Assembly: GCA_902766885.1 (NCBI GenBank)
Contig: CACXFS010000016.1
Span: forward strand, 1 to 53,908
Reading direction: 5' to 3'
Source of the DNA: an uncultured Ruminococcus sp.
GTDB taxonomy: Bacteria; Bacillota; Clostridia; Oscillospirales; Acutalibacteraceae
Length of the DNA: 53,908 bases
Position 1 is the stretch's first letter. Every line of letters starts with the position of its first letter. Below the pieces are notes generated by a model. The model saw nothing but the letters and a program-made list of their open reading frames with translations, ran no database searches and had not been told where the DNA came from. The translations under genes and the position numbers were made by a program. Shown here piece after piece: positions 1 to 53,908 of the stretch.

Positions 1-16
1 AAGAATCAGAAAAATG
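1..16. repeat. 16-bp sequence repeated at both window ends
   Basis: The first 16 bases (AAGAATCAGAAAAATG) are identical to the last 16 bases at 53893-53908. A chance match of this length exactly at both ends is unlikely. It is either an assembly overlap or the edge of a dispersed repeat. The gene content is chromosomal, so a 54-kb circle is not a credible reading. Bases 17-140 are AT-rich and show no gene. Confidence 0.6.
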
Positions 17-145
17 TTTGACTCCCGAGATACCGAGTTTTAAATCATATCCGACTTTTATAACGGACTAAAAAATTATCGTTTATATTTTATAAATGAT
101 TTTTATATAATTTTATACCGTATATTAATTATTGTCAATAAAATA

Positions 146-174
146 TCGGCTCAAAGCGATAAACTCTGAGCCGA
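146..174 (-). terminator. terminator of the amino acid ABC operon
   Basis: Perfect 8-bp inverted repeat TCGGCTCA / TGAGCCGA with a 13-nt loop, just past the stop codon of the leftward ATPase gene. Read leftward it is followed by TATTTTATTG, an imperfect U tract. Confidence 0.6.
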
Positions 175-178
175 AAAA

Positions 179-988
179 TTATTTTGCATATTGATTGAAT
201 CTTGATAAGAACGCCTGCGTTCTCGGATTCTGCGGATTGCCGATAACCTGTTCGGGAGTGCCTTCCTCTGCGATAACGCCGTCAGCCATAAATATGATTT
301 TGTCCGCTACGTCACGAGCAAATTCAATCTCGTGAGTAACTACAATCATCGTGCTGTCGGAAGACTTAAGTCCTCTTATTACGTTGAGCACCTCGCCCGT
401 CAGCTCGGGGTCAAGCGCCGACGTCGGCTCGTCAAAGCAAAGCACGTCGGGATTCAGCGCAAGTGCCCTTGCAATAGCAACACGCTGCTGCTGACCGCCG
501 CTTAAATTGCAGGGGTAGGAGTCCTTCTTTTCGGAAAGACCGACCTTTTCAAGCAATGAAAGCGCATTTTTTTCGATAATCTCCTGAGCCTCTTTATAGG
601 TTTTTGCGCCCATAAAATCTCCGCTCTTTTTAATCTGCTCTTTTGCAAGCATCTTCGGAGCAAGGGTGATATTTTCAATCACCTTGTACTGCGGAAAAAG
701 ATTAAACGACTGAAAAACAAGACCGAAATGAAGTCTGTTTTTTCTGATTTCAGCGTCGTTCGCCTTTGCTTTGTTTGTGCAGTCGAGCAGAACGCTGTCG
801 TTTACTGTAATTTTTCCGCTCTGCGGTGTTTCGAGAAAATTAAGACATCTCAGAAGCGTTGTCTTGCCCGACCCCGAAGAACCGATAATCGCCAGAACCT
901 CGCCCTTTTCAAGCGAGAAGCTTATATCCTTTAAAACCTGAGTTTTGCCAAAGCTTTTCTGTATATTTTCAACCTTTAACAGCGACAT
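179..988 (-). CDS. polar amino acid ABC transporter, ATP-binding protein
   Basis: This is the ATPase that powers import of a polar amino acid through the adjacent permease. Visible motifs are Walker A GSSGSGKTT (residues 36-44), the LSGGQ signature (162-166) and Walker B VLCFDE (182-187) followed by the SALD D-loop. At 269 residues it is longer than a typical GlnQ/HisP ATPase (about 240) because of an insertion near residues 115-140, after the Q-loop. A GGAGG site sits about 8 bases before the ATG. It is the last of three leftward genes (binding protein, permease, ATPase). The family is certain; the substrate cannot be read from the sequence. Confidence 0.93.
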   Translation of the reverse strand: MSLLKVENIQKSFGKTQVLKDISFSLEKGEVLAIIGSSGSGKTTLLRCLNFLETPQSGKITVNDSVLLDCTNKAKANDAEIRKNRLHFGLVFQSFNLFPQYKVIENITLAPKMLAKEQIKKSGDFMGAKTYKEAQEIIEKNALSLLEKVGLSEKKDSYPCNLSGGQQQRVAIARALALNPDVLCFDEPTSALDPELTGEVLNVIRGLKSSDSTMIVVTHEIEFARDVADKIIFMADGVIAEEGTPEQVIGNPQNPRTQAFLSRFNQYAK

Positions 989-1000
989 ATACGTTCCTCC

Positions 1001-1651
1001 TTAACCCTTGTAGTAATCGAGCTTTTTCTCGATAAACGAGAAGAGAAGCGTCAGTATTCCGCAGAAAGCAAGGAAGAATACAGCCGAGTAGAACAGCGGC
1101 CAGATAAGGCCTTCCATTGAAAAATCCTTTGCGTTCATCAGTATTTCGGGAATTGCAATTACGCTTGCAAGCGAGGTGTCCTTAACGAGAGTGATAATCT
1201 CGTTGCCGATAGGAGCTGTTATTCTTTTAACAACCTGAATAAGCACTACCTTGAAGAAAATCTGCGACTTCTTCATTCCGAGCACCTGCCCTGCCTCGTA
1301 CTGCCCCTTTGGAATTGACTCAATTCCGCCTCGGTAGATTTCCGAAAAATACGCCGCATAGTTGATTACAAATGCAATCAGCGCCGCCTGCATTCTCGGA
1401 AAGTTAAAACTGCCGTTTGACACAAGCGGGGGAATGTAGAACACAACGAAAAGCTGGAGCATAAGCGGAGTACCTCTGATAACCCACACAAACGCCTTTG
1501 TAAGCCACTTCAGCGGCTTGAACTTCGACATTGAACCCATAGATACTATAAGTCCCAGCGGAAGTGCAAGCAGAAGTGTAATTGAAAATATAAAGCAGTT
1601 CTCACCAAAGCCCTTGAAGAGCTGCTGAGTAACATTGATAAATTCGTTCAT
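1001..1651 (-). CDS. polar amino acid ABC transporter, permease
   Basis: A HisM/GlnP-family inner membrane permease of 216 residues. Several hydrophobic helices are visible, and the cytoplasmic EAA loop reads EAGQVLGMKKSQIFFKVVL near residues 119-137, where the ATPase docks. An arginine-glycine-thrombin-like RGTPLMLQ motif near residue 59 is typical of amino acid permeases. It lies between the binding protein (21 bases upstream) and the ATPase (12 bases downstream), so the three are one operon. A single permease suggests a homodimeric channel. Confidence 0.93.
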   Translation of the reverse strand: MNEFINVTQQLFKGFGENCFIFSITLLLALPLGLIVSMGSMSKFKPLKWLTKAFVWVIRGTPLMLQLFVVFYIPPLVSNGSFNFPRMQAALIAFVINYAAYFSEIYRGGIESIPKGQYEAGQVLGMKKSQIFFKVVLIQVVKRITAPIGNEIITLVKDTSLASVIAIPEILMNAKDFSMEGLIWPLFYSAVFFLAFCGILTLLFSFIEKKLDYYKG

Positions 1652-1672
1652 TATCCCAAATCCGTTCTTAGC

Positions 1673-2527
1673 TTACTTTGCTTTTACAAGAAGAAGGTCC
1701 TCAAGGTTGTACTTCTTTGCAATTTCCTCAAGCTTGCCGTCATCTGCAACAGCCTGAACGGCTTCGTTGATTTTCTCTAATGTTTCAGTGTCGCCCTTGC
1801 GAACAGCAATACCGTACTGCTCTTTTGCAAAGTCCTTGCCTTCAACTACCTTGAGGTCAGCGTAGTCTGTACCGTCAGCGATTGTGCCGATTGACATTAC
1901 ATAGTCGATGATTGCAATGTCAGCTGTGCCTGACTTAACCTCAAGAAGTGCCTTTGCCTGTGAGTCAACGGAAACGTAGTTTGCTTCCTTGAAGAACTCG
2001 TCGTCCTTTGCAACGTCCTCGCCTGCCGACTTCTTTTCAGCAACAACCGTTGCACCCTTAACAGCCTCTGCAGTTGTGAACTTGTCGGCATTTTCAGCCT
2101 TAGTTACCATAACCTGCTTGTTTTCCATATAGGGAGTTGAAATACCCATGTTTTCCTGTCTTTCATCTGTAATTGTAAGTCCGTTCCAGATGCAGTCAAT
2201 AGTCTTTGCGTTGAGCTCAACTTCCTTTGAATCCCAGTCGATTTTCTGGAAGTTAGCCTTTACACCGAGCTTTTCGCAAACGCTCTGAGCAAATTCAGTT
2301 TCAAAGCCTGTCAGCTCGCCGTTTTCGTCCTTGTAGTTCATCGGCTCAAAATATGTAATACCGATAACAAGCTCGCCCTTGTCTGCAATGTAGCTCCAGT
2401 CGCCTGCTGAGCTCTGTGAGCTTGAGTTGTCCTTTGATGCTTCAGAGCTTGATGACTGTCCGCCGCAGCCTGTAAGAGCTGTAACAGCCATAAGTGCTGA
2501 AAGAATAAATGCAGTAAGTTTTTTCAT
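1673..2527 (-). CDS. amino acid ABC transporter, substrate-binding lipoprotein
   Basis: A solute-binding lipoprotein of the bacterial extracellular solute-binding family 3. The signal peptide ends in the lipobox LTGC, followed by a Ser/Gln/Asn-rich tether, then a two-lobed domain with GELVIGITYFEPMNY and LTGFETEFAQSVCEKLGV, typical of polar amino acid binders. The ATG at 2527 is chosen because GGAGGAG lies just before it; a TTG at 2542 would place that ribosome site inside the coding region. It is first in the leftward importer operon, behind a candidate promoter at 2559-2588. Substrate unknown. Confidence 0.92.
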   Translation of the reverse strand: MKKLTAFILSALMAVTALTGCGGQSSSSEASKDNSSSQSSAGDWSYIADKGELVIGITYFEPMNYKDENGELTGFETEFAQSVCEKLGVKANFQKIDWDSKEVELNAKTIDCIWNGLTITDERQENMGISTPYMENKQVMVTKAENADKFTTAEAVKGATVVAEKKSAGEDVAKDDEFFKEANYVSVDSQAKALLEVKSGTADIAIIDYVMSIGTIADGTDYADLKVVEGKDFAKEQYGIAVRKGDTETLEKINEAVQAVADDGKLEEIAKKYNLEDLLLVKAK

Positions 2528-2558
2528 TAAAATCTCCTCCAATAAAAAGAATAACCTT

Positions 2559-2588
2559 ATTATAACATTATCACGTTAGCAAAGTAAA
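2559..2588 (-). promoter_or_regulatory. candidate promoter of the amino acid ABC operon
   Basis: Read leftward: TTTACT, an 18-bp spacer, then TATAAT at 2564-2559, about 35 bases ahead of the lipoprotein start. The -10 is perfect and the -35 is weak. Confidence 0.45.
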
Positions 2589-2628
2589 GTGTTTTTTGTT
2601 ACAAAATAAATAATATTGCTGAAAAATA

Positions 2629-2656
2629 TTGTAAAAAGTTCTTGATAAATTATAAT
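2629..2656 (+). promoter_or_regulatory. candidate promoter of the alkaline phosphatase gene
   Basis: TTGTAA, a 16-bp spacer and TATAAT (2651-2656), about 70 bases ahead of the ATG. The surrounding DNA is so AT-rich that other placements are possible. No Pho box was recognised. Confidence 0.4.
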
Positions 2657-2726
2657 GCAATATGATAAAATATATATAATATTTAGAAGTATGCAAATAT
2701 AAATTTTATTAAAAAGAGGTATTTTT

Positions 2727-3935
2727 ATGAAAAAACTACTTTCTGTATTGCTTGCATTGACAATGGTATGCTCGTTTGCGGCATGTTCATCGTCAGAAAG
2801 CAGTCAGACAACCGACACTACTTCTTCGCAGTCAGAAACCTCCGCTGAATCTGTCAGCACCGAGGAAAATAAAGAAAAGCTTGAATGGGTTGACTACGCA
2901 GAATACAACCTTGACGAGGACGTTCCTGCAAAGAACGTAATTCTTATGATTGGCGACGGAATGGGCAAGAACATAATTAAAGCATCCGAAGTCGTTAAGG
3001 GCGATAAGCTTGTAATGAGCGGAATGAAGTACAGAACAGACGTTACTACATATTCTGAGTCGGTAACAAAAGGCTATAAGGAGTTTACCGACAGTGCCGC
3101 GTCGGCAACTGCTATGAGTACGGGCGTTAAGACTCTCAACGGATGCATAGGTGTTGACCCCGACGGAAACAAGCTTGAAACAATCTGCGAATATGCACAG
3201 TCGCTTGATATGGAAACAGGTCTTGTTGCAAGGCAGGTTGTAAGCCACGCAACTCCTGCGGGAATGGTTGCTCATAACAGCTCAAGAGATAACTATTCCC
3301 AGATTCTCCGTGAAATGATAAATGCGGATGTCAACGTAATGTTCGGAGGCGGTTCACAGTACTATACAAATCCTAAGATTCAGAAGGCTATTGAGGATAA
3401 TAATTATAAATACATCACCAAGGCTGACGAGCTTGACGCACTGAATTCGGACGACGACAAGGTGCTCGGAATGTTTGCATATGACAATATGGGCGCCCCC
3501 GATATGGCTCCGTCACTTATGAGAATGACCTCAAAGGCTCTTGATATGCTTGACAATGACAAAGGATTTTTCCTTATGGTAGAGGGCAGTAATATTGATA
3601 CCTACGAAAGCAAGTGTGATATGGAAACAACTCTCGGTCAGATGCAGGACTTTGACAAGGCAGTTGATTACGTTCTCAAATGGGCAGAGGAACATCCCGG
3701 AACACTCGTAATTGTAACAGCCGACCACGAAACAGGCGGAGTAACACTACCCGACAATCCCAAGCCCGAGGATATCAACGACAGTTGCTTTACCTCAGAC
3801 GGAGAGCATACAAACACTAACGTATGGCTATTTGCAAGCGGAGCGCAGTCAAAGGAACTCTGCGAAAAGGACGTTATCGACAACACCGACATCGCAAAAT
3901 ATATGCGCAAGGTGCTTGAAGATTCACATAAGTAA
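2727..3935 (+). CDS. phoA: alkaline phosphatase, lipoprotein (PhoA family)
   Basis: A metal-dependent phosphomonoesterase anchored outside the membrane; the signal peptide ends in lipobox FAAC. Family motifs are in order: MIGDGMG (metal Asp77), TDSAASATA with the nucleophile Ser123, HATPAGMVAHN (Thr176 metal ligand), VEGSNID (Glu286, Asp291), TADHETGG (Asp333, His334) and GEHTNTNVWLFASG (His361). The second zinc-1 histidine (E. coli His331), four residues after Asp291, is a serine here (DTYES), which is unusual. It would release phosphate from extracellular organic phosphates. A 7-bp inverted repeat without a T tract follows the stop codon. Confidence 0.9.
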   Translation: MKKLLSVLLALTMVCSFAACSSSESSQTTDTTSSQSETSAESVSTEENKEKLEWVDYAEYNLDEDVPAKNVILMIGDGMGKNIIKASEVVKGDKLVMSGMKYRTDVTTYSESVTKGYKEFTDSAASATAMSTGVKTLNGCIGVDPDGNKLETICEYAQSLDMETGLVARQVVSHATPAGMVAHNSSRDNYSQILREMINADVNVMFGGGSQYYTNPKIQKAIEDNNYKYITKADELDALNSDDDKVLGMFAYDNMGAPDMAPSLMRMTSKALDMLDNDKGFFLMVEGSNIDTYESKCDMETTLGQMQDFDKAVDYVLKWAEEHPGTLVIVTADHETGGVTLPDNPKPEDINDSCFTSDGEHTNTNVWLFASGAQSKELCEKDVIDNTDIAKYMRKVLEDSHK

Positions 3936-3958
3936 TTCAGAATGTGGTTTCTGAACAA

Positions 3959-3987
3959 TTGACAATCGGGAAATTATGTGATATAAA
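3959..3987 (+). promoter_or_regulatory. promoter of the Lsa-type ABC-F leader transcript
   Basis: TTGACA (3959-3964), exactly 17 bp, then TATAAA (3982-3987). Predicted start near 3994, giving a leader of about 225 nt before the ABC-F start codon. Confidence 0.7.
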
Positions 3988-4019
3988 GTAAAGGAAATCT
4001 ATTTGAACGGAGTGAAAAA

Positions 4020-4040
4020 ATGAGAAATCTTTTCTGCTGA
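4020..4040 (+). CDS. six-residue leader peptide MRNLFC
   Basis: ATG AGA AAT CTT TTC TGC TGA encodes MRNLFC and is preceded by CGGAGTG at a good ribosome-site distance (4008-4014). It lies about 25 bases into the predicted transcript and 180 bases ahead of the ABC-F start, with two hairpins between. Short leader ORFs in this position are known for antibiotic-inducible ABC-F and methyltransferase genes, where a stalled ribosome changes downstream folding. That role here is inference from layout; translation is unproven. Confidence 0.55.
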   Translation: MRNLFC

Positions 4041-4049
4041 TTTTTATTT

Positions 4050-4090
4050 ACAGGCAAATGAAGTAACGGTGTACCCGTTTGCTTTGCTGT
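4050..4090 (+). promoter_or_regulatory. leader hairpin between leader ORF and attenuator
   Basis: The leader RNA can fold with ACAG and CAAA pairing to TTTG and CTGT around an inner AACGG / CCGTT stem with loop TGTAC. It starts 10 bases after the leader ORF stop, close enough for a ribosome stalled on the leader ORF to influence it. The fold was drawn by eye. Confidence 0.4.
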
Positions 4091-4167
4091 GCCTATTAGC
4101 GGAAAAGTTCTTGTTTTGCTCTTGTTGAATTTTCTCTGACATTGTTACAGGGATTCCCTGCGTTTTT

Positions 4168-4206
4168 CGGGCGGCAGAGCTTTTCTGCTGCCCGAATTTT
4201 AGTTTT
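4168..4206 (+). terminator. attenuator-type terminator ahead of the ABC-F gene
   Basis: An 11-bp stem (CGGGCGGCAGA / TCTGCTGCCCG, one G-U pair) with loop GCTTT, followed by AATTTTAGTTTT and then directly by the AAGGGGG ribosome site. A terminator between promoter and ribosome site implies conditional read-through. Confidence 0.7.
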
Positions 4207-4219
4207 AAGGGGGAATTTT

Positions 4220-5716
4220 ATGTCAATGATTAATATTTCAAACCTGACCTTTGCTTATGACGGCAGCTTTGACAATGTTTTTGAAAATGTAAATATACAG
4301 TTGGATACTGACTGGAAGCTAGGCTTGACTGGCAGAAACGGCAGAGGAAAGACCACTCTGCTGAGGCTTTTGATGGGAAAGTACGAATATAAAGGCAGTA
4401 TTTTTTCAAGCGTTGAGTTTGAGTATTTCCCGTTTGAAATTGAGGACAAGTCAAAGCTTACATATGAAGTTGCAGATGAAATCTGTCCCGATTATGAATA
4501 CTGGAAGCTTGCAAGAGAGCTGAATTACCTTGAAGTTAACGAGGAGGTGCTTTACCGTCCGTTTAACACGCTCTCTAACGGAGAGCGAACAAAGGTGATG
4601 ATTGCGCTTTTGTTTATTAAGGACAACAGATTTTTGCTGATTGACGAGCCGACAAATCATCTTGATATAGACGGCAGACGTATTGTCAGCAAATATCTAA
4701 ACTCCAAAAAGGGTTTTATACTTGTTTCGCACGATAGGGCGTTCCTTGACGGTTGTGCAGACCACATTATATCAATCAACCGCAGTGATATTACCGTAAC
4801 AAAGGGCAATTTTTCGCAGTGGCTTGAAAACAAGGAAAGGCAGGATAACTTTGAGCTTGCCGAAAATGAAAAGCTTAAAAAGGAGATAAAACGTCTTGAA
4901 AAAACCGCAAGGCAAAAGTCCGAGTGGGCAGACAGGTCGGAAAGTAAAAAAATCGGCTTTGACCCCACAAAAACCGAAAAAAGTATAAGCAGACGAGCGT
5001 ATGAGGGTGCAAAGTCGAAAAAGATGATGAAGCGTTCAAAGCAGATTGAACAGCGGAGCTATAAAGCGGTTGAAGAAAAGTCAAAGCTGCTTAAGAATTT
5101 GGAGCGTGAAGATGATTTAAAAATCGCACCGCTTGAATATGTTAAAAACACGCTTGCGGAATTTGAAAACGTCGCAATATCCTACGACGGCAGAACGGTT
5201 TGCAGTAACGTAAGCTTTAAAATAGAAAAGGGCGACAGGATTGCACTCTGCGGAAAAAACGGCAGCGGAAAGTCAAGTATCATAAAGCTATTGTGCGGAA
5301 ATGATATTGATTATGTCGGCAGGGTATCTGTCGGAAGCGGACTTGTAATTTCTTACGTTCCTCAGGAAACCGACAGTCTGTCGGGAAATCTTAAAGATTA
5401 TGCGGAGAAAATGAATATTGACGAGAGTCTGTTCATGGCAATTCTTCGAAAGCTTGATTTTCAGAGGTCACAGTTTGATAAAAATATCGAGGATTTCAGC
5501 GGAGGACAGAAGAAAAAGGTTCTTATAGCTGCAAGCCTTTGCCAAAAGGCACATTTGTACGTCTGGGACGAGCCGCTGAATTTTATCGACGTCATTTCAA
5601 GAATACAGATTGAAAAGCTTATAAATAATTTCAATCCCACAATGATTTTTGTCGAGCACGACGCCGCCTTTTGCCAAAACACAGCAAATAAAACGGTGGT
5701 GCTGAACAATGATTAG
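4220..5716 (+). CDS. lsa: Lsa-type ABC-F ribosome protection protein
   Basis: A 498-residue cytoplasmic ABC-F protein, the usual length for Lsa proteins, with two ATPase domains and no membrane segments. Domain 1 has GRNGRGKTT (38-46), LSNGE (118-122) and LLIDEPTNHLDI; domain 2 has GKNGSGKSS (345-353), FSGGQ and VWDEPLNFIDVISRIQIE. A basic linker (about 206-300) would reach into the ribosome. The N-terminus (INISNLTFAYDGSFDNVFEN) and the divergent second Walker B closely recall Lsa proteins, which protect ribosomes from lincosamides, pleuromutilins and streptogramin A. The ATG at 4220 follows AAGGGGG; an upstream in-frame ATG (4142) lies inside the attenuator region. The resistance spectrum is inferred. 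Confidence 0.85.
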   Translation: MSMINISNLTFAYDGSFDNVFENVNIQLDTDWKLGLTGRNGRGKTTLLRLLMGKYEYKGSIFSSVEFEYFPFEIEDKSKLTYEVADEICPDYEYWKLARELNYLEVNEEVLYRPFNTLSNGERTKVMIALLFIKDNRFLLIDEPTNHLDIDGRRIVSKYLNSKKGFILVSHDRAFLDGCADHIISINRSDITVTKGNFSQWLENKERQDNFELAENEKLKKEIKRLEKTARQKSEWADRSESKKIGFDPTKTEKSISRRAYEGAKSKKMMKRSKQIEQRSYKAVEEKSKLLKNLEREDDLKIAPLEYVKNTLAEFENVAISYDGRTVCSNVSFKIEKGDRIALCGKNGSGKSSIIKLLCGNDIDYVGRVSVGSGLVISYVPQETDSLSGNLKDYAEKMNIDESLFMAILRKLDFQRSQFDKNIEDFSGGQKKKVLIAASLCQKAHLYVWDEPLNFIDVISRIQIEKLINNFNPTMIFVEHDAAFCQNTANKTVVLNND

Positions 5717-5739
5717 CAATTACGAACGGAGTTGGTTTT

Positions 5740-6390
5740 ATGAGTAAAACAGGCATAATTTTTGATTTGGACGGTACCTTGTGGAATACGTCCGAAACAA
5801 TAGTGCCGATATGGAATGAGGTTTTGAAAAGTCACAGCGAAACCGACAAACAGCTTACCGTAACGGAAATGAACGGATATATGGGCAAAACTTTGGAACA
5901 GATTGCAAGGCTGATGTTGCCAAAGCTTGATTTGGAAAATGCAATGGCAATTGTGTATGAGTGTTGTGACGTTGAGCGAGATTATTTGCGAAAGGTCGGC
6001 GGAAAGCTGTACGATAACCTTGCCGAAACATTAAAACAGCTTAAAGAAAAACATAGTCTTTACATCGTCAGCAATTGTCAGGACGGATATGTTCAGGCTT
6101 TTCTTGATTTTCACGGCTTTAACGAAATTTTTGATGATTTTGAAATGTCGGGAAGAACAAAGAAATCAAAGGGTGAAAACATTAAACTGATAATTGAGCG
6201 AAATAATCTTGACAAGGCTGTCTATGTAGGCGATACTCAAGGCGATTATGATGCGGCAAAGGCAGCAGGTGTTCCGTTTGTTTTTGCAGAATACGGCTTT
6301 GGCAGTATTGATAGCTTTGAATATTCCATAGAAGAATTTTACAGATTGCCCAGTGTGGCTGAACAGGTGTTTTTAACTGTTGCAAATTGA
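5740..6390 (+). CDS. HAD-family hydrolase, phosphoglycolate phosphatase-like
   Basis: A 216-residue haloacid dehalogenase-type phosphatase. Motif I is FDLDGTLW near residues 8-15 (nucleophile and acid/base Asp), motif II is the Ser in VSNCQD, motif III the Lys of KSKGENIKL, and motif IV is GDTQGDYDAAKAAG. A small helical cap sits between motifs I and II. It starts 23 bases after the Lsa-type gene with its own GGAG site, so it is probably co-transcribed. The substrate cannot be told from sequence. Confidence 0.88.
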   Translation: MSKTGIIFDLDGTLWNTSETIVPIWNEVLKSHSETDKQLTVTEMNGYMGKTLEQIARLMLPKLDLENAMAIVYECCDVERDYLRKVGGKLYDNLAETLKQLKEKHSLYIVSNCQDGYVQAFLDFHGFNEIFDDFEMSGRTKKSKGENIKLIIERNNLDKAVYVGDTQGDYDAAKAAGVPFVFAEYGFGSIDSFEYSIEEFYRLPSVAEQVFLTVAN

Positions 6391-6466
6391 TGATTAAGAG
6401 TGTATTAAAATTTATCAAGTAGTACTATGTTCCTATATTAACTAAGAACAAAAAGGGGAATGACAG

Positions 6467-8245
6467 GTGAAAGGTGTTAAACAATCAGTAGCTCTGCTGA
6501 GAAAGGCGTGGCAGCAGGTTTTTATATTTGAAATCGTTTACAAGTTATTGACTAATTTTGTTGTTATTCCTGCGCTGAGGTTTGCTTTCAATGCGCTTAC
6601 CGCAACAACAAAGTCATCATACCTCACCGAGAGCAATTTAACAAACGCATTCAGTCCGATTTTTATTATCGGCTGTATCGTAATCGTAATTATTTCAACA
6701 GTTTATTTCCTGCTTGAAATTGGCGTTCTGCTGTCAATTCTGAAAAGCGCATATTTTGATGAAGAAACAACTTTGTTCTTTCACATTAAAAGAACTTTTA
6801 TCAGAATAAAAGACGTGTTCAGGCCTAAAAATCTGTGGCTCATTCCATTTTCGATGATACTCGTTCCTATTACAAATATGTTTCTCGCATCAAGCTTCAT
6901 TCCGAATATTGCAATTCCCGACGTTGTTTTCGACACGCTTGTAAACGACGTTGCGTCAGCCTGCATAACTTTATTTGTTATGCTTATCCTGATTTTGCTG
7001 TCAATGTTCCTTATGTTTACATACAACCCGTTTTTTATTGAGGGCAAAAATGCAAACGAGTCAGCAAAAATAAGTTTCAGACTTGTTAAAAGGAGAAAAT
7101 GGAAGCTATTTAAGTCGCTGTTTCCGATGTCAATTATCCTCACGCTTGTGTTCTGGGCAAATATGACTGTGTCGTTTATTATAAAACTCCTTATCCTGAA
7201 CAATACGACAAACGGCGATTTATACTATTTATTTGTGGCGTTGTTTTTGTGCTTGCAGTGGCTGTTTTCAATGCTTATTTCCATATTCAGCATCGGCGTT
7301 TCCTACTGCAAAATCACAAATCTGTTCTACAAATTCAAGCAGGAGGAGGGAATGGAAATTCCTGCGAAAGCAGAGATAAAAGCTCCAGACCAAAATAAAA
7401 AATCGTATGCAAAGAGAATAATTACATACTGTATTTTAATTTTTATCGTTCTGTCAACTGCGTCAAATAAAGTCTATTTGCAGAATAATGACTCAGTAAA
7501 GAATGAGCAAATCAGCAAAATTACCGTTACCTCGCTCAGCGTTGATAATTTTACAACACCGAAAGATACTTTGCAGTCATTTGAATTATGCGTCAATTCG
7601 GGTGCGGATTGCATAAAAACGCCTGTTTGGCTTACAAAGGACGGAAAGCCGGTTGCTCTTAGTAACGACAACGTAAAGGAGTTGACGGGAATTGATAAAA
7701 GCGTTAGGGACTTAACGTTTGATGAAATTAAAAAACTCGACGTTGTTGATGACTTGGATTCGGATGAAAAATATGAAATTGCATCGCTTGAGGAATTAAT
7801 TAATCTTTGCGAAGGCAAAACAAAGCTGAACATTGAAATTAAAACAGAAGATGCTGTGCAAAAGGCTGTTGATGAAATCAGAAAATACGACGTTGAAAAT
7901 GACTGCGTTATTTCCTCGTTCAGCTATCCCGTTTTGCAGGAAGTGAGAAAGATTGCTCCGAATATAAAAATCGGCTGTGAAATGTCAATTGCGCAGGGCG
8001 ATATTTATTCCCTTGACGTTGACTTTTTCGAGATTGAATCAAGCTATGTGAGTTCAAATATGATTTCAAAAATTCACGACAGCGGCAAAGAAATTTCAAT
8101 CAGGACGATAGACGATGAAGAATCCCTGCTCAAAATAATTGATACGGGTGTCGATAACATTGTGACAAACGAGCCTGAAATGATTAAAGAAATGCTGTCC
8201 CGTGACAACAACTGGATTCGTTCCGTTATGGACAGAGCGGCTTGA
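6467..8245 (+). CDS. membrane protein with degenerate GDPD-like domain
   Basis: A 592-residue protein with an N-terminal membrane domain (hydrophobic segments near residues 20-45, 65-92, 122-145, 163-187, 218-245, 253-280) and a seventh helix (317-335) leading to a C-terminal TIM-barrel-like domain (about 350-585). Conserved GDPD framework remains: WLTKDGKPVAL, LTFDEIKKLDV, LNIEIKTE and DTGVDNIVTNEPE. The catalytic positions are gone: the HRG strand reads VTSLS, the E-x-D pair reads KTP and the HD motif reads SND. Membrane-domain GDPDs normally cleave glycerophosphodiesters; this copy is probably not an enzyme. GTG start after AAGGGG. Confidence 0.8.
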   Translation: MKGVKQSVALLRKAWQQVFIFEIVYKLLTNFVVIPALRFAFNALTATTKSSYLTESNLTNAFSPIFIIGCIVIVIISTVYFLLEIGVLLSILKSAYFDEETTLFFHIKRTFIRIKDVFRPKNLWLIPFSMILVPITNMFLASSFIPNIAIPDVVFDTLVNDVASACITLFVMLILILLSMFLMFTYNPFFIEGKNANESAKISFRLVKRRKWKLFKSLFPMSIILTLVFWANMTVSFIIKLLILNNTTNGDLYYLFVALFLCLQWLFSMLISIFSIGVSYCKITNLFYKFKQEEGMEIPAKAEIKAPDQNKKSYAKRIITYCILIFIVLSTASNKVYLQNNDSVKNEQISKITVTSLSVDNFTTPKDTLQSFELCVNSGADCIKTPVWLTKDGKPVALSNDNVKELTGIDKSVRDLTFDEIKKLDVVDDLDSDEKYEIASLEELINLCEGKTKLNIEIKTEDAVQKAVDEIRKYDVENDCVISSFSYPVLQEVRKIAPNIKIGCEMSIAQGDIYSLDVDFFEIESSYVSSNMISKIHDSGKEISIRTIDDEESLLKIIDTGVDNIVTNEPEMIKEMLSRDNNWIRSVMDRAA

Positions 8246-8249
8246 CGTA

Positions 8250-8282
8250 AAAAGTGACTGTGCAAAAAACACAGCCACTTTT
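8250..8282. terminator. bidirectional terminator between convergent genes
   Basis: AAAAGTG-A-CTGTG pairs with CACAG-C-CACTTTT around a seven-base loop, with one internal mismatch. The A-rich left arm and T-rich right arm suit both the rightward GDPD-like gene and the leftward dockerin gene. Confidence 0.7.
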
Positions 8283-8304
8283 CTTTTGGAATAATATACA
8301 GTTT

Positions 8305-10287
8305 TTAATTTCCGAATTGTTCCGACACAAGATTGCATATATAATCTCTGTCATACATTCTGTTAGAGGTCAGATAAATATCGGGCGTCAGACCGTTGTC
8401 TATGTCCATTAAGCTTCCGTTTTTAACTGATACGAGCTGATTGTTTGAAGAAATCCGCATAAACGAACCTGTTGCGGTAGCAACATATCCTACAACGCAG
8501 GCACCGCCACCGCTTTGCTGTCCCAAAGCAAGAACATTTGCGTCATTGTATTTAATGTTGCAGGGGAAGAGGTTGCCGCAGGAGAATGATACATCTGATG
8601 TGATTAAGGCAATGTTTTTGCCGAGCGCTTTTATTGACTTATCGTTTTCATCAATTTTTCCGTCTAAATTCAGGTCACATTCAACAACATTCTGATGAAG
8701 TGCGTTTGTAATCGGATTTAAAACGGATATGTTTGAAGAACCTAATACGGCGTAAATTGAATATAAACAGGCAATGGAGTCGCCGCCTGTATTGCACGAA
8801 AGGTCAATAACGACATTTTTTACATCGCTGTCCTCGTTTTTAAGTTTTTCAAGTGAATAGCTGAACAGTTCAATTGTGTCGGAAAGGTCCGGTTCTTTAT
8901 TTTCATTGTAATACTTATCCTTGGATTTTGCAATAAAGCTATCAAAGGTTATAAAGACAGTATCTCCACGACGTTCATAAGGCTCAACCTCGCCGAGAAT
9001 AGAGCTTCGTGTTGCTGTTTTAGCTGCAAATCTTTTGTATCTGTCCATATAAGTTTTGCTGTTTGCAGTCGGTTCGTCCATTATACTGTATTTTTCTTTG
9101 TCGAAATAGGGTGAACTGCAATCATATGAGCTGTGAAAATCAGCAAAGCACGTAGTTGAAAGCTGTAAATTTGCCTTGTCTATTCTGTATACGTTTCCTG
9201 ACAGATATTCCTTCTTTAAGCCCATTCTGTTTAAGTAACTGTCAAAGTCCTTGATTTTATGAGTGTCTTTAAGACCGTAGTGTAAATCAAGATTAAGGCA
9301 AAGCTCGTTGTAATTGAATTTTGTCATTTCTTCCGAAAGGGTTTCCTTCGGCTCAATGGAATAATACAGCTTAGTAAGCTCATTTGAATAATCTGTTATT
9401 ATTTCTTCATTAAAAAAGAATAACTGTTCATCAATTGAAACTAACACATATTCTGTTTGCGAAATGAAAATATCATTAAATGTTGACAGGGGGATAAAGA
9501 GCTTTCCGTTATCTTTAAGCATTGGTATTGAATAGTCCTCAAGACTGATTTTTAACGGATCACCGTTGTAATAGTGATCATAAGGACTTCTTAAAAACAT
9601 AACAGGCTCGTCGGAGCTTGATTTGCTTTCGTTATTTTCAATCAAATCCATAGGCAGACCATCTTTTTTGGTGGTAAAAAGGTCATAGTCGCTGAATTCT
9701 ATGTATTTTTCGGAATAATTAAATTCAGCCGTTAAGTCATCGCCGATTGTGCATATAACAATGCTTCCGTTGTTTGAAGCTTCAACATTAAAGTCTGACT
9801 TTTCAAGAAAATCTCTGAAAAAGTTTAAACCGTTATTTACTTCGATAAACGGAATGTCATTGTACTTTGTGGAATAATAAACTTGCTGTTTTTCTTCCAA
9901 AATGCCTTCCATAGCAGCAGGCATATTTAACTTTGTGGTTTTCTCAACAATTATTCCGTCCTCGCCCTCGTCAATTGGCTGACCGATTGATAATTTTGTA
10001 TCATATCCCGAAAGATATTTCTGAATCTGCGTAACGGAATTGATATTGATTTCGGTGTCGTCCACATTTGCGGCAACCTCCTGCTTAATGCCGAAGTCGG
10101 CACTTTCTGCAAGGTATTTCTGAATTTCGGTTGCGTCGGCAATAGATACCGTTCCGTCAAGATTAGCGTCGCCCAGAATAAGCGGGGTTTCTTCAGCCGC
10201 AGAAACGGTAAGACCGCTTATCGTTGAAGTTAATAAGGCGGCAGATAAAAATACTGCGCATATTTTTTGACCGATAGTTTTTTTCAT
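8305..10287 (-). CDS. secreted dockerin-containing S41-family peptidase
   Basis: A 660-residue exported protein. A signal peptide (1-30) is followed by a type I dockerin with two calcium-binding repeats (LGDANLDGTVSIADATEIQKYL near 38-60; second near 74-95), so it should bind a cohesin on a scaffoldin or cell surface. The middle (about 115-320) resembles nothing I recognise with certainty. The C-terminal part (about 440-655) is S41-like: VVIDLSCNTGGDS, TSDVSFSCGN with the candidate nucleophile (Ser567 or Ser569), and LGQQSGGGACVVG where family members usually have a charged residue at the first Q. An extra calcium-loop-like DLNLDGKIDEND (538-549) is inserted before the catalytic Ser strand. 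Start preceded by GAGGAA. Confidence 0.82.
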   Translation of the reverse strand: MKKTIGQKICAVFLSAALLTSTISGLTVSAAEETPLILGDANLDGTVSIADATEIQKYLAESADFGIKQEVAANVDDTEININSVTQIQKYLSGYDTKLSIGQPIDEGEDGIIVEKTTKLNMPAAMEGILEEKQQVYYSTKYNDIPFIEVNNGLNFFRDFLEKSDFNVEASNNGSIVICTIGDDLTAEFNYSEKYIEFSDYDLFTTKKDGLPMDLIENNESKSSSDEPVMFLRSPYDHYYNGDPLKISLEDYSIPMLKDNGKLFIPLSTFNDIFISQTEYVLVSIDEQLFFFNEEIITDYSNELTKLYYSIEPKETLSEEMTKFNYNELCLNLDLHYGLKDTHKIKDFDSYLNRMGLKKEYLSGNVYRIDKANLQLSTTCFADFHSSYDCSSPYFDKEKYSIMDEPTANSKTYMDRYKRFAAKTATRSSILGEVEPYERRGDTVFITFDSFIAKSKDKYYNENKEPDLSDTIELFSYSLEKLKNEDSDVKNVVIDLSCNTGGDSIACLYSIYAVLGSSNISVLNPITNALHQNVVECDLNLDGKIDENDKSIKALGKNIALITSDVSFSCGNLFPCNIKYNDANVLALGQQSGGGACVVGYVATATGSFMRISSNNQLVSVKNGSLMDIDNGLTPDIYLTSNRMYDRDYICNLVSEQFGN

Positions 10288-10401
10288 TGGAATTCCTCGC
10301 TTTCCATTAGTTGATTAAATAATAACATATAATTTAGCGAAAATCAATATAAAATCAGCAGTAAAAGAACAAAATATATGTAATTTTAAAACAAAGCATA
10401 G

Positions 10402-10428
10402 AAAAAACCACCCGATTTACGGGTGGTT
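10402..10428 (-). terminator. terminator of the ylxM-ffh-rpsP-khpA operon
   Basis: Perfect 9-bp stem AACCACCCG / CGGGTGGTT with a 5-base loop. Read leftward it ends in TTTTTTC. It lies immediately past the khpA stop codon. Confidence 0.85.
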
Positions 10429-10432
10429 ACTA

Positions 10433-10666
10433 TCAGTCAATTTCAACCATAATCTTTTCATCGCTGCGGATTGCCGCACTGCGGGCAATTGTACGGATAG
10501 CCTTGGCAATTCTGCCCTGCTTGCCGATGATTCTGCCCATATCGTTCTCTGCAACGTGAATGTGATAAACGGTTGTGCCGTCCTCGCTCGGTGCGTCAAC
10601 TTCAACGCTTACCGAATCGGGGTCGTCAACAAGACCTTTTGCGATTATAGCAAGTAATTCCTGCAT
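10433..10666 (-). CDS. khpA: KH-domain RNA-binding protein KhpA
   Basis: A 77-residue single KH-domain protein with the RNA-gripping GxxG loop as GKQG near residue 48 (GRIIGKQGRIAKAIRTIAR). In Gram-positives KhpA pairs with KhpB/EloR and binds many RNAs. It follows rpsP by 26 bases as the last gene of the SRP operon, its usual place. Length and motif match the family fully. Confidence 0.93.
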   Translation of the reverse strand: MQELLAIIAKGLVDDPDSVSVEVDAPSEDGTTVYHIHVAENDMGRIIGKQGRIAKAIRTIARSAAIRSDEKIMVEID

Positions 10667-10692
10667 AAGATAAGTCCTTTCCTGCTTCGCAA

Positions 10693-10938
10693 TTATTCAA
10701 TTACGCCGTTCTTCTTAAGAAGTGCCTTTACTGTATCTGTGGGCTGTGCGCCGTTAGCAATCCACTTCTTAACAGCCTCCTGGTCTACCTTGAACTCGCT
10801 GGGGTTCTTGAGAATGTCGTATGTGCCGATTTCCTCAATGAAACGTCCGTTTCTGGGGTATCTGGAGTCTGCAACTACTACTCTGTAGAAAGGAGCCTTC
10901 TTTGAGCCCATTCTTCTGAGTCTGATTTTTACTGCCAT
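10693..10938 (-). CDS. rpsP: 30S ribosomal protein S16
   Basis: 81 residues beginning [26 protein letters not shown], the hallmark S16 N-terminus, with the conserved [13 protein letters not shown] stretch. The ATG at 10938 is preferred to the GTG at 10947 because GAGGTG is spaced correctly for it and the family starts there. S16 helps assemble the 5-prime domain of 16S rRNA. Part of the ylxM-ffh-rpsP-khpA operon. Confidence 0.96.
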
Positions 10939-11010
10939 GATTTTCACCTCTATAAAATTAGTATTATATATTCACCAAATTCTTGGATGAATGACTTGTT
11001 CTGCCGATTG

Positions 11011-12381
11011 TTATTTCATCGGCGGCATACCGCCCATCGGCATTCCTCCGAGCCCTGGGAGCATATTTCTCTTTTTCTTCTTGCCGTTTTTACCCTTTGA
11101 CTTGAGCTGTTTCATCATTTTCTGCATCTGCTCAAGCTGTTTGATAAGGCGGTTGACTTCTTCAACCGACCTGCCCGAGCCTGCCGCAATTCTGCGTTTT
11201 CTTGACGGATTCAGAACTGACGGATTTGTCCTTTCCTCCTCAGTCATTGAGAGGATAATAGCCTGTACCCAGTCAATCTGTCTGTCGTCAATATCAACGT
11301 CCTCAAGCTGTTTGCCGAGTCCGGGAATTTTTGCAAGAATACCCTTAATCGGTCCCATTTTTTTGACCTGCTCAAACTGTTCGTTTAAGTCATTGAAGTC
11401 GAACTTGCTGGACATCATCTTCTGAGCCATCTGCTCGGCTTTTTTCTGGTCAATTTTGCTCTGTGCGTCCTCAATAAGAGTGAGCACGTCACCCATTCCG
11501 AGAATACGGCTTGCCATACGGTCGGGGTGGAAAACCTCGATATCCTCAAGCTTTTCGCCCGTACCTGCAAACTTAATCGGCTTGCCTGTAACAGCCTTTA
11601 CCGAAAGTGCCGCACCGCCTCTGGTGTCGCCGTCAAGCTTTGTGAGAATTACGCCCGAAATTTCAAGCAGCTCATTAAAGCTCTTTGCAACGTTTACAGC
11701 GTCCTGACCTGTCATTGAGTCAATTACGAGCAGGATTTCGTCGGGGTTAACCTCAGCCTTGACCTCCTTAAGCTCATTCATAAGAGCCTCGTCAATGTGA
11801 AGTCGTCCGGCGGTGTCGAGGATTACAACGTCGTTGCCGTAGTCCTTTGCCTGTCTGATTGCGGCTTTTGCAATCTTTACAGGATTTTCCGTTCCCATTT
11901 CGAATACGGGAACGCCCGCCTTTGAGCCGACAACCTTTAACTGGTCAATAGCTGCGGGACGGTAGATGTCGCAGGCAACGAGCAGGGGTCTGCGATTCTG
12001 CGCCTTAAGCATTTTTGCAAGCTTAGCCGCATGGGTTGTTTTACCTGAGCCCTGCAAGCCGCAGAGCATAATAACTGTCGGTGGCTTTGATGCAAATTCA
12101 ATTCTTGCACCCTCGCCGCCCATAAGGCTTGTAAGCTCCTCGTCAACTATTTTTATTACCATCTGCGCAGGAGTAAGACTTTCCATAACGTCCTGACCTA
12201 CCGCACGCTCGGTAACCTTGTTTGTGAAATCCTTGGCAACCTTGTAGTTTACGTCGGCTTCAAGCAGTGCGAGTCTTACCTCACGCATAGCCTCCTTAAC
12301 GTCACTTTCGGAAAGCTTGCCTTTGTTTTTCAGTTTTTTGAATGCGTTGCTTAACTTGTCTGCAAGTCCTTCAAATGCCAT
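11011..12381 (-). CDS. ffh: signal recognition particle GTPase Ffh
   Basis: 456 residues. N domain, then G domain with GLQGSGKTT (G1), DTAGRL (G3) and TKLDGDTRGGAALS, then a Met-rich M domain with GPIKGILAKIPG, the SRP-RNA-binding RKRRIAAGSGRSVEEVNRLIKQ region and a C-terminal GLGGMPMGGMPPMK tail. It binds signal sequences of nascent membrane and secreted proteins and hands them to FtsY. Located 11 bases after ylxM. Confidence 0.97.
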   Translation of the reverse strand: MAFEGLADKLSNAFKKLKNKGKLSESDVKEAMREVRLALLEADVNYKVAKDFTNKVTERAVGQDVMESLTPAQMVIKIVDEELTSLMGGEGARIEFASKPPTVIMLCGLQGSGKTTHAAKLAKMLKAQNRRPLLVACDIYRPAAIDQLKVVGSKAGVPVFEMGTENPVKIAKAAIRQAKDYGNDVVILDTAGRLHIDEALMNELKEVKAEVNPDEILLVIDSMTGQDAVNVAKSFNELLEISGVILTKLDGDTRGGAALSVKAVTGKPIKFAGTGEKLEDIEVFHPDRMASRILGMGDVLTLIEDAQSKIDQKKAEQMAQKMMSSKFDFNDLNEQFEQVKKMGPIKGILAKIPGLGKQLEDVDIDDRQIDWVQAIILSMTEEERTNPSVLNPSRKRRIAAGSGRSVEEVNRLIKQLEQMQKMMKQLKSKGKNGKKKKRNMLPGLGGMPMGGMPPMK

Positions 12382-12392
12382 AAAATTTCCTC

Positions 12393-12743
12393 TTATTCTT
12401 TTAGTGCGTCTGCCGTGGTTTTAATTTTGTCGGCAAGCGCTTTGATGTTGTTGTCGTGTGAATTGTCAAAGATTTGCTGAGCGGTGGCTGAAATTTCCTC
12501 AAGCCCTTTTTCAAGCTCGCAGAATCTTTTGTAAAGGCCGAGCTTTTTTTCAAAATCAAAAAGCTGTTGTTCGCAGCGCTTGATGCTGTCACGCACACCC
12601 TGCCTTGTGATTTTGGTCTGGTCGGCAATTTCGGCAAGCGACAAATCGTCATTGTAATAAAGGTCAATTGCCTGTCTGCCCGACGGCTTTAAAAGCTCGC
12701 CGTAAAAGTCAAACAGCAGTGAAACCTCAATGTTCTTTTCCAT
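12393..12743 (-). CDS. ylxM: YlxM-family DNA-binding protein (UPF0122)
   Basis: 116 residues with a sigma-70 region 4-like helix-turn-helix near residues 30-62 (LSLAEIADQTKITRQGVRDSIKR), characteristic of YlxM, which is encoded beside ffh across Firmicutes and has been linked to SRP assembly and activity. First gene of the leftward SRP operon. GGGAG lies 8 bases before the ATG. A strong promoter and an inverted repeat lie just upstream. Confidence 0.92.
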   Translation of the reverse strand: MEKNIEVSLLFDFYGELLKPSGRQAIDLYYNDDLSLAEIADQTKITRQGVRDSIKRCEQQLFDFEKKLGLYKRFCELEKGLEEISATAQQIFDNSHDNNIKALADKIKTTADALKE

Positions 12744-12778
12744 TTTTTCAGCTCCCTGCCGTATAAAAGCAAAATTAT

Positions 12779-12801
12779 GTGTAAAGTAAATTTCTTTACA
12801 C
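12779..12801 (-). promoter_or_regulatory. inverted repeat at the SRP operon transcription start
   Basis: Perfect 8-bp arms GTGTAAAG / CTTTACAC around a 7-base AT spacer. It begins where transcription from the promoter at 12809-12837 should start, so it could be an operator or a 5-prime stem-loop. No matching regulator was recognised. Confidence 0.5.
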
Positions 12802-12808
12802 CAATGTG

Positions 12809-12837
12809 ATTATAATACATACAGCCTGTTTTGTCAA
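12809..12837 (-). promoter_or_regulatory. promoter of the ylxM-ffh-rpsP-khpA operon
   Basis: Read leftward: TTGACA (12837-12832), 17 bp, TATAAT (12814-12809), both perfect consensus. Start expected near 12802, about 60 bases before the ylxM ATG. Confidence 0.85.
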
Positions 12838-13085
12838 GAAAATTCTGAAAAATTTAATTTTTATTTTTCATATTATATATGTGTCTTCATAGCGTCAGAT
12901 AATTTTGAACAAAAACAAAGCTGTTTACACGCCTGTTATGTTGTGTATTTTTTACTTTATTATGAGGTTGTAACAATAAATATTACAAACAAGAGATTTT
13001 TATGACTTGCGTTTTCGTCACATTTTACAAAATTTAAAATTTTAGTGAAAAAAACTATTTTTTGTGAGTTTTTCTTTTGAATTTG
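12838..13085. other. AT-rich intergenic stretch
   Basis: No gene seen. It separates divergent ylxM and phoH. The only structure noticed is TTGTAA, 9 bases, TTACAA within 12967-12988. Confidence 0.5.
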
Positions 13086-13094
13086 TGGTATAAT
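13086..13094 (+). promoter_or_regulatory. extended -10 promoter of phoH
   Basis: TGGTATAAT, a perfect extended -10 (TGnTATAAT), with no good -35. Start expected about 13101, with an AGGAG ribosome site at 13118-13122. Confidence 0.55.
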
Positions 13095-13158
13095 TGTTTT
13101 GTTAAATTTGTAGAAACAGGAGTTTTGCCTTACGGAACAAATTCTGAATATTGATAGA

Positions 13159-14088
13159 ATGGAAAGCGCAGTTGCCCTTTTTGGCAGTTTTGACGAGAAT
13201 ATAAAAATTATTGAAAAGGAGTTCGGTGTTCGCATAACCTGCCGTGACAGCGAGCTTAAAATTGACGGCGAGGCTGAAAACGTTTCAAAAGCGAGCAGAG
13301 TGATTGAAAGCCTGCTGAGGCTTATTAACCGGGGAGAGTCGCTTTCGGAGCAGAACATTCGCTACTGCATTTCGCTTGTTAACGAGGACAGCGAGGAAAA
13401 AATCGAACAGCTTGCAGGTGACTGCATATGCATAACCTCAAAGGGCAAGCCGATTAAGCCCAAGACTATCGGTCAGAAACGCTACTGCAATATGATTGCC
13501 GACAACACAATCACAATCGGCGTAGGACCTGCCGGAACGGGCAAGACCTACCTTGCGGTTGCAATGGCGGTTACGGCATTTCGCAGTAAGCAGATTAACC
13601 GTATCATTTTAACTCGCCCTGCCGTTGAAGCAGGCGAAAAGCTCGGCTTCCTTCCCGGTGATTTGCAAAGCAAGGTTGACCCTTATCTTCGTCCTCTGTA
13701 CGACGCGCTTTTTGATATGCTCGGCGCAGAAACGTATCAGAAATACGTTGAGCGCGGCAATATTGAGGTTGCTCCGCTTGCGTATATGCGAGGCAGAACG
13801 CTTGATGACAGCTTTATCATTCTTGATGAAGCGCAGAACACCACGAGCGAGCAGATGAAGATGTTTCTGACCCGTCTGGGCTTTAACTCAAAAATGGTAA
13901 TCACAGGCGACATTACGCAGATTGATTTGCCGAGGGGAGCCAAAAGCGGACTCAAAGACTGCATTAAAATCCTGAAAAATATTGAGGGAATAGGAAGCTG
14001 TACCTTTGACGAGCGTGACGTTGTGCGTCACCGACTCGTTCAGGATATTATCAAGGCTTACGCAAAATACGAAAATACAAGAACATAA
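13159..14088 (+). CDS. phoH: PhoH-family P-loop ATPase
   Basis: 309 residues from the first ATG. An N-terminal RNA-binding-like region is followed by a helicase-like ATPase with GPAGTGKTYLA (Walker A, near residue 122), LTRPAVEAGEKLGFLPGD, AYMRGRTLDDSFIILDEAQN (Walker B) and TGDITQIDLP. PhoH is genetically tied to YbeY, which follows. The start is doubtful: the ATG has no ribosome site, whereas AGGAG at 13118-13122 points to in-frame codons reading TEQILNIDR, which resemble the family N-terminus but lack an AUG, GUG or UUG codon. The true protein may therefore be about 10 residues longer. Confidence 0.92.
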   Translation: MESAVALFGSFDENIKIIEKEFGVRITCRDSELKIDGEAENVSKASRVIESLLRLINRGESLSEQNIRYCISLVNEDSEEKIEQLAGDCICITSKGKPIKPKTIGQKRYCNMIADNTITIGVGPAGTGKTYLAVAMAVTAFRSKQINRIILTRPAVEAGEKLGFLPGDLQSKVDPYLRPLYDALFDMLGAETYQKYVERGNIEVAPLAYMRGRTLDDSFIILDEAQNTTSEQMKMFLTRLGFNSKMVITGDITQIDLPRGAKSGLKDCIKILKNIEGIGSCTFDERDVVRHRLVQDIIKAYAKYENTRT

Positions 14089-14155
14089 CACAATTGGGTA
14101 TCGGGTTATGTTTCAGATGTTTTAAATAATAATTTTATTGAAAGGAATGGTTAAA

Positions 14156-14668
14156 ATGGCAGACAACAAAATAAGAGTAGTGATAACGAACAAACAAAAG
14201 ACAGTTAAAATCCCTACGGGAATCAGAATGCTTGTGCGCCGTTGCTGTAACGCAGTGCTTCAGATGGAGAAGTTTGAGGGACCTGCCGAAATCAGCGTTA
14301 CCTTTACCGATAATAAAGGAATAAAAGAGCTTAACAAGCAGTACCGCAACAAGGATATTGAAACAGACGTACTTTCATTCCCGATGGGCGAAAACGGCGT
14401 TTACGATACCGATATGGAAACAGGCGCAAAGATTTTAGGCGACGTTGTAATTTCAATGGAAAAGGCAAGAGATCAGGCTGAGCTTTTCGGTCATTCGCTC
14501 CAGAGAGAGGTAGGCTATCTCACAGCTCACAGCGTTCTGCATCTTCTCGGCTACGACCATATGGAGAACCTTGAAAAAGTAAGAATGAGAGAAAAGGAAG
14601 AGCTTATTATGGAACAGCTCGGACTTCCCGCATCATCAAGCTACATAGTTGATGACGCTTTGATTTGA
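14156..14668 (+). CDS. ybeY: endoribonuclease YbeY (rRNA maturation)
   Basis: 170 residues with the zinc site HSVLHLLGYDH (His-x3-His-x5-His pattern) near residues 124-134 and the family motif LSFPMGE. YbeY is a metal-dependent RNase-like protein needed for 16S rRNA 3-prime end processing and ribosome quality control. The ATG at 14156 follows AAAGGA; the upstream TTG at 14138 would put that site within the gene. dgkA starts one base after its stop. Confidence 0.93.
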   Translation: MADNKIRVVITNKQKTVKIPTGIRMLVRRCCNAVLQMEKFEGPAEISVTFTDNKGIKELNKQYRNKDIETDVLSFPMGENGVYDTDMETGAKILGDVVISMEKARDQAELFGHSLQREVGYLTAHSVLHLLGYDHMENLEKVRMREKEELIMEQLGLPASSSYIVDDALI

Positions 14669-14669
14669 T

Positions 14670-15149
14670 ATGAAAAAGCAGATTTTAAGCTTTAAATGTG
14701 CCTTTCGGGGCATATGGTACACGATTAAAAGTGAAAGTCATATGAGGTTTCATATGGTTGCAGGCTTTTATGTTCTGCTCTTTTCGCTTTTTTACAATTT
14801 CTCAGCGGCTCAGACGGCTTTGCTGATTATTCTGATAGCCCTTATTATGTTCGCTGAAATTGTAAACACCTGTATCGAGGAGCTTTGTAATCTGATTTCT
14901 GACAGATACGAGCCTATTATAAGAATTGCCAAAGATACTGCGGCAGGTGCGGTGCTCGTACTGTCAATTGCGGCTGTGGCTGTAGCCGTAGTTTTCTTCC
15001 TCGATTTTGACGTGCTTTACGGGATTTTTCTGTTCTTTTGCGCTAATCCTGTTTTGCTTGCCTTGCTTGTAATTTCAGCCGTTTTTTCGGTTGTTTTTAT
15101 AGTGCTCGGTCCAGTCGGAATTAAGGAAAAGCTTTTAAAAATACTGTAG
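14670..15149 (+). CDS. dgkA: DgkA-type lipid kinase with C-terminal membrane extension
   Basis: A small integral membrane kinase. The DgkA core (about residues 1-110) shows the cytoplasmic GIWYTIKSESHMRFH start, the catalytic-site helix EIVNTCIEELCN and IAKDTAAGAVLV. Gram-positive members phosphorylate undecaprenol to feed cell wall lipid carrier recycling. At 159 residues it is longer than most Gram-positive homologues, with extra hydrophobic segments near 112-150. The TAG stop lies inside the TGTAGGG start of a palindromic repeat. The gene order ybeY-dgkA-era is conserved in Firmicutes. Confidence 0.9.
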   Translation: MKKQILSFKCAFRGIWYTIKSESHMRFHMVAGFYVLLFSLFYNFSAAQTALLIILIALIMFAEIVNTCIEELCNLISDRYEPIIRIAKDTAAGAVLVLSIAAVAVAVVFFLDFDVLYGIFLFFCANPVLLALLVISAVFSVVFIVLGPVGIKEKLLKIL

Positions 15150-15171
15150 GGAACGACCCCTGTGTCGTTCC
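15145..15171 (+). repeat. short TGTAGGG palindrome on the dgkA stop codon
   Basis: TGTAGGGAACGAC, six bases, then GTCGTTCC: an 8-bp stem. Its TAG is the dgkA stop codon. A second stem (GGGGCA / TGCCCC) follows within 35 bases and may act as a weak terminator. Confidence 0.6.
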
Positions 15172-15229
15172 TGAAAAAAGGGGCATACTGTATCCGGTTT
15201 GCCCCAAATTTTTGTATAAGAGGTAATTG

Positions 15230-16138
15230 ATGAATACTAATGATAAATCAGCTTTTGTCGCAATAGTCGGCAGACCGAATGTCGGCAAAAGCTCAATACT
15301 CAACAGACTTCTCGGTCAGAAAATCGCAATAGTTTCAAGTAAACCGCAGACCACACGAAACAGAATTACCGGTGTGCTCACCGACGGCGAATATCAGCTT
15401 GTTTTCTTCGATACACCGGGTATGCACAAGCCGAAAAATTCACTCGGCAAGTATATGGTGCGCTCCGTCAACGAATCAGTCGGCGGAGTTGACTGCTGTA
15501 TGCTCGTTGTCGAGGCAGGAAAAGAGCCGACAAATACCGAGCTTGCGCTGATTGAAAAATTCAAATCGCTTGAAATGCCCGCAATTCTTGCAATCAATAA
15601 AATTGATATGCTCAAGGAAAAAGACGCTTTGATGAAGCAGATTCTTGACTACACAAAGCTTTACAATTTTGATGCAGTTGTGCCTGTCAGCGCACAGGAT
15701 GGAAGCGGAATGGGCGAGCTTTTGGACGAGCTTAAAAAGCAGTCGAGTGAGGGCGGACATTACTTTGATGACGACACACTTACAGACCAGCCCGAAAGAG
15801 TAATTGTAGCCGAAATTATCCGTGAAAAGATTTTAAGACTCTGCGATAAGGAAATTCCTCACGGAACGGCTGTTGTAATCGAAAAGATGAAAACAAGGGA
15901 CAACGGAATTTTAGATATTGACGCCACAATTTTCTGCGAGCGTGACACGCATAAGAGAATAATCATCGGAAAGAACGGAGCAATGCTCAAGAAAATCAGC
16001 ACATTCGCCCGTCAGGATATTGAAAACTTTTTTGACTGCAAGGTGTTCTTGCAGACATGGGTAAAGGTCAAAGAAGACTGGCGCAACCGTGCCCGGATTT
16101 TGCAGAATTTCGGCTTTGACGAAAAGAATTTTGATTGA
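15230..16138 (+). CDS. era: GTPase Era
   Basis: 302 residues: GTPase domain with GRPNVGKSS (G1), DTPGMHKPK (G3) and NKIDML (G4), then a KH domain with IIIGKNGAMLKKI (GxxG as GKNG) near 240-255. Era binds the 3-prime end of 16S rRNA during 30S assembly, matching neighbours ybeY and recO in conserved order. The ATG at 15230 is preferred to the adjacent TTG at 15227; AGAGG precedes. Confidence 0.96.
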   Translation: MNTNDKSAFVAIVGRPNVGKSSILNRLLGQKIAIVSSKPQTTRNRITGVLTDGEYQLVFFDTPGMHKPKNSLGKYMVRSVNESVGGVDCCMLVVEAGKEPTNTELALIEKFKSLEMPAILAINKIDMLKEKDALMKQILDYTKLYNFDAVVPVSAQDGSGMGELLDELKKQSSEGGHYFDDDTLTDQPERVIVAEIIREKILRLCDKEIPHGTAVVIEKMKTRDNGILDIDATIFCERDTHKRIIIGKNGAMLKKISTFARQDIENFFDCKVFLQTWVKVKEDWRNRARILQNFGFDEKNFD

Positions 16139-16267
16139 TGATATGGTAATACATTGAAAATAACCTAATGAAATGGGATTTGGATTGTTACTACAAATAA
16201 AAAAATCCAAAATCTGCTTTATATAAATTTGCACTATCCGAAAACAATAATTTCGGAGGTGTTTTAA

Positions 16268-16441
16268 ATGGACGACTGGTATATGTGGCAGGCGTTTTTT
16301 ACAACGGGCAGCGTTCTTGACTATCTTCGCTACAAGAATATTCAGAACGCTAAGGACACCGGTGCTGACACCGTTTCAAGGGAGGAAACCGATGAAATTC
16401 CGGACGGAAGGACTTATTATCAAGGAACAGAATATCGGTGA
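16268..16441 (+). CDS. yqzL: YqzL-like small protein overlapping recO
   Basis: A 57-residue ORF, MDDWYMWQAFFTTGSVLDYL onward, with GGAGGTG six bases before its ATG. The N-terminal pattern (WxxFxxTGxxxxYLxxK) matches YqzL, a small protein of unknown function encoded between era and recO in Bacillus, the same position as here. Its last 50 bases overlap recO in another frame, and the recO ribosome site lies inside it, so the two are probably translationally linked. The C-terminus beyond residue 27 is longer than in Bacillus YqzL. Confidence 0.75.
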   Translation: MDDWYMWQAFFTTGSVLDYLRYKNIQNAKDTGADTVSREETDEIPDGRTYYQGTEYR

Positions 16442-17135
16442 GCAGGACAAGCTCGTTTTCGCCCTTACCAAATCCAACGGCGTAATAAAGGCGTTTGTCA
16501 GAGGTGCAAAAAATATCAAAAATCAGAAGTGCGCCTCAACTTCGCTGCTTTCATATTCCCGACTCACAATCTACAAGGGTCGGGACAGCTACATAATCGG
16601 AGATGCGCAGACAATACGCATTTTTTCAAAGCTGAGGAGCGACGTAAAAAAGATGTGCCTTGCTCAGTATTTCTGCGAGCTTGCGCTGACAATCTGCCCG
16701 AGAGAGCAGAAGGCTGAGCCGTTTTTGAGCCTTATTCTCAATTCGCTCTATCTGCTCGGCGAAGAAAAGCGTAGTGCAGAGCTCATAAAACCCTGCTTTG
16801 AAATGCGCCTTGCAAGTATGGCAGGCTATATGCCCGATTTGAGAATGTGCAGAGAGTGCGGAGAATACTGCCCCGATACAATGTATTTTCTGCCAAAGCT
16901 CGGTATGCTCGAATGTGCCGCCTGTCACGTTAAAAACGGCGAAATTGCTGTTGAGCTTAATCCCTCAACGCTCACTGCTTTGCGGCATACTGTTTATGCA
17001 GACGATGACAAACTGTTTTCGTTTTCGCTCTCAGAACAGGGGCTTGAAGTGCTCAATCAGGCAAGCGAAAGCTATTTAAAATACAGATTTGAAAAGGATT
17101 TCAAAACATTGACGTTATACAAAATGATAAGTTAA
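16392..17135 (+). CDS. recO: DNA repair protein RecO
   Basis: 247 residues: N-terminal OB fold (MKFRTEGLIIKEQNIGEQDKLVFALTKSNG), helical domain, and a four-cysteine zinc motif CRECGEYC ... CAACH near residues 155-180. RecO anneals single strands and loads RecA with RecR. The ATG at 16392 follows AGGGAGG; an upstream in-frame start at 16317 would add 25 residues not found in the family. Overlaps yqzL. Confidence 0.94.
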   Translation: MKFRTEGLIIKEQNIGEQDKLVFALTKSNGVIKAFVRGAKNIKNQKCASTSLLSYSRLTIYKGRDSYIIGDAQTIRIFSKLRSDVKKMCLAQYFCELALTICPREQKAEPFLSLILNSLYLLGEEKRSAELIKPCFEMRLASMAGYMPDLRMCRECGEYCPDTMYFLPKLGMLECAACHVKNGEIAVELNPSTLTALRHTVYADDDKLFSFSLSEQGLEVLNQASESYLKYRFEKDFKTLTLYKMIS

Positions 17136-17144
17136 GTAATATAT

Positions 17145-17170
17145 TGTAGCGAGCGACGCCCTCGTCGCTC
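17145..17170 (+). repeat. short TGTAGC palindrome
   Basis: TGTAGC followed by GAGCGACG, four bases, CGTCGCTC: a perfect 8-bp hairpin between recO and mutS2. Same style as the TGTAGGG units elsewhere in the window. Confidence 0.6.
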
Positions 17171-17224
17171 AAATAGCAAAAATGCTGTTGTGCAATATTT
17201 ATGAAATGATTAGGTGTAATATTT

Positions 17225-19588
17225 ATGAACAGACATTACAAAACACTTGAACTTGATAAAATACTTGAACGCCTTGCGGGCAGAACGAATATTGAAGATG
17301 CCCGTGAAATGGCGCTTAAATTAGAACCGCAGTTTGACTTGAAAAAGGTTCAGCTTCTTTTAAAGCAGACCGACGACGCAGTTGTGTTAAGCGGAAAATT
17401 CGGTGCACCGTCATTCGGCGGAGCAGCCAACTGCGCAAATCAGCTCAGACGTGCACAGGCAGGCGGCTGTCTTTCAACAGGCGAGCTTTTAAAAATTGCG
17501 CAGACATTGAGGATAATCCGTACAGTCAAGGAGTGGCATTCAAGATTTGCAAACACCGAAACTGCGCTTGATATCTATTTCAGCGGACTGATTTCCAATA
17601 AATTTTTGGAGGAAAAAATCACCTCTGCAATTTTAAGCGAGGACGAAATCGCCGACAGCGCAAGCACAGCCTTGTCGGATATCCGCCGCAAAATCCGCAC
17701 AGCCTCGTCAAAGGCGAGAGAAGTGCTCGACAAAATTATTCACAGCTCAACATACATAAAGTATCTTCAGGACGCTATTGTAACACAGCGTGACGGACGG
17801 TATGTTGTGCCTGTAAGGAGCGAATGCCGCAACAATGTGCCCGGACTTGTGCACGATACCTCGTCGAGCGGTGCGACTGTTTTCATTGAGCCTATGGGCG
17901 TTGTGCAGGCTAACAACGATATTAAAATGCTCAAATCAAAAGAGGAGGAGGAAATCGAGAGAATCCTCTTTGAACTATCGGCAAGCGCAGGTGACTTTGC
18001 CGATACGATAATCAGAAGCTATGATAACCTTGCAAATCTCAACCTTATTTTTGCCAAGGTTGACCTTGCGTATTCAATGAAAGCATCAATGCCGATTATG
18101 AACGACAGAGGCGTAGTTGACATAAAGCAGGCAAGGCATCCGCTGATTGATAAGGACAAGGTTGTTCCCGTTGACATTGTGCTGGGAAAAACCTTTGATA
18201 CACTCGTAATCACAGGACCGAACACGGGAGGTAAAACGGTTACGCTCAAAACGCTCGGCTTGCTTACGCTTATGGCTATGTGCGGACTTCTTGTACCGTG
18301 TGCCGACAACAGCGAGCTGTCGGTTTTCAGACGTGTGCTTGTTGATATCGGAGATGAGCAGAGCATTGAGCAGTCTTTGTCAACCTTTTCGGCGCATATG
18401 ACGAACATAATTCAGATTATCAAGCTTGCAAACGCAGGCTCGCTCTGCCTTATTGACGAGCTCGGCGCAGGAACGGACCCCGTTGAGGGTGCGGCGCTTG
18501 CTATTGCGATTCTTGAAAAACTGCGCACACGCCACGCAAAAATCGCATCAACAACCCACTATGCAGAATTAAAGGAGTTTGCACTCCGCACAGAGGGCGT
18601 AGAAAACGGCTGTTGCGAGTTTGACGTTGCAACGCTCAAGCCTACCTACAGGCTTTTAATCGGCGTACCCGGAAAAAGTAACGCATTTGCGATTTCAAAA
18701 AGACTCGGAATGGACTCTGAAATCGTTGACAGGGCACAGGAGCTTGTTTCCTCCGAGAGCAGACAGTTTGAGGACGTTGTAGAAAAGCTTGAAAAACGCC
18801 GCCAGAGTCTTGAAAAACAGCTTGAGAATGCAAACAGGCTTACAGCAAAGGCAAACACAGAAAAGCAGAAGGCAGAGAACGAAATGCTCAAAGCCAAAAA
18901 GGACGCAGAGCGTGAAATTGAGCGTGCAAAGCAGGAGGCACAGCGCATAATTTCAAAGACAAGAGCGCAGGCTGACGCACTTGTTGAGGAGCTTGAAAAG
19001 GCGAGAAAAGCAAAAGAAATGAGCGCAGAGGCTCGTTCAAAACTAAAACGTGACATCGACAAAATGGAAGCTCACGCAGATCCGATTCAGGCGAAGAAAA
19101 CGCCGAACGAGGAGTACAAACTGCCCCGACCGTTAAAGGTCGGCGACAGCGTGCTGATTTACGATATTGATAAAAACGCAACCGTGCTTGCACCGCCCAA
19201 CAAAGAGGGACTTGTGCTGGTGCAGGCTGGAATTATAAAGACAAGAGTAGATATTAAAAACCTGAGGTTGTTAAAATCGCAGAACAAGCCTGCCGCAAGT
19301 CAGTTCCCGAGCAGGCGAAATGTGCCCAGCAGAATGGACGTCCGCCCCGAAACCGAGGTTGACGTAAGAGGAGAAACTGCCTTTGACGCAGTAAATATTG
19401 TTGATAAGGCAATTGACAACGCTGTATTGTCGGGCGTAAGCAAAATCACGATTATCCACGGTAAGGGAACGGGCGTTCTCCGTCGTGAAATCAATCAGTA
19501 TTTAAAGTCAAACAAAGCGGTCAAAAGCCACCGACTCGGCGTGTTTGGCGAGGGCGAGGACGGCGTTACGATTGTTGAGCTGAAATAA
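17225..19588 (+). CDS. mutS2: endonuclease MutS2 (ribosome rescue factor RqcU)
   Basis: 787 residues. MutS core and ATPase with GPNTGGKTVTLK (near 335-346), LIDELGAGTDP and STTHYAELKEFA; a long charged coiled coil (about 515-640); a KOW-like segment; and a C-terminal Smr domain with EVDVRGETAFDA and HGKGTGVLRR (near 712-760). It lacks the mismatch-recognition domain of MutS1. Known roles are suppression of recombination and splitting or cleavage at collided ribosomes. Separated from recO by a short palindrome. Confidence 0.96.
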   Translation: MNRHYKTLELDKILERLAGRTNIEDAREMALKLEPQFDLKKVQLLLKQTDDAVVLSGKFGAPSFGGAANCANQLRRAQAGGCLSTGELLKIAQTLRIIRTVKEWHSRFANTETALDIYFSGLISNKFLEEKITSAILSEDEIADSASTALSDIRRKIRTASSKAREVLDKIIHSSTYIKYLQDAIVTQRDGRYVVPVRSECRNNVPGLVHDTSSSGATVFIEPMGVVQANNDIKMLKSKEEEEIERILFELSASAGDFADTIIRSYDNLANLNLIFAKVDLAYSMKASMPIMNDRGVVDIKQARHPLIDKDKVVPVDIVLGKTFDTLVITGPNTGGKTVTLKTLGLLTLMAMCGLLVPCADNSELSVFRRVLVDIGDEQSIEQSLSTFSAHMTNIIQIIKLANAGSLCLIDELGAGTDPVEGAALAIAILEKLRTRHAKIASTTHYAELKEFALRTEGVENGCCEFDVATLKPTYRLLIGVPGKSNAFAISKRLGMDSEIVDRAQELVSSESRQFEDVVEKLEKRRQSLEKQLENANRLTAKANTEKQKAENEMLKAKKDAEREIERAKQEAQRIISKTRAQADALVEELEKARKAKEMSAEARSKLKRDIDKMEAHADPIQAKKTPNEEYKLPRPLKVGDSVLIYDIDKNATVLAPPNKEGLVLVQAGIIKTRVDIKNLRLLKSQNKPAASQFPSRRNVPSRMDVRPETEVDVRGETAFDAVNIVDKAIDNAVLSGVSKITIIHGKGTGVLRREINQYLKSNKAVKSHRLGVFGEGEDGVTIVELK

Positions 19589-19611
19589 TCGTAGAACGTG
19601 CTTGAAAAAAT

Positions 19612-19637
19612 TGTAGGGGACGGCTTCCAGACGTCCC
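19612..19637 (+). repeat. short TGTAGGGGACG palindrome
   Basis: GGGACG, nine bases, CGTCCC, directly after TGTAG, between mutS2 and rimM. The same module occurs at 23512, 37743, 53779 and, inverted, at 23458 and 53641. Confidence 0.65.
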
Positions 19638-19686
19638 GAAAGTTGGTTTGCAAAGAATATATTATAGCAGGAAACGGAGCAGAAGT

Positions 19687-20202
19687 ATGAAAAAGCAATT
19701 CCTTGATTCGGGAAAAATCGTAGGCACTCACGGCATAAAGGGAGAAGTGAGAATCGAGCCTTGGTGTGATTCCCCCGAGTTTTTATGCGCCTTTAAAAAG
19801 CTGTATCTTGACGAAAACGGACAGAACTTTATTGAAGTGAAGTCACGTCCGCACAAGAACATAACCCTTGCAAAAATCAAGGGCGTTGATACAATCGAAT
19901 CAGCCGAAAAATTCAGAGGAAAGGTTGTCTATATCAACCGTGAGGACATTACTCTTGACGAGGGTGTAAACTTTGTTCAGGACTTAATCGGACTTGAGGT
20001 AAAGGATGTCGATAACGGCACGGTTTACGGCAGAATTACCGATGTTCTGCGCACGGGTGCAAATGATGTTTACGAAATTACCGACAGCAACAACAAAAAG
20101 TACCTTGCTCCCGTTATTGACGAGGTTGTTGAAAAAATTGACGTTGACGGCGGCTTTGTGCTTATTCACCCGATGAAAGGAATATTTGACGATGAGGATT
20201 GA
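19687..20202 (+). CDS. rimM: ribosome maturation factor RimM
   Basis: 171 residues with the N-terminal GKIVGTHGIKGEVRIEPW motif and a C-terminal PRC-barrel (DLIGLEVKD ... GRITDVLRTGANDVYEI, IPVIDE-like VIDEVVEKID). It assists 30S head assembly. The ATG at 19687 matches the family start; an upstream in-frame start at 19648 adds basic residues of no known match. trmD overlaps its end by 11 bases. Confidence 0.94.
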   Translation: MKKQFLDSGKIVGTHGIKGEVRIEPWCDSPEFLCAFKKLYLDENGQNFIEVKSRPHKNITLAKIKGVDTIESAEKFRGKVVYINREDITLDEGVNFVQDLIGLEVKDVDNGTVYGRITDVLRTGANDVYEITDSNNKKYLAPVIDEVVEKIDVDGGFVLIHPMKGIFDDED

Positions 20203-20875
20203 CATAATAACCTTATTCCCCGAAATGTTCGATCCGGTATTGAACGAGAGCATAATCGGCAGGGCGCAGAAAAGCGGTGCAATTGAAATCGTCTGCCACC
20301 AGCTTCGTGACTATGCATTCGACAAGCACAGACGGGTTGACGATACTCCCTACGGCGGCGGAATGGGTATGCTTATGAAAGCCGAGCCGATTGCCCTTTG
20401 CTTTGAGGATATCTGTAAGCAGACGTGCAAAAAGCCGCATTTTGTATATATGTCGCCGCAGGGCAAAACACTTACGCAAAAGCGGCTTAAGGAGCTTTCT
20501 GAAATTGAAAACATATGTATCCTCTGCGGTCACTATGAGGGTGTTGACCAAAGGCTTTTAGATACCTTTATTGACGAGGAAATCTCAATCGGCGATTATG
20601 TACTTACGGGCGGTGAGCTACCTGCAATGGTGTTTGCCGACGCACTTGCAAGAATGGTTCCCGGTGTGCTTTCAAACAACGAGTGCTTTACCGAAGAAAG
20701 CCACTTCAACGGACTTCTGGAATATCCGCAGTACACAAAACCCTCAGAGTGGAGAGGATTGGAAGTTCCCGAGGTGCTTTTAAGCGGTCACCATGCAAAT
20801 ATTGAAAAATGGCGCAGGGAAAAAAGCCTTGAAGTCACAAAGCAAAAACGCCCCGATTTGCTCAAGGATAGCTGA
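20192..20875 (+). CDS. trmD: tRNA (guanine-N1)-methyltransferase TrmD
   Basis: 227 residues, MRIDIITLFPEMFDPVLNESIIGRA, with the SAM-binding trefoil knot SIGDYVLTGGELPAMVFADALARMVPGVL. It makes m1G37 in tRNA to prevent +1 frameshifts. The ATG at 20192 overlaps rimM, indicating coupling. In many Firmicutes rimM-trmD follows rpsP-khpA; here that block lies 7 kb away on the other strand. A 7-bp inverted repeat (20909-20930) follows but lacks a close T tract. Confidence 0.96.
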   Translation: MRIDIITLFPEMFDPVLNESIIGRAQKSGAIEIVCHQLRDYAFDKHRRVDDTPYGGGMGMLMKAEPIALCFEDICKQTCKKPHFVYMSPQGKTLTQKRLKELSEIENICILCGHYEGVDQRLLDTFIDEEISIGDYVLTGGELPAMVFADALARMVPGVLSNNECFTEESHFNGLLEYPQYTKPSEWRGLEVPEVLLSGHHANIEKWRREKSLEVTKQKRPDLLKDS

Positions 20876-20984
20876 TATTCGGTATTTATGTATGAAAATT
20901 TTACTCAATTCTTGTAAAATTGCACAAGAAACGATTTGATTTTTTGACCTCAAGTGAATATTAATACGAAAATATTTTAGCGTA

Positions 20985-21013
20985 TTGACCTTGATAATAA
21001 AAAAGATTATAAT
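20985..21013 (+). promoter_or_regulatory. promoter of ptsH
   Basis: TTGACC (20985-20990), 17 bp, TATAAT (21008-21013). Transcript starts near 21020, giving a 60-base leader before the ATG at 21081. Confidence 0.8.
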
Positions 21014-21080
21014 ATGTATTAAATCAAGCCATTATGGTTTTTTCGGTTTAAATTTTAATATGTCAGAGAGGGTTTTCAAA

Positions 21081-21344
21081 ATGTATGTTAAGGAAGTTTT
21101 AGTTCAGAACAAAGCCGGCTTACACGCTCGCCCGGCAACTTTCTTTATCCAGAAAGCTAACGAGTACAAGTCAACAATCTGGGTTGAGAAGGAAGAGCGT
21201 CGTGTTAACGCAAAGAGTCTTCTTGGCGTACTTTCACTCGGTATTATCGGCGGAACAACAATCAAGATTATCGCTGACGGCTCGGATGAAACCGACGCAG
21301 TTGAGGGTCTTGTTGCTCTCGTAGAATCAGGTTTTACTGAATAA
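21081..21344 (+). CDS. ptsH: phosphocarrier protein HPr
   Basis: 87 residues with the phospho-His15 motif NKAGLHARPA and the regulatory Ser46 region AKSLLGVLSLGI. HPr passes phosphate from EI to sugar-specific EII proteins; Ser46 phosphorylation by HprK serves carbon catabolite control in Firmicutes. The ATG at 21081 follows AGAGAGGG; upstream in-frame codons lie in the promoter. Monocistronic: own promoter and terminator, no ptsI beside it. Confidence 0.93.
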   Translation: MYVKEVLVQNKAGLHARPATFFIQKANEYKSTIWVEKEERRVNAKSLLGVLSLGIIGGTTIKIIADGSDETDAVEGLVALVESGFTE

Positions 21345-21368
21345 TTGTAAACTCACAGCATATTTTTT

Positions 21369-21391
21369 GGGCGGAATTATCCGCCCTTTTT
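21369..21391 (+). terminator. terminator of ptsH
   Basis: Perfect 7-bp GC-rich stem GGGCGGA / TCCGCCC, 4-base loop, followed by TTTTTGTTTTTTA. Strong intrinsic terminator. Confidence 0.88.
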
Positions 21392-21415
21392 GTTTTTTAT
21401 TCCGGTGGTGATATT

Positions 21416-23254
21416 ATGAATCCAAAAATGCAGGAACTGCGCAAAAAGGCAATGGCTCTGCCGCTTTTGCCCGGCGTTTATATTATGCACGATAAAAGCG
21501 GAGAAATTATATATATCGGCAAGGCAAAGGCGCTGAAAAACCGTGTCAGCCAGTACTTCGGCTCGCAGAACAATCACGCCGAAAAGGTGCGCAGAATGGT
21601 TGACAATGTTGACGATTTTGAATACATCATCACAGACAGCGAATTTGAGGCACTCATTTTAGAGTGCAGTCTTATCAAACAGCATACGCCGAAGTACAAC
21701 ATTCTGCTCAAGGACGACAAGGGTTACAGCTATATCAGAGTGAGTCCGGGCGACTGGGGAAGAATTACTTATGTTCTGCAAAAAAAAGATGACGGTGCGC
21801 AGTATATCGGACCGTACAAAAGCAGTTATTACGTAAAAAGTGCGGTTGAGGAGGCTAACAAAATTTTTATGCTCCCGACCTGCAACAGACGTTTTCCGCA
21901 GGACTTCCGCAAGGGCAGACCTTGCCTTAACTACCACATCAAGCAGTGTATGGCTCCGTGTACGGGCAGGGTAAAGCTAAAGGATTACAAGGAAAGTCTT
22001 GCTCAGGCGCTCGATTTTTTAAAGGGTGGCTCGTCTAACTCAATCAAACAGCTCACCGCACAAATGGAGGAGGCGGCAGAAAATCTTGAATTTGAACGTG
22101 CCGCAAGAATACGAGATAAAATAAATGCGGTCAAGAAAATGGGCGAAAAGCAGAAGGTTGTCGCCAACAAGGTGCTCGACGAGGACGTTATTGCAAGCTT
22201 TACCGACGACGGAAAAATCTGCTTTCAGGTTTTCCGCTTTGAGGGCGGCAGACTTTTTGACCGTGAAAGCTTTATTTTTGACAGCGGCGACAGCGAGAGC
22301 GAATACGAGGAATTTCTGCTCAGTTACTACACAATCAGAAACGACGTTCCGAAAAATATTGCGCTCGATAAGGAATTTGACGGAATAGAAGCAATTGCAC
22401 AGTGGCTGAGTGAAAAGCGTGGCAACAAGGTCAATGTTACCGTACCGCAAAGGGGAGAGCAGGCACAGCTTGTTTCAATGTGCCGTTCAAACGCCGCCGA
22501 GGCGCTTGCACAGAAAAAGGGCGCAACGGTGCGTGAATACGGTGTGCTTGAGGAGCTGAAAGAAACTCTCGGACTTGAAAAACTGCCCGAATATATAGAA
22601 TCCTACGATATTTCAAATCTTGCAGGAACGGAAAACGTCGCAGGAATGATAGTCTATAAAAACGGCAAGCCTCTTAAGTCGTCGTACAAAAAATTCAAAA
22701 TCAAGGGCTTTGAGGGACAGGACGATTATGCGTCAATGGCTGAGGTTATTACACGCCGCTTTGATGAATACTATAAAGCAGAGGACAAAACCGAGGGATT
22801 CGGAAAGCTCCCCGATTTGATTCTGCTCGACGGCGGAAAAGGACAGGTTGCGGCTGTAAAGCAAGTGCTTGAAAGAATGAACATTGACGTTCCTCTTTTC
22901 GGTATGGTAAAGGACGACAAGCACCGCACACGTGCTGTAACGGGTGACGGCGGCGAAATTGCAATAAGCTCAAAGCGTGCGCTGTTTACGTTTTTAAGCA
23001 AAATGCAGGACGAGGTTCACCGCTTTGCAATCGGCTATCACCACGCACGAAGAAGCAAAAACACGTTTAAAAGCTCGCTTACAAATATTGACGGCGTGGG
23101 AGAGGTAAGGGCAAAGTCGCTTTTAAAATATTTCAGAACGATTGACAACATTTCAAAAGCAGATTTAACGGAACTTGAAAATGCACCGAAAATGACAAAG
23201 GACAGCGCACTTGCGGTTTACAGATATTTTCACACCGAGGACGAAAGGCAGTAA
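21416..23254 (+). CDS. uvrC: excinuclease ABC subunit C
   Basis: 612 residues: N-terminal GIY-YIG nuclease (GVYIMHDKSGEIIYIGKAKALKNRVSQYF), a cysteine-containing linker (CRRF-like CNRRFPQDFRKGRPCLNYHIKQCMAPC), a UVR motif (ENLEFERAARIRDKI), an RNase H-like endonuclease half with ESYDISN and DLILLDGGKGQ, and a C-terminal helix-hairpin-helix (NIDGVGEVRAKSLLKYF). It makes both incisions in nucleotide excision repair. Full length; uvrA and uvrB are not in the window. Confidence 0.97.
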   Translation: MNPKMQELRKKAMALPLLPGVYIMHDKSGEIIYIGKAKALKNRVSQYFGSQNNHAEKVRRMVDNVDDFEYIITDSEFEALILECSLIKQHTPKYNILLKDDKGYSYIRVSPGDWGRITYVLQKKDDGAQYIGPYKSSYYVKSAVEEANKIFMLPTCNRRFPQDFRKGRPCLNYHIKQCMAPCTGRVKLKDYKESLAQALDFLKGGSSNSIKQLTAQMEEAAENLEFERAARIRDKINAVKKMGEKQKVVANKVLDEDVIASFTDDGKICFQVFRFEGGRLFDRESFIFDSGDSESEYEEFLLSYYTIRNDVPKNIALDKEFDGIEAIAQWLSEKRGNKVNVTVPQRGEQAQLVSMCRSNAAEALAQKKGATVREYGVLEELKETLGLEKLPEYIESYDISNLAGTENVAGMIVYKNGKPLKSSYKKFKIKGFEGQDDYASMAEVITRRFDEYYKAEDKTEGFGKLPDLILLDGGKGQVAAVKQVLERMNIDVPLFGMVKDDKHRTRAVTGDGGEIAISSKRALFTFLSKMQDEVHRFAIGYHHARRSKNTFKSSLTNIDGVGEVRAKSLLKYFRTIDNISKADLTELENAPKMTKDSALAVYRYFHTEDERQ

Positions 23255-23401
23255 GAATTATAACGCAGACAATAATTTAATGCGGAATGCGTAATTCGTA
23301 ATTCGGAATTTCGGTCGAGTGGATAGTTTGTAATAATTCAAAAGTTTAGTACCCGAATTAATTTATATGCGGCGTTGCCGCAGAGCTGAAATTATAATAT
23401 T

Positions 23402-23485
23402 GTAGCGGCGAACTGTGTTCGCGATAATGTATAAATTGTTTCACAATTTATACATAGGGACGTCAGGGATGCCGTCCCCTACGGC
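23402..23485. repeat. composite palindromic repeat (three hairpins)
   Basis: Three stem-loops in a row: GCGAAC-tgt-GTTCGC; a 12-bp arm / 3-base loop / 12-bp arm hairpin at 23429-23455; and GGGACG ... CGTCCC ending in CCTACGG. The middle hairpin has the same geometry as one in the RepB elements but different sequence. The whole 23255-23703 interval has no gene; it also contains a GCGGC / GCCGC hairpin near 23370, a RepA copy and the rsmD promoter. Confidence 0.7.
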
Positions 23486-23532
23486 TATATAGGAAACGTT
23501 TGTATTAACGTAGGGGACGGGTTCCTACACGT

Positions 23533-23630
23533 CCCGAAACGTTACCAATATATCAACTTAAAATTCGGGCAACCGTTTTTTTCAATACTATCCGATTTTT
23601 CCACTCGATTTGCGTGTCGAGGCACTCGAC
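23533..23630 (-). repeat. RepA copy 1 (98 bp, leftward)
   Basis: Reverse-oriented copy of the RepA unit. Read on the minus strand it goes GTCGAGTGCCTCGAC, a gap, ATCGAGTGGAAAAA, AACGGTTGCCCGAATT, then GGTAACGTTTCGGG. Its CGGG end joins a CGTAGGGGACG ... CGTC hairpin module at 23512-23535. Located between uvrC and rsmD. Confidence 0.75.
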
Positions 23631-23640
23631 TAAAATGTTG

Positions 23641-23669
23641 TTGTAAAATATGGTGTAATGTGTTATACT
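23641..23669 (+). promoter_or_regulatory. promoter of rsmD-coaD
   Basis: TTGTAA (23641-23646), 17 bp, TATACT (23664-23669) with an upstream TG giving an extended -10. About 30 bases before the rsmD ATG, and 10 bases after the RepA copy. Confidence 0.6.
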
Positions 23670-23703
23670 TACAACAGAAAATATATTTTAAAGGAACAAT
23701 GCT

Positions 23704-24252
23704 ATGCGTGTAATTACAGGTTGTGCAAGAGGCAGACGTCTTGAAACCCTTGAGGGCGAGGACGTAAGACCTACTACCGACAGAATTAAAGAAGCAATTT
23801 TTTCAATTATCCAGTTTGAAACCGAGGGCAGAGCATTTCTTGATTTGTTTGCAGGCTCGGGACAAATGGGTATTGAAGCGTTGAGCAGAGGTGCAAAAAC
23901 GGCTTATTTTGTTGACAATTCCAAGAAATCTCTCGACACCGTCAAGAGAAATCTGAAAACAACTAAGCTTGAACAGAACGCAAAAACCTTTGCAATGGAT
24001 TATCAGAGCTTTCTTGCAATGTGCAGTGAACGTTTTGACATTGCGTTTCTCGACCCTCCGTACAAAACGGGAATGTTGCAGAAAGCGCTCGAACTTGTGC
24101 CCGAAATCATGAACGAAACGGGCGTAATTATAGCGGAAAATCCGCTTGACGAAGAAATTTTGTCGAATTACGGCAATTTTGTACTTGACAGACAGTATCG
24201 CTATGGTAAAATAAAAATAAGTACATTCAGACATAAGGATTTTGTGCAATGA
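23704..24252 (+). CDS. rsmD: 16S rRNA (guanine-966 N2)-methyltransferase RsmD
   Basis: 182 residues with RPTTDRIKEAIFSI, the SAM-binding FLDLFAGSGQMGIEALSRGA (near 45-64) and the N6/N2-methyltransferase motif FLDPPY (near 118-123). It methylates G966 of 16S rRNA. It overlaps coaD by four bases (ATGA), a classic coupled arrangement, and rsmD-coaD is a widely conserved pair. Confidence 0.95.
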   Translation: MRVITGCARGRRLETLEGEDVRPTTDRIKEAIFSIIQFETEGRAFLDLFAGSGQMGIEALSRGAKTAYFVDNSKKSLDTVKRNLKTTKLEQNAKTFAMDYQSFLAMCSERFDIAFLDPPYKTGMLQKALELVPEIMNETGVIIAENPLDEEILSNYGNFVLDRQYRYGKIKISTFRHKDFVQ

Positions 24253-24740
24253 AAAAAACGGTAATTTGTCCGGGCAGCTTTGACCCGGTTACTCTCGGTC
24301 ATCTTGACATAATTAAGCGTTCGGCAAATATGTTTGACCACGTCATTGTCGGCGTGCTTGTAAATTCCTCAAAAACCCCGTGCTTTTCAATTGACGAGCG
24401 AATCGGTTTTTTAAAAGAGGTTACGCAGGATATACCGAGCGTTGAGGTAGTCAGCTTTGACGGCTTGCTTGCCCAGTATTGCAAGGAAAGAAACGTTGAC
24501 GCAATTGTAAAGGGGCTGCGTGCAGTTTCTGACTTTGAATACGAATTTCAGATGGCTATTACCAATAAAAAGCTCAATCCTCAGCTTGAAACAATCTTCC
24601 TTATGGCTAACTCGGAGTCTATGTATTTAAGCTCGAGTATGGTGCGTGAGGTTGCGTCAATGGGCGGAGATATAAGCAATTTTGTACCTGCCTGCATTCA
24701 CGACAGGATAGTAAACAGGATTTCAAATCTTAAAAAATAA
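24249..24740 (+). CDS. coaD: phosphopantetheine adenylyltransferase
   Basis: 163 residues of the nucleotidyltransferase fold: CPGSFDPVTLGHLDII carries the (T/H)xGH ATP site, KGLRAVSDFEYEFQMA the substrate site, and YLSSSMVREVASMGGD the conserved ISSTxVR-like loop. It catalyses the penultimate step of coenzyme A synthesis. Translationally coupled to rsmD. Confidence 0.96.
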   Translation: MKKTVICPGSFDPVTLGHLDIIKRSANMFDHVIVGVLVNSSKTPCFSIDERIGFLKEVTQDIPSVEVVSFDGLLAQYCKERNVDAIVKGLRAVSDFEYEFQMAITNKKLNPQLETIFLMANSESMYLSSSMVREVASMGGDISNFVPACIHDRIVNRISNLKK

Positions 24741-24777
24741 ACTTAATTCAGATTGGATTATATAAGGAGTGGAAAAA

Positions 24778-25248
24778 ATGAAAGTTGATGATTTAATTCT
24801 ACAGCTTCAGGACGTTATTAACGACGCAAAGTCAATGCCTTTCTCAGGCGGAAAGGTTATGGTAAGCAGCGACGAAATCTACGATATTATCGACCAGATT
24901 CAGGACGCTATGCCTGCCGAGGTAAGACAGGCAAAGAACATTGTTGCCGACAGAAAGCAGATTCTTGCCGAGGCTAACCGTGAGTCTGAAAACATTATCA
25001 GAGCTGCCGAGGAACGCAAAAAGGCAATGCTTAACCAGAACGAGCTCGTCAGAGAGGCTCAGGCAAAGGCTAAGGAGATTGTTGACGATGCAAAGCAGAA
25101 GTCAGCAGAAATCAGAAAGGCTGCAAATGTCTATGTTGACAGCATCATCAGACGTACTGAGGAAAGCATTTCTGCACAGCTTGACGAAATCAAGAAAACA
25201 AGGGCAAACATCTTGAATTCGCAGAAGTCAAAGCAGCAGAATCAATAA
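24778..25248 (+). CDS. conserved coiled-coil protein of unknown function
   Basis: 156 residues, highly charged and predicted helical. After an N-terminal region (LILQLQDVINDAKSMPFSGGKVMVSSDEIYDIIDQIQDAMP) comes a long coiled coil (about 45-150) rich in Ala, Glu, Lys and Gln that resembles ATP synthase subunit b and DivIVA-type rods. No signal peptide or membrane helix. It follows coaD by 37 bases with AAGGAG before the ATG and ends at a terminator, so it belongs to the rsmD-coaD operon. It may be a structural or membrane-associated scaffold; function not recognised. Confidence 0.75.
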   Translation: MKVDDLILQLQDVINDAKSMPFSGGKVMVSSDEIYDIIDQIQDAMPAEVRQAKNIVADRKQILAEANRESENIIRAAEERKKAMLNQNELVREAQAKAKEIVDDAKQKSAEIRKAANVYVDSIIRRTEESISAQLDEIKKTRANILNSQKSKQQNQ

Positions 25249-25261
25249 ATCCATTGTTTAA

Positions 25262-25291
25262 AAGGATCGGCTTTATGTCGGTTCTTTTTTT
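25262..25291 (+). terminator. terminator of rsmD-coaD operon
   Basis: A 10-bp stem AAGGATCGGC / GTCGGTTCTT (three G-U pairs), 5-base loop, followed by TTTTTTTG. Bases 25292-25451 downstream show no gene. Confidence 0.7.
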
Positions 25292-25451
25292 GCGTTCAAT
25301 TGCAAGTCGCACAAAACAATCCTGCAAAAATAATTTGAAAAACTATTTTATTACTATTCAAAATTGCACTATATATCTAAAAATATGCATAAATGTGACG
25401 TTTTAAACAAAAAGAAAATGAATTATTAATTTTTATCTGTTGCAATACAGG

Positions 25452-25480
25452 TTGACATATCAAATATCGAACATTATAAT
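25452..25480 (+). promoter_or_regulatory. promoter of the tandem nitrilase-fold gene
   Basis: TTGACA (25452-25457), 17 bp, TATAAT (25475-25480): perfect consensus. Start near 25487 gives a 145-base untranslated leader in which no known riboswitch was recognised. Confidence 0.85.
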
Positions 25481-25631
25481 AAAGACGATAAAAGAAATGG
25501 AAGAACATTAGTTTTCTTTCTGTTTTCGGTTTTATTTGGATTAATCAGGATAGTTGACTTGGATAAAGGTGTCCGTGCTCTTTGGAGTATGGGCATTTTT
25601 TATATTTCAGCATATGGGAGGAAAACCGAAA

Positions 25632-27875
25632 ATGAATCGAAAGAATCAAAGCTCAAAAACAAAAATCAGGAAACTATGTGCAACTGCACTTGCAGGTATG
25701 CTTGTTGTTTTGCTTATTTGTTCAACAACGCTTATCGGCGGTGCGGTAACAGATGAACAGCCAACCGTAAGCGTTGTGAATTTTTCACCAAAGTGGGGTG
25801 ACAAAGCTGCTAACATTGAATCAATGACTTCATACATTGAGGAAGCGGCTGAAAACGGAACGGATATTATTCTGTTCCCTGAAATGGCTGTTACCGGCTA
25901 CAGCACAGGTATGGAGTATTCAGACGGCAGTTCAGTTCCAATGCCCGTTGAGCTTGCCGAAAGCAAAACCGGACAGACTGCGGCATATTTTTCTGATTTA
26001 GCAGAAAAATACGATATGTATATTGTCTACGGTGCTACAGAAACTGTTGAGGGTGAAAGTGATGTGGCATATAATTCCGCTTTCGTCTGCACGCCCGACG
26101 GTTATGTCGACAGTTATCAGAAGATTTCACCCGTTGAAGGAGAATGGTGTAAATCCGGTTCAACACCTAAATATTTCAGCACACCTTGGGGAAATGTAGC
26201 GTTAAGCATTTGCTACGACACTTACTCCGTACCGGAAATAGGCAGACTTTATTCAGCGGCAGGTTGCTTTTTGATGTTAAATCCCACTGCGATTGTCGGC
26301 GGTGACTGGGGCTGGGATTATCTTGATTACAGCGATGCGGTTTACTGCGAGTATACTGAAGACTACTATGTAAAGAGTTGGAAATCTTATTACAGACTAT
26401 ATCTTGAAACAGATGTTCAGTATGACGGTATGTATATTGCAAGCTCTAACATACTCGGTCCTGACGGTCCGGACGATGTTCGCAACTTTGAAGGCGGTTC
26501 TCTTATTATAGGACCTTCCAATACAGTAAAAACAAATCCGTCCAATAATAAGTATGACTATATAACCTACTATGCAGGTTCTGTAGATAATGACAATTCA
26601 GGACTTGCAACAGCAACGTTAGATGTTTCTTTGGCTACAAATGCTCTAACACACAGAGATATTTTCCAGCCTGATCTTTATGCTCAGTGGTATTCCGAAC
26701 TTGCGGCAGGCAAAAGCGTTTCAGCCCCGACAACCGATGAATCACCCGTTTGCGCCGTTGTGGATATGGATCCGAAATGGGGCGACAAAGAAGCAAATTG
26801 TAATAAAATCTTAAGCTATATGAGCGAGGGTGCTGGTTCTGTAGATATTATTGTATTCCCTGAGATGGCTCTTACGGATTATGCAAGCACAAGTGATTAC
26901 GGCTCCGAAAAGTGGAATATGGTTATCAGAGAAGCTGAAACAACAGACGGTATATACGCTTCAAAAATTGCAGAGAAAGCAAAAGAGTACGGAATGTATG
27001 TAATTTACGGTACTGCGGAAGTTAATCCTGATGATGCTGACCATCCGTACAATTCAGCTTTTGTTGCAACTCCCGACGGTGAAACACTTTCTTATAAAAA
27101 GATTCAGCCTGTTGAGGGCGCATGGTGCACACCCGGAAGCGAGCCTTTGATTGTTGAAACTCCTTGGGGAGGAATGGGAATAAGCATTTGTATGGATACC
27201 TACAGCTATCCCGAACTTGAAAGATACTATGCGGCAGCAGGCTGTAAGATACTTGTTAATCCCACAGCTTCAGGCGGTTATGCAAAAAAGAACTTTGTAT
27301 ATAACACAACCCTTGCTTCAATTGCAAACCGTGACGGAATGATTGTATTAAGCTCCGACCTTATCGGCGAATGCGGTCCTTCGGATATGCTTTCACAGTT
27401 TATCGGTAAGTCAGTAATAATCGGAAGAAATGGATTAAGCCCAATTTTTTATACTGTTGAAAACACAAGCAGTGAGCTTATGCAGACAGCAACCGTTAAT
27501 ATGGCTTATACCGGTTTTGCAATAACGAATTTCAATCCTGAAGTTATATCAAACGGTTATGCCGCACTCGCAGCAGATGAAAACCTATACGATTACAGCG
27601 GATTGATTCCTGCTTCTGATTATGTTGTTCCCTCGACTGAACCTTCACTAACAGAGCCTTCAGCTACGGAATCGGAAACTACTGCTCCTGCAACTTCTCC
27701 GGACGCAACTTCATCAACTTTATCAACCTCTGCATCAAATTCTGCAACGACTGATACAGCAAAGGATAATTCATCAGTAAAGACAGGTTTTGATATGCTC
27801 TCAATCTACATTGTAATTGCTATGGCAGGTGTTGGCACAGCAATGGCTGTATACAGCAGAAGAAAAGATTTATAA
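25632..27875 (+). CDS. secreted, surface-anchored tandem carbon-nitrogen hydrolase
   Basis: 747 residues: signal peptide (about 1-40), two nitrilase-superfamily domains (about 45-345 and 373-640), a Ser/Thr/Pro-rich stalk (about 650-708) and a C-terminal SVKTG, hydrophobic helix and RRK tail like a sortase signal or membrane anchor. Both domains keep the Glu-Lys-Cys triad: E84 (FPEMAVTGYS), K164 (YQKISPVEGEWC), C194 (SICYDTY), and E411, K490, C520. The two halves share KWGDK, PVEGxWC and TPWG, so they arose by duplication. Members hydrolyse amides or nitriles and are usually cytoplasmic; the substrate here must be extracellular and is unknown. Start chosen after GGGAGG. Confidence 0.85.
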   Translation: MNRKNQSSKTKIRKLCATALAGMLVVLLICSTTLIGGAVTDEQPTVSVVNFSPKWGDKAANIESMTSYIEEAAENGTDIILFPEMAVTGYSTGMEYSDGSSVPMPVELAESKTGQTAAYFSDLAEKYDMYIVYGATETVEGESDVAYNSAFVCTPDGYVDSYQKISPVEGEWCKSGSTPKYFSTPWGNVALSICYDTYSVPEIGRLYSAAGCFLMLNPTAIVGGDWGWDYLDYSDAVYCEYTEDYYVKSWKSYYRLYLETDVQYDGMYIASSNILGPDGPDDVRNFEGGSLIIGPSNTVKTNPSNNKYDYITYYAGSVDNDNSGLATATLDVSLATNALTHRDIFQPDLYAQWYSELAAGKSVSAPTTDESPVCAVVDMDPKWGDKEANCNKILSYMSEGAGSVDIIVFPEMALTDYASTSDYGSEKWNMVIREAETTDGIYASKIAEKAKEYGMYVIYGTAEVNPDDADHPYNSAFVATPDGETLSYKKIQPVEGAWCTPGSEPLIVETPWGGMGISICMDTYSYPELERYYAAAGCKILVNPTASGGYAKKNFVYNTTLASIANRDGMIVLSSDLIGECGPSDMLSQFIGKSVIIGRNGLSPIFYTVENTSSELMQTATVNMAYTGFAITNFNPEVISNGYAALAADENLYDYSGLIPASDYVVPSTEPSLTEPSATESETTAPATSPDATSSTLSTSASNSATTDTAKDNSSVKTGFDMLSIYIVIAMAGVGTAMAVYSRRKDL

Positions 27876-27895
27876 GATAAGTTAATACACCATAA

Positions 27896-27930
27896 TAAAA
27901 AACAGCCTCTGATTTCAGGGGCTGTTTTGT
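27896..27930. terminator. bidirectional terminator
   Basis: A 12-bp stem AACAGCCTCTGA / TCAGGGGCTGTT (one G-U pair) with a tiny loop, A-tract on the left and TTTTG on the right. It serves the rightward nitrilase gene and the leftward PAP2 gene. Confidence 0.85.
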
Positions 27931-27947
27931 TGATTGAAAGTAATATA

Positions 27948-28451
27948 TTAGAATAAAAAGAAAAAAATAATACCAACCGTTACGCTCAACAGCATTGCGG
28001 CAACAACGTCACGGATAAAGTGAACGCCTGCGAGCACTCGTGAAAGCGTAATCAGAAACGAAACCGTCAGTGCAGCAATGCCAAGCTCGGCATTTACATA
28101 GAAAATTGCAAGTGAAATTATAAATGCGCTTGCCGTGTGGCGGCTGGGCATACTCTGTCCCTTTGTCGTCTTGCCGAAAAGGGAAGGAGTGCTGTATTTT
28201 TCATACGGTCTTTGCTCGTTAATCACCTTGCGCAGAACCGTTACAAGCAGAAATACACCGAGCGGAACGAGGATTATTTTGAAAAGGTCAACAGGATTGC
28301 TGAAAAACACATAGACAATCAGCGCAGGATAGCCGATAAACAGCAGCAGCGGCAGAAATCGGTAGCAGAATTTCAACGCATTACAGGCAAAATTGCGTTC
28401 TTTAAAAAACGTGATAATCCGTTTGTAGTTCTTCTCGGTAATTTTAAACAT
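27948..28451 (-). CDS. PAP2-family membrane phosphatase
   Basis: 167 residues, about five hydrophobic helices, with the three family motifs in order: KVINEQRPY (KxxxxxxRP), PSRHTAS (PSGH-like with Arg) and SRVLAGVHFIRD (SRxxxxxHxxxD). Such proteins dephosphorylate lipid phosphates such as undecaprenyl pyrophosphate or phosphatidylglycerophosphate; which one cannot be told. It follows asnB by 40 bases on the same strand. CGGAG directly abuts the ATG, an unusually tight ribosome site. Confidence 0.88.
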   Translation of the reverse strand: MFKITEKNYKRIITFFKERNFACNALKFCYRFLPLLLFIGYPALIVYVFFSNPVDLFKIILVPLGVFLLVTVLRKVINEQRPYEKYSTPSLFGKTTKGQSMPSRHTASAFIISLAIFYVNAELGIAALTVSFLITLSRVLAGVHFIRDVVAAMLLSVTVGIIFFFLF

Positions 28452-28491
28452 CTCCGTTTGTGTTAATTTCGCTTTTATTCTATCATATGTG

Positions 28492-30324
28492 CTAAACTAT
28501 TTCAACATTGTATTTTTCAAACCAGTAGTCAAGCTCAATGATATACGCAAGAATCTGCGGAGTCTGCATAAGCTGACCGTACCACGGTGTTGTGATTGCG
28601 TCGGGATTTTCAATTATGCTCTCAATTGATTTTTTGTTGAGCATTTCGGTGAGTGCATTTTTCTTTTCAAGAATTAATTTCACCCTCTTTGCACATTCAT
28701 CAAAGTAAATCGGATTATGCGTTTTGGGGTAGGGGCTTTTTTTGCGCCAGCAGATTTCCCTTGGCAGAATATCCTCAAATGCCTTTCTGACAATTCCCTT
28801 TTCTCGGTTTCCGTATGCCTTTAAGCTCCAGGGCATATTGTAGGCGTATTCCACAAGTCGGTAGTCGCAGAACGGAACTCTCACTTCAAGGCCGCTGAAC
28901 ATTGAGCACCTGTCCTTGCGTTCCAGCAGACACTGCATAAACCAGTAGAAATTGAGGAAAAACATCTCTCTCATACGGCTGTCGGTTTCACTGTCGCTTT
29001 TCAACTTTGGCGCAAGATTTATGGTGTCAAGATACCTCTGGCGCACGTATTCTTCACCGTTTTTGAGTATTCCGTCCTTCAGAATAAATCTGCGCACGTC
29101 CTGACTCTTTGACCACGGGAAGCAGTCGTCGAAAAGTATGCTCTTGTCGTGATACCACGGATAACCGCCGAACAGCTCGTCGGCACATTCGCCCGAAAGC
29201 GCAACAGTGTAGTTGTGCTTGATTTCCTTGCAGAACAGCAAAAGCGACGAGTCAACGTCAACATATCCTGGCAAATCCCTCGCCTCAACGCTTTCGTAAA
29301 GTGCGTCAACAAGTGCTTTGTTGTCAAGAATAACCTCTCTGTGCCGTGTGTCGGCATTGTCGGACATCATCGAAATGTATTCGAAGTCGGCGTTCGGCTG
29401 AAATCGGCTTTTCTTGAAATATTTTTCGTTGTCACGGTATTCAACCGAGTATGTGTTGATTTTGCCGAGCTTTCGCTCCTTGTAGTATTCGGAGGCAGTT
29501 TTGACAATAATACTGCTGTCAAGTCCGCCCGAAAGGAAAAAGCAAAGCGGAACATCGCTGACAAGCTGTCGCCTTATTGCGTCGGTCAGAAGGTTTCTCG
29601 TTTTTTCAATCGTTTCGCTCTCGCTGTCGGTGTGCTCCTTCGCCTCAATCCTGTAGTACTGCTCCCGGCAGAGAAAACCGTTTTTGTAGATTGCACATTC
29701 ACCGGGGTTAAGCTCGTGCACTCCCTTGAAAACTCCGCAGGACGGTGTCCTTGCAGGGCCGAGGAAGAATATTTCGTTCAGCCCCTGCTCGTCAATCCTC
29801 GGCTTGACAATCGTGCTTGCAAGCAGAGCCTTGATTTCCGAGCCGAAAATCAAGCCGCCCTTGTATTCGTAGTAAAACAGCGGTTTTACGCCGATTTTGT
29901 CCCTGCAAAGGAAGACTGACCTGTCGTCGCTGTTGAACACTGCAAATGCAAAAATTCCGTTCAGTTTATTTGCACATTGTGCGCCGTATTTAATATACAT
30001 TTTCAGCACAACCTCGGTGTCGCTGTGACCTCTGAAACGAAATCCGTCTGCACGCAGTTCCTCACGCAGAGCGTCGGTGTTGTAAAGCTCGCCGTTGTAG
30101 ACGATTACATAGGTCTTGCCCTCATGAGTGACCGACATAGGCTGTTTGCCGTTTTCACGGTCAATTACGACAAGCCTGCGGTGGATAAGGGCGGTGTTCT
30201 TGTTGATGTAAATTCCGTTTTCGTCGGGACCTCGTTTTTCAAGCGTTCGTGACATATTGTTGAGGAGCTTAATCCTCATACTCATATCAGCGTCACGCTC
30301 AATCCAGCCTGCTATTCCGCACAT
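28492..30324 (-). CDS. asnB: asparagine synthase (glutamine-hydrolysing)
   Basis: 610 residues. N-terminal class II glutaminase starting MCGIAGW (Cys2 becomes the N-terminal nucleophile) with VYNGELYN and RGHSDTEV; C-terminal synthetase with the PP-loop FLSGGLDSS near residue 265. It makes asparagine from aspartate with glutamine and ATP; relatives amidate cell wall precursors, which cannot be excluded. GGAGG precedes the ATG. It lies 24 bases after the ylbJ-like gene and may share its transcript. Confidence 0.93.
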   Translation of the reverse strand: MCGIAGWIERDADMSMRIKLLNNMSRTLEKRGPDENGIYINKNTALIHRRLVVIDRENGKQPMSVTHEGKTYVIVYNGELYNTDALREELRADGFRFRGHSDTEVVLKMYIKYGAQCANKLNGIFAFAVFNSDDRSVFLCRDKIGVKPLFYYEYKGGLIFGSEIKALLASTIVKPRIDEQGLNEIFFLGPARTPSCGVFKGVHELNPGECAIYKNGFLCREQYYRIEAKEHTDSESETIEKTRNLLTDAIRRQLVSDVPLCFFLSGGLDSSIIVKTASEYYKERKLGKINTYSVEYRDNEKYFKKSRFQPNADFEYISMMSDNADTRHREVILDNKALVDALYESVEARDLPGYVDVDSSLLLFCKEIKHNYTVALSGECADELFGGYPWYHDKSILFDDCFPWSKSQDVRRFILKDGILKNGEEYVRQRYLDTINLAPKLKSDSETDSRMREMFFLNFYWFMQCLLERKDRCSMFSGLEVRVPFCDYRLVEYAYNMPWSLKAYGNREKGIVRKAFEDILPREICWRKKSPYPKTHNPIYFDECAKRVKLILEKKNALTEMLNKKSIESIIENPDAITTPWYGQLMQTPQILAYIIELDYWFEKYNVEIV

Positions 30325-30348
30325 AAAATTTACCTCCGTATTATATTA

Positions 30349-31419
30349 TCATTTTTGTCTGATAGCCTTGATTGAATATAAAAAGCATATTGCAACTCCG
30401 ATAAGCACAGCGGCGGAAATCACCGTTCCTCCGTAAAACTGTGAAGTTGCAATTTTGGAAGTTGAAAATACCTCTGACGTTCCGAGAAAAAACATTGCCC
30501 CGAAGTGCGTAAGCAATGCGGTAATAACGCCTTGAATAATTCTGATACAGAAAAATAAAAGCTTATTTACGCTGATTTTTCCGAGAGCCGAGTAAATCTG
30601 AAAGTGAACGCACAAACCGCCGAATCCGATTGCAAATGCAGTCATTTCAAGCGTGCAGTTTTGTGACAGCCTGTTCACCGCCGAACACACCTCAAGCAGA
30701 CAGCAGAGTATATTCTCAGCCGTGCTGTCACTGATTATCTGCCCGATAATTTCAATAAAAGCGGAGAATAAAACGACAAAGGCACATATGCCGAGGATTC
30801 CCTTTGAACTGTCCAAGGCAGACTCCACTATAGCCGTTCCGATTGAACAGGATTTATACGAAGATTTAGCACAATAGCAATCTTCACTTTTGCTCTTATC
30901 AAAAAGGTTGATGATAATTCCAAGCAGTATTACGGAAATAATCTGCGAACAGAGAATTATCAGCCCTACGGTTTTGTTATTATAAAGCGACGTGCCGACA
31001 AAGTTTATGATAAACCCCGGACCTGCGCATACTGCAAACAAAGCCGCTTTTTCAGCCTCTCTCTGAGAAACAGCACCGCTCTTTGCAAGCTCCGAAATTC
31101 CCTTTGCACCTACGGGATAACCACCGAGCATACTAAGCAGAATAACGGGCGCAAAACTTCCCGAAAGTCCGAAAAGTGCCTTTGTAATCCTGCTCAGAGG
31201 CTTACCGATTTTCTGCGCCAGACCGCTTTTTACAATAAATGACGATGCCGCCATAAACGGAAACAGCGACGGTACTAAAACATTAAGACAAAGGTTTATG
31301 CCGTTTAAAGCTCCCTTTGAACAGCTTTCGGAGAAAATCAGAATTGAAATGCAGACGGCAAGAGCCGATAACGATTTAAAAACCGTTCCTGCTTTTCCGA
31401 CTGCCGCATTAATATACAT
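30349..31419 (-). CDS. ylbJ: YlbJ-like sporulation membrane protein
   Basis: 356 residues, eight or more hydrophobic segments, with the nucleoside-recognition/Gate-type pattern LNVLVPSLFPFMAASSFI, LLSMLGGYPVGAKGISEL and CAGPGFIINFVGTSL, repeated with inversion toward the C-terminus. YlbJ is a forespore-lineage membrane protein needed for spore coat or cortex formation in Bacillus. The ATG at 31419 is chosen because a longer reading would overlap yqfC on the other strand. The divergent yqfC gene is also a sporulation gene, so the 70-base gap may hold back-to-back sporulation promoters. Confidence 0.8.
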   Translation of the reverse strand: MYINAAVGKAGTVFKSLSALAVCISILIFSESCSKGALNGINLCLNVLVPSLFPFMAASSFIVKSGLAQKIGKPLSRITKALFGLSGSFAPVILLSMLGGYPVGAKGISELAKSGAVSQREAEKAALFAVCAGPGFIINFVGTSLYNNKTVGLIILCSQIISVILLGIIINLFDKSKSEDCYCAKSSYKSCSIGTAIVESALDSSKGILGICAFVVLFSAFIEIIGQIISDSTAENILCCLLEVCSAVNRLSQNCTLEMTAFAIGFGGLCVHFQIYSALGKISVNKLLFFCIRIIQGVITALLTHFGAMFFLGTSEVFSTSKIATSQFYGGTVISAAVLIGVAICFLYSIKAIRQK

Positions 31420-31490
31420 ATCAATCACCACTAATATATATGATTGAATTTGCATAAAAATAAATGATAAAAACTTTGGGAGAGATTTTT

Positions 31491-31760
31491 TTGCAGAAAA
31501 ATAAGGATAAACATAACTCAGGCGGTTATGCACCTTTCGGTCTTGATATGGGCGGTATGCCCACGATAGAAATGCTCGGCAACAGGCGCATTACGCTTGA
31601 AGGCTCAACGGGAATCCTGCTTTACGAGAGCGATAACATAAAGATTAATACTAATAAAATGGTCGTTTCATTCTGCGGGAGAGGCTTGTGCGTAAGGTGT
31701 ATTTCCTGCTCGTGCGTTGAGATTGAGGGTTTCGTCACGCAGATTGAATTCCTTTGCTGA
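31491..31760 (+). CDS. yqfC: sporulation protein YqfC
   Basis: About 89 residues, YabP/YqfC family: MPTIEMLGNRRITLEGSTG, then SDNIKINTNKMVVSFCGRGLCV and EIEGFVTQIEF. YqfC is a sigma-E dependent protein acting with YqfD in the mother cell. The TTG at 31491 is preferred because GGGAGAG precedes it; an ATG at 31464 lacks a ribosome site. yqfD follows after 9 bases. Confidence 0.85.
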   Translation: MQKNKDKHNSGGYAPFGLDMGGMPTIEMLGNRRITLEGSTGILLYESDNIKINTNKMVVSFCGRGLCVRCISCSCVEIEGFVTQIEFLC

Positions 31761-31769
31761 GGTGATTTT

Positions 31770-32948
31770 ATGTTAGTACAGCTTGTCAGGTTTTTCAGAG
31801 GATACGTTGACTTTACCGCAAACGGAAAGTTTCCCGAGCGTTTTCTGAATATTACTTCACGCTACGGAATCAACCTCTGGAATGCGCAGCCCTCAAAGCA
31901 CTCAATTAACGCTTCAATGTATATAAGCGACTACCGGAAAATACGCCTTGCCGCAAAGAAATCCGGCGTAAAAACAAGAATAAAGTCAAAGCACGGACTG
32001 CCGTTTTTTGTGAACAAATACAAGCCGAGAATAGGGATTCCGATAGGTGCAGCGGCAGGAGTAATTCTGATTATCGTGCTGTCAAATTTTATCTGGTCGG
32101 TCAGTATTACGGGAGCGCAGACTGTCAGCAAAACGAAAATCAAGCAGGTGCTGTCTGAAAACGGCGTAAAAACAGGCGGCTATAAAAACAACCTTGACGT
32201 TCAGAAAATCGAGCGTGACACGATGCTTGAAATTGACGAAATCGGCTGGATGAGCGTAAATATTACGGGCAATATAGCCTCAATTGAAATCAAGGAAAAG
32301 GCTCAGAAACCAAAGCTTGATTCAAGCGCAACTCCCAGCAACATAAAGGCGAAATGCGACGGCGTAATAACAAATATAAAAGCAAAAAAAGGTGAAGTGC
32401 AGGTAAAAAAAGGCAGCGGTGTCGCAAAGGGCGATTTGCTCGTCAGCGGTATAATCGAAACAAAAATGAATACCCTACAATATGTGCGTGCAAACGCAGA
32501 GGTTTTTGCCGATGTTGTTTACAAAAAAGAGTCGTCAATAAAAAGCGAGTACGAATACACATGCTTAAGCGGTGAAAAAACTTACCGCAACAGGGCGTTT
32601 TTGCTCTGGCTTGAATTTCCGTGCAGTATGTCATTCTCCTCATATGAAAAATCTGTTTTCAGCGAAACCTCGCAGAATGTAATTTGCAACGATACCGTAC
32701 TTCCGCTCGGAATAAAAACAAGCACGCAGTCAGACCTTATAAGCGTAGAAAAGACGCTTACAAAATCCGATGCGGAAAAAATATTTATGAATGATTTACT
32801 GCTTTACGAAGTGTTTGAAAGACCGAAAAGCGAGGTTGTCGGCAGAAAAGTAAATATAAATAAGACAGGCGATGAATATCATTGCGAAACGGATTATATT
32901 TTTAACGAAAATATTGCGTACAGTGAAGAATTCAGCGTGACAGATTAA
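31770..32948 (+). CDS. yqfD: sporulation protein YqfD
   Basis: 392 residues: cytoplasmic N-terminal domain (VRFFRGYVDF ... FPERFLNITSRYGINLWN), one membrane helix near 90-112 (IGIPIGAAAGVILIIVLSNFIW), and an extracytoplasmic part with a POTRA-like segment (TVSKTKIKQVLSENGVKTG) and VKKGSGVAKGDLLVSG. Required for sporulation in Bacillus together with YqfC. In Bacillus yqfC-yqfD lies directly ahead of phoH; here they are 18 kb apart. GAGGTG before the ATG. Confidence 0.92.
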   Translation: MLVQLVRFFRGYVDFTANGKFPERFLNITSRYGINLWNAQPSKHSINASMYISDYRKIRLAAKKSGVKTRIKSKHGLPFFVNKYKPRIGIPIGAAAGVILIIVLSNFIWSVSITGAQTVSKTKIKQVLSENGVKTGGYKNNLDVQKIERDTMLEIDEIGWMSVNITGNIASIEIKEKAQKPKLDSSATPSNIKAKCDGVITNIKAKKGEVQVKKGSGVAKGDLLVSGIIETKMNTLQYVRANAEVFADVVYKKESSIKSEYEYTCLSGEKTYRNRAFLLWLEFPCSMSFSSYEKSVFSETSQNVICNDTVLPLGIKTSTQSDLISVEKTLTKSDAEKIFMNDLLLYEVFERPKSEVVGRKVNINKTGDEYHCETDYIFNENIAYSEEFSVTD

Positions 32949-33007
32949 ATAATATATGATAAAATAAAATATTATAAATATTATTTTGCAATTTAGGATT
33001 TGATTTT

Positions 33008-33781
33008 ATGAGAATACTTTGTATAGGCGACGTTGTAGGAAGTGTCGGCTGTAACTTCCTGCGCAGTAAACTGCCGACAATCAAGAAAATTAAAGCAATT
33101 GATTTTGTAGTCTGCAACGGTGAAAATTCTGCCGACGGCAACGGACTGACTCCGACTTCGGCAAATTTCCTTTTTGACAGCGGAGTCGACGCAATCACCC
33201 TCGGCAACCATACATTCCGCCGAAAGGAAGCGTATGAATATATTGACGAAAGTCCTTTTATTGCCCGCCCTGCAAATTTCCCCGAAAAAACAACCCCGGG
33301 TACGGGCATACTCAATATTGATACGGGCAGAAGAATAATTTCCGTTATCAACGTAATGGGCAATATGTGTATGGACAACAACCTCAACTGCGCTTTTGAA
33401 ACGATTGACAGAATGCTTGAAAAGGCAGAGGGCAAAATCAGAATTGTTGACTTTCACGCCGAAACAACAAGTGAAAAGCGTGCGATGGGCTATTACCTTG
33501 ACGGCAGAGCGTCTGTTGTTTTCGGAACACATACGCACGTTCAGACCTCGGACTGTCAGATACTTCCGAAGGGAACGGGGTATATTACCGACGTCGGAAT
33601 GACAGGTACAATCAATTCTGTGCTCGGCGTTAAAACCGAAATCATCATTGAAAAGCTCAAGACAAAGCTCCCTGCACGTTTTGATCTTGCAAGCGGTGAT
33701 TGCAAAATGGAATGTGCAATATTTGATGTAGATGAAAAGACGGGTTTGTGCATAAATTCCGAATCTTTGCGCATAGAATGA
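33008..33781 (+). CDS. ymdB: YmdB-family metallophosphoesterase
   Basis: 257 residues of the TIGR00282/YmdB family: MRILCIGDVVGSVG (metal Asp), CNGENSADGNGLT (Glu/Asn), TLGNHTFRRKE (Asn-His), DFHAETTSEKRAMG and FGTHTHVQTSD (His ligands). Known members hydrolyse 2-prime,3-prime-cyclic nucleotides and influence biofilm and RNA turnover. Usually beside rny, which is not here. Only a weak AGGA site precedes the ATG; it follows yqfD by 59 AT-rich bases. Confidence 0.93.
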   Translation: MRILCIGDVVGSVGCNFLRSKLPTIKKIKAIDFVVCNGENSADGNGLTPTSANFLFDSGVDAITLGNHTFRRKEAYEYIDESPFIARPANFPEKTTPGTGILNIDTGRRIISVINVMGNMCMDNNLNCAFETIDRMLEKAEGKIRIVDFHAETTSEKRAMGYYLDGRASVVFGTHTHVQTSDCQILPKGTGYITDVGMTGTINSVLGVKTEIIIEKLKTKLPARFDLASGDCKMECAIFDVDEKTGLCINSESLRIE

Positions 33782-33813
33782 GCAATTATGACAATAATTG
33801 GTTGTTTTTTCTA

Positions 33814-33842
33814 TTGCAAAAAAAGGTTAAAGACGTTATAAT
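33814..33842 (+). promoter_or_regulatory. promoter of fakA
   Basis: TTGCAA (33814-33819), 17 bp, TATAAT (33837-33842), about 50 bases ahead of the fakA ATG. Confidence 0.65.
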
Positions 33843-33893
33843 ATAATCAACTATTGTGTAAAAAAGTCTGTGCATTAAAAAGGATGTGCTATT

Positions 33894-35534
33894 ATGATTA
33901 ACGGACAAATTCTAAAACAGGCTGTCATTTCGGGTGCAAACAACATAAGCCGCCGGAAAAACAGCATTAACGACCTCAACATATTTCCTGTTCCCGACGG
34001 CGATACGGGTACAAATATGTCAATGACAGTTATGTCAGCGGCAAAGGCTCTTGAGGAGTACGACGGTACAAGCGCAGGAGAGGCGGCAGGAATTGTAGCC
34101 TCTGCAATGCTCAGGGGCGCAAGAGGCAACTCGGGCGTTATTACTTCTCTTATCTTCAGAGGCTTTGCACAAGGCCTTAAGGATATGGAAGAAGTAAACG
34201 GCAAAAACCTTGCGGCGGCTCTCGGAATAGGTGTTGACGCAGCATACAAGGCTGTTATGAAACCCACAGAGGGAACAATCCTCACCGTTGCAAGAATGGC
34301 TTACGAGGCAGGCGTTGAGGCTGCAAAAGAGGACAGCAGTACGGTGTTTGTCTGGCAGGCAATCTGCGACAAGGCTAACGAGGCGCTTGCAATTACACCC
34401 GAGCTTCTGCCCGTTCTTAAAAAGGCAGGCGTTGTTGACGCCGGCGGCAAGGGACTCTGCGTTATTTTTGAAGGTATGCTTTCCGTAATCAAGGACGGCG
34501 TTATGGTTGAATACGACGACTCCGCTGAGGTTACTGTTGATACCTTTGACAGTGCGGCGGCTGAATTTGATGAGGACATAAACTTCACCTACTGCACCGA
34601 GTTTATCGTCGGCAGAAACCCCGAGGAGGAAACCGACCCTCAGCTTCTCCGTGACTACCTTGAAACAATCGGTGACTGTGTAGTAGTTGTAAGCGATGAG
34701 GAAATTATCAAGGTACACGTTCACACCGAACAGCCCGGTAATGCACTTACAAAGGGACTTGAGTTCGGTCAGCTTCTCACCACAAAGGTTGAGAATATGA
34801 AGGAACAGCACAAAAATGTCAAAAAATCCAAAAAAGTTGAAAAAGAGACATTTACTCCTGCCGAGCCTGTTGACGATATCGGATTTGTGGCTGTTGCGGC
34901 AGGTGAAGGATTAAAGGAGCTTTTCAAGGATTTAGGCTGCACAAACGTTGTTTCGGGCGGTCAGAGTATGAATCCCAGCACCGACGATATTTACGAGGCT
35001 GTAATGGCTACTCCTGCAAAGAACGTAATCGTTCTCCCGAACAACAAGAACATCGTCCTTGCGGCTGAGCAGACTGTTCCTATGGTAACCGACAGAAATG
35101 TTGTAATCGTTCCTACACGCACAATTCCGCAGGGAATGACGGCTATGCTCAATTTTGACCCCGAAATTTCGGCTGAAAGCAACGCACAGCTTATGATGGA
35201 TTCCGCACAGAACGTAGGTACAGGACTTGTAACCTTTGCTGCACGCAGCAGTGAGTTCGGCGGAAAGAAAATCAAAGAGGGCGACATCATTGCCCTTGAA
35301 AACGGCAAGCTCACAATTACCGAAAAGAGCGCTGTAAAGGCACTTATCAAGCTCGCCAAAAATATGGTAAACCGTGACACTTCGTTTATCACCCTGATTT
35401 ACGGTGAAGAGGTAAGCGAGGAGGACGCAAACAAAGCGTACGAGGAGCTTCGTGACAAGTTCGGCTCACGCACCGACATCTCGCTTGTCAAGGGTGACCA
35501 GCCTGTTTACTACTTTATTTTAAGCGTTGAATAA
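33894..35534 (+). CDS. fakA: FakA/YloV-type fatty acid kinase subunit (DAK domain)
   Basis: 546 residues: N-terminal DhaL kinase domain with VPDGDTGTNMSMTV and LRGARGNSGVITS (magnesium and ATP binding), a middle domain with EFIVGRNPEE and KVHVHTEQPG, and a C-terminal DegV-like fold (VVSGGQSMNPSTDDI, VLPNNKNIVLAAEQ). FakA with a FakB fatty-acid-binding partner phosphorylates exogenous fatty acids. The usual upstream neighbours asp23 and rpmB are absent; recG follows, as is usual. Confidence 0.92.
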   Translation: MINGQILKQAVISGANNISRRKNSINDLNIFPVPDGDTGTNMSMTVMSAAKALEEYDGTSAGEAAGIVASAMLRGARGNSGVITSLIFRGFAQGLKDMEEVNGKNLAAALGIGVDAAYKAVMKPTEGTILTVARMAYEAGVEAAKEDSSTVFVWQAICDKANEALAITPELLPVLKKAGVVDAGGKGLCVIFEGMLSVIKDGVMVEYDDSAEVTVDTFDSAAAEFDEDINFTYCTEFIVGRNPEEETDPQLLRDYLETIGDCVVVVSDEEIIKVHVHTEQPGNALTKGLEFGQLLTTKVENMKEQHKNVKKSKKVEKETFTPAEPVDDIGFVAVAAGEGLKELFKDLGCTNVVSGGQSMNPSTDDIYEAVMATPAKNVIVLPNNKNIVLAAEQTVPMVTDRNVVIVPTRTIPQGMTAMLNFDPEISAESNAQLMMDSAQNVGTGLVTFAARSSEFGGKKIKEGDIIALENGKLTITEKSAVKALIKLAKNMVNRDTSFITLIYGEEVSEEDANKAYEELRDKFGSRTDISLVKGDQPVYYFILSVE

Positions 35535-35548
35535 TTAATTTAATTAGG

Positions 35549-35580
35549 GGGCATGATATTGCGTCATGCCCTATGTTTTT
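35549..35580 (+). terminator. hairpin between fakA and recG
   Basis: Perfect 8-bp stem GGGCATGA / TCATGCCC, 7-base loop, followed by TATGTTTTT. Probable terminator or partial terminator after fakA. Confidence 0.55.
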
Positions 35581-35596
35581 AACTACAGGTACTTAT

Positions 35597-37642
35597 ATGG
35601 CTTCACTTTATAAAATGCCGATTTCAAATTTAAACGGAATAGGCGCAAAACGTGCCGAACTTTTTGCCAAGCTCGGAATTAACAGCGTCGGCAGTCTGCT
35701 CAATTTCTATCCTCGTGCCTACGAGGACTGGAGTACTGTTGAAAAAATCTCAGATTTGCAGTACGGCAGTATGAGTTGTATTAAAGCAGTGCTTGCAACA
35801 CCGATTTCCGACTCCCGAATAAGCGGAGGTCGGATTATCTCAAAGGGTATGGTGTATGACGACTCGGGTTCTTTGCAGATTGTATTTTTTAACAACAGAT
35901 ACATAAGCTCTATGCTTAAGGGTGGAGAAGAATATTTTTTTTACGGAAGAATAACTACCGACTCCTACGGTGCGCAGATGATTGCGCCGACTTTTTCACT
36001 CGCAAGCGAGGGGGCAAAAATTCACCCTGTCTACCGCCAGACAGCAGGACTTGTAAGCAAGACAATTTCAAATGCAGTAAAACAGGCACTTTCGCTTTTG
36101 CCGAAAACAGTCAACGACCCTCTGCCACAGCAGGTCAGGGATATTTTTGATTTGTGCGATTTAAAGCAGGCTTTAAATGATATACATTTTCCGAAAAATC
36201 GTGAGTGTCTTGAAAAGGCACGCAAACGCCTTGTTACCGAGGAGCTTGTAGTGCTTAATCTCGGTATGAGAAACCTGCGTGAGCACAGCAGGGGTGAAAG
36301 CGGAGTGAAAATTACAAAGAGCTATTCCTCTGAGTTCGAAACGTTTTTGCCGTTTACGCTTACGAATGCGCAGAAAAGAGCAGTTTCCGACTGCGTTAAG
36401 GATATGCTGACAAAAAGTTCGGCTATGAACAGGCTTGTTCAGGGTGACGTAGGTTCGGGCAAAACCGCCGTTGCGGCTTCGGTCTGCTATACGGTTATCA
36501 AAAACGGCTTTCAGGCGGCGTTTATGGCACCGACTGAAATTCTTGCAAACCAGCACTTTGAAACATTTAAAAAACTTTTTGAAAATACCGATATCAGAGT
36601 TGCATTACTTACGGGTGCGCTTAAGGAGTCGGAGAAAAAGCGTATAAGGCAGGAGCTTTCAGACGGAGAAATTGACCTTGTAATCGGTACTCACGCACTC
36701 ATAACCGACAAAACCGAGTTCAAAAATCTCGGCCTTGCCGTAACGGATGAACAACACCGTTTCGGAGTTGCACAGCGAGCAAAGCTGCTCGGCAAGGGTG
36801 AAAATCCTCACCTGCTTGTAATGAGCGCAACGCCGATTCCGAGAACGCTCGGTCTGATAATCTTCGGTGACCTTGACATTTCGGTAATCGACGAGCTGCC
36901 CCCCTCACGAAAGCCCGTAAAAACCGTGCTTATGAGTGCGGCACAACGCAAGCGTATATATAATTTTATAAGAAGTGAAATTTCTTCGGGCAGACAGGCG
37001 TATATTGTTTGTCCTCTTGTTGAGGAGGGTGAGCTTGACAACGTTGCCTCAGCCGAGGAATATGCCGCCGAGCTTATGCTCAAGGAGTTTTCCGACATAC
37101 CCGTCGGGATAGTGCACGGCAAAATGAAGTCAGATGAAAAAGACGAAGTAATGGGCAAATTTGCCTCGGGCGAGTTTTCACTGCTTGTAGCCACAACCGT
37201 TATTGAAGTAGGAGTTGACGTTCCGAATGCGTCGGTAATTGTCATTGAAAACGCTGAACGTTTCGGGCTTTCCCAGCTTCATCAGCTTAGGGGCAGAGTG
37301 GGCAGAGGCGAGTTTCAGTCCTACTGTATTCTCGTAAGCGACAAGACTACTCCGACTACAAGAGCAAGACTCGAAGTCCTTTGCTCAACGAACGACGGCT
37401 TTAAAATTGCCGATGAGGACTTAAAAATGAGAGGACCGGGCGACTTTTTCGGAGAGCGTCAGCACGGACTGCCGCAGATGACGATAGCTGATTTTGCAGA
37501 CACAAAAAGTCTTGAGCTTTCGCAGAAAATCGCCGATTATATACTTTTCACCTACAAGGATATCCGTTGCGACGAGTTAAGGCTGTTAAGAGCTGAAATT
37601 GACAGACTCTTTGAGCGCGGCGGACAGAATACATTAAATTAG
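35597..37642 (+). CDS. recG: ATP-dependent DNA helicase RecG
   Basis: 681 residues. N-terminal wedge/OB domain with ISNLNGIGAKRAELFAKLGI and LLNFYPRAYEDWS, helicase core with QGDVGSGKTAVA (motif I), TDEQHRFGVAQR (DEQH box), MSATPIPRTL, and C-terminal QLRGRVGRGEFQSYC. It regresses stalled forks and processes recombination intermediates. The start at 35597 gives a family-like N-terminus but only a weak ribosome site; 35612 is an alternative. Confidence 0.95.
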   Translation: MASLYKMPISNLNGIGAKRAELFAKLGINSVGSLLNFYPRAYEDWSTVEKISDLQYGSMSCIKAVLATPISDSRISGGRIISKGMVYDDSGSLQIVFFNNRYISSMLKGGEEYFFYGRITTDSYGAQMIAPTFSLASEGAKIHPVYRQTAGLVSKTISNAVKQALSLLPKTVNDPLPQQVRDIFDLCDLKQALNDIHFPKNRECLEKARKRLVTEELVVLNLGMRNLREHSRGESGVKITKSYSSEFETFLPFTLTNAQKRAVSDCVKDMLTKSSAMNRLVQGDVGSGKTAVAASVCYTVIKNGFQAAFMAPTEILANQHFETFKKLFENTDIRVALLTGALKESEKKRIRQELSDGEIDLVIGTHALITDKTEFKNLGLAVTDEQHRFGVAQRAKLLGKGENPHLLVMSATPIPRTLGLIIFGDLDISVIDELPPSRKPVKTVLMSAAQRKRIYNFIRSEISSGRQAYIVCPLVEEGELDNVASAEEYAAELMLKEFSDIPVGIVHGKMKSDEKDEVMGKFASGEFSLLVATTVIEVGVDVPNASVIVIENAERFGLSQLHQLRGRVGRGEFQSYCILVSDKTTPTTRARLEVLCSTNDGFKIADEDLKMRGPGDFFGERQHGLPQMTIADFADTKSLELSQKIADYILFTYKDIRCDELRLLRAEIDRLFERGGQNTLN

Positions 37643-37660
37643 ACGTTATATATGATTTTT

Positions 37661-37826
37661 CGTAGGGACACGGCGTGCCGTGCCCGAAGTGATTATGAAA
37701 CGCAACCGATTATATTAACATTACCTTTACAAACAAACCTTTCCGTAGGGGACGGCTTCCCAGACGTCCCTTTCACAAAAATTGCTTTGCAATTTTTGTG
37801 TGGACACGGCACGCCGTGTCCCTACG
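37661..37826. repeat. RepB copy 1, MITE-like element with 22-bp inverted ends
   Basis: The two ends, 37661-37682 and 37805-37826, are perfect 22-bp inverted repeats (outer CGTAGGGACAC, inner GGCGTGCCGTG); each arm is itself a hairpin (CACGGC-gt-GCCGTG). Inside are a GTAGGGGACG ... CGTCCC hairpin (37746-37770) and a 12/3/12 stem-loop (37774-37800). No coding capacity and no clear target duplication. It fills most of the recG to carboxypeptidase gap. Confidence 0.75.
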
Positions 37827-37893
37827 TCACCGTTGTTATTATCACACGCTAAATACAAAATTGATATTTATATAAAGGGGAGAAAACCGACTG

Positions 37894-39243
37894 ATGAAAA
37901 GAAAGTCAATCAAAATAATCTCACTGCTTTTTGCGCTAATAATTATTATTTCGTCATCTGTTGTTTCAGCGGGTGCAATTTCGTATCCGAACAATGTCAA
38001 AACGCAATCTGACTCAATTCTTCTTGTAAATATGGATACGGGACAGGTGGTTTTTGAAAAGGACGCCGATTCAAAGCGCTATCCTGCGTCGACAACTAAA
38101 ATTATGACCTACATAATTGTTGCAGAAAACATTGATGATTTTGAAAACACACGTGTTCCGATTAAACAGTCCGTACTCGACGTGCTGAAAGATACAGGCA
38201 GTTCACTCGCAAGCGTTGAGGACCACGTTGGCAAGGATATGAGCGTAATTGACCTTCTCTACAGTATGATGGTTCCCTCGGGTAACGACGCCGCAATGGT
38301 GCTTGCTGACTATGTGGGCGGAGGAAATGTTGACAGTTTTGTAAAGCTTATGAATGACAAGGCTAAGGAGCTCGGATGTGAAAACACTCATTTTGAAAAT
38401 CCTGACGGACTTCACAATGACAATCACTACACAACAGCCCGTGATATGTATAAGATTACAACCTACGCTCTGACACTTCCGAAGTTTGCGGAAATTACAA
38501 ATACAACCGCTTACACCTGCGAGGGTGACGATTATCCTCTTGTAACAACAAACTATTTAATAGATCCAAACAACGGCGGGGATTATTACTATATGTACGC
38601 CAAGGGAATAAAGACAGGCACCACCGATCAGGCAGGCAGATGCCTTGTGACCACTGCCTCGGCTGACGGGTATTCGTACATTGCCGTACTTCTTCACGCT
38701 CCGTACAAGGAGGGCGTGAGTGAGGAATACGGAACAATGACTGATGCCGCTGATTTGTTCAGATGGGCGCTTACGAGTCTTGAGCTTGAAACAGTTGCAA
38801 CCTCGTCAACCCCTGTTTGTGAGGAAAAGGTAAACCTTGCGTGGGGAAAGGATTCCGTTTTGCTTGTTCCCGAGAAAAACTTAAGTGCGATTGTTCCGAA
38901 AGACTTGGAGAAAGACGAGCTGATTATTGAAACAGACGTTCCCGAAAGCATTGACGCACCAATCGATACCGATACCGTTGTCGGAACAGCCACAATCTAT
39001 TATCAGGGCAGTGACGGCAAAAAGCAGGAGGTTGCAAAAGTAAACCTTGTTTCAAGCGAAAAAATCGAAATGAGCGGAATACTTTTTGTTCTCAACGTAA
39101 TCACAACGGTGTTCAAGTCCTACTGGTTCCTTGTAATCATCGGAATTATCGCAATTATTCTTATCTGCTACTTCATTTCTTCAAAGATAAACAAAAAGCG
39201 CAGTAAAAAGAACAGAAAGGTAAAGCACTACCGCAATCTGTAA
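37894..39243 (+). CDS. D-alanyl-D-alanine carboxypeptidase (DacF/PBP5 type)
   Basis: 449 residues: signal peptide (1-29), S11-family catalytic domain with Ser66-x-x-Lys69 (PASTTK), Ser129-Gly-Asn131 (PSGND) and GIKTGTTDQAG, then a beta domain and a C-terminal membrane helix (about 400-430) with a very basic cytoplasmic tail. It trims the terminal D-Ala of peptidoglycan pentapeptides outside the membrane. Most relatives end in an amphipathic anchor; a full helix with a Lys/Arg tail is a variation. GGGGAG precedes the ATG. Confidence 0.92.
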   Translation: MKRKSIKIISLLFALIIIISSSVVSAGAISYPNNVKTQSDSILLVNMDTGQVVFEKDADSKRYPASTTKIMTYIIVAENIDDFENTRVPIKQSVLDVLKDTGSSLASVEDHVGKDMSVIDLLYSMMVPSGNDAAMVLADYVGGGNVDSFVKLMNDKAKELGCENTHFENPDGLHNDNHYTTARDMYKITTYALTLPKFAEITNTTAYTCEGDDYPLVTTNYLIDPNNGGDYYYMYAKGIKTGTTDQAGRCLVTTASADGYSYIAVLLHAPYKEGVSEEYGTMTDAADLFRWALTSLELETVATSSTPVCEEKVNLAWGKDSVLLVPEKNLSAIVPKDLEKDELIIETDVPESIDAPIDTDTVVGTATIYYQGSDGKKQEVAKVNLVSSEKIEMSGILFVLNVITTVFKSYWFLVIIGIIAIILICYFISSKINKKRSKKNRKVKHYRNL

Positions 39244-39301
39244 TTTAATTCGGAATTTAGAAATAATAAAGTTTATTACAATAATGTAAATAATTCTTTA
39301 C

Positions 39302-39329
39302 TTGAAATTTGTTCCGTATATGTTATAAT
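39302..39329 (+). promoter_or_regulatory. promoter of nrdR
   Basis: TTGAAA, 16 bp, TATAAT (39324-39329) with an extended TG. About 30 bases before the nrdR ATG. Confidence 0.7.
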
Positions 39330-39360
39330 TACTTTATAGAATAATTCCAGAGGTGATTAT

Positions 39361-39819
39361 ATGAAATGTCCGTACTGCGGTTATGAAGAAAGCAAGGTAA
39401 TTGATTCCCGTTCTGCCGACGACGGCGAGAGAATTCGCAGAAGACGTGAGTGCCTTAAATGCGGCAAGCGTTTCACAACTCACGAGGTTATTGAAACAGT
39501 GCCGATAATCGTTGTAAAGCGTGACAAGTCACGTGAGGTTTTTGACCGCAACAAGCTTACGGCAGGTATTCTTCGTGCGTGTGAGAAACGTCCGGTTTCA
39601 ATCCAGCAGATTGAGTCAATTGTTGATGCGATTGAGGCAAAGCTTCAGAGCAGTCTTGACAGAGAAATCACTTCAATGCAAATCGGTGAGCTTGCTATGG
39701 AGGAGCTAAAAAACGTTGATGAGGTTTCCTATGTTCGTTTTGCCTCTGTTTACCGCCAGTTCAAGGATATCAACACCTTTATGGAGGAGCTTAACAAGCT
39801 TCTGACCGAGAAAAAATAA
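39361..39819 (+). CDS. nrdR: transcriptional repressor NrdR
   Basis: 152 residues: zinc ribbon CPYCG ... CLKCGKRF near residues 3-38 and an ATP-cone ([29 protein letters not shown]). NrdR represses ribonucleotide reductase operons when bound to dATP/ATP. Length and motifs fit exactly. Monocistronic, with its own promoter and terminator. Confidence 0.97.
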
Positions 39820-39834
39820 ATTGTATTTTAGTTT

Positions 39835-39875
39835 TGCCCGAGCAACGATTGACTTGCTCGGGCAGTTTTGTTTAT
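39835..39875 (+). terminator. terminator of nrdR
   Basis: Perfect 11-bp stem TGCCCGAGCAA / TTGCTCGGGCA, 8-base loop, followed by GTTTTGTTTAT. Confidence 0.85.
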
Positions 39876-39916
39876 ATACTATAATTTAGCGCAACATTGA
39901 CGTAGGGACACTCACT

Positions 39917-40015
39917 CCCGAAACGTTACCTATATATCTATTTTATAATTCGGGCAACCGTTTTTACCTAAACAACCGATTTTTCCACTCGATTTGCCTG
40001 CGGCGGCTTCGCCGC
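39917..40015 (-). repeat. RepA copy 2 (99 bp, leftward, swapped end hairpin)
   Basis: Reverse-oriented RepA. Read leftward the body ATCGAGTGGAAAAA, AACGGTTGCCCGAATT, GGTAACGTTTCGGG is conserved, but the outer hairpin is GCGGCG-aagc-CGCCGC instead of CGAGTGCCTCG. A GTAGGGACACTCACTC module is attached at 39901-39916. Confidence 0.75.
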
Positions 40016-40050
40016 AAATTATAGTTTAACATTGTATTTTCGATTTTGCA

Positions 40051-40079
40051 TTGACATATTAATGCACTGATAATACAAT
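40051..40079 (+). promoter_or_regulatory. promoter of the 136-residue membrane protein gene
   Basis: TTGACA (40051-40056), 17 bp, TACAAT (40074-40079), about 30 bases before the ATG at 40111. Confidence 0.75.
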
Positions 40080-40110
40080 ACATATATATAATTTCAGGAG
40101 GTAAGCTGAT

Positions 40111-40521
40111 ATGAAGAATAAAAGAAAGGACATTCTATATATTGCCGTCGGCGTTGCATTTGTCTTTGTCGTATATCTTGTTATTTCATATTTTCTGCCT
40201 TCGACAGTCGGAATTTCCGAACACGCAGATGCAAAAATCAAATACATTACCGAGGATAAGAACATTGAGGTTACACTCGATGACAGCGACTGCGATGAAC
40301 TGCGCAGGATTTTCAACGGAAAAACTGCGTATCACGATAGCCCATCATGCGGATTTACAGAGTCTGCGTCGGTTTCGTTCGGCAATCAGGTTTTTATGCC
40401 TGCCTGCGACGGTGATGAAATTATAAAGGCAGGTTTAAAGTATATCAGCATTTCAAAAAAAGAGCGTGATACGGTTGACAAAATATTCGCAAAATACGGC
40501 GCAACATTTCCTTGTGTGTGA
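40111..40521 (+). CDS. small membrane-anchored protein of unknown function
   Basis: 136 residues. Basic start (MKNKRKD), one membrane helix (about 9-30), then an extracytoplasmic domain of about 105 residues containing IKYITEDKNIEVTLDDSDCDELRRIF, SPSCGFTESASVSFGNQVFMPACDGD and three or four cysteines that could form disulfides. I do not recognise the family. AGGAGG precedes the ATG; a clear promoter and terminator show a stand-alone transcription unit. Confidence 0.75.
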   Translation: MKNKRKDILYIAVGVAFVFVVYLVISYFLPSTVGISEHADAKIKYITEDKNIEVTLDDSDCDELRRIFNGKTAYHDSPSCGFTESASVSFGNQVFMPACDGDEIIKAGLKYISISKKERDTVDKIFAKYGATFPCV

Positions 40522-40623
40522 TTTTTCAGAAAATCCGACTGATTACAGCAAGAAACAGCAAACATTTGTTTGTAATATTTTCGGACGTTTTGTAACCTTT
40601 TAAAATTCAATAATTAAATCTGA

Positions 40624-40666
40624 CACCGAATACACAGGTTGATTCTTGTGTGTTCGGTTATTTTTA
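40624..40666 (+). terminator. terminator after the 136-residue protein gene
   Basis: A 12-bp stem ACCGAATACACA / TGTGTGTTCGGT (one G-U pair), 11-base loop, followed by TATTTTTATT. Bases 40667-40768 are AT-rich with nothing else seen. Confidence 0.75.
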
Positions 40667-40768
40667 TTCTTTGTGGGAATAATAATTGCAGATTTACAGG
40701 AAAAAATTTCAAAATTATAAAAAAATTAATTTATTTGTAAATTTTATTGCTTACCTCGTAACTTTTAC

Positions 40769-40797
40769 TTGATTTTTTTAAAGCAATAGAGTATAAT
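40769..40797 (+). promoter_or_regulatory. promoter of the mraZ division cluster
   Basis: TTGATT (40769-40774), 17 bp, TATAAT (40792-40797). Start near 40804, giving a leader of about 168 bases. Confidence 0.75.
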
Positions 40798-40808
40798 TAT
40801 ATCAATCG

Positions 40809-40835
40809 GTGGCACATTGTGTCATTTGGTGACTG
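40809..40835 (+). promoter_or_regulatory. candidate MraZ operator: three repeats at 10-bp spacing
   Basis: GGTGGCA (40809), TGTGTCA (40819) and GGTGACT (40829) start exactly 10 bp apart, immediately downstream of the predicted start. MraZ is known to bind short G-rich direct repeats one helical turn apart ahead of its own gene (TGGGN boxes in E. coli). The match to that geometry is inference. Confidence 0.55.
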
Positions 40836-40878
40836 AATACAACGATTTTTGCTTTGAAAGGAACTGCTCCGAAACGGT

Positions 40879-40940
40879 CGGGCAAAGATGGTTTGACAAT
40901 ATCAATCTGTCTGCCCGAATTGCGTGTCGAGGCACTCGAC
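40879..40940 (-). repeat. hybrid/truncated RepA in the mraZ leader
   Basis: TCGGGCA and TGCCCGA bracket about 27 unrelated bases, then the RepA end hairpin GTCGAG-gca-CTCGAC (40926-40940) follows directly; the AACGG-to-GAGTGG body seen in full copies is missing. It lies in the untranslated leader of mraZ and creates a spurious in-frame GTG at 40924. Confidence 0.6.
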
Positions 40941-40971
40941 TTTTCAAACTAAAGTGACGGAGGTGGGCAAA

Positions 40972-41391
40972 ATGTTTTCGGGAATGTCAAATCATTCGAT
41001 TGACGCAAAAGGCAGAATAGTTTTGCCTGCAAAATTCCGTGAAGAACTTGGAAATACATTTTACCTTGCAAGAGGTTTCGGAAACTGTTGTATTCAGGCT
41101 ATGTCCGCCGACCAGTTCAATTCAATATGTGCAAAGATTCTTGAGCTTCCTGCCGACAAGGCTATGGCTTTGCAGTACACCTTCAGCGCAACCGCCGTTG
41201 AGGTTACCCCTAACGCTCAGGGCAGAGTTATTATTCCGCAGAACCTGCGTGAGTTTGCCGGAATTGAAAGCGACGCACTTGTAATCGGAATGAACAATCG
41301 AATTGAAATCTGGAGCAAAACCAAATTTGACGAATTTATGGCTTCTCAGAAAGATACCATCTCCGAAGCTCTGTCAATGCTGAGATTGTAA
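40972..41391 (+). CDS. mraZ: transcriptional regulator MraZ
   Basis: 139 residues with two SpoVT/AbrB-like halves: HSIDAKGRIVLPAKFREEL near the start and VEVTPNAQGRVIIPQNLREFAGI in the middle. MraZ binds DNA and tunes the division and cell wall cluster, and is its first gene here as in most bacteria. The ATG at 40972 follows GGAGGTG; a GTG at 40924 lies in a repeat and is rejected. Confidence 0.96.
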   Translation: MFSGMSNHSIDAKGRIVLPAKFREELGNTFYLARGFGNCCIQAMSADQFNSICAKILELPADKAMALQYTFSATAVEVTPNAQGRVIIPQNLREFAGIESDALVIGMNNRIEIWSKTKFDEFMASQKDTISEALSMLRL

Positions 41392-41402
41392 GGAGGAATA
41401 TT

Positions 41403-42326
41403 ATGGAATTCTCCCACATCCCCGTACTCCTCAACGAAACAATCGAGGGGCTTGACATTAAGGAAAACGGTATTTATGCCGACGGAACGGCAGGCGGAGG
41501 CGGTCACAGCAGTGAGATTTTAAAGCGCCTTACTACAGGAAAGCTGATCTCAATTGACCGTGACCCCGATGCGATTTCGGTACTCACCCAAAGGTTTAAA
41601 AGTAATGAAAACTCTATAATTATAAAGGGCAATTTTGCTGACATTAAGGAGCTTTTACAGCTTAGGGGCGTAGGCAGGCTTGACGGCGTTCTTCTTGACA
41701 TCGGCGTCTCCTCCCATCAGCTTGATACAGCGTCAAGAGGCTTTTCGTTCCACGAGGACGCACCTCTTGATATGCGTATGAGTCAGAGCGGAACAACAGC
41801 CGAAGAGCTTGTTAACACCCTGCCCTTTGAGGAATTAAGACGTATATTTTCAAGCTATGGCGAAGAAAAATATGCATCCTCAATTGCAAAGGGCATTGTG
41901 TCTGCAAGAGAACAAAAGCCGATTAAAACTACGCTTGAGCTTGCTGAAATCATCAAACAGAATGTACCGCAGAAGGTCAGACGTGACGGTCACCCTGCAC
42001 GAAAAACCTTTCAGGCACTGCGCATAGCCGTTAATGACGAGCTCGGTGCACTTGAAAAAGGACTGGACGGTGCATTTGAAATGCTCGGAAAGGGCGGACG
42101 GCTTGCCGTCATAACCTTCCATTCGCTTGAGGACAGAATCGTCAAGCAAAAAATGGCTTCCTGGTGTCAGGGCTGTACCTGCCCCAAGGATTTTCCCGTT
42201 TGTGTTTGCGGAAACAAGCCCAAGGCAAAGCTTGTAAATAAAAAGCCTGTTTGTGCAAATGAAACAGAATTAAACGAAAACCCGAGAGCCAGAAGTGCAA
42301 AGTTGAGAATATGCGAAAAAATTTAA
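41403..42326 (+). CDS. rsmH: 16S rRNA (cytosine-1402 N4)-methyltransferase RsmH
   Basis: 307 residues beginning EFSHIPVLLNETIEGL, with the SAM motif ADGTAGGGGHSSEIL, LLDIGVSSHQLD and the C-terminal CTCPKDFPVCVCG and NPRARSAKLR. It methylates C1402 in the ribosomal P site. Follows mraZ by 11 bases with AAGGAGG. The 279-base gap after it holds no promoter I can defend; one inverted repeat TTGTAA-6-TTACAA is at 42384-42401. Confidence 0.97.
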   Translation: MEFSHIPVLLNETIEGLDIKENGIYADGTAGGGGHSSEILKRLTTGKLISIDRDPDAISVLTQRFKSNENSIIIKGNFADIKELLQLRGVGRLDGVLLDIGVSSHQLDTASRGFSFHEDAPLDMRMSQSGTTAEELVNTLPFEELRRIFSSYGEEKYASSIAKGIVSAREQKPIKTTLELAEIIKQNVPQKVRRDGHPARKTFQALRIAVNDELGALEKGLDGAFEMLGKGGRLAVITFHSLEDRIVKQKMASWCQGCTCPKDFPVCVCGNKPKAKLVNKKPVCANETELNENPRARSAKLRICEKI

Positions 42327-42605
42327 AAATTTTTTCTCTCAGCTATAGACAAAGTAACTTATTTGTAGTAAAATATAACAAAGTTGTAAAGAATATTACA
42401 AATACAATCAATTGTGGTTAACGTGTTTGTAATTACTACATATACGGTTTACTTTCATTTAGTTCTGCAAAAAGAACAGATTGTGTGTGACAATTAGAAT
42501 TAATTGTTAAAAATTTGAAACTTTTTTGCTTTATAGAAATATGAGCTTAAAAGCAGTGTGTTTTATGAAAATTTTTGATAGAGAAAGGCACAAGGTGCAG
42601 TAGTA

Positions 42606-43160
42606 ATGGCATACGAAAACAGAAATGCAGCTTATGATTTGAGTCTTTTTGACGAAGATGTTGCCTATTCAAACGGTTCGGCTTTGCCAAAGCGCAAAGA
42701 ACAGGAAGTACATAAGAAGCAAACAAAGAGAAAAACAAAAACTACAGGCAAGGTTGTAACTCTTCCCGAGGAAGAACTTCACAAAATCCGCCGTCGTAAG
42801 CATAATCCGCTTAAGCTTGCTTTGGGCAGTATCGGCGGTGCGGCAGTTGCAGTAGTAATCGGTTTCATTATTGTGGGACAGGTTCAGCTTACGGAACTTA
42901 ATCAGGAAATTATTACGGCAAAGTCATTGCTTGCAGATTCCCAGAGTATTTATACTCAGAATCAGATGAAGGTTGAATCAAAGCTTTCAAATGCTGAGAT
43001 TGAGGAGTATGCCGAGGATGTGCTTGGTATGACCAAAGCATCAAACGCACAGAAAGAATTTGTTACTCTTTCGGGCGGTGACAAAGCAGAGGTTTCTGCT
43101 CAGGAAAGTGATAATCTTTTTACTCAGTTTATTGATTCCATTAAAAATCTTTGGTCATAA
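42606..43160 (+). CDS. ftsL: FtsL-like cell division protein
   Basis: 184 residues: a basic cytoplasmic N-terminus (about 1-72), one membrane helix (about 78-98, LALGSIGGAAVAVVIGFIIVG) and a short external coiled coil (about 99-140, QLTELNQEIITAKSLLADSQSIYTQNQMKVESKLSNAEIEEYAEDVLGM) ending in the EYAEDVLGM-type motif seen in FtsL/DivIC proteins. Position between rsmH and the division PBP supports FtsL, whose sequence is poorly conserved. A terminator follows, unusual inside this cluster. Confidence 0.75.
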   Translation: MAYENRNAAYDLSLFDEDVAYSNGSALPKRKEQEVHKKQTKRKTKTTGKVVTLPEEELHKIRRRKHNPLKLALGSIGGAAVAVVIGFIIVGQVQLTELNQEIITAKSLLADSQSIYTQNQMKVESKLSNAEIEEYAEDVLGMTKASNAQKEFVTLSGGDKAEVSAQESDNLFTQFIDSIKNLWS

Positions 43161-43199
43161 CATTCATTTCAATTTAATAAATATGTTATGAAAGAATGA

Positions 43200-43228
43200 G
43201 AGTTAAGACTGCGTCTTGACTCTTTTTT
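43200..43228 (+). terminator. terminator between ftsL-like and PBP genes
   Basis: A 10-bp stem GAGTTAAGAC / GTCTTGACTC (one G-U pair), 3-base loop, followed by TTTTTT. Strong, so the PBP gene probably has separate control. Confidence 0.8.
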
Positions 43229-43262
43229 CGGTATATATACGGTGTAGAACGTAAATCAGATT

Positions 43263-43277
43263 GCGGAGGTACTCCGC
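43263..43277 (+). other. short hairpin ahead of the PBP ribosome site
   Basis: Perfect GCGGAG-gta-CTCCGC hairpin 10 bases before the GAAGGAG ribosome site of the PBP gene. Its left arm contains a GGAG sequence; a translational role is possible but unproven. Confidence 0.4.
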
Positions 43278-43299
43278 TTGCGGTAGAAGGAGAATTGTT

Positions 43300-45567
43300 T
43301 TGGAAAATAACGGTAATATACGCAAAAATTCAAAAAAAGCCGCAAAAGGTCCCAACCAGCGTTTAAGACAGCGCACTGCTGTACTTATTATATTGATATT
43401 GGTAGTAGGTTTCGGTGCGGCAATCGCAAGACTCGGCTATCTTACTATTGTTCAGGGCAGCTCACTTCAGGAGGCTGCTGTCGGACAGCAGCTCAAGGAT
43501 ACAACTATTCCTGCAAAGCGTGGTACAATCTACGATGCAAACGGAAAGGTGCTTGCTGAAAGTGCGTCGGTGTGGCAGGTTGTAATGGCCCCGATTTATT
43601 TTGAAAATGATGAACAGAGAAAGGCAGCAGCAGAAGGACTGTCGGAAATTCTCGGCCTTGATTACGATAATGTTTACGAAAAGACAACTCAGGAAAGCTA
43701 CTATGTTGTAGTTAAGCGTAAAATTGAGGTCGAAGCGAGGGATAAGGTTCTTGAGCTTATCGACACGCTCTCGGAAAAATACGACTGCGGCAACGTAATT
43801 CAGCTGCTTGATGACTACAAGCGTTATTATCCGCAGAATGACCTTGCCTCTTGCGTAATCGGCTTTACCGGCAGTGATGAGCAGGGACTCGAGGGCGTTG
43901 AATATCAGTACGACGACTATCTTTCGGGAACTCCGGGAAGAATAGTAACGGCTAAAAATGCAAGAGGAACGGATATGCCGTTCCAGTATGAACAGAATGT
44001 TGAGGCAGAGGACGGCAACAACATTTATCTTACGATAGATGAAACGGTGCAGTCCATCTGCGAAAAATATATGAAGCAGGGAATTGTGGACAATAACGTG
44101 CTAAACAGAGGCGTTTGTATTGCAATGGACGTAAACACAGGCGCAATCCTTGCTATGGTTACGGTTGACGGCTACGACCTTAACGACCCGTACACTCTGC
44201 CAAAGGAAACTCAGAAGAAAATTGATGCACTTGCAAAAGATAAACAGGCGCAGGCAGAAAGCGAAGCACTCTCGGCAATGTGGCGTAACAAGGCTATCAC
44301 AGATACCTATATGCCCGGTTCGGTATTCAAAATGTGTACTGCCTCAATGGCGCTTGAGGAGGGCAAGGTGAACGACAACAGCACCTTTACCTGCGGCGGC
44401 TCAATGGTAGTAAGCGACAAGACTATCCACTGTCACGCTCTCGGCGGTCACGGAACGCAGAACTTTGTTCAGGCAATCTGTAACTCCTGCAACCCTGCGT
44501 TTATCCAGATAGGTCAGCTTATCGGTATGAATAAATTCTGTCAGTATTATCAGGGCTTTGGTTTCTCACAGAAAACAGGAATCGACCTCCCCGGTGAGGC
44601 AGAGGACAGCTTCTGGGCGGAGGGCACTATGACCGATGTTGACCTTGCGGTTGCATCCTTCGGTCAGAACTTCTCAATCACGCCTATTCAGATGATAACA
44701 GCCTGCGCAGCCGTAGCAAACGGCGGATATGTTCTTCAGCCCTACGTTGTTTCAAAGATAACCGACTCTGACGGCAACGTAATTAAGAATGTTGAAAAAA
44801 AGGTGAAGCGTCAGGTTATTTCAAAAGAAACCTCCGATAAGATGAACGAAATTCTCGGATACAATACTTCAACGGCAGGCGCAACAGCAGGCTATGTTGC
44901 GGGCTACAAGGTAGCAGGTAAGACAGGTACGTCTGAAAAAATAGGCTCAAAGGTTGAAAGTACTTTCAGCGAGGACTATATCGCTTCATTCTGCGGATAT
45001 GCACCTGCGGATGACCCGCAGATTGCAATGCTTGTGTTCTTCGACACACCGTCAGGCGACGCATACTACGGTTCGCAGGTTGCTTCTCCGGTATTCATTA
45101 ATATTATGTCTGAAGTACTTCCGTATCTTGAAATCAAGACGGAGTACACCGACAGCGAGCTTGAATACGTTGACGTTTCGGCAGGCGATTACACGGGAAT
45201 GACTGTTTCAGAGGCTGAAACGGCAGCACAGAACGACGGCTTTACGACAACCGTAAAGGGTGAAGGGGATAAGGTAATAGCACAGATACCGTCTGTTTCT
45301 TCAAAAATCCCGACGGGCGGAAACGTGGTTCTGTATACCGATGATACAAGCAAGAGCGAAACGGTAATGGTTCCTAACCTCGTCGGATACTCGGCGTCGG
45401 AGGTTAACAGCGTTGCAAGTTCATATGGCTTGAACGTAAGCTTCTCGGGTGCGTCCGATACGGGTGTTGTCAGCACGTCACAGGATATTGCAGAGGGAAC
45501 GTCGGTAAGTCCGGGTACGGTAATTACTGTAACATTTTCTTCTTCGACAACAACGTTCAATGACTGA
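43300..45567 (+). CDS. PASTA-domain transpeptidase (FtsI/SpoVD-type PBP)
   Basis: 755 residues: one N-terminal membrane helix (about 25-50), a dimerisation region (TIPAKRGTIYDANGKVLAES, class B PBP hallmark), transpeptidase with Ser341-x-x-Lys344 (PGSVFK), Ser396-Cys-Asn and Lys541-Thr-Gly-Thr (AGKTGTSEK), and two PASTA domains at the C-terminus (about 625-755). It crosslinks septal or spore cortex peptidoglycan. PASTA domains recall SpoVD/PBP2B; the cluster position suits the division enzyme. TTG start at 43300 follows GAAGGAG; a TTG at 43261 would put that site inside the gene. Confidence 0.9.
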   Translation: MENNGNIRKNSKKAAKGPNQRLRQRTAVLIILILVVGFGAAIARLGYLTIVQGSSLQEAAVGQQLKDTTIPAKRGTIYDANGKVLAESASVWQVVMAPIYFENDEQRKAAAEGLSEILGLDYDNVYEKTTQESYYVVVKRKIEVEARDKVLELIDTLSEKYDCGNVIQLLDDYKRYYPQNDLASCVIGFTGSDEQGLEGVEYQYDDYLSGTPGRIVTAKNARGTDMPFQYEQNVEAEDGNNIYLTIDETVQSICEKYMKQGIVDNNVLNRGVCIAMDVNTGAILAMVTVDGYDLNDPYTLPKETQKKIDALAKDKQAQAESEALSAMWRNKAITDTYMPGSVFKMCTASMALEEGKVNDNSTFTCGGSMVVSDKTIHCHALGGHGTQNFVQAICNSCNPAFIQIGQLIGMNKFCQYYQGFGFSQKTGIDLPGEAEDSFWAEGTMTDVDLAVASFGQNFSITPIQMITACAAVANGGYVLQPYVVSKITDSDGNVIKNVEKKVKRQVISKETSDKMNEILGYNTSTAGATAGYVAGYKVAGKTGTSEKIGSKVESTFSEDYIASFCGYAPADDPQIAMLVFFDTPSGDAYYGSQVASPVFINIMSEVLPYLEIKTEYTDSELEYVDVSAGDYTGMTVSEAETAAQNDGFTTTVKGEGDKVIAQIPSVSSKIPTGGNVVLYTDDTSKSETVMVPNLVGYSASEVNSVASSYGLNVSFSGASDTGVVSTSQDIAEGTSVSPGTVITVTFSSSTTTFND

Positions 45568-45577
45568 TAAATATATG

Positions 45578-45620
45578 ACCGATGCGGGTAAAGCGTAAAA
45601 ACGCTTTGCCCAAAATCGGT
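45578..45620. repeat. 43-bp interrupted palindrome between PBP and mraY genes
   Basis: Outer arms ACCGAT / ATCGGT and inner arms GGGTAAAGCGT / ACGCTTTGCCC (one G-T pair) around AAAA. No T tract follows, so it does not look like an ordinary terminator. Confidence 0.6.
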
Positions 45621-45647
45621 TTAATACGTCTGAAAGGATAGATAATT

Positions 45648-46679
45648 ATGATGATTTACGGAATATGGACTTTTTGTGCGGCACTGGCGGCGTTTATTAT
45701 TTCCGCCGTGCTCGGAAGATTTTTAATCCCGTATCTTCACAAGCTTAATTTTGGCCAGACAATTCTCGACATCGGTCCGAGCTGGCACAAAAATAAGCAG
45801 GGCACTCCCACAATGGGCGGAATAATGTTCATTGCGGCAATCACGGTTGTTACTATAATCAGCACAATTGTCTATATCTTTACAGGCGCTGATTTTATCA
45901 ACACATATTTTGCCGATATTCCCAAAGAAAGCCTTTTGATTTTTGCCGGCTTAGGTCTTGCTCTTGCAAACGGGCTTATCGGCTTTATAGACGACTATAT
46001 CAAGGTTGTCAAAAAACGCAACCTCGGCTTAACTGCAAAACAGAAGCTGGTGTTTCAGTTTGCAGTTGCGGCAATTTACCTTGCAGTTTTAGGATTTTTC
46101 GGTTGTGACACCGCTACAATAATTCCGTTTGTCGGCGAAGTTGACCTCGGATTTTTCTATTATATCATTGCCGCTGTTGCAATTGTCGGCATAGTCAATT
46201 CGGTAAACCTTACCGACGGAGTTGACGGACTTGACGGCTCAATAACATTCTTTGCCTGCGTTTCGTTTATGCTGATTGCAAGTATGCTCGACAGCCTCGG
46301 ACTTACTGCAATGTGCGCTGCAAGTTGCGGCGCTTGCCTTGGTTTCCTCGTGTGGAACTTCCACCCTGCAAAGGTGTTTATGGGCGACACAGGCTCGCTG
46401 TTCCTCGGAGGACTTGTATGCGCTCTTGCGTTTGCTATGGATATGCCCATTCTTCTTATTCCTGTCGGCATTGTCTACATTGCAGAGGAGCTTTCGGTTA
46501 TACTTCAGGTAAGCTACTTCAAGCTCACTCACGGCAAAAGACTTTTCAAGATGAGCCCGATTCACCACCACTTTGAAATGTGCGGCTGGAGCGAGGTCAA
46601 AATCGTTGCAGTGTTCAGTGCAGTAACAGCCGTTTTCGGTGCAGTTGCATTTGCACTCGTGTATTTCGGCGTGAAATAG
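45648..46679 (+). CDS. mraY: phospho-N-acetylmuramoyl-pentapeptide transferase
   Basis: 343 residues, about ten membrane segments, with family motifs [34 protein letters not shown] (catalytic Asp pair), [23 protein letters not shown] and SPIHHHFEM. It links UDP-MurNAc-pentapeptide to undecaprenyl phosphate, forming lipid I. murD, which often follows, is absent; ftsW comes next after a hairpin repeat. Confidence 0.97.
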
Positions 46680-46710
46680 TTTTATCGGTGAATATATTTT
46701 ATTAATCAAA

Positions 46711-46789
46711 TGTAGGGAATGGTCTTGACCATTCCGATATCTACAGAAACATCATCTGAAATACGGAACGGTCAAGACCGTTCCCTACA
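46711..46789. repeat. 79-bp TGTAGGG hairpin element ahead of ftsW
   Basis: The ends TGTAGGGAAtGG and its inverse, ending CCGTTCCCTACA, form roughly 24-bp inverted arms with two mismatches around 30 bases. Each arm is itself palindromic (GGTC-tt-GACC / GGTC-aa-GACC). Another member of the window's TGTAGGG palindrome style. Confidence 0.65.
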
Positions 46790-46831
46790 CAAATGATTGC
46801 ATTTATATTATAAAAAGGAGGGAAAAACCGT

Positions 46832-48088
46832 ATGGCTCCAAACAAAAGAATGATGCTAAAAGCAGACATTAACAGAATCTACGATGACGAATACTATTCG
46901 GAGCAGAAAATCAAACAGGAAAAGTTTTTCGTTCGTCCCTCCCGTCAGCGCAAAATGAAGAAAACAAAGTGGTTTGCAATCGGAATGGGAATTGACTTGC
47001 CTTTCTGCATCATAATCCTTATTCTGCTTACAATCGGAACGATAATGATGTTCTCTGCAAGCTATGCGTTTTCCTATTATACACAGGGCGACAGCTACTA
47101 TTTTCTTACAAGACAGCTTATTTTTATAGCAATCGGTCTTGCGGCTATGGTTGTAATGTCGTTTTTCAACTACAATAAGCTCCACAAAATTGCTCCTATT
47201 GTCCTCGGAATTTCGTATCTTGCACTTATGATAGTGCTTATTCTTCCGGGTGACAACGGCGTAAAGCGTTGGATTCCGCTCGGACTGTTCAATGTTCAGC
47301 CTTCCGAAATTGCAAAGTTTGCAATCATTCTGTTTTTTGCACACTGGGCGAGCAAGTATTACAACAAAATGCAGTTTGCACGCTACAGCGTTCTGCCCGG
47401 AGTCATAGTGTTCGGAACAACAGCCTTGCTTTTGTTCCTTGAGCCTCACTATTCGGGTATTGTAATTCTCGGAATCCTAACAGTGCTTATGCTCTACATA
47501 GGCGGAATGAAAACGAAATATCTGTTCATAGGCTTTGTCCTTATGGTCGGAGTTGTGCTTATACTTGCAATGACGGGCGGTTTGTCCTACGCAATGAGCC
47601 GTATGGACGGCTGGGGACAGGCGCTTATCTACACCGACGAGGATATGTGGCAGACAACGTGGCAGACGAGAAATTCACTCTACGCAATCGGCTCGGGCGG
47701 TTTGTGGGGACTCGGACTCGGACAGTCACGCCAGAAATATCTTTATCTTCCCGAACCGCAGAACGACTTTATTTTTGCAATTGTTGTTGAAGAACTCGGC
47801 TTTATCGGCGCAACAATGATTCTCCTTATTTTCGCATTACTTGTATGGAGAGGAATAACGCTTTCGCTCCGTGCAAAGGATAAATTCGGAAAGCTCCTCG
47901 GCATAGGACTTACCTCGCAGATTGGTATTCAGGTTGTGCTGAATATCCTTGTAATTACCGACTGGCTTCCGAACACAGGTATCAGCCTGCCGTTTTTCAG
48001 CTACGGTGGCAGTTCGCTGATTATGCTGCTTGCGCAGATGGGTATAGTGCTTTCAATTTCAAGAACAGCAAATATTGAAAGACAGTAA
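46832..48088 (+). CDS. ftsW: SEDS-family glycosyltransferase FtsW (or SpoVE)
   Basis: 418 residues: a charged cytoplasmic N-terminus of about 48 residues, then ten membrane segments with ILPGDNGVKRWIPLGLFNVQPSEIAKFAIILFFA, YLPEPQNDFIFAIVVEELGFIGA and TGISLPFFSYGGSSL, all SEDS hallmarks. FtsW polymerises lipid II with its partner PBP encoded upstream. FtsW and SpoVE cannot be separated by sequence here; the cluster position suggests division. AAGGAGGG before the ATG. Confidence 0.93.
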   Translation: MAPNKRMMLKADINRIYDDEYYSEQKIKQEKFFVRPSRQRKMKKTKWFAIGMGIDLPFCIIILILLTIGTIMMFSASYAFSYYTQGDSYYFLTRQLIFIAIGLAAMVVMSFFNYNKLHKIAPIVLGISYLALMIVLILPGDNGVKRWIPLGLFNVQPSEIAKFAIILFFAHWASKYYNKMQFARYSVLPGVIVFGTTALLLFLEPHYSGIVILGILTVLMLYIGGMKTKYLFIGFVLMVGVVLILAMTGGLSYAMSRMDGWGQALIYTDEDMWQTTWQTRNSLYAIGSGGLWGLGLGQSRQKYLYLPEPQNDFIFAIVVEELGFIGATMILLIFALLVWRGITLSLRAKDKFGKLLGIGLTSQIGIQVVLNILVITDWLPNTGISLPFFSYGGSSLIMLLAQMGIVLSISRTANIERQ

Positions 48089-48107
48089 TATATACGGAGG
48101 AATGTAT

Positions 48108-49226
48108 ATGAAAGTTTTGCTTGCCGGCGGCGGTACGGCAGGACACATCAATCCTGCACTTGCAATCGCAGGCTACATCAAAAAGAAACGCCCGGAAACC
48201 GAATTTCTGTTTATCGGCAACCGTGACGGAATGGAGCAAAGGCTCGTTCCGCAGGCAGGATTTGAGATTAAGTCGATAACAATCAGCGGCTTTAAGAGAA
48301 GCTTTTCACCGAAAAGTATGGTTGAGAACGTAAAGACCGTTACAAGAACGTTTACGTCATCTCACGAGGCTAAGAAAATCATCTCGGAGTTCAAGCCTGA
48401 TATCTGCATAGGTACGGGCGGCTACGTTTCGGGACCTGTTATCAGAACGGCGTCAAAAATGGGGATACCCTGCATAATCCACGAGCAGAACGCATATCCC
48501 GGCGTTACAAACAAAATGCTTGCAAAGAGTGTCAACAAGGTAATGCTTGCAGTGCCCGATGCTAAAAAGTATTTTGAGAAGGCTGACTTTGTCGTTACGG
48601 GAAATCCCGTAAGAGGCGACATTCTCACGGCAGACAAAGAGGAGTCAAGAGCCGAGCTTAAGCTTGACGAACGTCCGATGATTCTATCGTTCGGCGGAAG
48701 CCTTGGCGCAAGAAAAATCAACGAAGCCGTAGCCGATATTGTTGCACGAAGCGGCAAAGACGGCAGATATCAGCATATTCACGCCTACGGAAAATACGGC
48801 GACTGGTTCCCCGACCTTGTAAAGGAAAAGGGAACGGATATTTCGCAGTGTGATAACCTCGATATCAGACCGTACATTGACAATATGCCGACTTGTATGG
48901 CGGCGGCAGACCTTGTAATCTGCCGTGCAGGCGCAATTACCCTCAGCGAAATTCAGGCTATGGGCAAGCCCGCAATACTGATTCCGTCACCGAATGTTGC
49001 GGAAAACCATCAGTACCACAACGCAATGGCTCTTGTAAACGCTGGAGCTGCCGAGATAATCGAGGAATCAGAGCTTTCGGGCGAAACACTTATGAAAACA
49101 GTCGATAAGATGCTTTTAGACCCCGAAAAACTGAACACAATCAGCGAAAATTCACGCAAAATGGCAATTACCGACGCAAACGAGAGAATCTACTCGGTTG
49201 TCAAAAAAACACTCGGACTGGTATAA
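48108..49226 (+). CDS. murG: UDP-GlcNAc transferase MurG
   Basis: 372 residues with MKVLLAGGGTAGHINPALAIA, GTGGYVSGPV, HEQNAYPGVTNK, SFGGSLGARKINE and AAADLVICRAGAITLSEIQAMGKPAILIPSP (donor site). It converts lipid I to lipid II on the inner membrane face. The ATG at 48108 follows CGGAGG by seven bases and gives the family N-terminus; a start at 48075 would overlap ftsW. Confidence 0.97.
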   Translation: MKVLLAGGGTAGHINPALAIAGYIKKKRPETEFLFIGNRDGMEQRLVPQAGFEIKSITISGFKRSFSPKSMVENVKTVTRTFTSSHEAKKIISEFKPDICIGTGGYVSGPVIRTASKMGIPCIIHEQNAYPGVTNKMLAKSVNKVMLAVPDAKKYFEKADFVVTGNPVRGDILTADKEESRAELKLDERPMILSFGGSLGARKINEAVADIVARSGKDGRYQHIHAYGKYGDWFPDLVKEKGTDISQCDNLDIRPYIDNMPTCMAAADLVICRAGAITLSEIQAMGKPAILIPSPNVAENHQYHNAMALVNAGAAEIIEESELSGETLMKTVDKMLLDPEKLNTISENSRKMAITDANERIYSVVKKTLGLV

Positions 49227-49295
49227 TTTATCGTAGTAACATCGGCATAACTTCCTCATAGAATATAAAGGTATTCTTTTTGAGAGGGTGTTACT

Positions 49296-50549
49296 GTGTC
49301 AAAACTGCTTGTAACAGGAAGAAAAAAACTTGGCGGAGAGACATACGTTCAAGGAGCCAAAAACAGTGCGCTGCCTGTTCTTGCGGCAACGATACTTACA
49401 AAGGGCGAGAATGTAATCTACAATTGTCCTGACCTTTCCGATATTGAAGCATCTGCAAGAATACTGCGCTACCTTGGCTGTAAGGTCAGCAGAAGCGGAA
49501 GTACTGTGCTTGTAAACTGCGATACAATTGATAAATACGATATACCCGACGAGCTTATGCGCAAAACGAGAAGCTCAATTATCTTCCTCGGTGCAATTCT
49601 TGCACGAACAGGCAGGGCAAAAATGAGCTTTCCCGGCGGTTGTGAAATAGGTCTGCGGCCTATTGATATGCACCTTAAGGCACTTCGTGAAATGGGTGCC
49701 GATATTCGTGAAAAGCACGGTTACCTTGACTGCACAGCGCCAAAGGGACTCAAGGGAAATAAAATTTCTCTTTCGTTTCCGAGCGTCGGCGCAACCGAGG
49801 ACATAATGATAGCCGCCTGTCTTGCAGACGGCACAACAACAATTACAAATGCCGCAAGAGAGCCCGAAATCTGCGATCTTGCAGATTTTCTCAACAAATG
49901 CGGAGCAAAAATTTACGGAGCAGGAGAGGGCGTTGTCGTAATCGAGGGAGTCAAATCGCTCAGTCCGACAAGTCACTCGATAATTCCCGACAGAATAGTC
50001 TGTGCAACGCTTATGGCGTGTGCCGCTGTTACCGGCTCAAAGATAATCCTTGACGGAGTAATTTGCAGCCACCTTGCGTCTGTAATTCCGGTTTTTGAGG
50101 ATGCAGGCTGTAAAATCAGGTGCTGCAACGGAACTCTTGAATTTACTGCTCCCGAAAAATTAAAAGCTATGAAAACTGTTCGCACAATGCCCTATCCGGG
50201 ATTTCCGACAGACGCACAGGCACCCTTGCTTGCTGTGTCCTGCATAGCCGACGGAACGACGGTTTTTGTTGAAAACATATTTGAAAACCGCTACAGACAT
50301 ACGGGTGAGCTTATCCGAATGGGTGCAAACATAAAAACAGTCGGAAAAGTTGCCGTAGTCGAGGGCGTAAAATCTCTTTACGGTGCGCCTGTTGAGGCTA
50401 CCGATTTGCGTGGAGCGGCTGCACTTGTAGTCGCAGGACTGAGTGCCGAGTCACAGACGGAAATCAGCGGAGTGAGATACCTTGAGCGAGGGTACGAAAA
50501 CCTTGAGCTTACGCTGTCTGCTCTCGGTGCCGACATAAAAAAGATTTAG
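49296..50549 (+). CDS. murA: UDP-GlcNAc 1-carboxyvinyltransferase MurA
   Basis: 417 residues of the EPSP synthase fold: GAKNSALPVLAATIL near the start, the active-site loop FPGGCEIGLRP with the catalytic Cys (the residue fosfomycin alkylates), and FPTDAQAPLLAVSCIADGTT. It performs the first committed step of peptidoglycan synthesis. GTG start after GAGAGGGTG. Its TAG stop is the junction with a RepA copy. Presence of Cys rather than Asp predicts fosfomycin sensitivity (inference). Confidence 0.96.
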   Translation: MSKLLVTGRKKLGGETYVQGAKNSALPVLAATILTKGENVIYNCPDLSDIEASARILRYLGCKVSRSGSTVLVNCDTIDKYDIPDELMRKTRSSIIFLGAILARTGRAKMSFPGGCEIGLRPIDMHLKALREMGADIREKHGYLDCTAPKGLKGNKISLSFPSVGATEDIMIAACLADGTTTITNAAREPEICDLADFLNKCGAKIYGAGEGVVVIEGVKSLSPTSHSIIPDRIVCATLMACAAVTGSKIILDGVICSHLASVIPVFEDAGCKIRCCNGTLEFTAPEKLKAMKTVRTMPYPGFPTDAQAPLLAVSCIADGTTVFVENIFENRYRHTGELIRMGANIKTVGKVAVVEGVKSLYGAPVEATDLRGAAALVVAGLSAESQTEISGVRYLERGYENLELTLSALGADIKKI

Positions 50550-50645
50550 CCGAGTGCCTCGGCGGGCAAATCGAGTGTAAAGGTCACATATTTAGGTGAA
50601 AACGGCAGCCCGAATTATAGATTGATATATAGGTGACGTTTCGGG
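50549..50645 (+). repeat. RepA copy 3 (97 bp, rightward)
   Basis: Starts GCCGAGTGCCTCGGC on the last base of the murA stop codon, then GGGCAAATCGAGTG, AACGGCAGCCCGAATT and GGTGACGTTTCGGG. It runs into a perfect TTCGGGCGAC / GTCGCCCGAA hairpin (50640-50666). The unit ends about 20 bases before the ftsQ ribosome site. Confidence 0.75.
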
Positions 50646-50700
50646 CGACCACATCTGTCGCCCGAAGAAACCGAAACTTTAAGAAGGAGGAAGTTTGCCG

Positions 50701-52164
50701 ATGAGTGAAAGAAAAGAGCTTTCGTCAAAGGACAGAAAGCAGTTAGCCAAGCAGAGAAAATCAGCTGCAAAGCAGGCTCAGAAGTATCACAGGGAACAGG
50801 AAAAAAAGGCAAAAAAATCCTCTGCAACAGCTAAAAAACCGACAACTAAAAAGCATTCCTCAAGCAAGATTGAGGAGGCTGTCAATTCAGGAAAAACAGT
50901 AAAGTTTGAAAATATCAGCCGTGAAGAAAAATATATGCGTGAGAGCGAGGAGAGAATCAGAAACCTCGAACCGCAGGATTTTGACGACGGCTATTACATA
51001 GACGAATACGGTGCAAGACAAAAACAGGAACGCCGTGCAAAGGAAATTCATCAGCAGGAAAATGAAGTAATCCGCAGACGCAAAAAACCGATTACGCAAA
51101 AGCAGTTAAAAGTAAGACGTATCTTAATTTACAGTTCAATTTTCGCCGCAGTGCTTGTAATCGGCGTAGTGCTCAGCCTTACCGTCCTGTTCAAAACCGA
51201 GAAAATCGAGGTTGAGGGCGACAAGTATTATTACGAGGATCAAATAATCGCTTTCAGCGGAGTTGAACTCCAGCAGAATATAATAGTCGGAGCGTTCAGC
51301 AGTACTCCCGAAAACATTTCCGATAATCTTCCATATGTAGAAAAGGCAGAAATCAGCTTTTCAATTCCAGACACAATCACAATTAAAATCACGGATGCAG
51401 TACCGTCATACGTAATCAAAAACGGGGATAAATATCTTCTCATAAGCTCAAAGGGACGTATTCTCGACAGCGTTGACAGCAACGAGGACAAGCTCCCCGA
51501 GCTTAAATGCGACAAGCTAAAGAGCACAAATCCCGGGGATTATGTAACTTTCAGCGATGAAAACGTGCCCGACATTCTCGAGGATGTGTCAACAAGCCTT
51601 AAAGCAAACGATGTAAAGAATATTACTGCTTTTGACGTTACCGATACGGCAAATATCACACTTGAATACGACAAGCGAATCACAATTAACATCGGTCTTC
51701 CTGAGGATATCGACTATAAAATCAGAACGGCGATGACGATTATCAACGAAAAGCTTGACCCGAATAACACAGGCACAATTGCAGGAAAGCTTGACGTTTC
51801 TTCTTGCAACACAACAAAGGTGTCACGCTACAAGCCTGCCGAAACGGCAGTCCCCACAACAGCACCGTCAACAACTGCGCCTGCCGATTATTCGGACAGC
51901 AATCAGTATTATGACGACAGCTACACATGGAGTGAAGATACATACTCCGACGGTTCATATTCCGACGGGGGATATGTTGACAACGGCACGGAAAATTACG
52001 GCGAACCGTATGACAGCAACACTTATTCATACGACGGCACAAATGATTATTCGGCGCAGGGTGACTACAACGCTTACGGCGATGCAGGAGACAGCGCATA
52101 TCAGGATAATTATTACGGCGACGGCAATGTATATGCCAACGATGGAGTGTATAGTGCCGAATAA
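50701..52164 (+). CDS. ftsQ: FtsQ/DivIB cell division protein with long extensions
   Basis: 487 residues, well over the usual 230-300. A Lys/Arg/Glu-rich cytoplasmic N-terminus (about 140 residues) leads to one membrane helix (about 141-164), a POTRA domain (EKIEVEGDKYYYEDQIIAFSG), a beta domain (YVEKAEISFSIPDTITIKITDAVPSYVI) and then an external Thr/Pro linker with a tail of about 92 residues containing 19 Tyr, many Asp, Ser, Asn and Gly, and no Lys or Arg. FtsQ links early and late divisome proteins. The ATG at 50701 is chosen over TTG 50695; GGAGG precedes. Confidence 0.88.
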   Translation: MSERKELSSKDRKQLAKQRKSAAKQAQKYHREQEKKAKKSSATAKKPTTKKHSSSKIEEAVNSGKTVKFENISREEKYMRESEERIRNLEPQDFDDGYYIDEYGARQKQERRAKEIHQQENEVIRRRKKPITQKQLKVRRILIYSSIFAAVLVIGVVLSLTVLFKTEKIEVEGDKYYYEDQIIAFSGVELQQNIIVGAFSSTPENISDNLPYVEKAEISFSIPDTITIKITDAVPSYVIKNGDKYLLISSKGRILDSVDSNEDKLPELKCDKLKSTNPGDYVTFSDENVPDILEDVSTSLKANDVKNITAFDVTDTANITLEYDKRITINIGLPEDIDYKIRTAMTIINEKLDPNNTGTIAGKLDVSSCNTTKVSRYKPAETAVPTTAPSTTAPADYSDSNQYYDDSYTWSEDTYSDGSYSDGGYVDNGTENYGEPYDSNTYSYDGTNDYSAQGDYNAYGDAGDSAYQDNYYGDGNVYANDGVYSAE

Positions 52165-52208
52165 TTAAAAAATTGTCATTAAAAATGCAGAAAATCATAT
52201 TAAAAGCA

Positions 52209-52237
52209 TTGATATTTTTGCAAAAGTATGATAATAT
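52209..52237 (+). promoter_or_regulatory. candidate promoter of ftsZ
   Basis: TTGATA, 17 bp, TAATAT, within an AT-rich stretch that also has a TATAAT at 52244-52249. At least one promoter ahead of ftsZ is likely; the exact one is uncertain. Confidence 0.45.
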
Positions 52238-52319
52238 ATAGATTATAATTGTGTACTCTAAAATATTATGGAATTTTATCGCTATAAAGTGCTTAAAAGA
52301 TTTTAAGGAGGACGTAAAA

Positions 52320-53420
52320 ATGGCTTTTGAACTGGAATTGGAAAATGAGTATATGCCTAAAATTAAGGTTATAGGTGTCGGCGGAGGCGGCGGAAATGCC
52401 GTTAACCGAATGGTAGCAATGGAAGTTAAGAATGTTGAATTTATTGCAATTAATACAGATGAGCACGTTTTAAGACTTTCAAAAGCTTCTCAGAAAGTAC
52501 AGATTGGTGAAAAACTTACAAGAGGCAAGGGCGCAGGCTCAATGCCCGCAATCGGTCAGAGTGCCGCTGAGGAAAGCAAGGACGAAATTGCAGCTCTCCT
52601 TAAAGATACCGATATGGTGTTCGTTACCGCAGGTATGGGCGGCGGAACAGGTACAGGTGCCGCTCCCGTTGTTGCTAAAATCGCAAAGGATATGGGAATC
52701 CTCACAGTCGGTGTAGTTACAAAGCCGTTTGCTTTTGAGGGCAAGAGAAGAATGACTCAGGCTGAGCAGGGTATTGCAGAGCTTTCAGCATGTGTTGATT
52801 CACTCATCATCGTTCCCAACGAAAGACTTAAATATGTTTCAGATACAAGCATCACACTTCAGAATGCATTTGAAATTGCAGACGACGTTTTAAGACAGGG
52901 TGTTCAGAGTATTTCCGACCTCATTCTTCTTCCCGGTCTTGTAAACCTCGACTTTGCAGACGTTACTTCCGTAATGAAGGACGCAGGCTACGCTCATATG
53001 GGTATGGGCAGTGCAACAGGCAAGGACAAGGCTACAGTTGCGGCAGACAAGGCTGTTTCAAGCCCGCTTCTTGAAACCTCAATTGACGGTGCAAAGGGCG
53101 TTATCATCAACATAACAGCTTCCGCTGATGTAAGTCTTGACGATATCGACGCTGCTTCAACAATGATTAAGGATAAGGTTTCCGAGGACGCTAACATCAT
53201 CTGGGGTGCTGTAATCGACGATAAGATGGAGGACGAAATGAGCGTAACCGTTATCGCAACAGGCTTTAACGGCGACGGTCAGATTGCTAAGAAAAAACTT
53301 GAGAATGAGTCTGTAATCGTTGACAAAGATGACGATGCTCCTGTTTCGAATTCTACAAAGGATAAGACAGACGACGAGGATGATACATTCTACGATATTA
53401 TGTCTATCTTCAACAAGTAA
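52320..53420 (+). CDS. ftsZ: cell division GTPase FtsZ
   Basis: 366 residues. GTP-binding [15 protein letters not shown] and the tubulin signature GGGTGTGA (107-114), synergy loop [22 protein letters not shown], an acidic linker and a C-terminal peptide [12 protein letters not shown] that replaces the usual DIPxFLR. FtsZ forms the division ring; the C-terminal peptide would contact FtsA or SepF. The ATG at 52320 follows AAGGAGG; an upstream start at 52251 lies in the promoter. ftsA is not next to it. Confidence 0.97.
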
Positions 53421-53454
53421 TAATTTATTAGTCATTTTACTTATAGTTTTCATA

Positions 53455-53490
53455 AAAAAGCGACGGTTTGATGCCGTCGCTTTTTGGTGT
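53455..53490 (+). terminator. terminator of ftsZ
   Basis: Perfect 12-bp stem AAAAAGCGACGG / CCGTCGCTTTTT, 7-base loop. Ends the division cluster. Bases from here to the window end hold repeats only. Confidence 0.88.
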
Positions 53491-53547
53491 TGTTCTTTTT
53501 TTTATTATGTAAAATTGCCGGTCGCTTAATAAGCAAAATCATAATTT

Positions 53548-53644
53548 GCCGAGTGCCTCGGCGGGCAAATCGAGTGGAAAAGTCGGATAATGAGGTAAAA
53601 ACGGCTGCCCGAATTATACATTGATAAATAGGTAACGTTTCGGG
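53548..53644 (+). repeat. RepA copy 4 (97 bp, rightward)
   Basis: GCCGAGTGCCTCGGC, GGGCAAATCGAGTGGAAAA, AACGGCTGCCCGAATT, GGTAACGTTTCGGG. Same length and order as copy 3. It joins a GGGACGTC ... CGTCCCCTACGG hairpin module (53642-53670). Confidence 0.8.
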
Positions 53645-53697
53645 ACGTCAGGGATGCCGTCCCCTACGGATATAGAAGAAACGTTTGTATTTCAGTT

Positions 53698-53861
53698 GTA
53701 GGGACACGGCGTGCCGTGTCCGTATTGACTATCAATTTTAACCGATTATATCATCATTATATTAACAAACAAACCTTTCCGTAGGGGACGGCTTCCCAGA
53801 CGTCCCGTTCACAAAAATTGCGTTGCAATTTTTGTGTGGACACGGAGTGAGTATCCCTACG
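53698..53861. repeat. RepB copy 2 (about 164 bp)
   Basis: Same order as copy 1: GTAGGGACACGGCGTGCCGTG-type left end, a divergent middle, the shared AACAAACAAACCTTTCCGTAGGGG stretch, the GGGGACG ... CGTCCC hairpin, the 12/3/12 stem-loop at 53810-53836, and an outer end TATCCCTACG. The right end is altered (GGAGTGAG in place of GGCACGCC), so its terminal inverted repeats no longer match. Confidence 0.7.
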
Positions 53862-53908
53862 TTGACAGATGACGTAAAGTAGTATCTTGCCTAAGAATCA
53901 GAAAAATG

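Follow-up and report, generated by a model that had tools for sequence, protein, structure and literature searches.

A probable RNA switch by which a drug that jams the ribosome at the first codon of a short upstream reading frame turns on an Lsa-type ABC-F gene

The window (the whole stretch of DNA analysed) is one entire contig of 53,908 bases from a genome of 2.02 Mb. Its plus strand carries an Lsa-family ABC-F ribosomal protection gene of 498 codons, which extends from an ATG at 4220 to the end of the stop codon at 5716. The product has two ABC domains joined by a linker, and its top match among 178 NCBIfam families is ABCF_Lsa_all (NF000167) with 743.5 bits, just under the curated cut-off of 750; it also scores 493.8 bits against ribo_prot_ABC_F (cut-off 380), and the closest solved structure is that of Lsa(A) of Enterococcus faecalis (7nhk, E 1.3e-140 over 1–496). 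On these sequence matches the protein is Lsa-like, as the preliminary description had proposed, with a putative role in ribosomal protection. Lincosamides, streptogramin A and pleuromutilins, which act at the peptidyl-transferase centre, make up the drug spectrum of Lsa proteins. Within the genus of the window an Lsa-like gene (E <=1e-120) is patchy, being found in four of 60 genomes (G000, G001, G030 and G038; the window's genome is included in the 60), and it is therefore frequently lost or mobile.

The gene is preceded on the same strand by a compact leader. A promoter consisting of TTGACA (3959–3964), a 17-base spacer and TATAAA (3982–3987), with a TGA ahead of the TATAAA, can be read from the sequence, and the same elements (TTGACA..TGATATAAA) lie upstream of the sister leader L002; a pattern scan did not list the promoter at 3959–3987, its rule demanding a final T in the −10 box. 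A Shine–Dalgarno core GGAG (4009–4012) is located 7 bases ahead of the ATG at 4020, with a duplex energy of −6.1, and is followed by a short upstream open reading frame (uORF) encoding MRNLFC and ending in TGA (4020–4040), which has comparable short counterparts in homologues. Further downstream are an intrinsic terminator hairpin (4166–4196) with 13-base arms, a 5-base loop and an energy of about −23.5 kcal/mol, its T-rich tail (4197–4205) and AAGGGGG, the Shine–Dalgarno site of the ABC-F gene (4207–4213). The promoter, the six-codon reading frame and both ribosome sites thus agree with the preliminary description, and so does the presence of a terminator with a T tract, but its stem comprises 13 pairs (one of them G-U) and not 11. 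The 41-base hairpin of that description also exists, at about 4052–4094, but in folding it forms no more than the end of a larger hairpin, in which the uORF is paired with about 4095–4108. A TTG-started extension of the ABC-F frame (4142), which runs through the terminator, is purely mechanical and was rejected. The leader RNA as a whole (3990–4225) folds at −84.2 kcal/mol compared with −56.1 (s.d. 4.5) for 200 shuffles (z −6.3); the terminator pattern by itself is less special, with four found against 2.5 expected in 3500–6500. Rfam gave no match in the window at the gathering score and just one tRNA in 16 homologous loci.

The preliminary description had overlooked two features: part of the uORF is repeated exactly within the terminator, and another segment can pair with both copies. 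Positions 4029–4039 (CTTTTCTGCTG), which comprise codons 4–6 and most of the stop codon, recur as an exact 11-base copy at 4180–4190 in the terminator loop and 3' arm, and this is the sole direct repeat of at least 9 bases reported within 4000–4215. The segment complementary to both copies is TAGCGGAAAAGT (4097–4108). The leader can accordingly be described by three segments: segment 1 (4029–4041), the part of the uORF that mimics the terminator; segment 2 (4097–4108); and segment 3 (4180–4190), the copy within the terminator. Pairing of segment 2 with segment 1 gives an anti-antiterminator capped by the apical hairpin, and pairing with segment 3 gives an antiterminator. The three-part pairing of the window scores above all 40 shuffles (the smallest attainable p being 1/41), and its uORF:middle and terminator:middle pairings outrank 99% and 92%, respectively, of those obtained by swapping segments between leaders. 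A uORF with a ribosome site upstream of an intrinsic terminator and an anti-antiterminator that overlaps the uORF, two of the features of an attenuator of the vmlR kind, are both present.

Homologous leaders were taken from 98 relatives, from GTDB species genomes (the best 80 of 593 relatives) and from genome sets of the order and of the family of one Paenibacillus, in which 102 of 394 and 176 of 245 genomes, respectively, hold an Lsa-like gene (E <=1e-120). Nine places listed in the order search were left out of the leader set, and 110 of the more than 150 places listed in the Paenibacillus-family search were used. The first set comprised 180 leaders, 167 of them distinct (L130 was dropped; L087 and L157 were kept with doubtful starts), and the second 107 distinct leaders, four of which are plasmid candidates. 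Filtering gave 268 leaders of at least 250 bases, of which 236 had a strong terminator and 32 had none by the rule used. In 175 of these 236 the three-part design scored above all 40 dinucleotide shuffles, the remaining 61 failing to do so; the mean scores of the two competing pairings were 24.9 and 22.8, versus 16.1 and 15.9 for the shuffles. A start codon linked to a Shine–Dalgarno site was found at segment 1 in 162 of the 175 three-part leaders, the other 13 being left startless by the uORF picker, although at least L231 has a start. The picker errs at times: in L050 it took MIVLI though MDISC lies there, and some GTG picks overlap an ATG-TGA. An attenuator with a translated-looking reading frame ahead of an Lsa-type gene, as originally suggested for the window, is thus supported and conserved among homologues. 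In four more distant Lsa relatives (L016, L011, L013 and L014), with short uORFs MYRISR, MKNR, MRK and MRILIA, the three-part pairing is not above shuffles, and these leaders may use another arrangement. By eye, the leaders of lsa(B) (L227) and of a Priestia plasmid gene (L229) are also unlike the window type.

We consider it quite likely that the leader is a ribosome-controlled transcription attenuator which senses through a ribosome halted at or just after the start codon, the uORF serving as a stopping place and as a copy of the terminator rather than encoding a specific arrest peptide. In the absence of drug, ribosomes would start at the AUG at 4020 and leave quickly, and segment 1 (4029–4041) would pair with segment 2 (4097–4108); with segment 2 occupied, the terminator (4166–4196) would form and RNA polymerase would stop before the lsa gene. 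A drug bound at the peptidyl-transferase centre (a lincosamide, streptogramin A or a pleuromutilin) would halt the ribosome at or just after the start codon, where it would cover segment 1. Segment 2 would then be freed to pair with the terminator loop and 3' arm, segment 3 being a copy of segment 1, and the lsa gene would be transcribed. For this species we infer the translation of the uORF, the identity of the inducing drugs and the read-through. The short RNA switch probably turns on the Lsa gene in this way, when a drug jams the ribosome at the first uORF codon.

A halted ribosome was simulated in 162 leaders by masking bases −14 to +15 around the AUG. The mean terminator probability was 0.96 without a ribosome and 0.37 with the mask, the antiterminator appearing in its place, and it fell below 0.5 in 101 of the 162 leaders compared with one of 162 for a control mask placed 40 nt downstream. 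By class, the flip occurred in 61 of 71 leaders in which the AUG is directly followed by a stop codon (start-stop leaders) and in 37 of 83 with 5–8 codons. The result fits drugs of the Lsa spectrum, which in toeprints halt ribosomes at the start codons of Streptomyces ABC-F leaders, according to the available text of PMC12421871. The window leader itself shows no equilibrium flip for a ribosome on any of codons 1–6, the terminator probability staying at 0.97, and its antiterminator duplex (−15.4) is less stable than its terminator (−23.5); the duplex is the weaker of the two structures in 124 of the 162 leaders. The sister leader L002 flips completely; it shares the uORF of the window, carries additional sequence after segment 2 and ahead of the terminator, and precedes a gene whose protein is 90% identical. 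Either co-transcriptional kinetics decide the outcome in the window, or its copy is weaker or worn. We regard it as rather unlikely that the window holds a worn or largely constitutive terminator, with a switch that works in relatives and no longer opens here. Such decay would agree with the terminator probability at every simulated ribosome position and with the flip of the sister leader and its additional sequence, but the promoter, the Shine–Dalgarno site, the start codon, the exact 11-base repeat and segment 2 have all been kept, the window pairings outrank most swaps (0.99 and 0.92) and equilibrium folding ignores co-transcriptional kinetics.

The comparison of homologous leaders called for by the preliminary description showed the uORF to be conserved as a place to start translation and not as a peptide. 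The Shine–Dalgarno site, the start codon and a terminator-copying segment, which in most leaders ends 15–18 bases after the A of the AUG, are conserved. The peptides vary: MRNLFC occurs in just two of 119 scored leaders, and others include MINFSCK, MRNFSC, MYNFSC, MRHTSC and MDISC, with Ser-Cys in 83 of the 119 uORF peptides. Own pairings exceeded the mean of swapped pairings in 103 of 118 leaders for uORF:middle (p 5.5e-18) and in 101 of 118 for terminator:middle (p 8.0e-18; Wilcoxon), and the direct likeness of uORF and terminator was above the swapped mean in 83 of 118; the test covered 118 of the 119 leaders and made swaps among non-close relatives, a rough control for relatedness. An alignment (A2) of 50 of the 66 leaders with a sense uORF (the 16 left out being mostly from Paenibacillaceae or without a final Cys) has a consensus helix of eight pairs, five of which are changed on both sides; one pair is U-A in 22 leaders, U-G in 15 and C-G in 13. 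In the 61 of 119 leaders that could be scored, the third position of the Ser codon in the uORF (TCT or TCC) and the corresponding terminator base were T-T in 36, C-C in 15, T-C in ten and C-T in none (Fisher p 4.6e-8). The change between TCT and TCC is synonymous and cannot be selected via the peptide. All three tests point to a constraint on the RNA, and base pairing explains the conserved Ser-Cys codons. Thus, the architecture is conserved and the peptide is not. Computation shows the parts and the repeat, that the three segments are conserved and co-vary across the family, and that a flip is predicted for most relatives.

These results bear on the original proposal that MRNLFC is itself the stalling sensor. 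On such a reading the nascent chain and the drug would together arrest the ribosome in the fashion of macrolide leaders. Across the family the composition of residues 2 and 3 is indeed biased (R 49, I 27 and Y 12, and N 40, of 119), the MRK variant of the vmlR uORF induces less well than MIN in the available text of PMC9226507, and the same group, in the part of PMC10201436 at hand, calls the identity of the uORF crucial, so that codons may count there. Nevertheless, the peptides differ widely, 73 of the 175 three-part leaders have no sense codon after the AUG, the conserved Ser-Cys codons are accounted for by pairing and synonymous co-variation, and Lsa-type drugs are described as acting at the first steps after initiation (PMC9226507 and PMC12421871, as far as their available text goes). 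A peptide conserved independently of RNA pairing was not found across the scored leaders, and we judge arrest by a specific peptide to be improbable. The variable peptide and the 73 leaders in which a stop codon directly follows the AUG point instead to a ribosome halted on the start codon as the most likely sensor, in line with what has been published for vmlR and for Streptomyces ARE5 leaders. Sensing of charged tRNA-Cys through the conserved Cys codon at the uORF end, for which Cys in 95 of 119 uORFs chosen by their Shine–Dalgarno site might speak, is very improbable, as the Cys codon is single, belongs to the copied segment and is absent from all start-stop leaders, and the downstream gene is not a cysteine gene.

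The 73 start-stop leaders, in which a ribosome site precedes the AUG, have TAA (36), TAG (21) or TGA (16) as the second codon and come from Paenibacillaceae and one member of the Thermoactinomycetaceae. Under slightly different rules, 55 of the 75 leaders in the Paenibacillaceae set have a start-stop uORF, as do 16 of 87 others, these 16 belonging to Paenibacillus, Brevibacillus, Cohnella and Shimazuella. An upstream in-frame ATG is present in 26 of the 73 leaders and no in-frame start of any kind lies upstream in 18; a comparable ribosome site accompanies such a start in four. When leaders of the Paenibacillaceae family were anchored on the copied core, with no prior choice of start codon, the core was found in 83 of 104 (21 having no anchor), an ATG lay 15–20 bases before the core end in 76 of the 83, and a stop was the next codon in 62 of these 76. 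As a weak test of whether the stop codons are a mere effect of pairing (GTAA with TTAC), in which case variation limited to purines should yield some ATG-TGG, two TGG codons were seen against about 5.7 expected, together with 33 TAA, 24 TAG and 14 TGA. Counted from the A of the AUG, the end of the copied core is at +16 in most start-stop leaders (52 of 67), whereas leaders of 5–8 codons mostly have it at +18 (49 of 69); by analogy with the vmlR toeprint at +16, given in the available text of PMC9226507, the core end would lie at about the edge of a ribosome with the AUG in its P site. The ribosome site of start-stop leaders is 12 bases from the ATG in 41 of 71, a spacing longer than usual, and there is therefore less confidence that it is used. 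In a quick tree of 85 full proteins the start-stop label needs at least seven changes, two of which are forced by well supported branches.

We lean towards the reading that a bacterial sensor of antibiotics can do without a peptide, as Lsa-type leaders would show, the uORF having shrunk in some of them to AUG plus stop. The MRNLFC frame of the window would then sense at its start codon in the same way, its few further codons being dispensable. In start-stop leaders, release (or the first step) would fail on the initiation complex while the drug occupies the peptidyl-transferase centre. In classical work, lincomycin-type drugs inhibit the release of fMet from AUG-stop templates, which would explain how a start-stop uORF senses them. 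Start-stop leaders offer a direct way of testing whether arrest of initiation by a drug is enough by itself to control a resistance gene. Start-stop sites in E. coli are reportedly found in the retapamulin work of Meydan et al. in 2019. In Campylobacter, putative start-stop sites have likewise been reported, in which the stop codon comes immediately or almost immediately after the initiation codon; unlike the Lsa leaders, these are not connected with any attenuator of antibiotic resistance in the available text of PMC11955535.

Attenuation of ABC-F genes by uORFs is established for vmlR, cplR, are5sc and tiaA (PMC9226507, PMC10201436 and PMC12421871, in their available text), and the window copy alone is a further example; novelty rests on the leader family, which includes what looks like a peptide-free start-stop sensor, apparently a new one. 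The leader of Bacillus subtilis vmlR resembles that of the window in having a short uORF within an anti-antiterminator, an antiterminator, a terminator and an ABC-F gene of the same drug spectrum, but its uORF is MIN (variants MDN, MDK and MRK), with a start-codon toeprint at +16, and the protein belongs to subfamily ARE2, whereas that of the window is ARE3/Lsa; neither a uORF copied in the terminator nor a start-stop uORF is reported for vmlR in the available text of PMC9226507. Clostridioides difficile cplR and E. faecalis LsaA are likewise uORF-controlled, the LsaA uORF being a prediction there, and according to the part of PMC10201436 at hand their uORFs, MR[I/M] and the consensus MAGN (from homologues of at least 80% identity), are neither M-x-x-x-S-C nor start-stop. 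In Streptomyces coelicolor, are5sc and tiaA have uORFs MLV and MVGDDDISG with a terminator/antiterminator and a drug stall at the start codon, as proposed for the window, but they differ in subfamily (ARE5) and sequence; toeprints at the start codons of Streptomyces ARE5 uORFs were obtained with lincomycin, clindamycin, tiamulin and pristinamycin IIA and not with erythromycin (available text of PMC12421871). The open-access literature searched yielded no description of Lsa leaders of the M-x-x-x-S-C type, nor of any resistance gene under the control of a start-stop uORF, although an earlier description is possible, and a literature search for the leader peptides themselves returned no relevant paper, only chance strings inside words. 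The leader peptides look conserved though the peptide may be irrelevant, since their codons make up one half of a switch in the RNA.

The leader family would extend drug-sensing attenuation to many Lsa genes in Firmicutes, among them the mobile lsa(E). This mobile plasmid gene has the leader peptide MYNFSC (L226 338–358) and a terminator (L226 338–545 in all), about 155 bases before the gene; among 72,556 plasmid records 107 contain the leader, and none of the eight matches listed coincides with an annotated feature. A covariance model of the uORF hairpin, built in part from the same genomes, matches 71 of the 394 genomes of the order, 66 of which also hold an Lsa gene; the genome of the window has a single match (E 9.3e-13). 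Two of the matches without an Lsa gene are a locus cut by contig ends (L320, L321) and a marginal hit (L325, E 0.0016). In G180 a leader with MRNISCK stands before an apparent decayed lsa remnant (L322 120–940). In G354 a uORF hairpin (MHKFSC; L324 2470–3030, minus strand) is found without an evident lsa gene, the next gene encoding a probable secreted protein. In G270 the full leader, with uORF MIYVSC, middle segment and terminator (L323 2640–3030, minus strand), precedes not an ABC-F gene but one for an MsbA-like ABC exporter of 571 amino acids.
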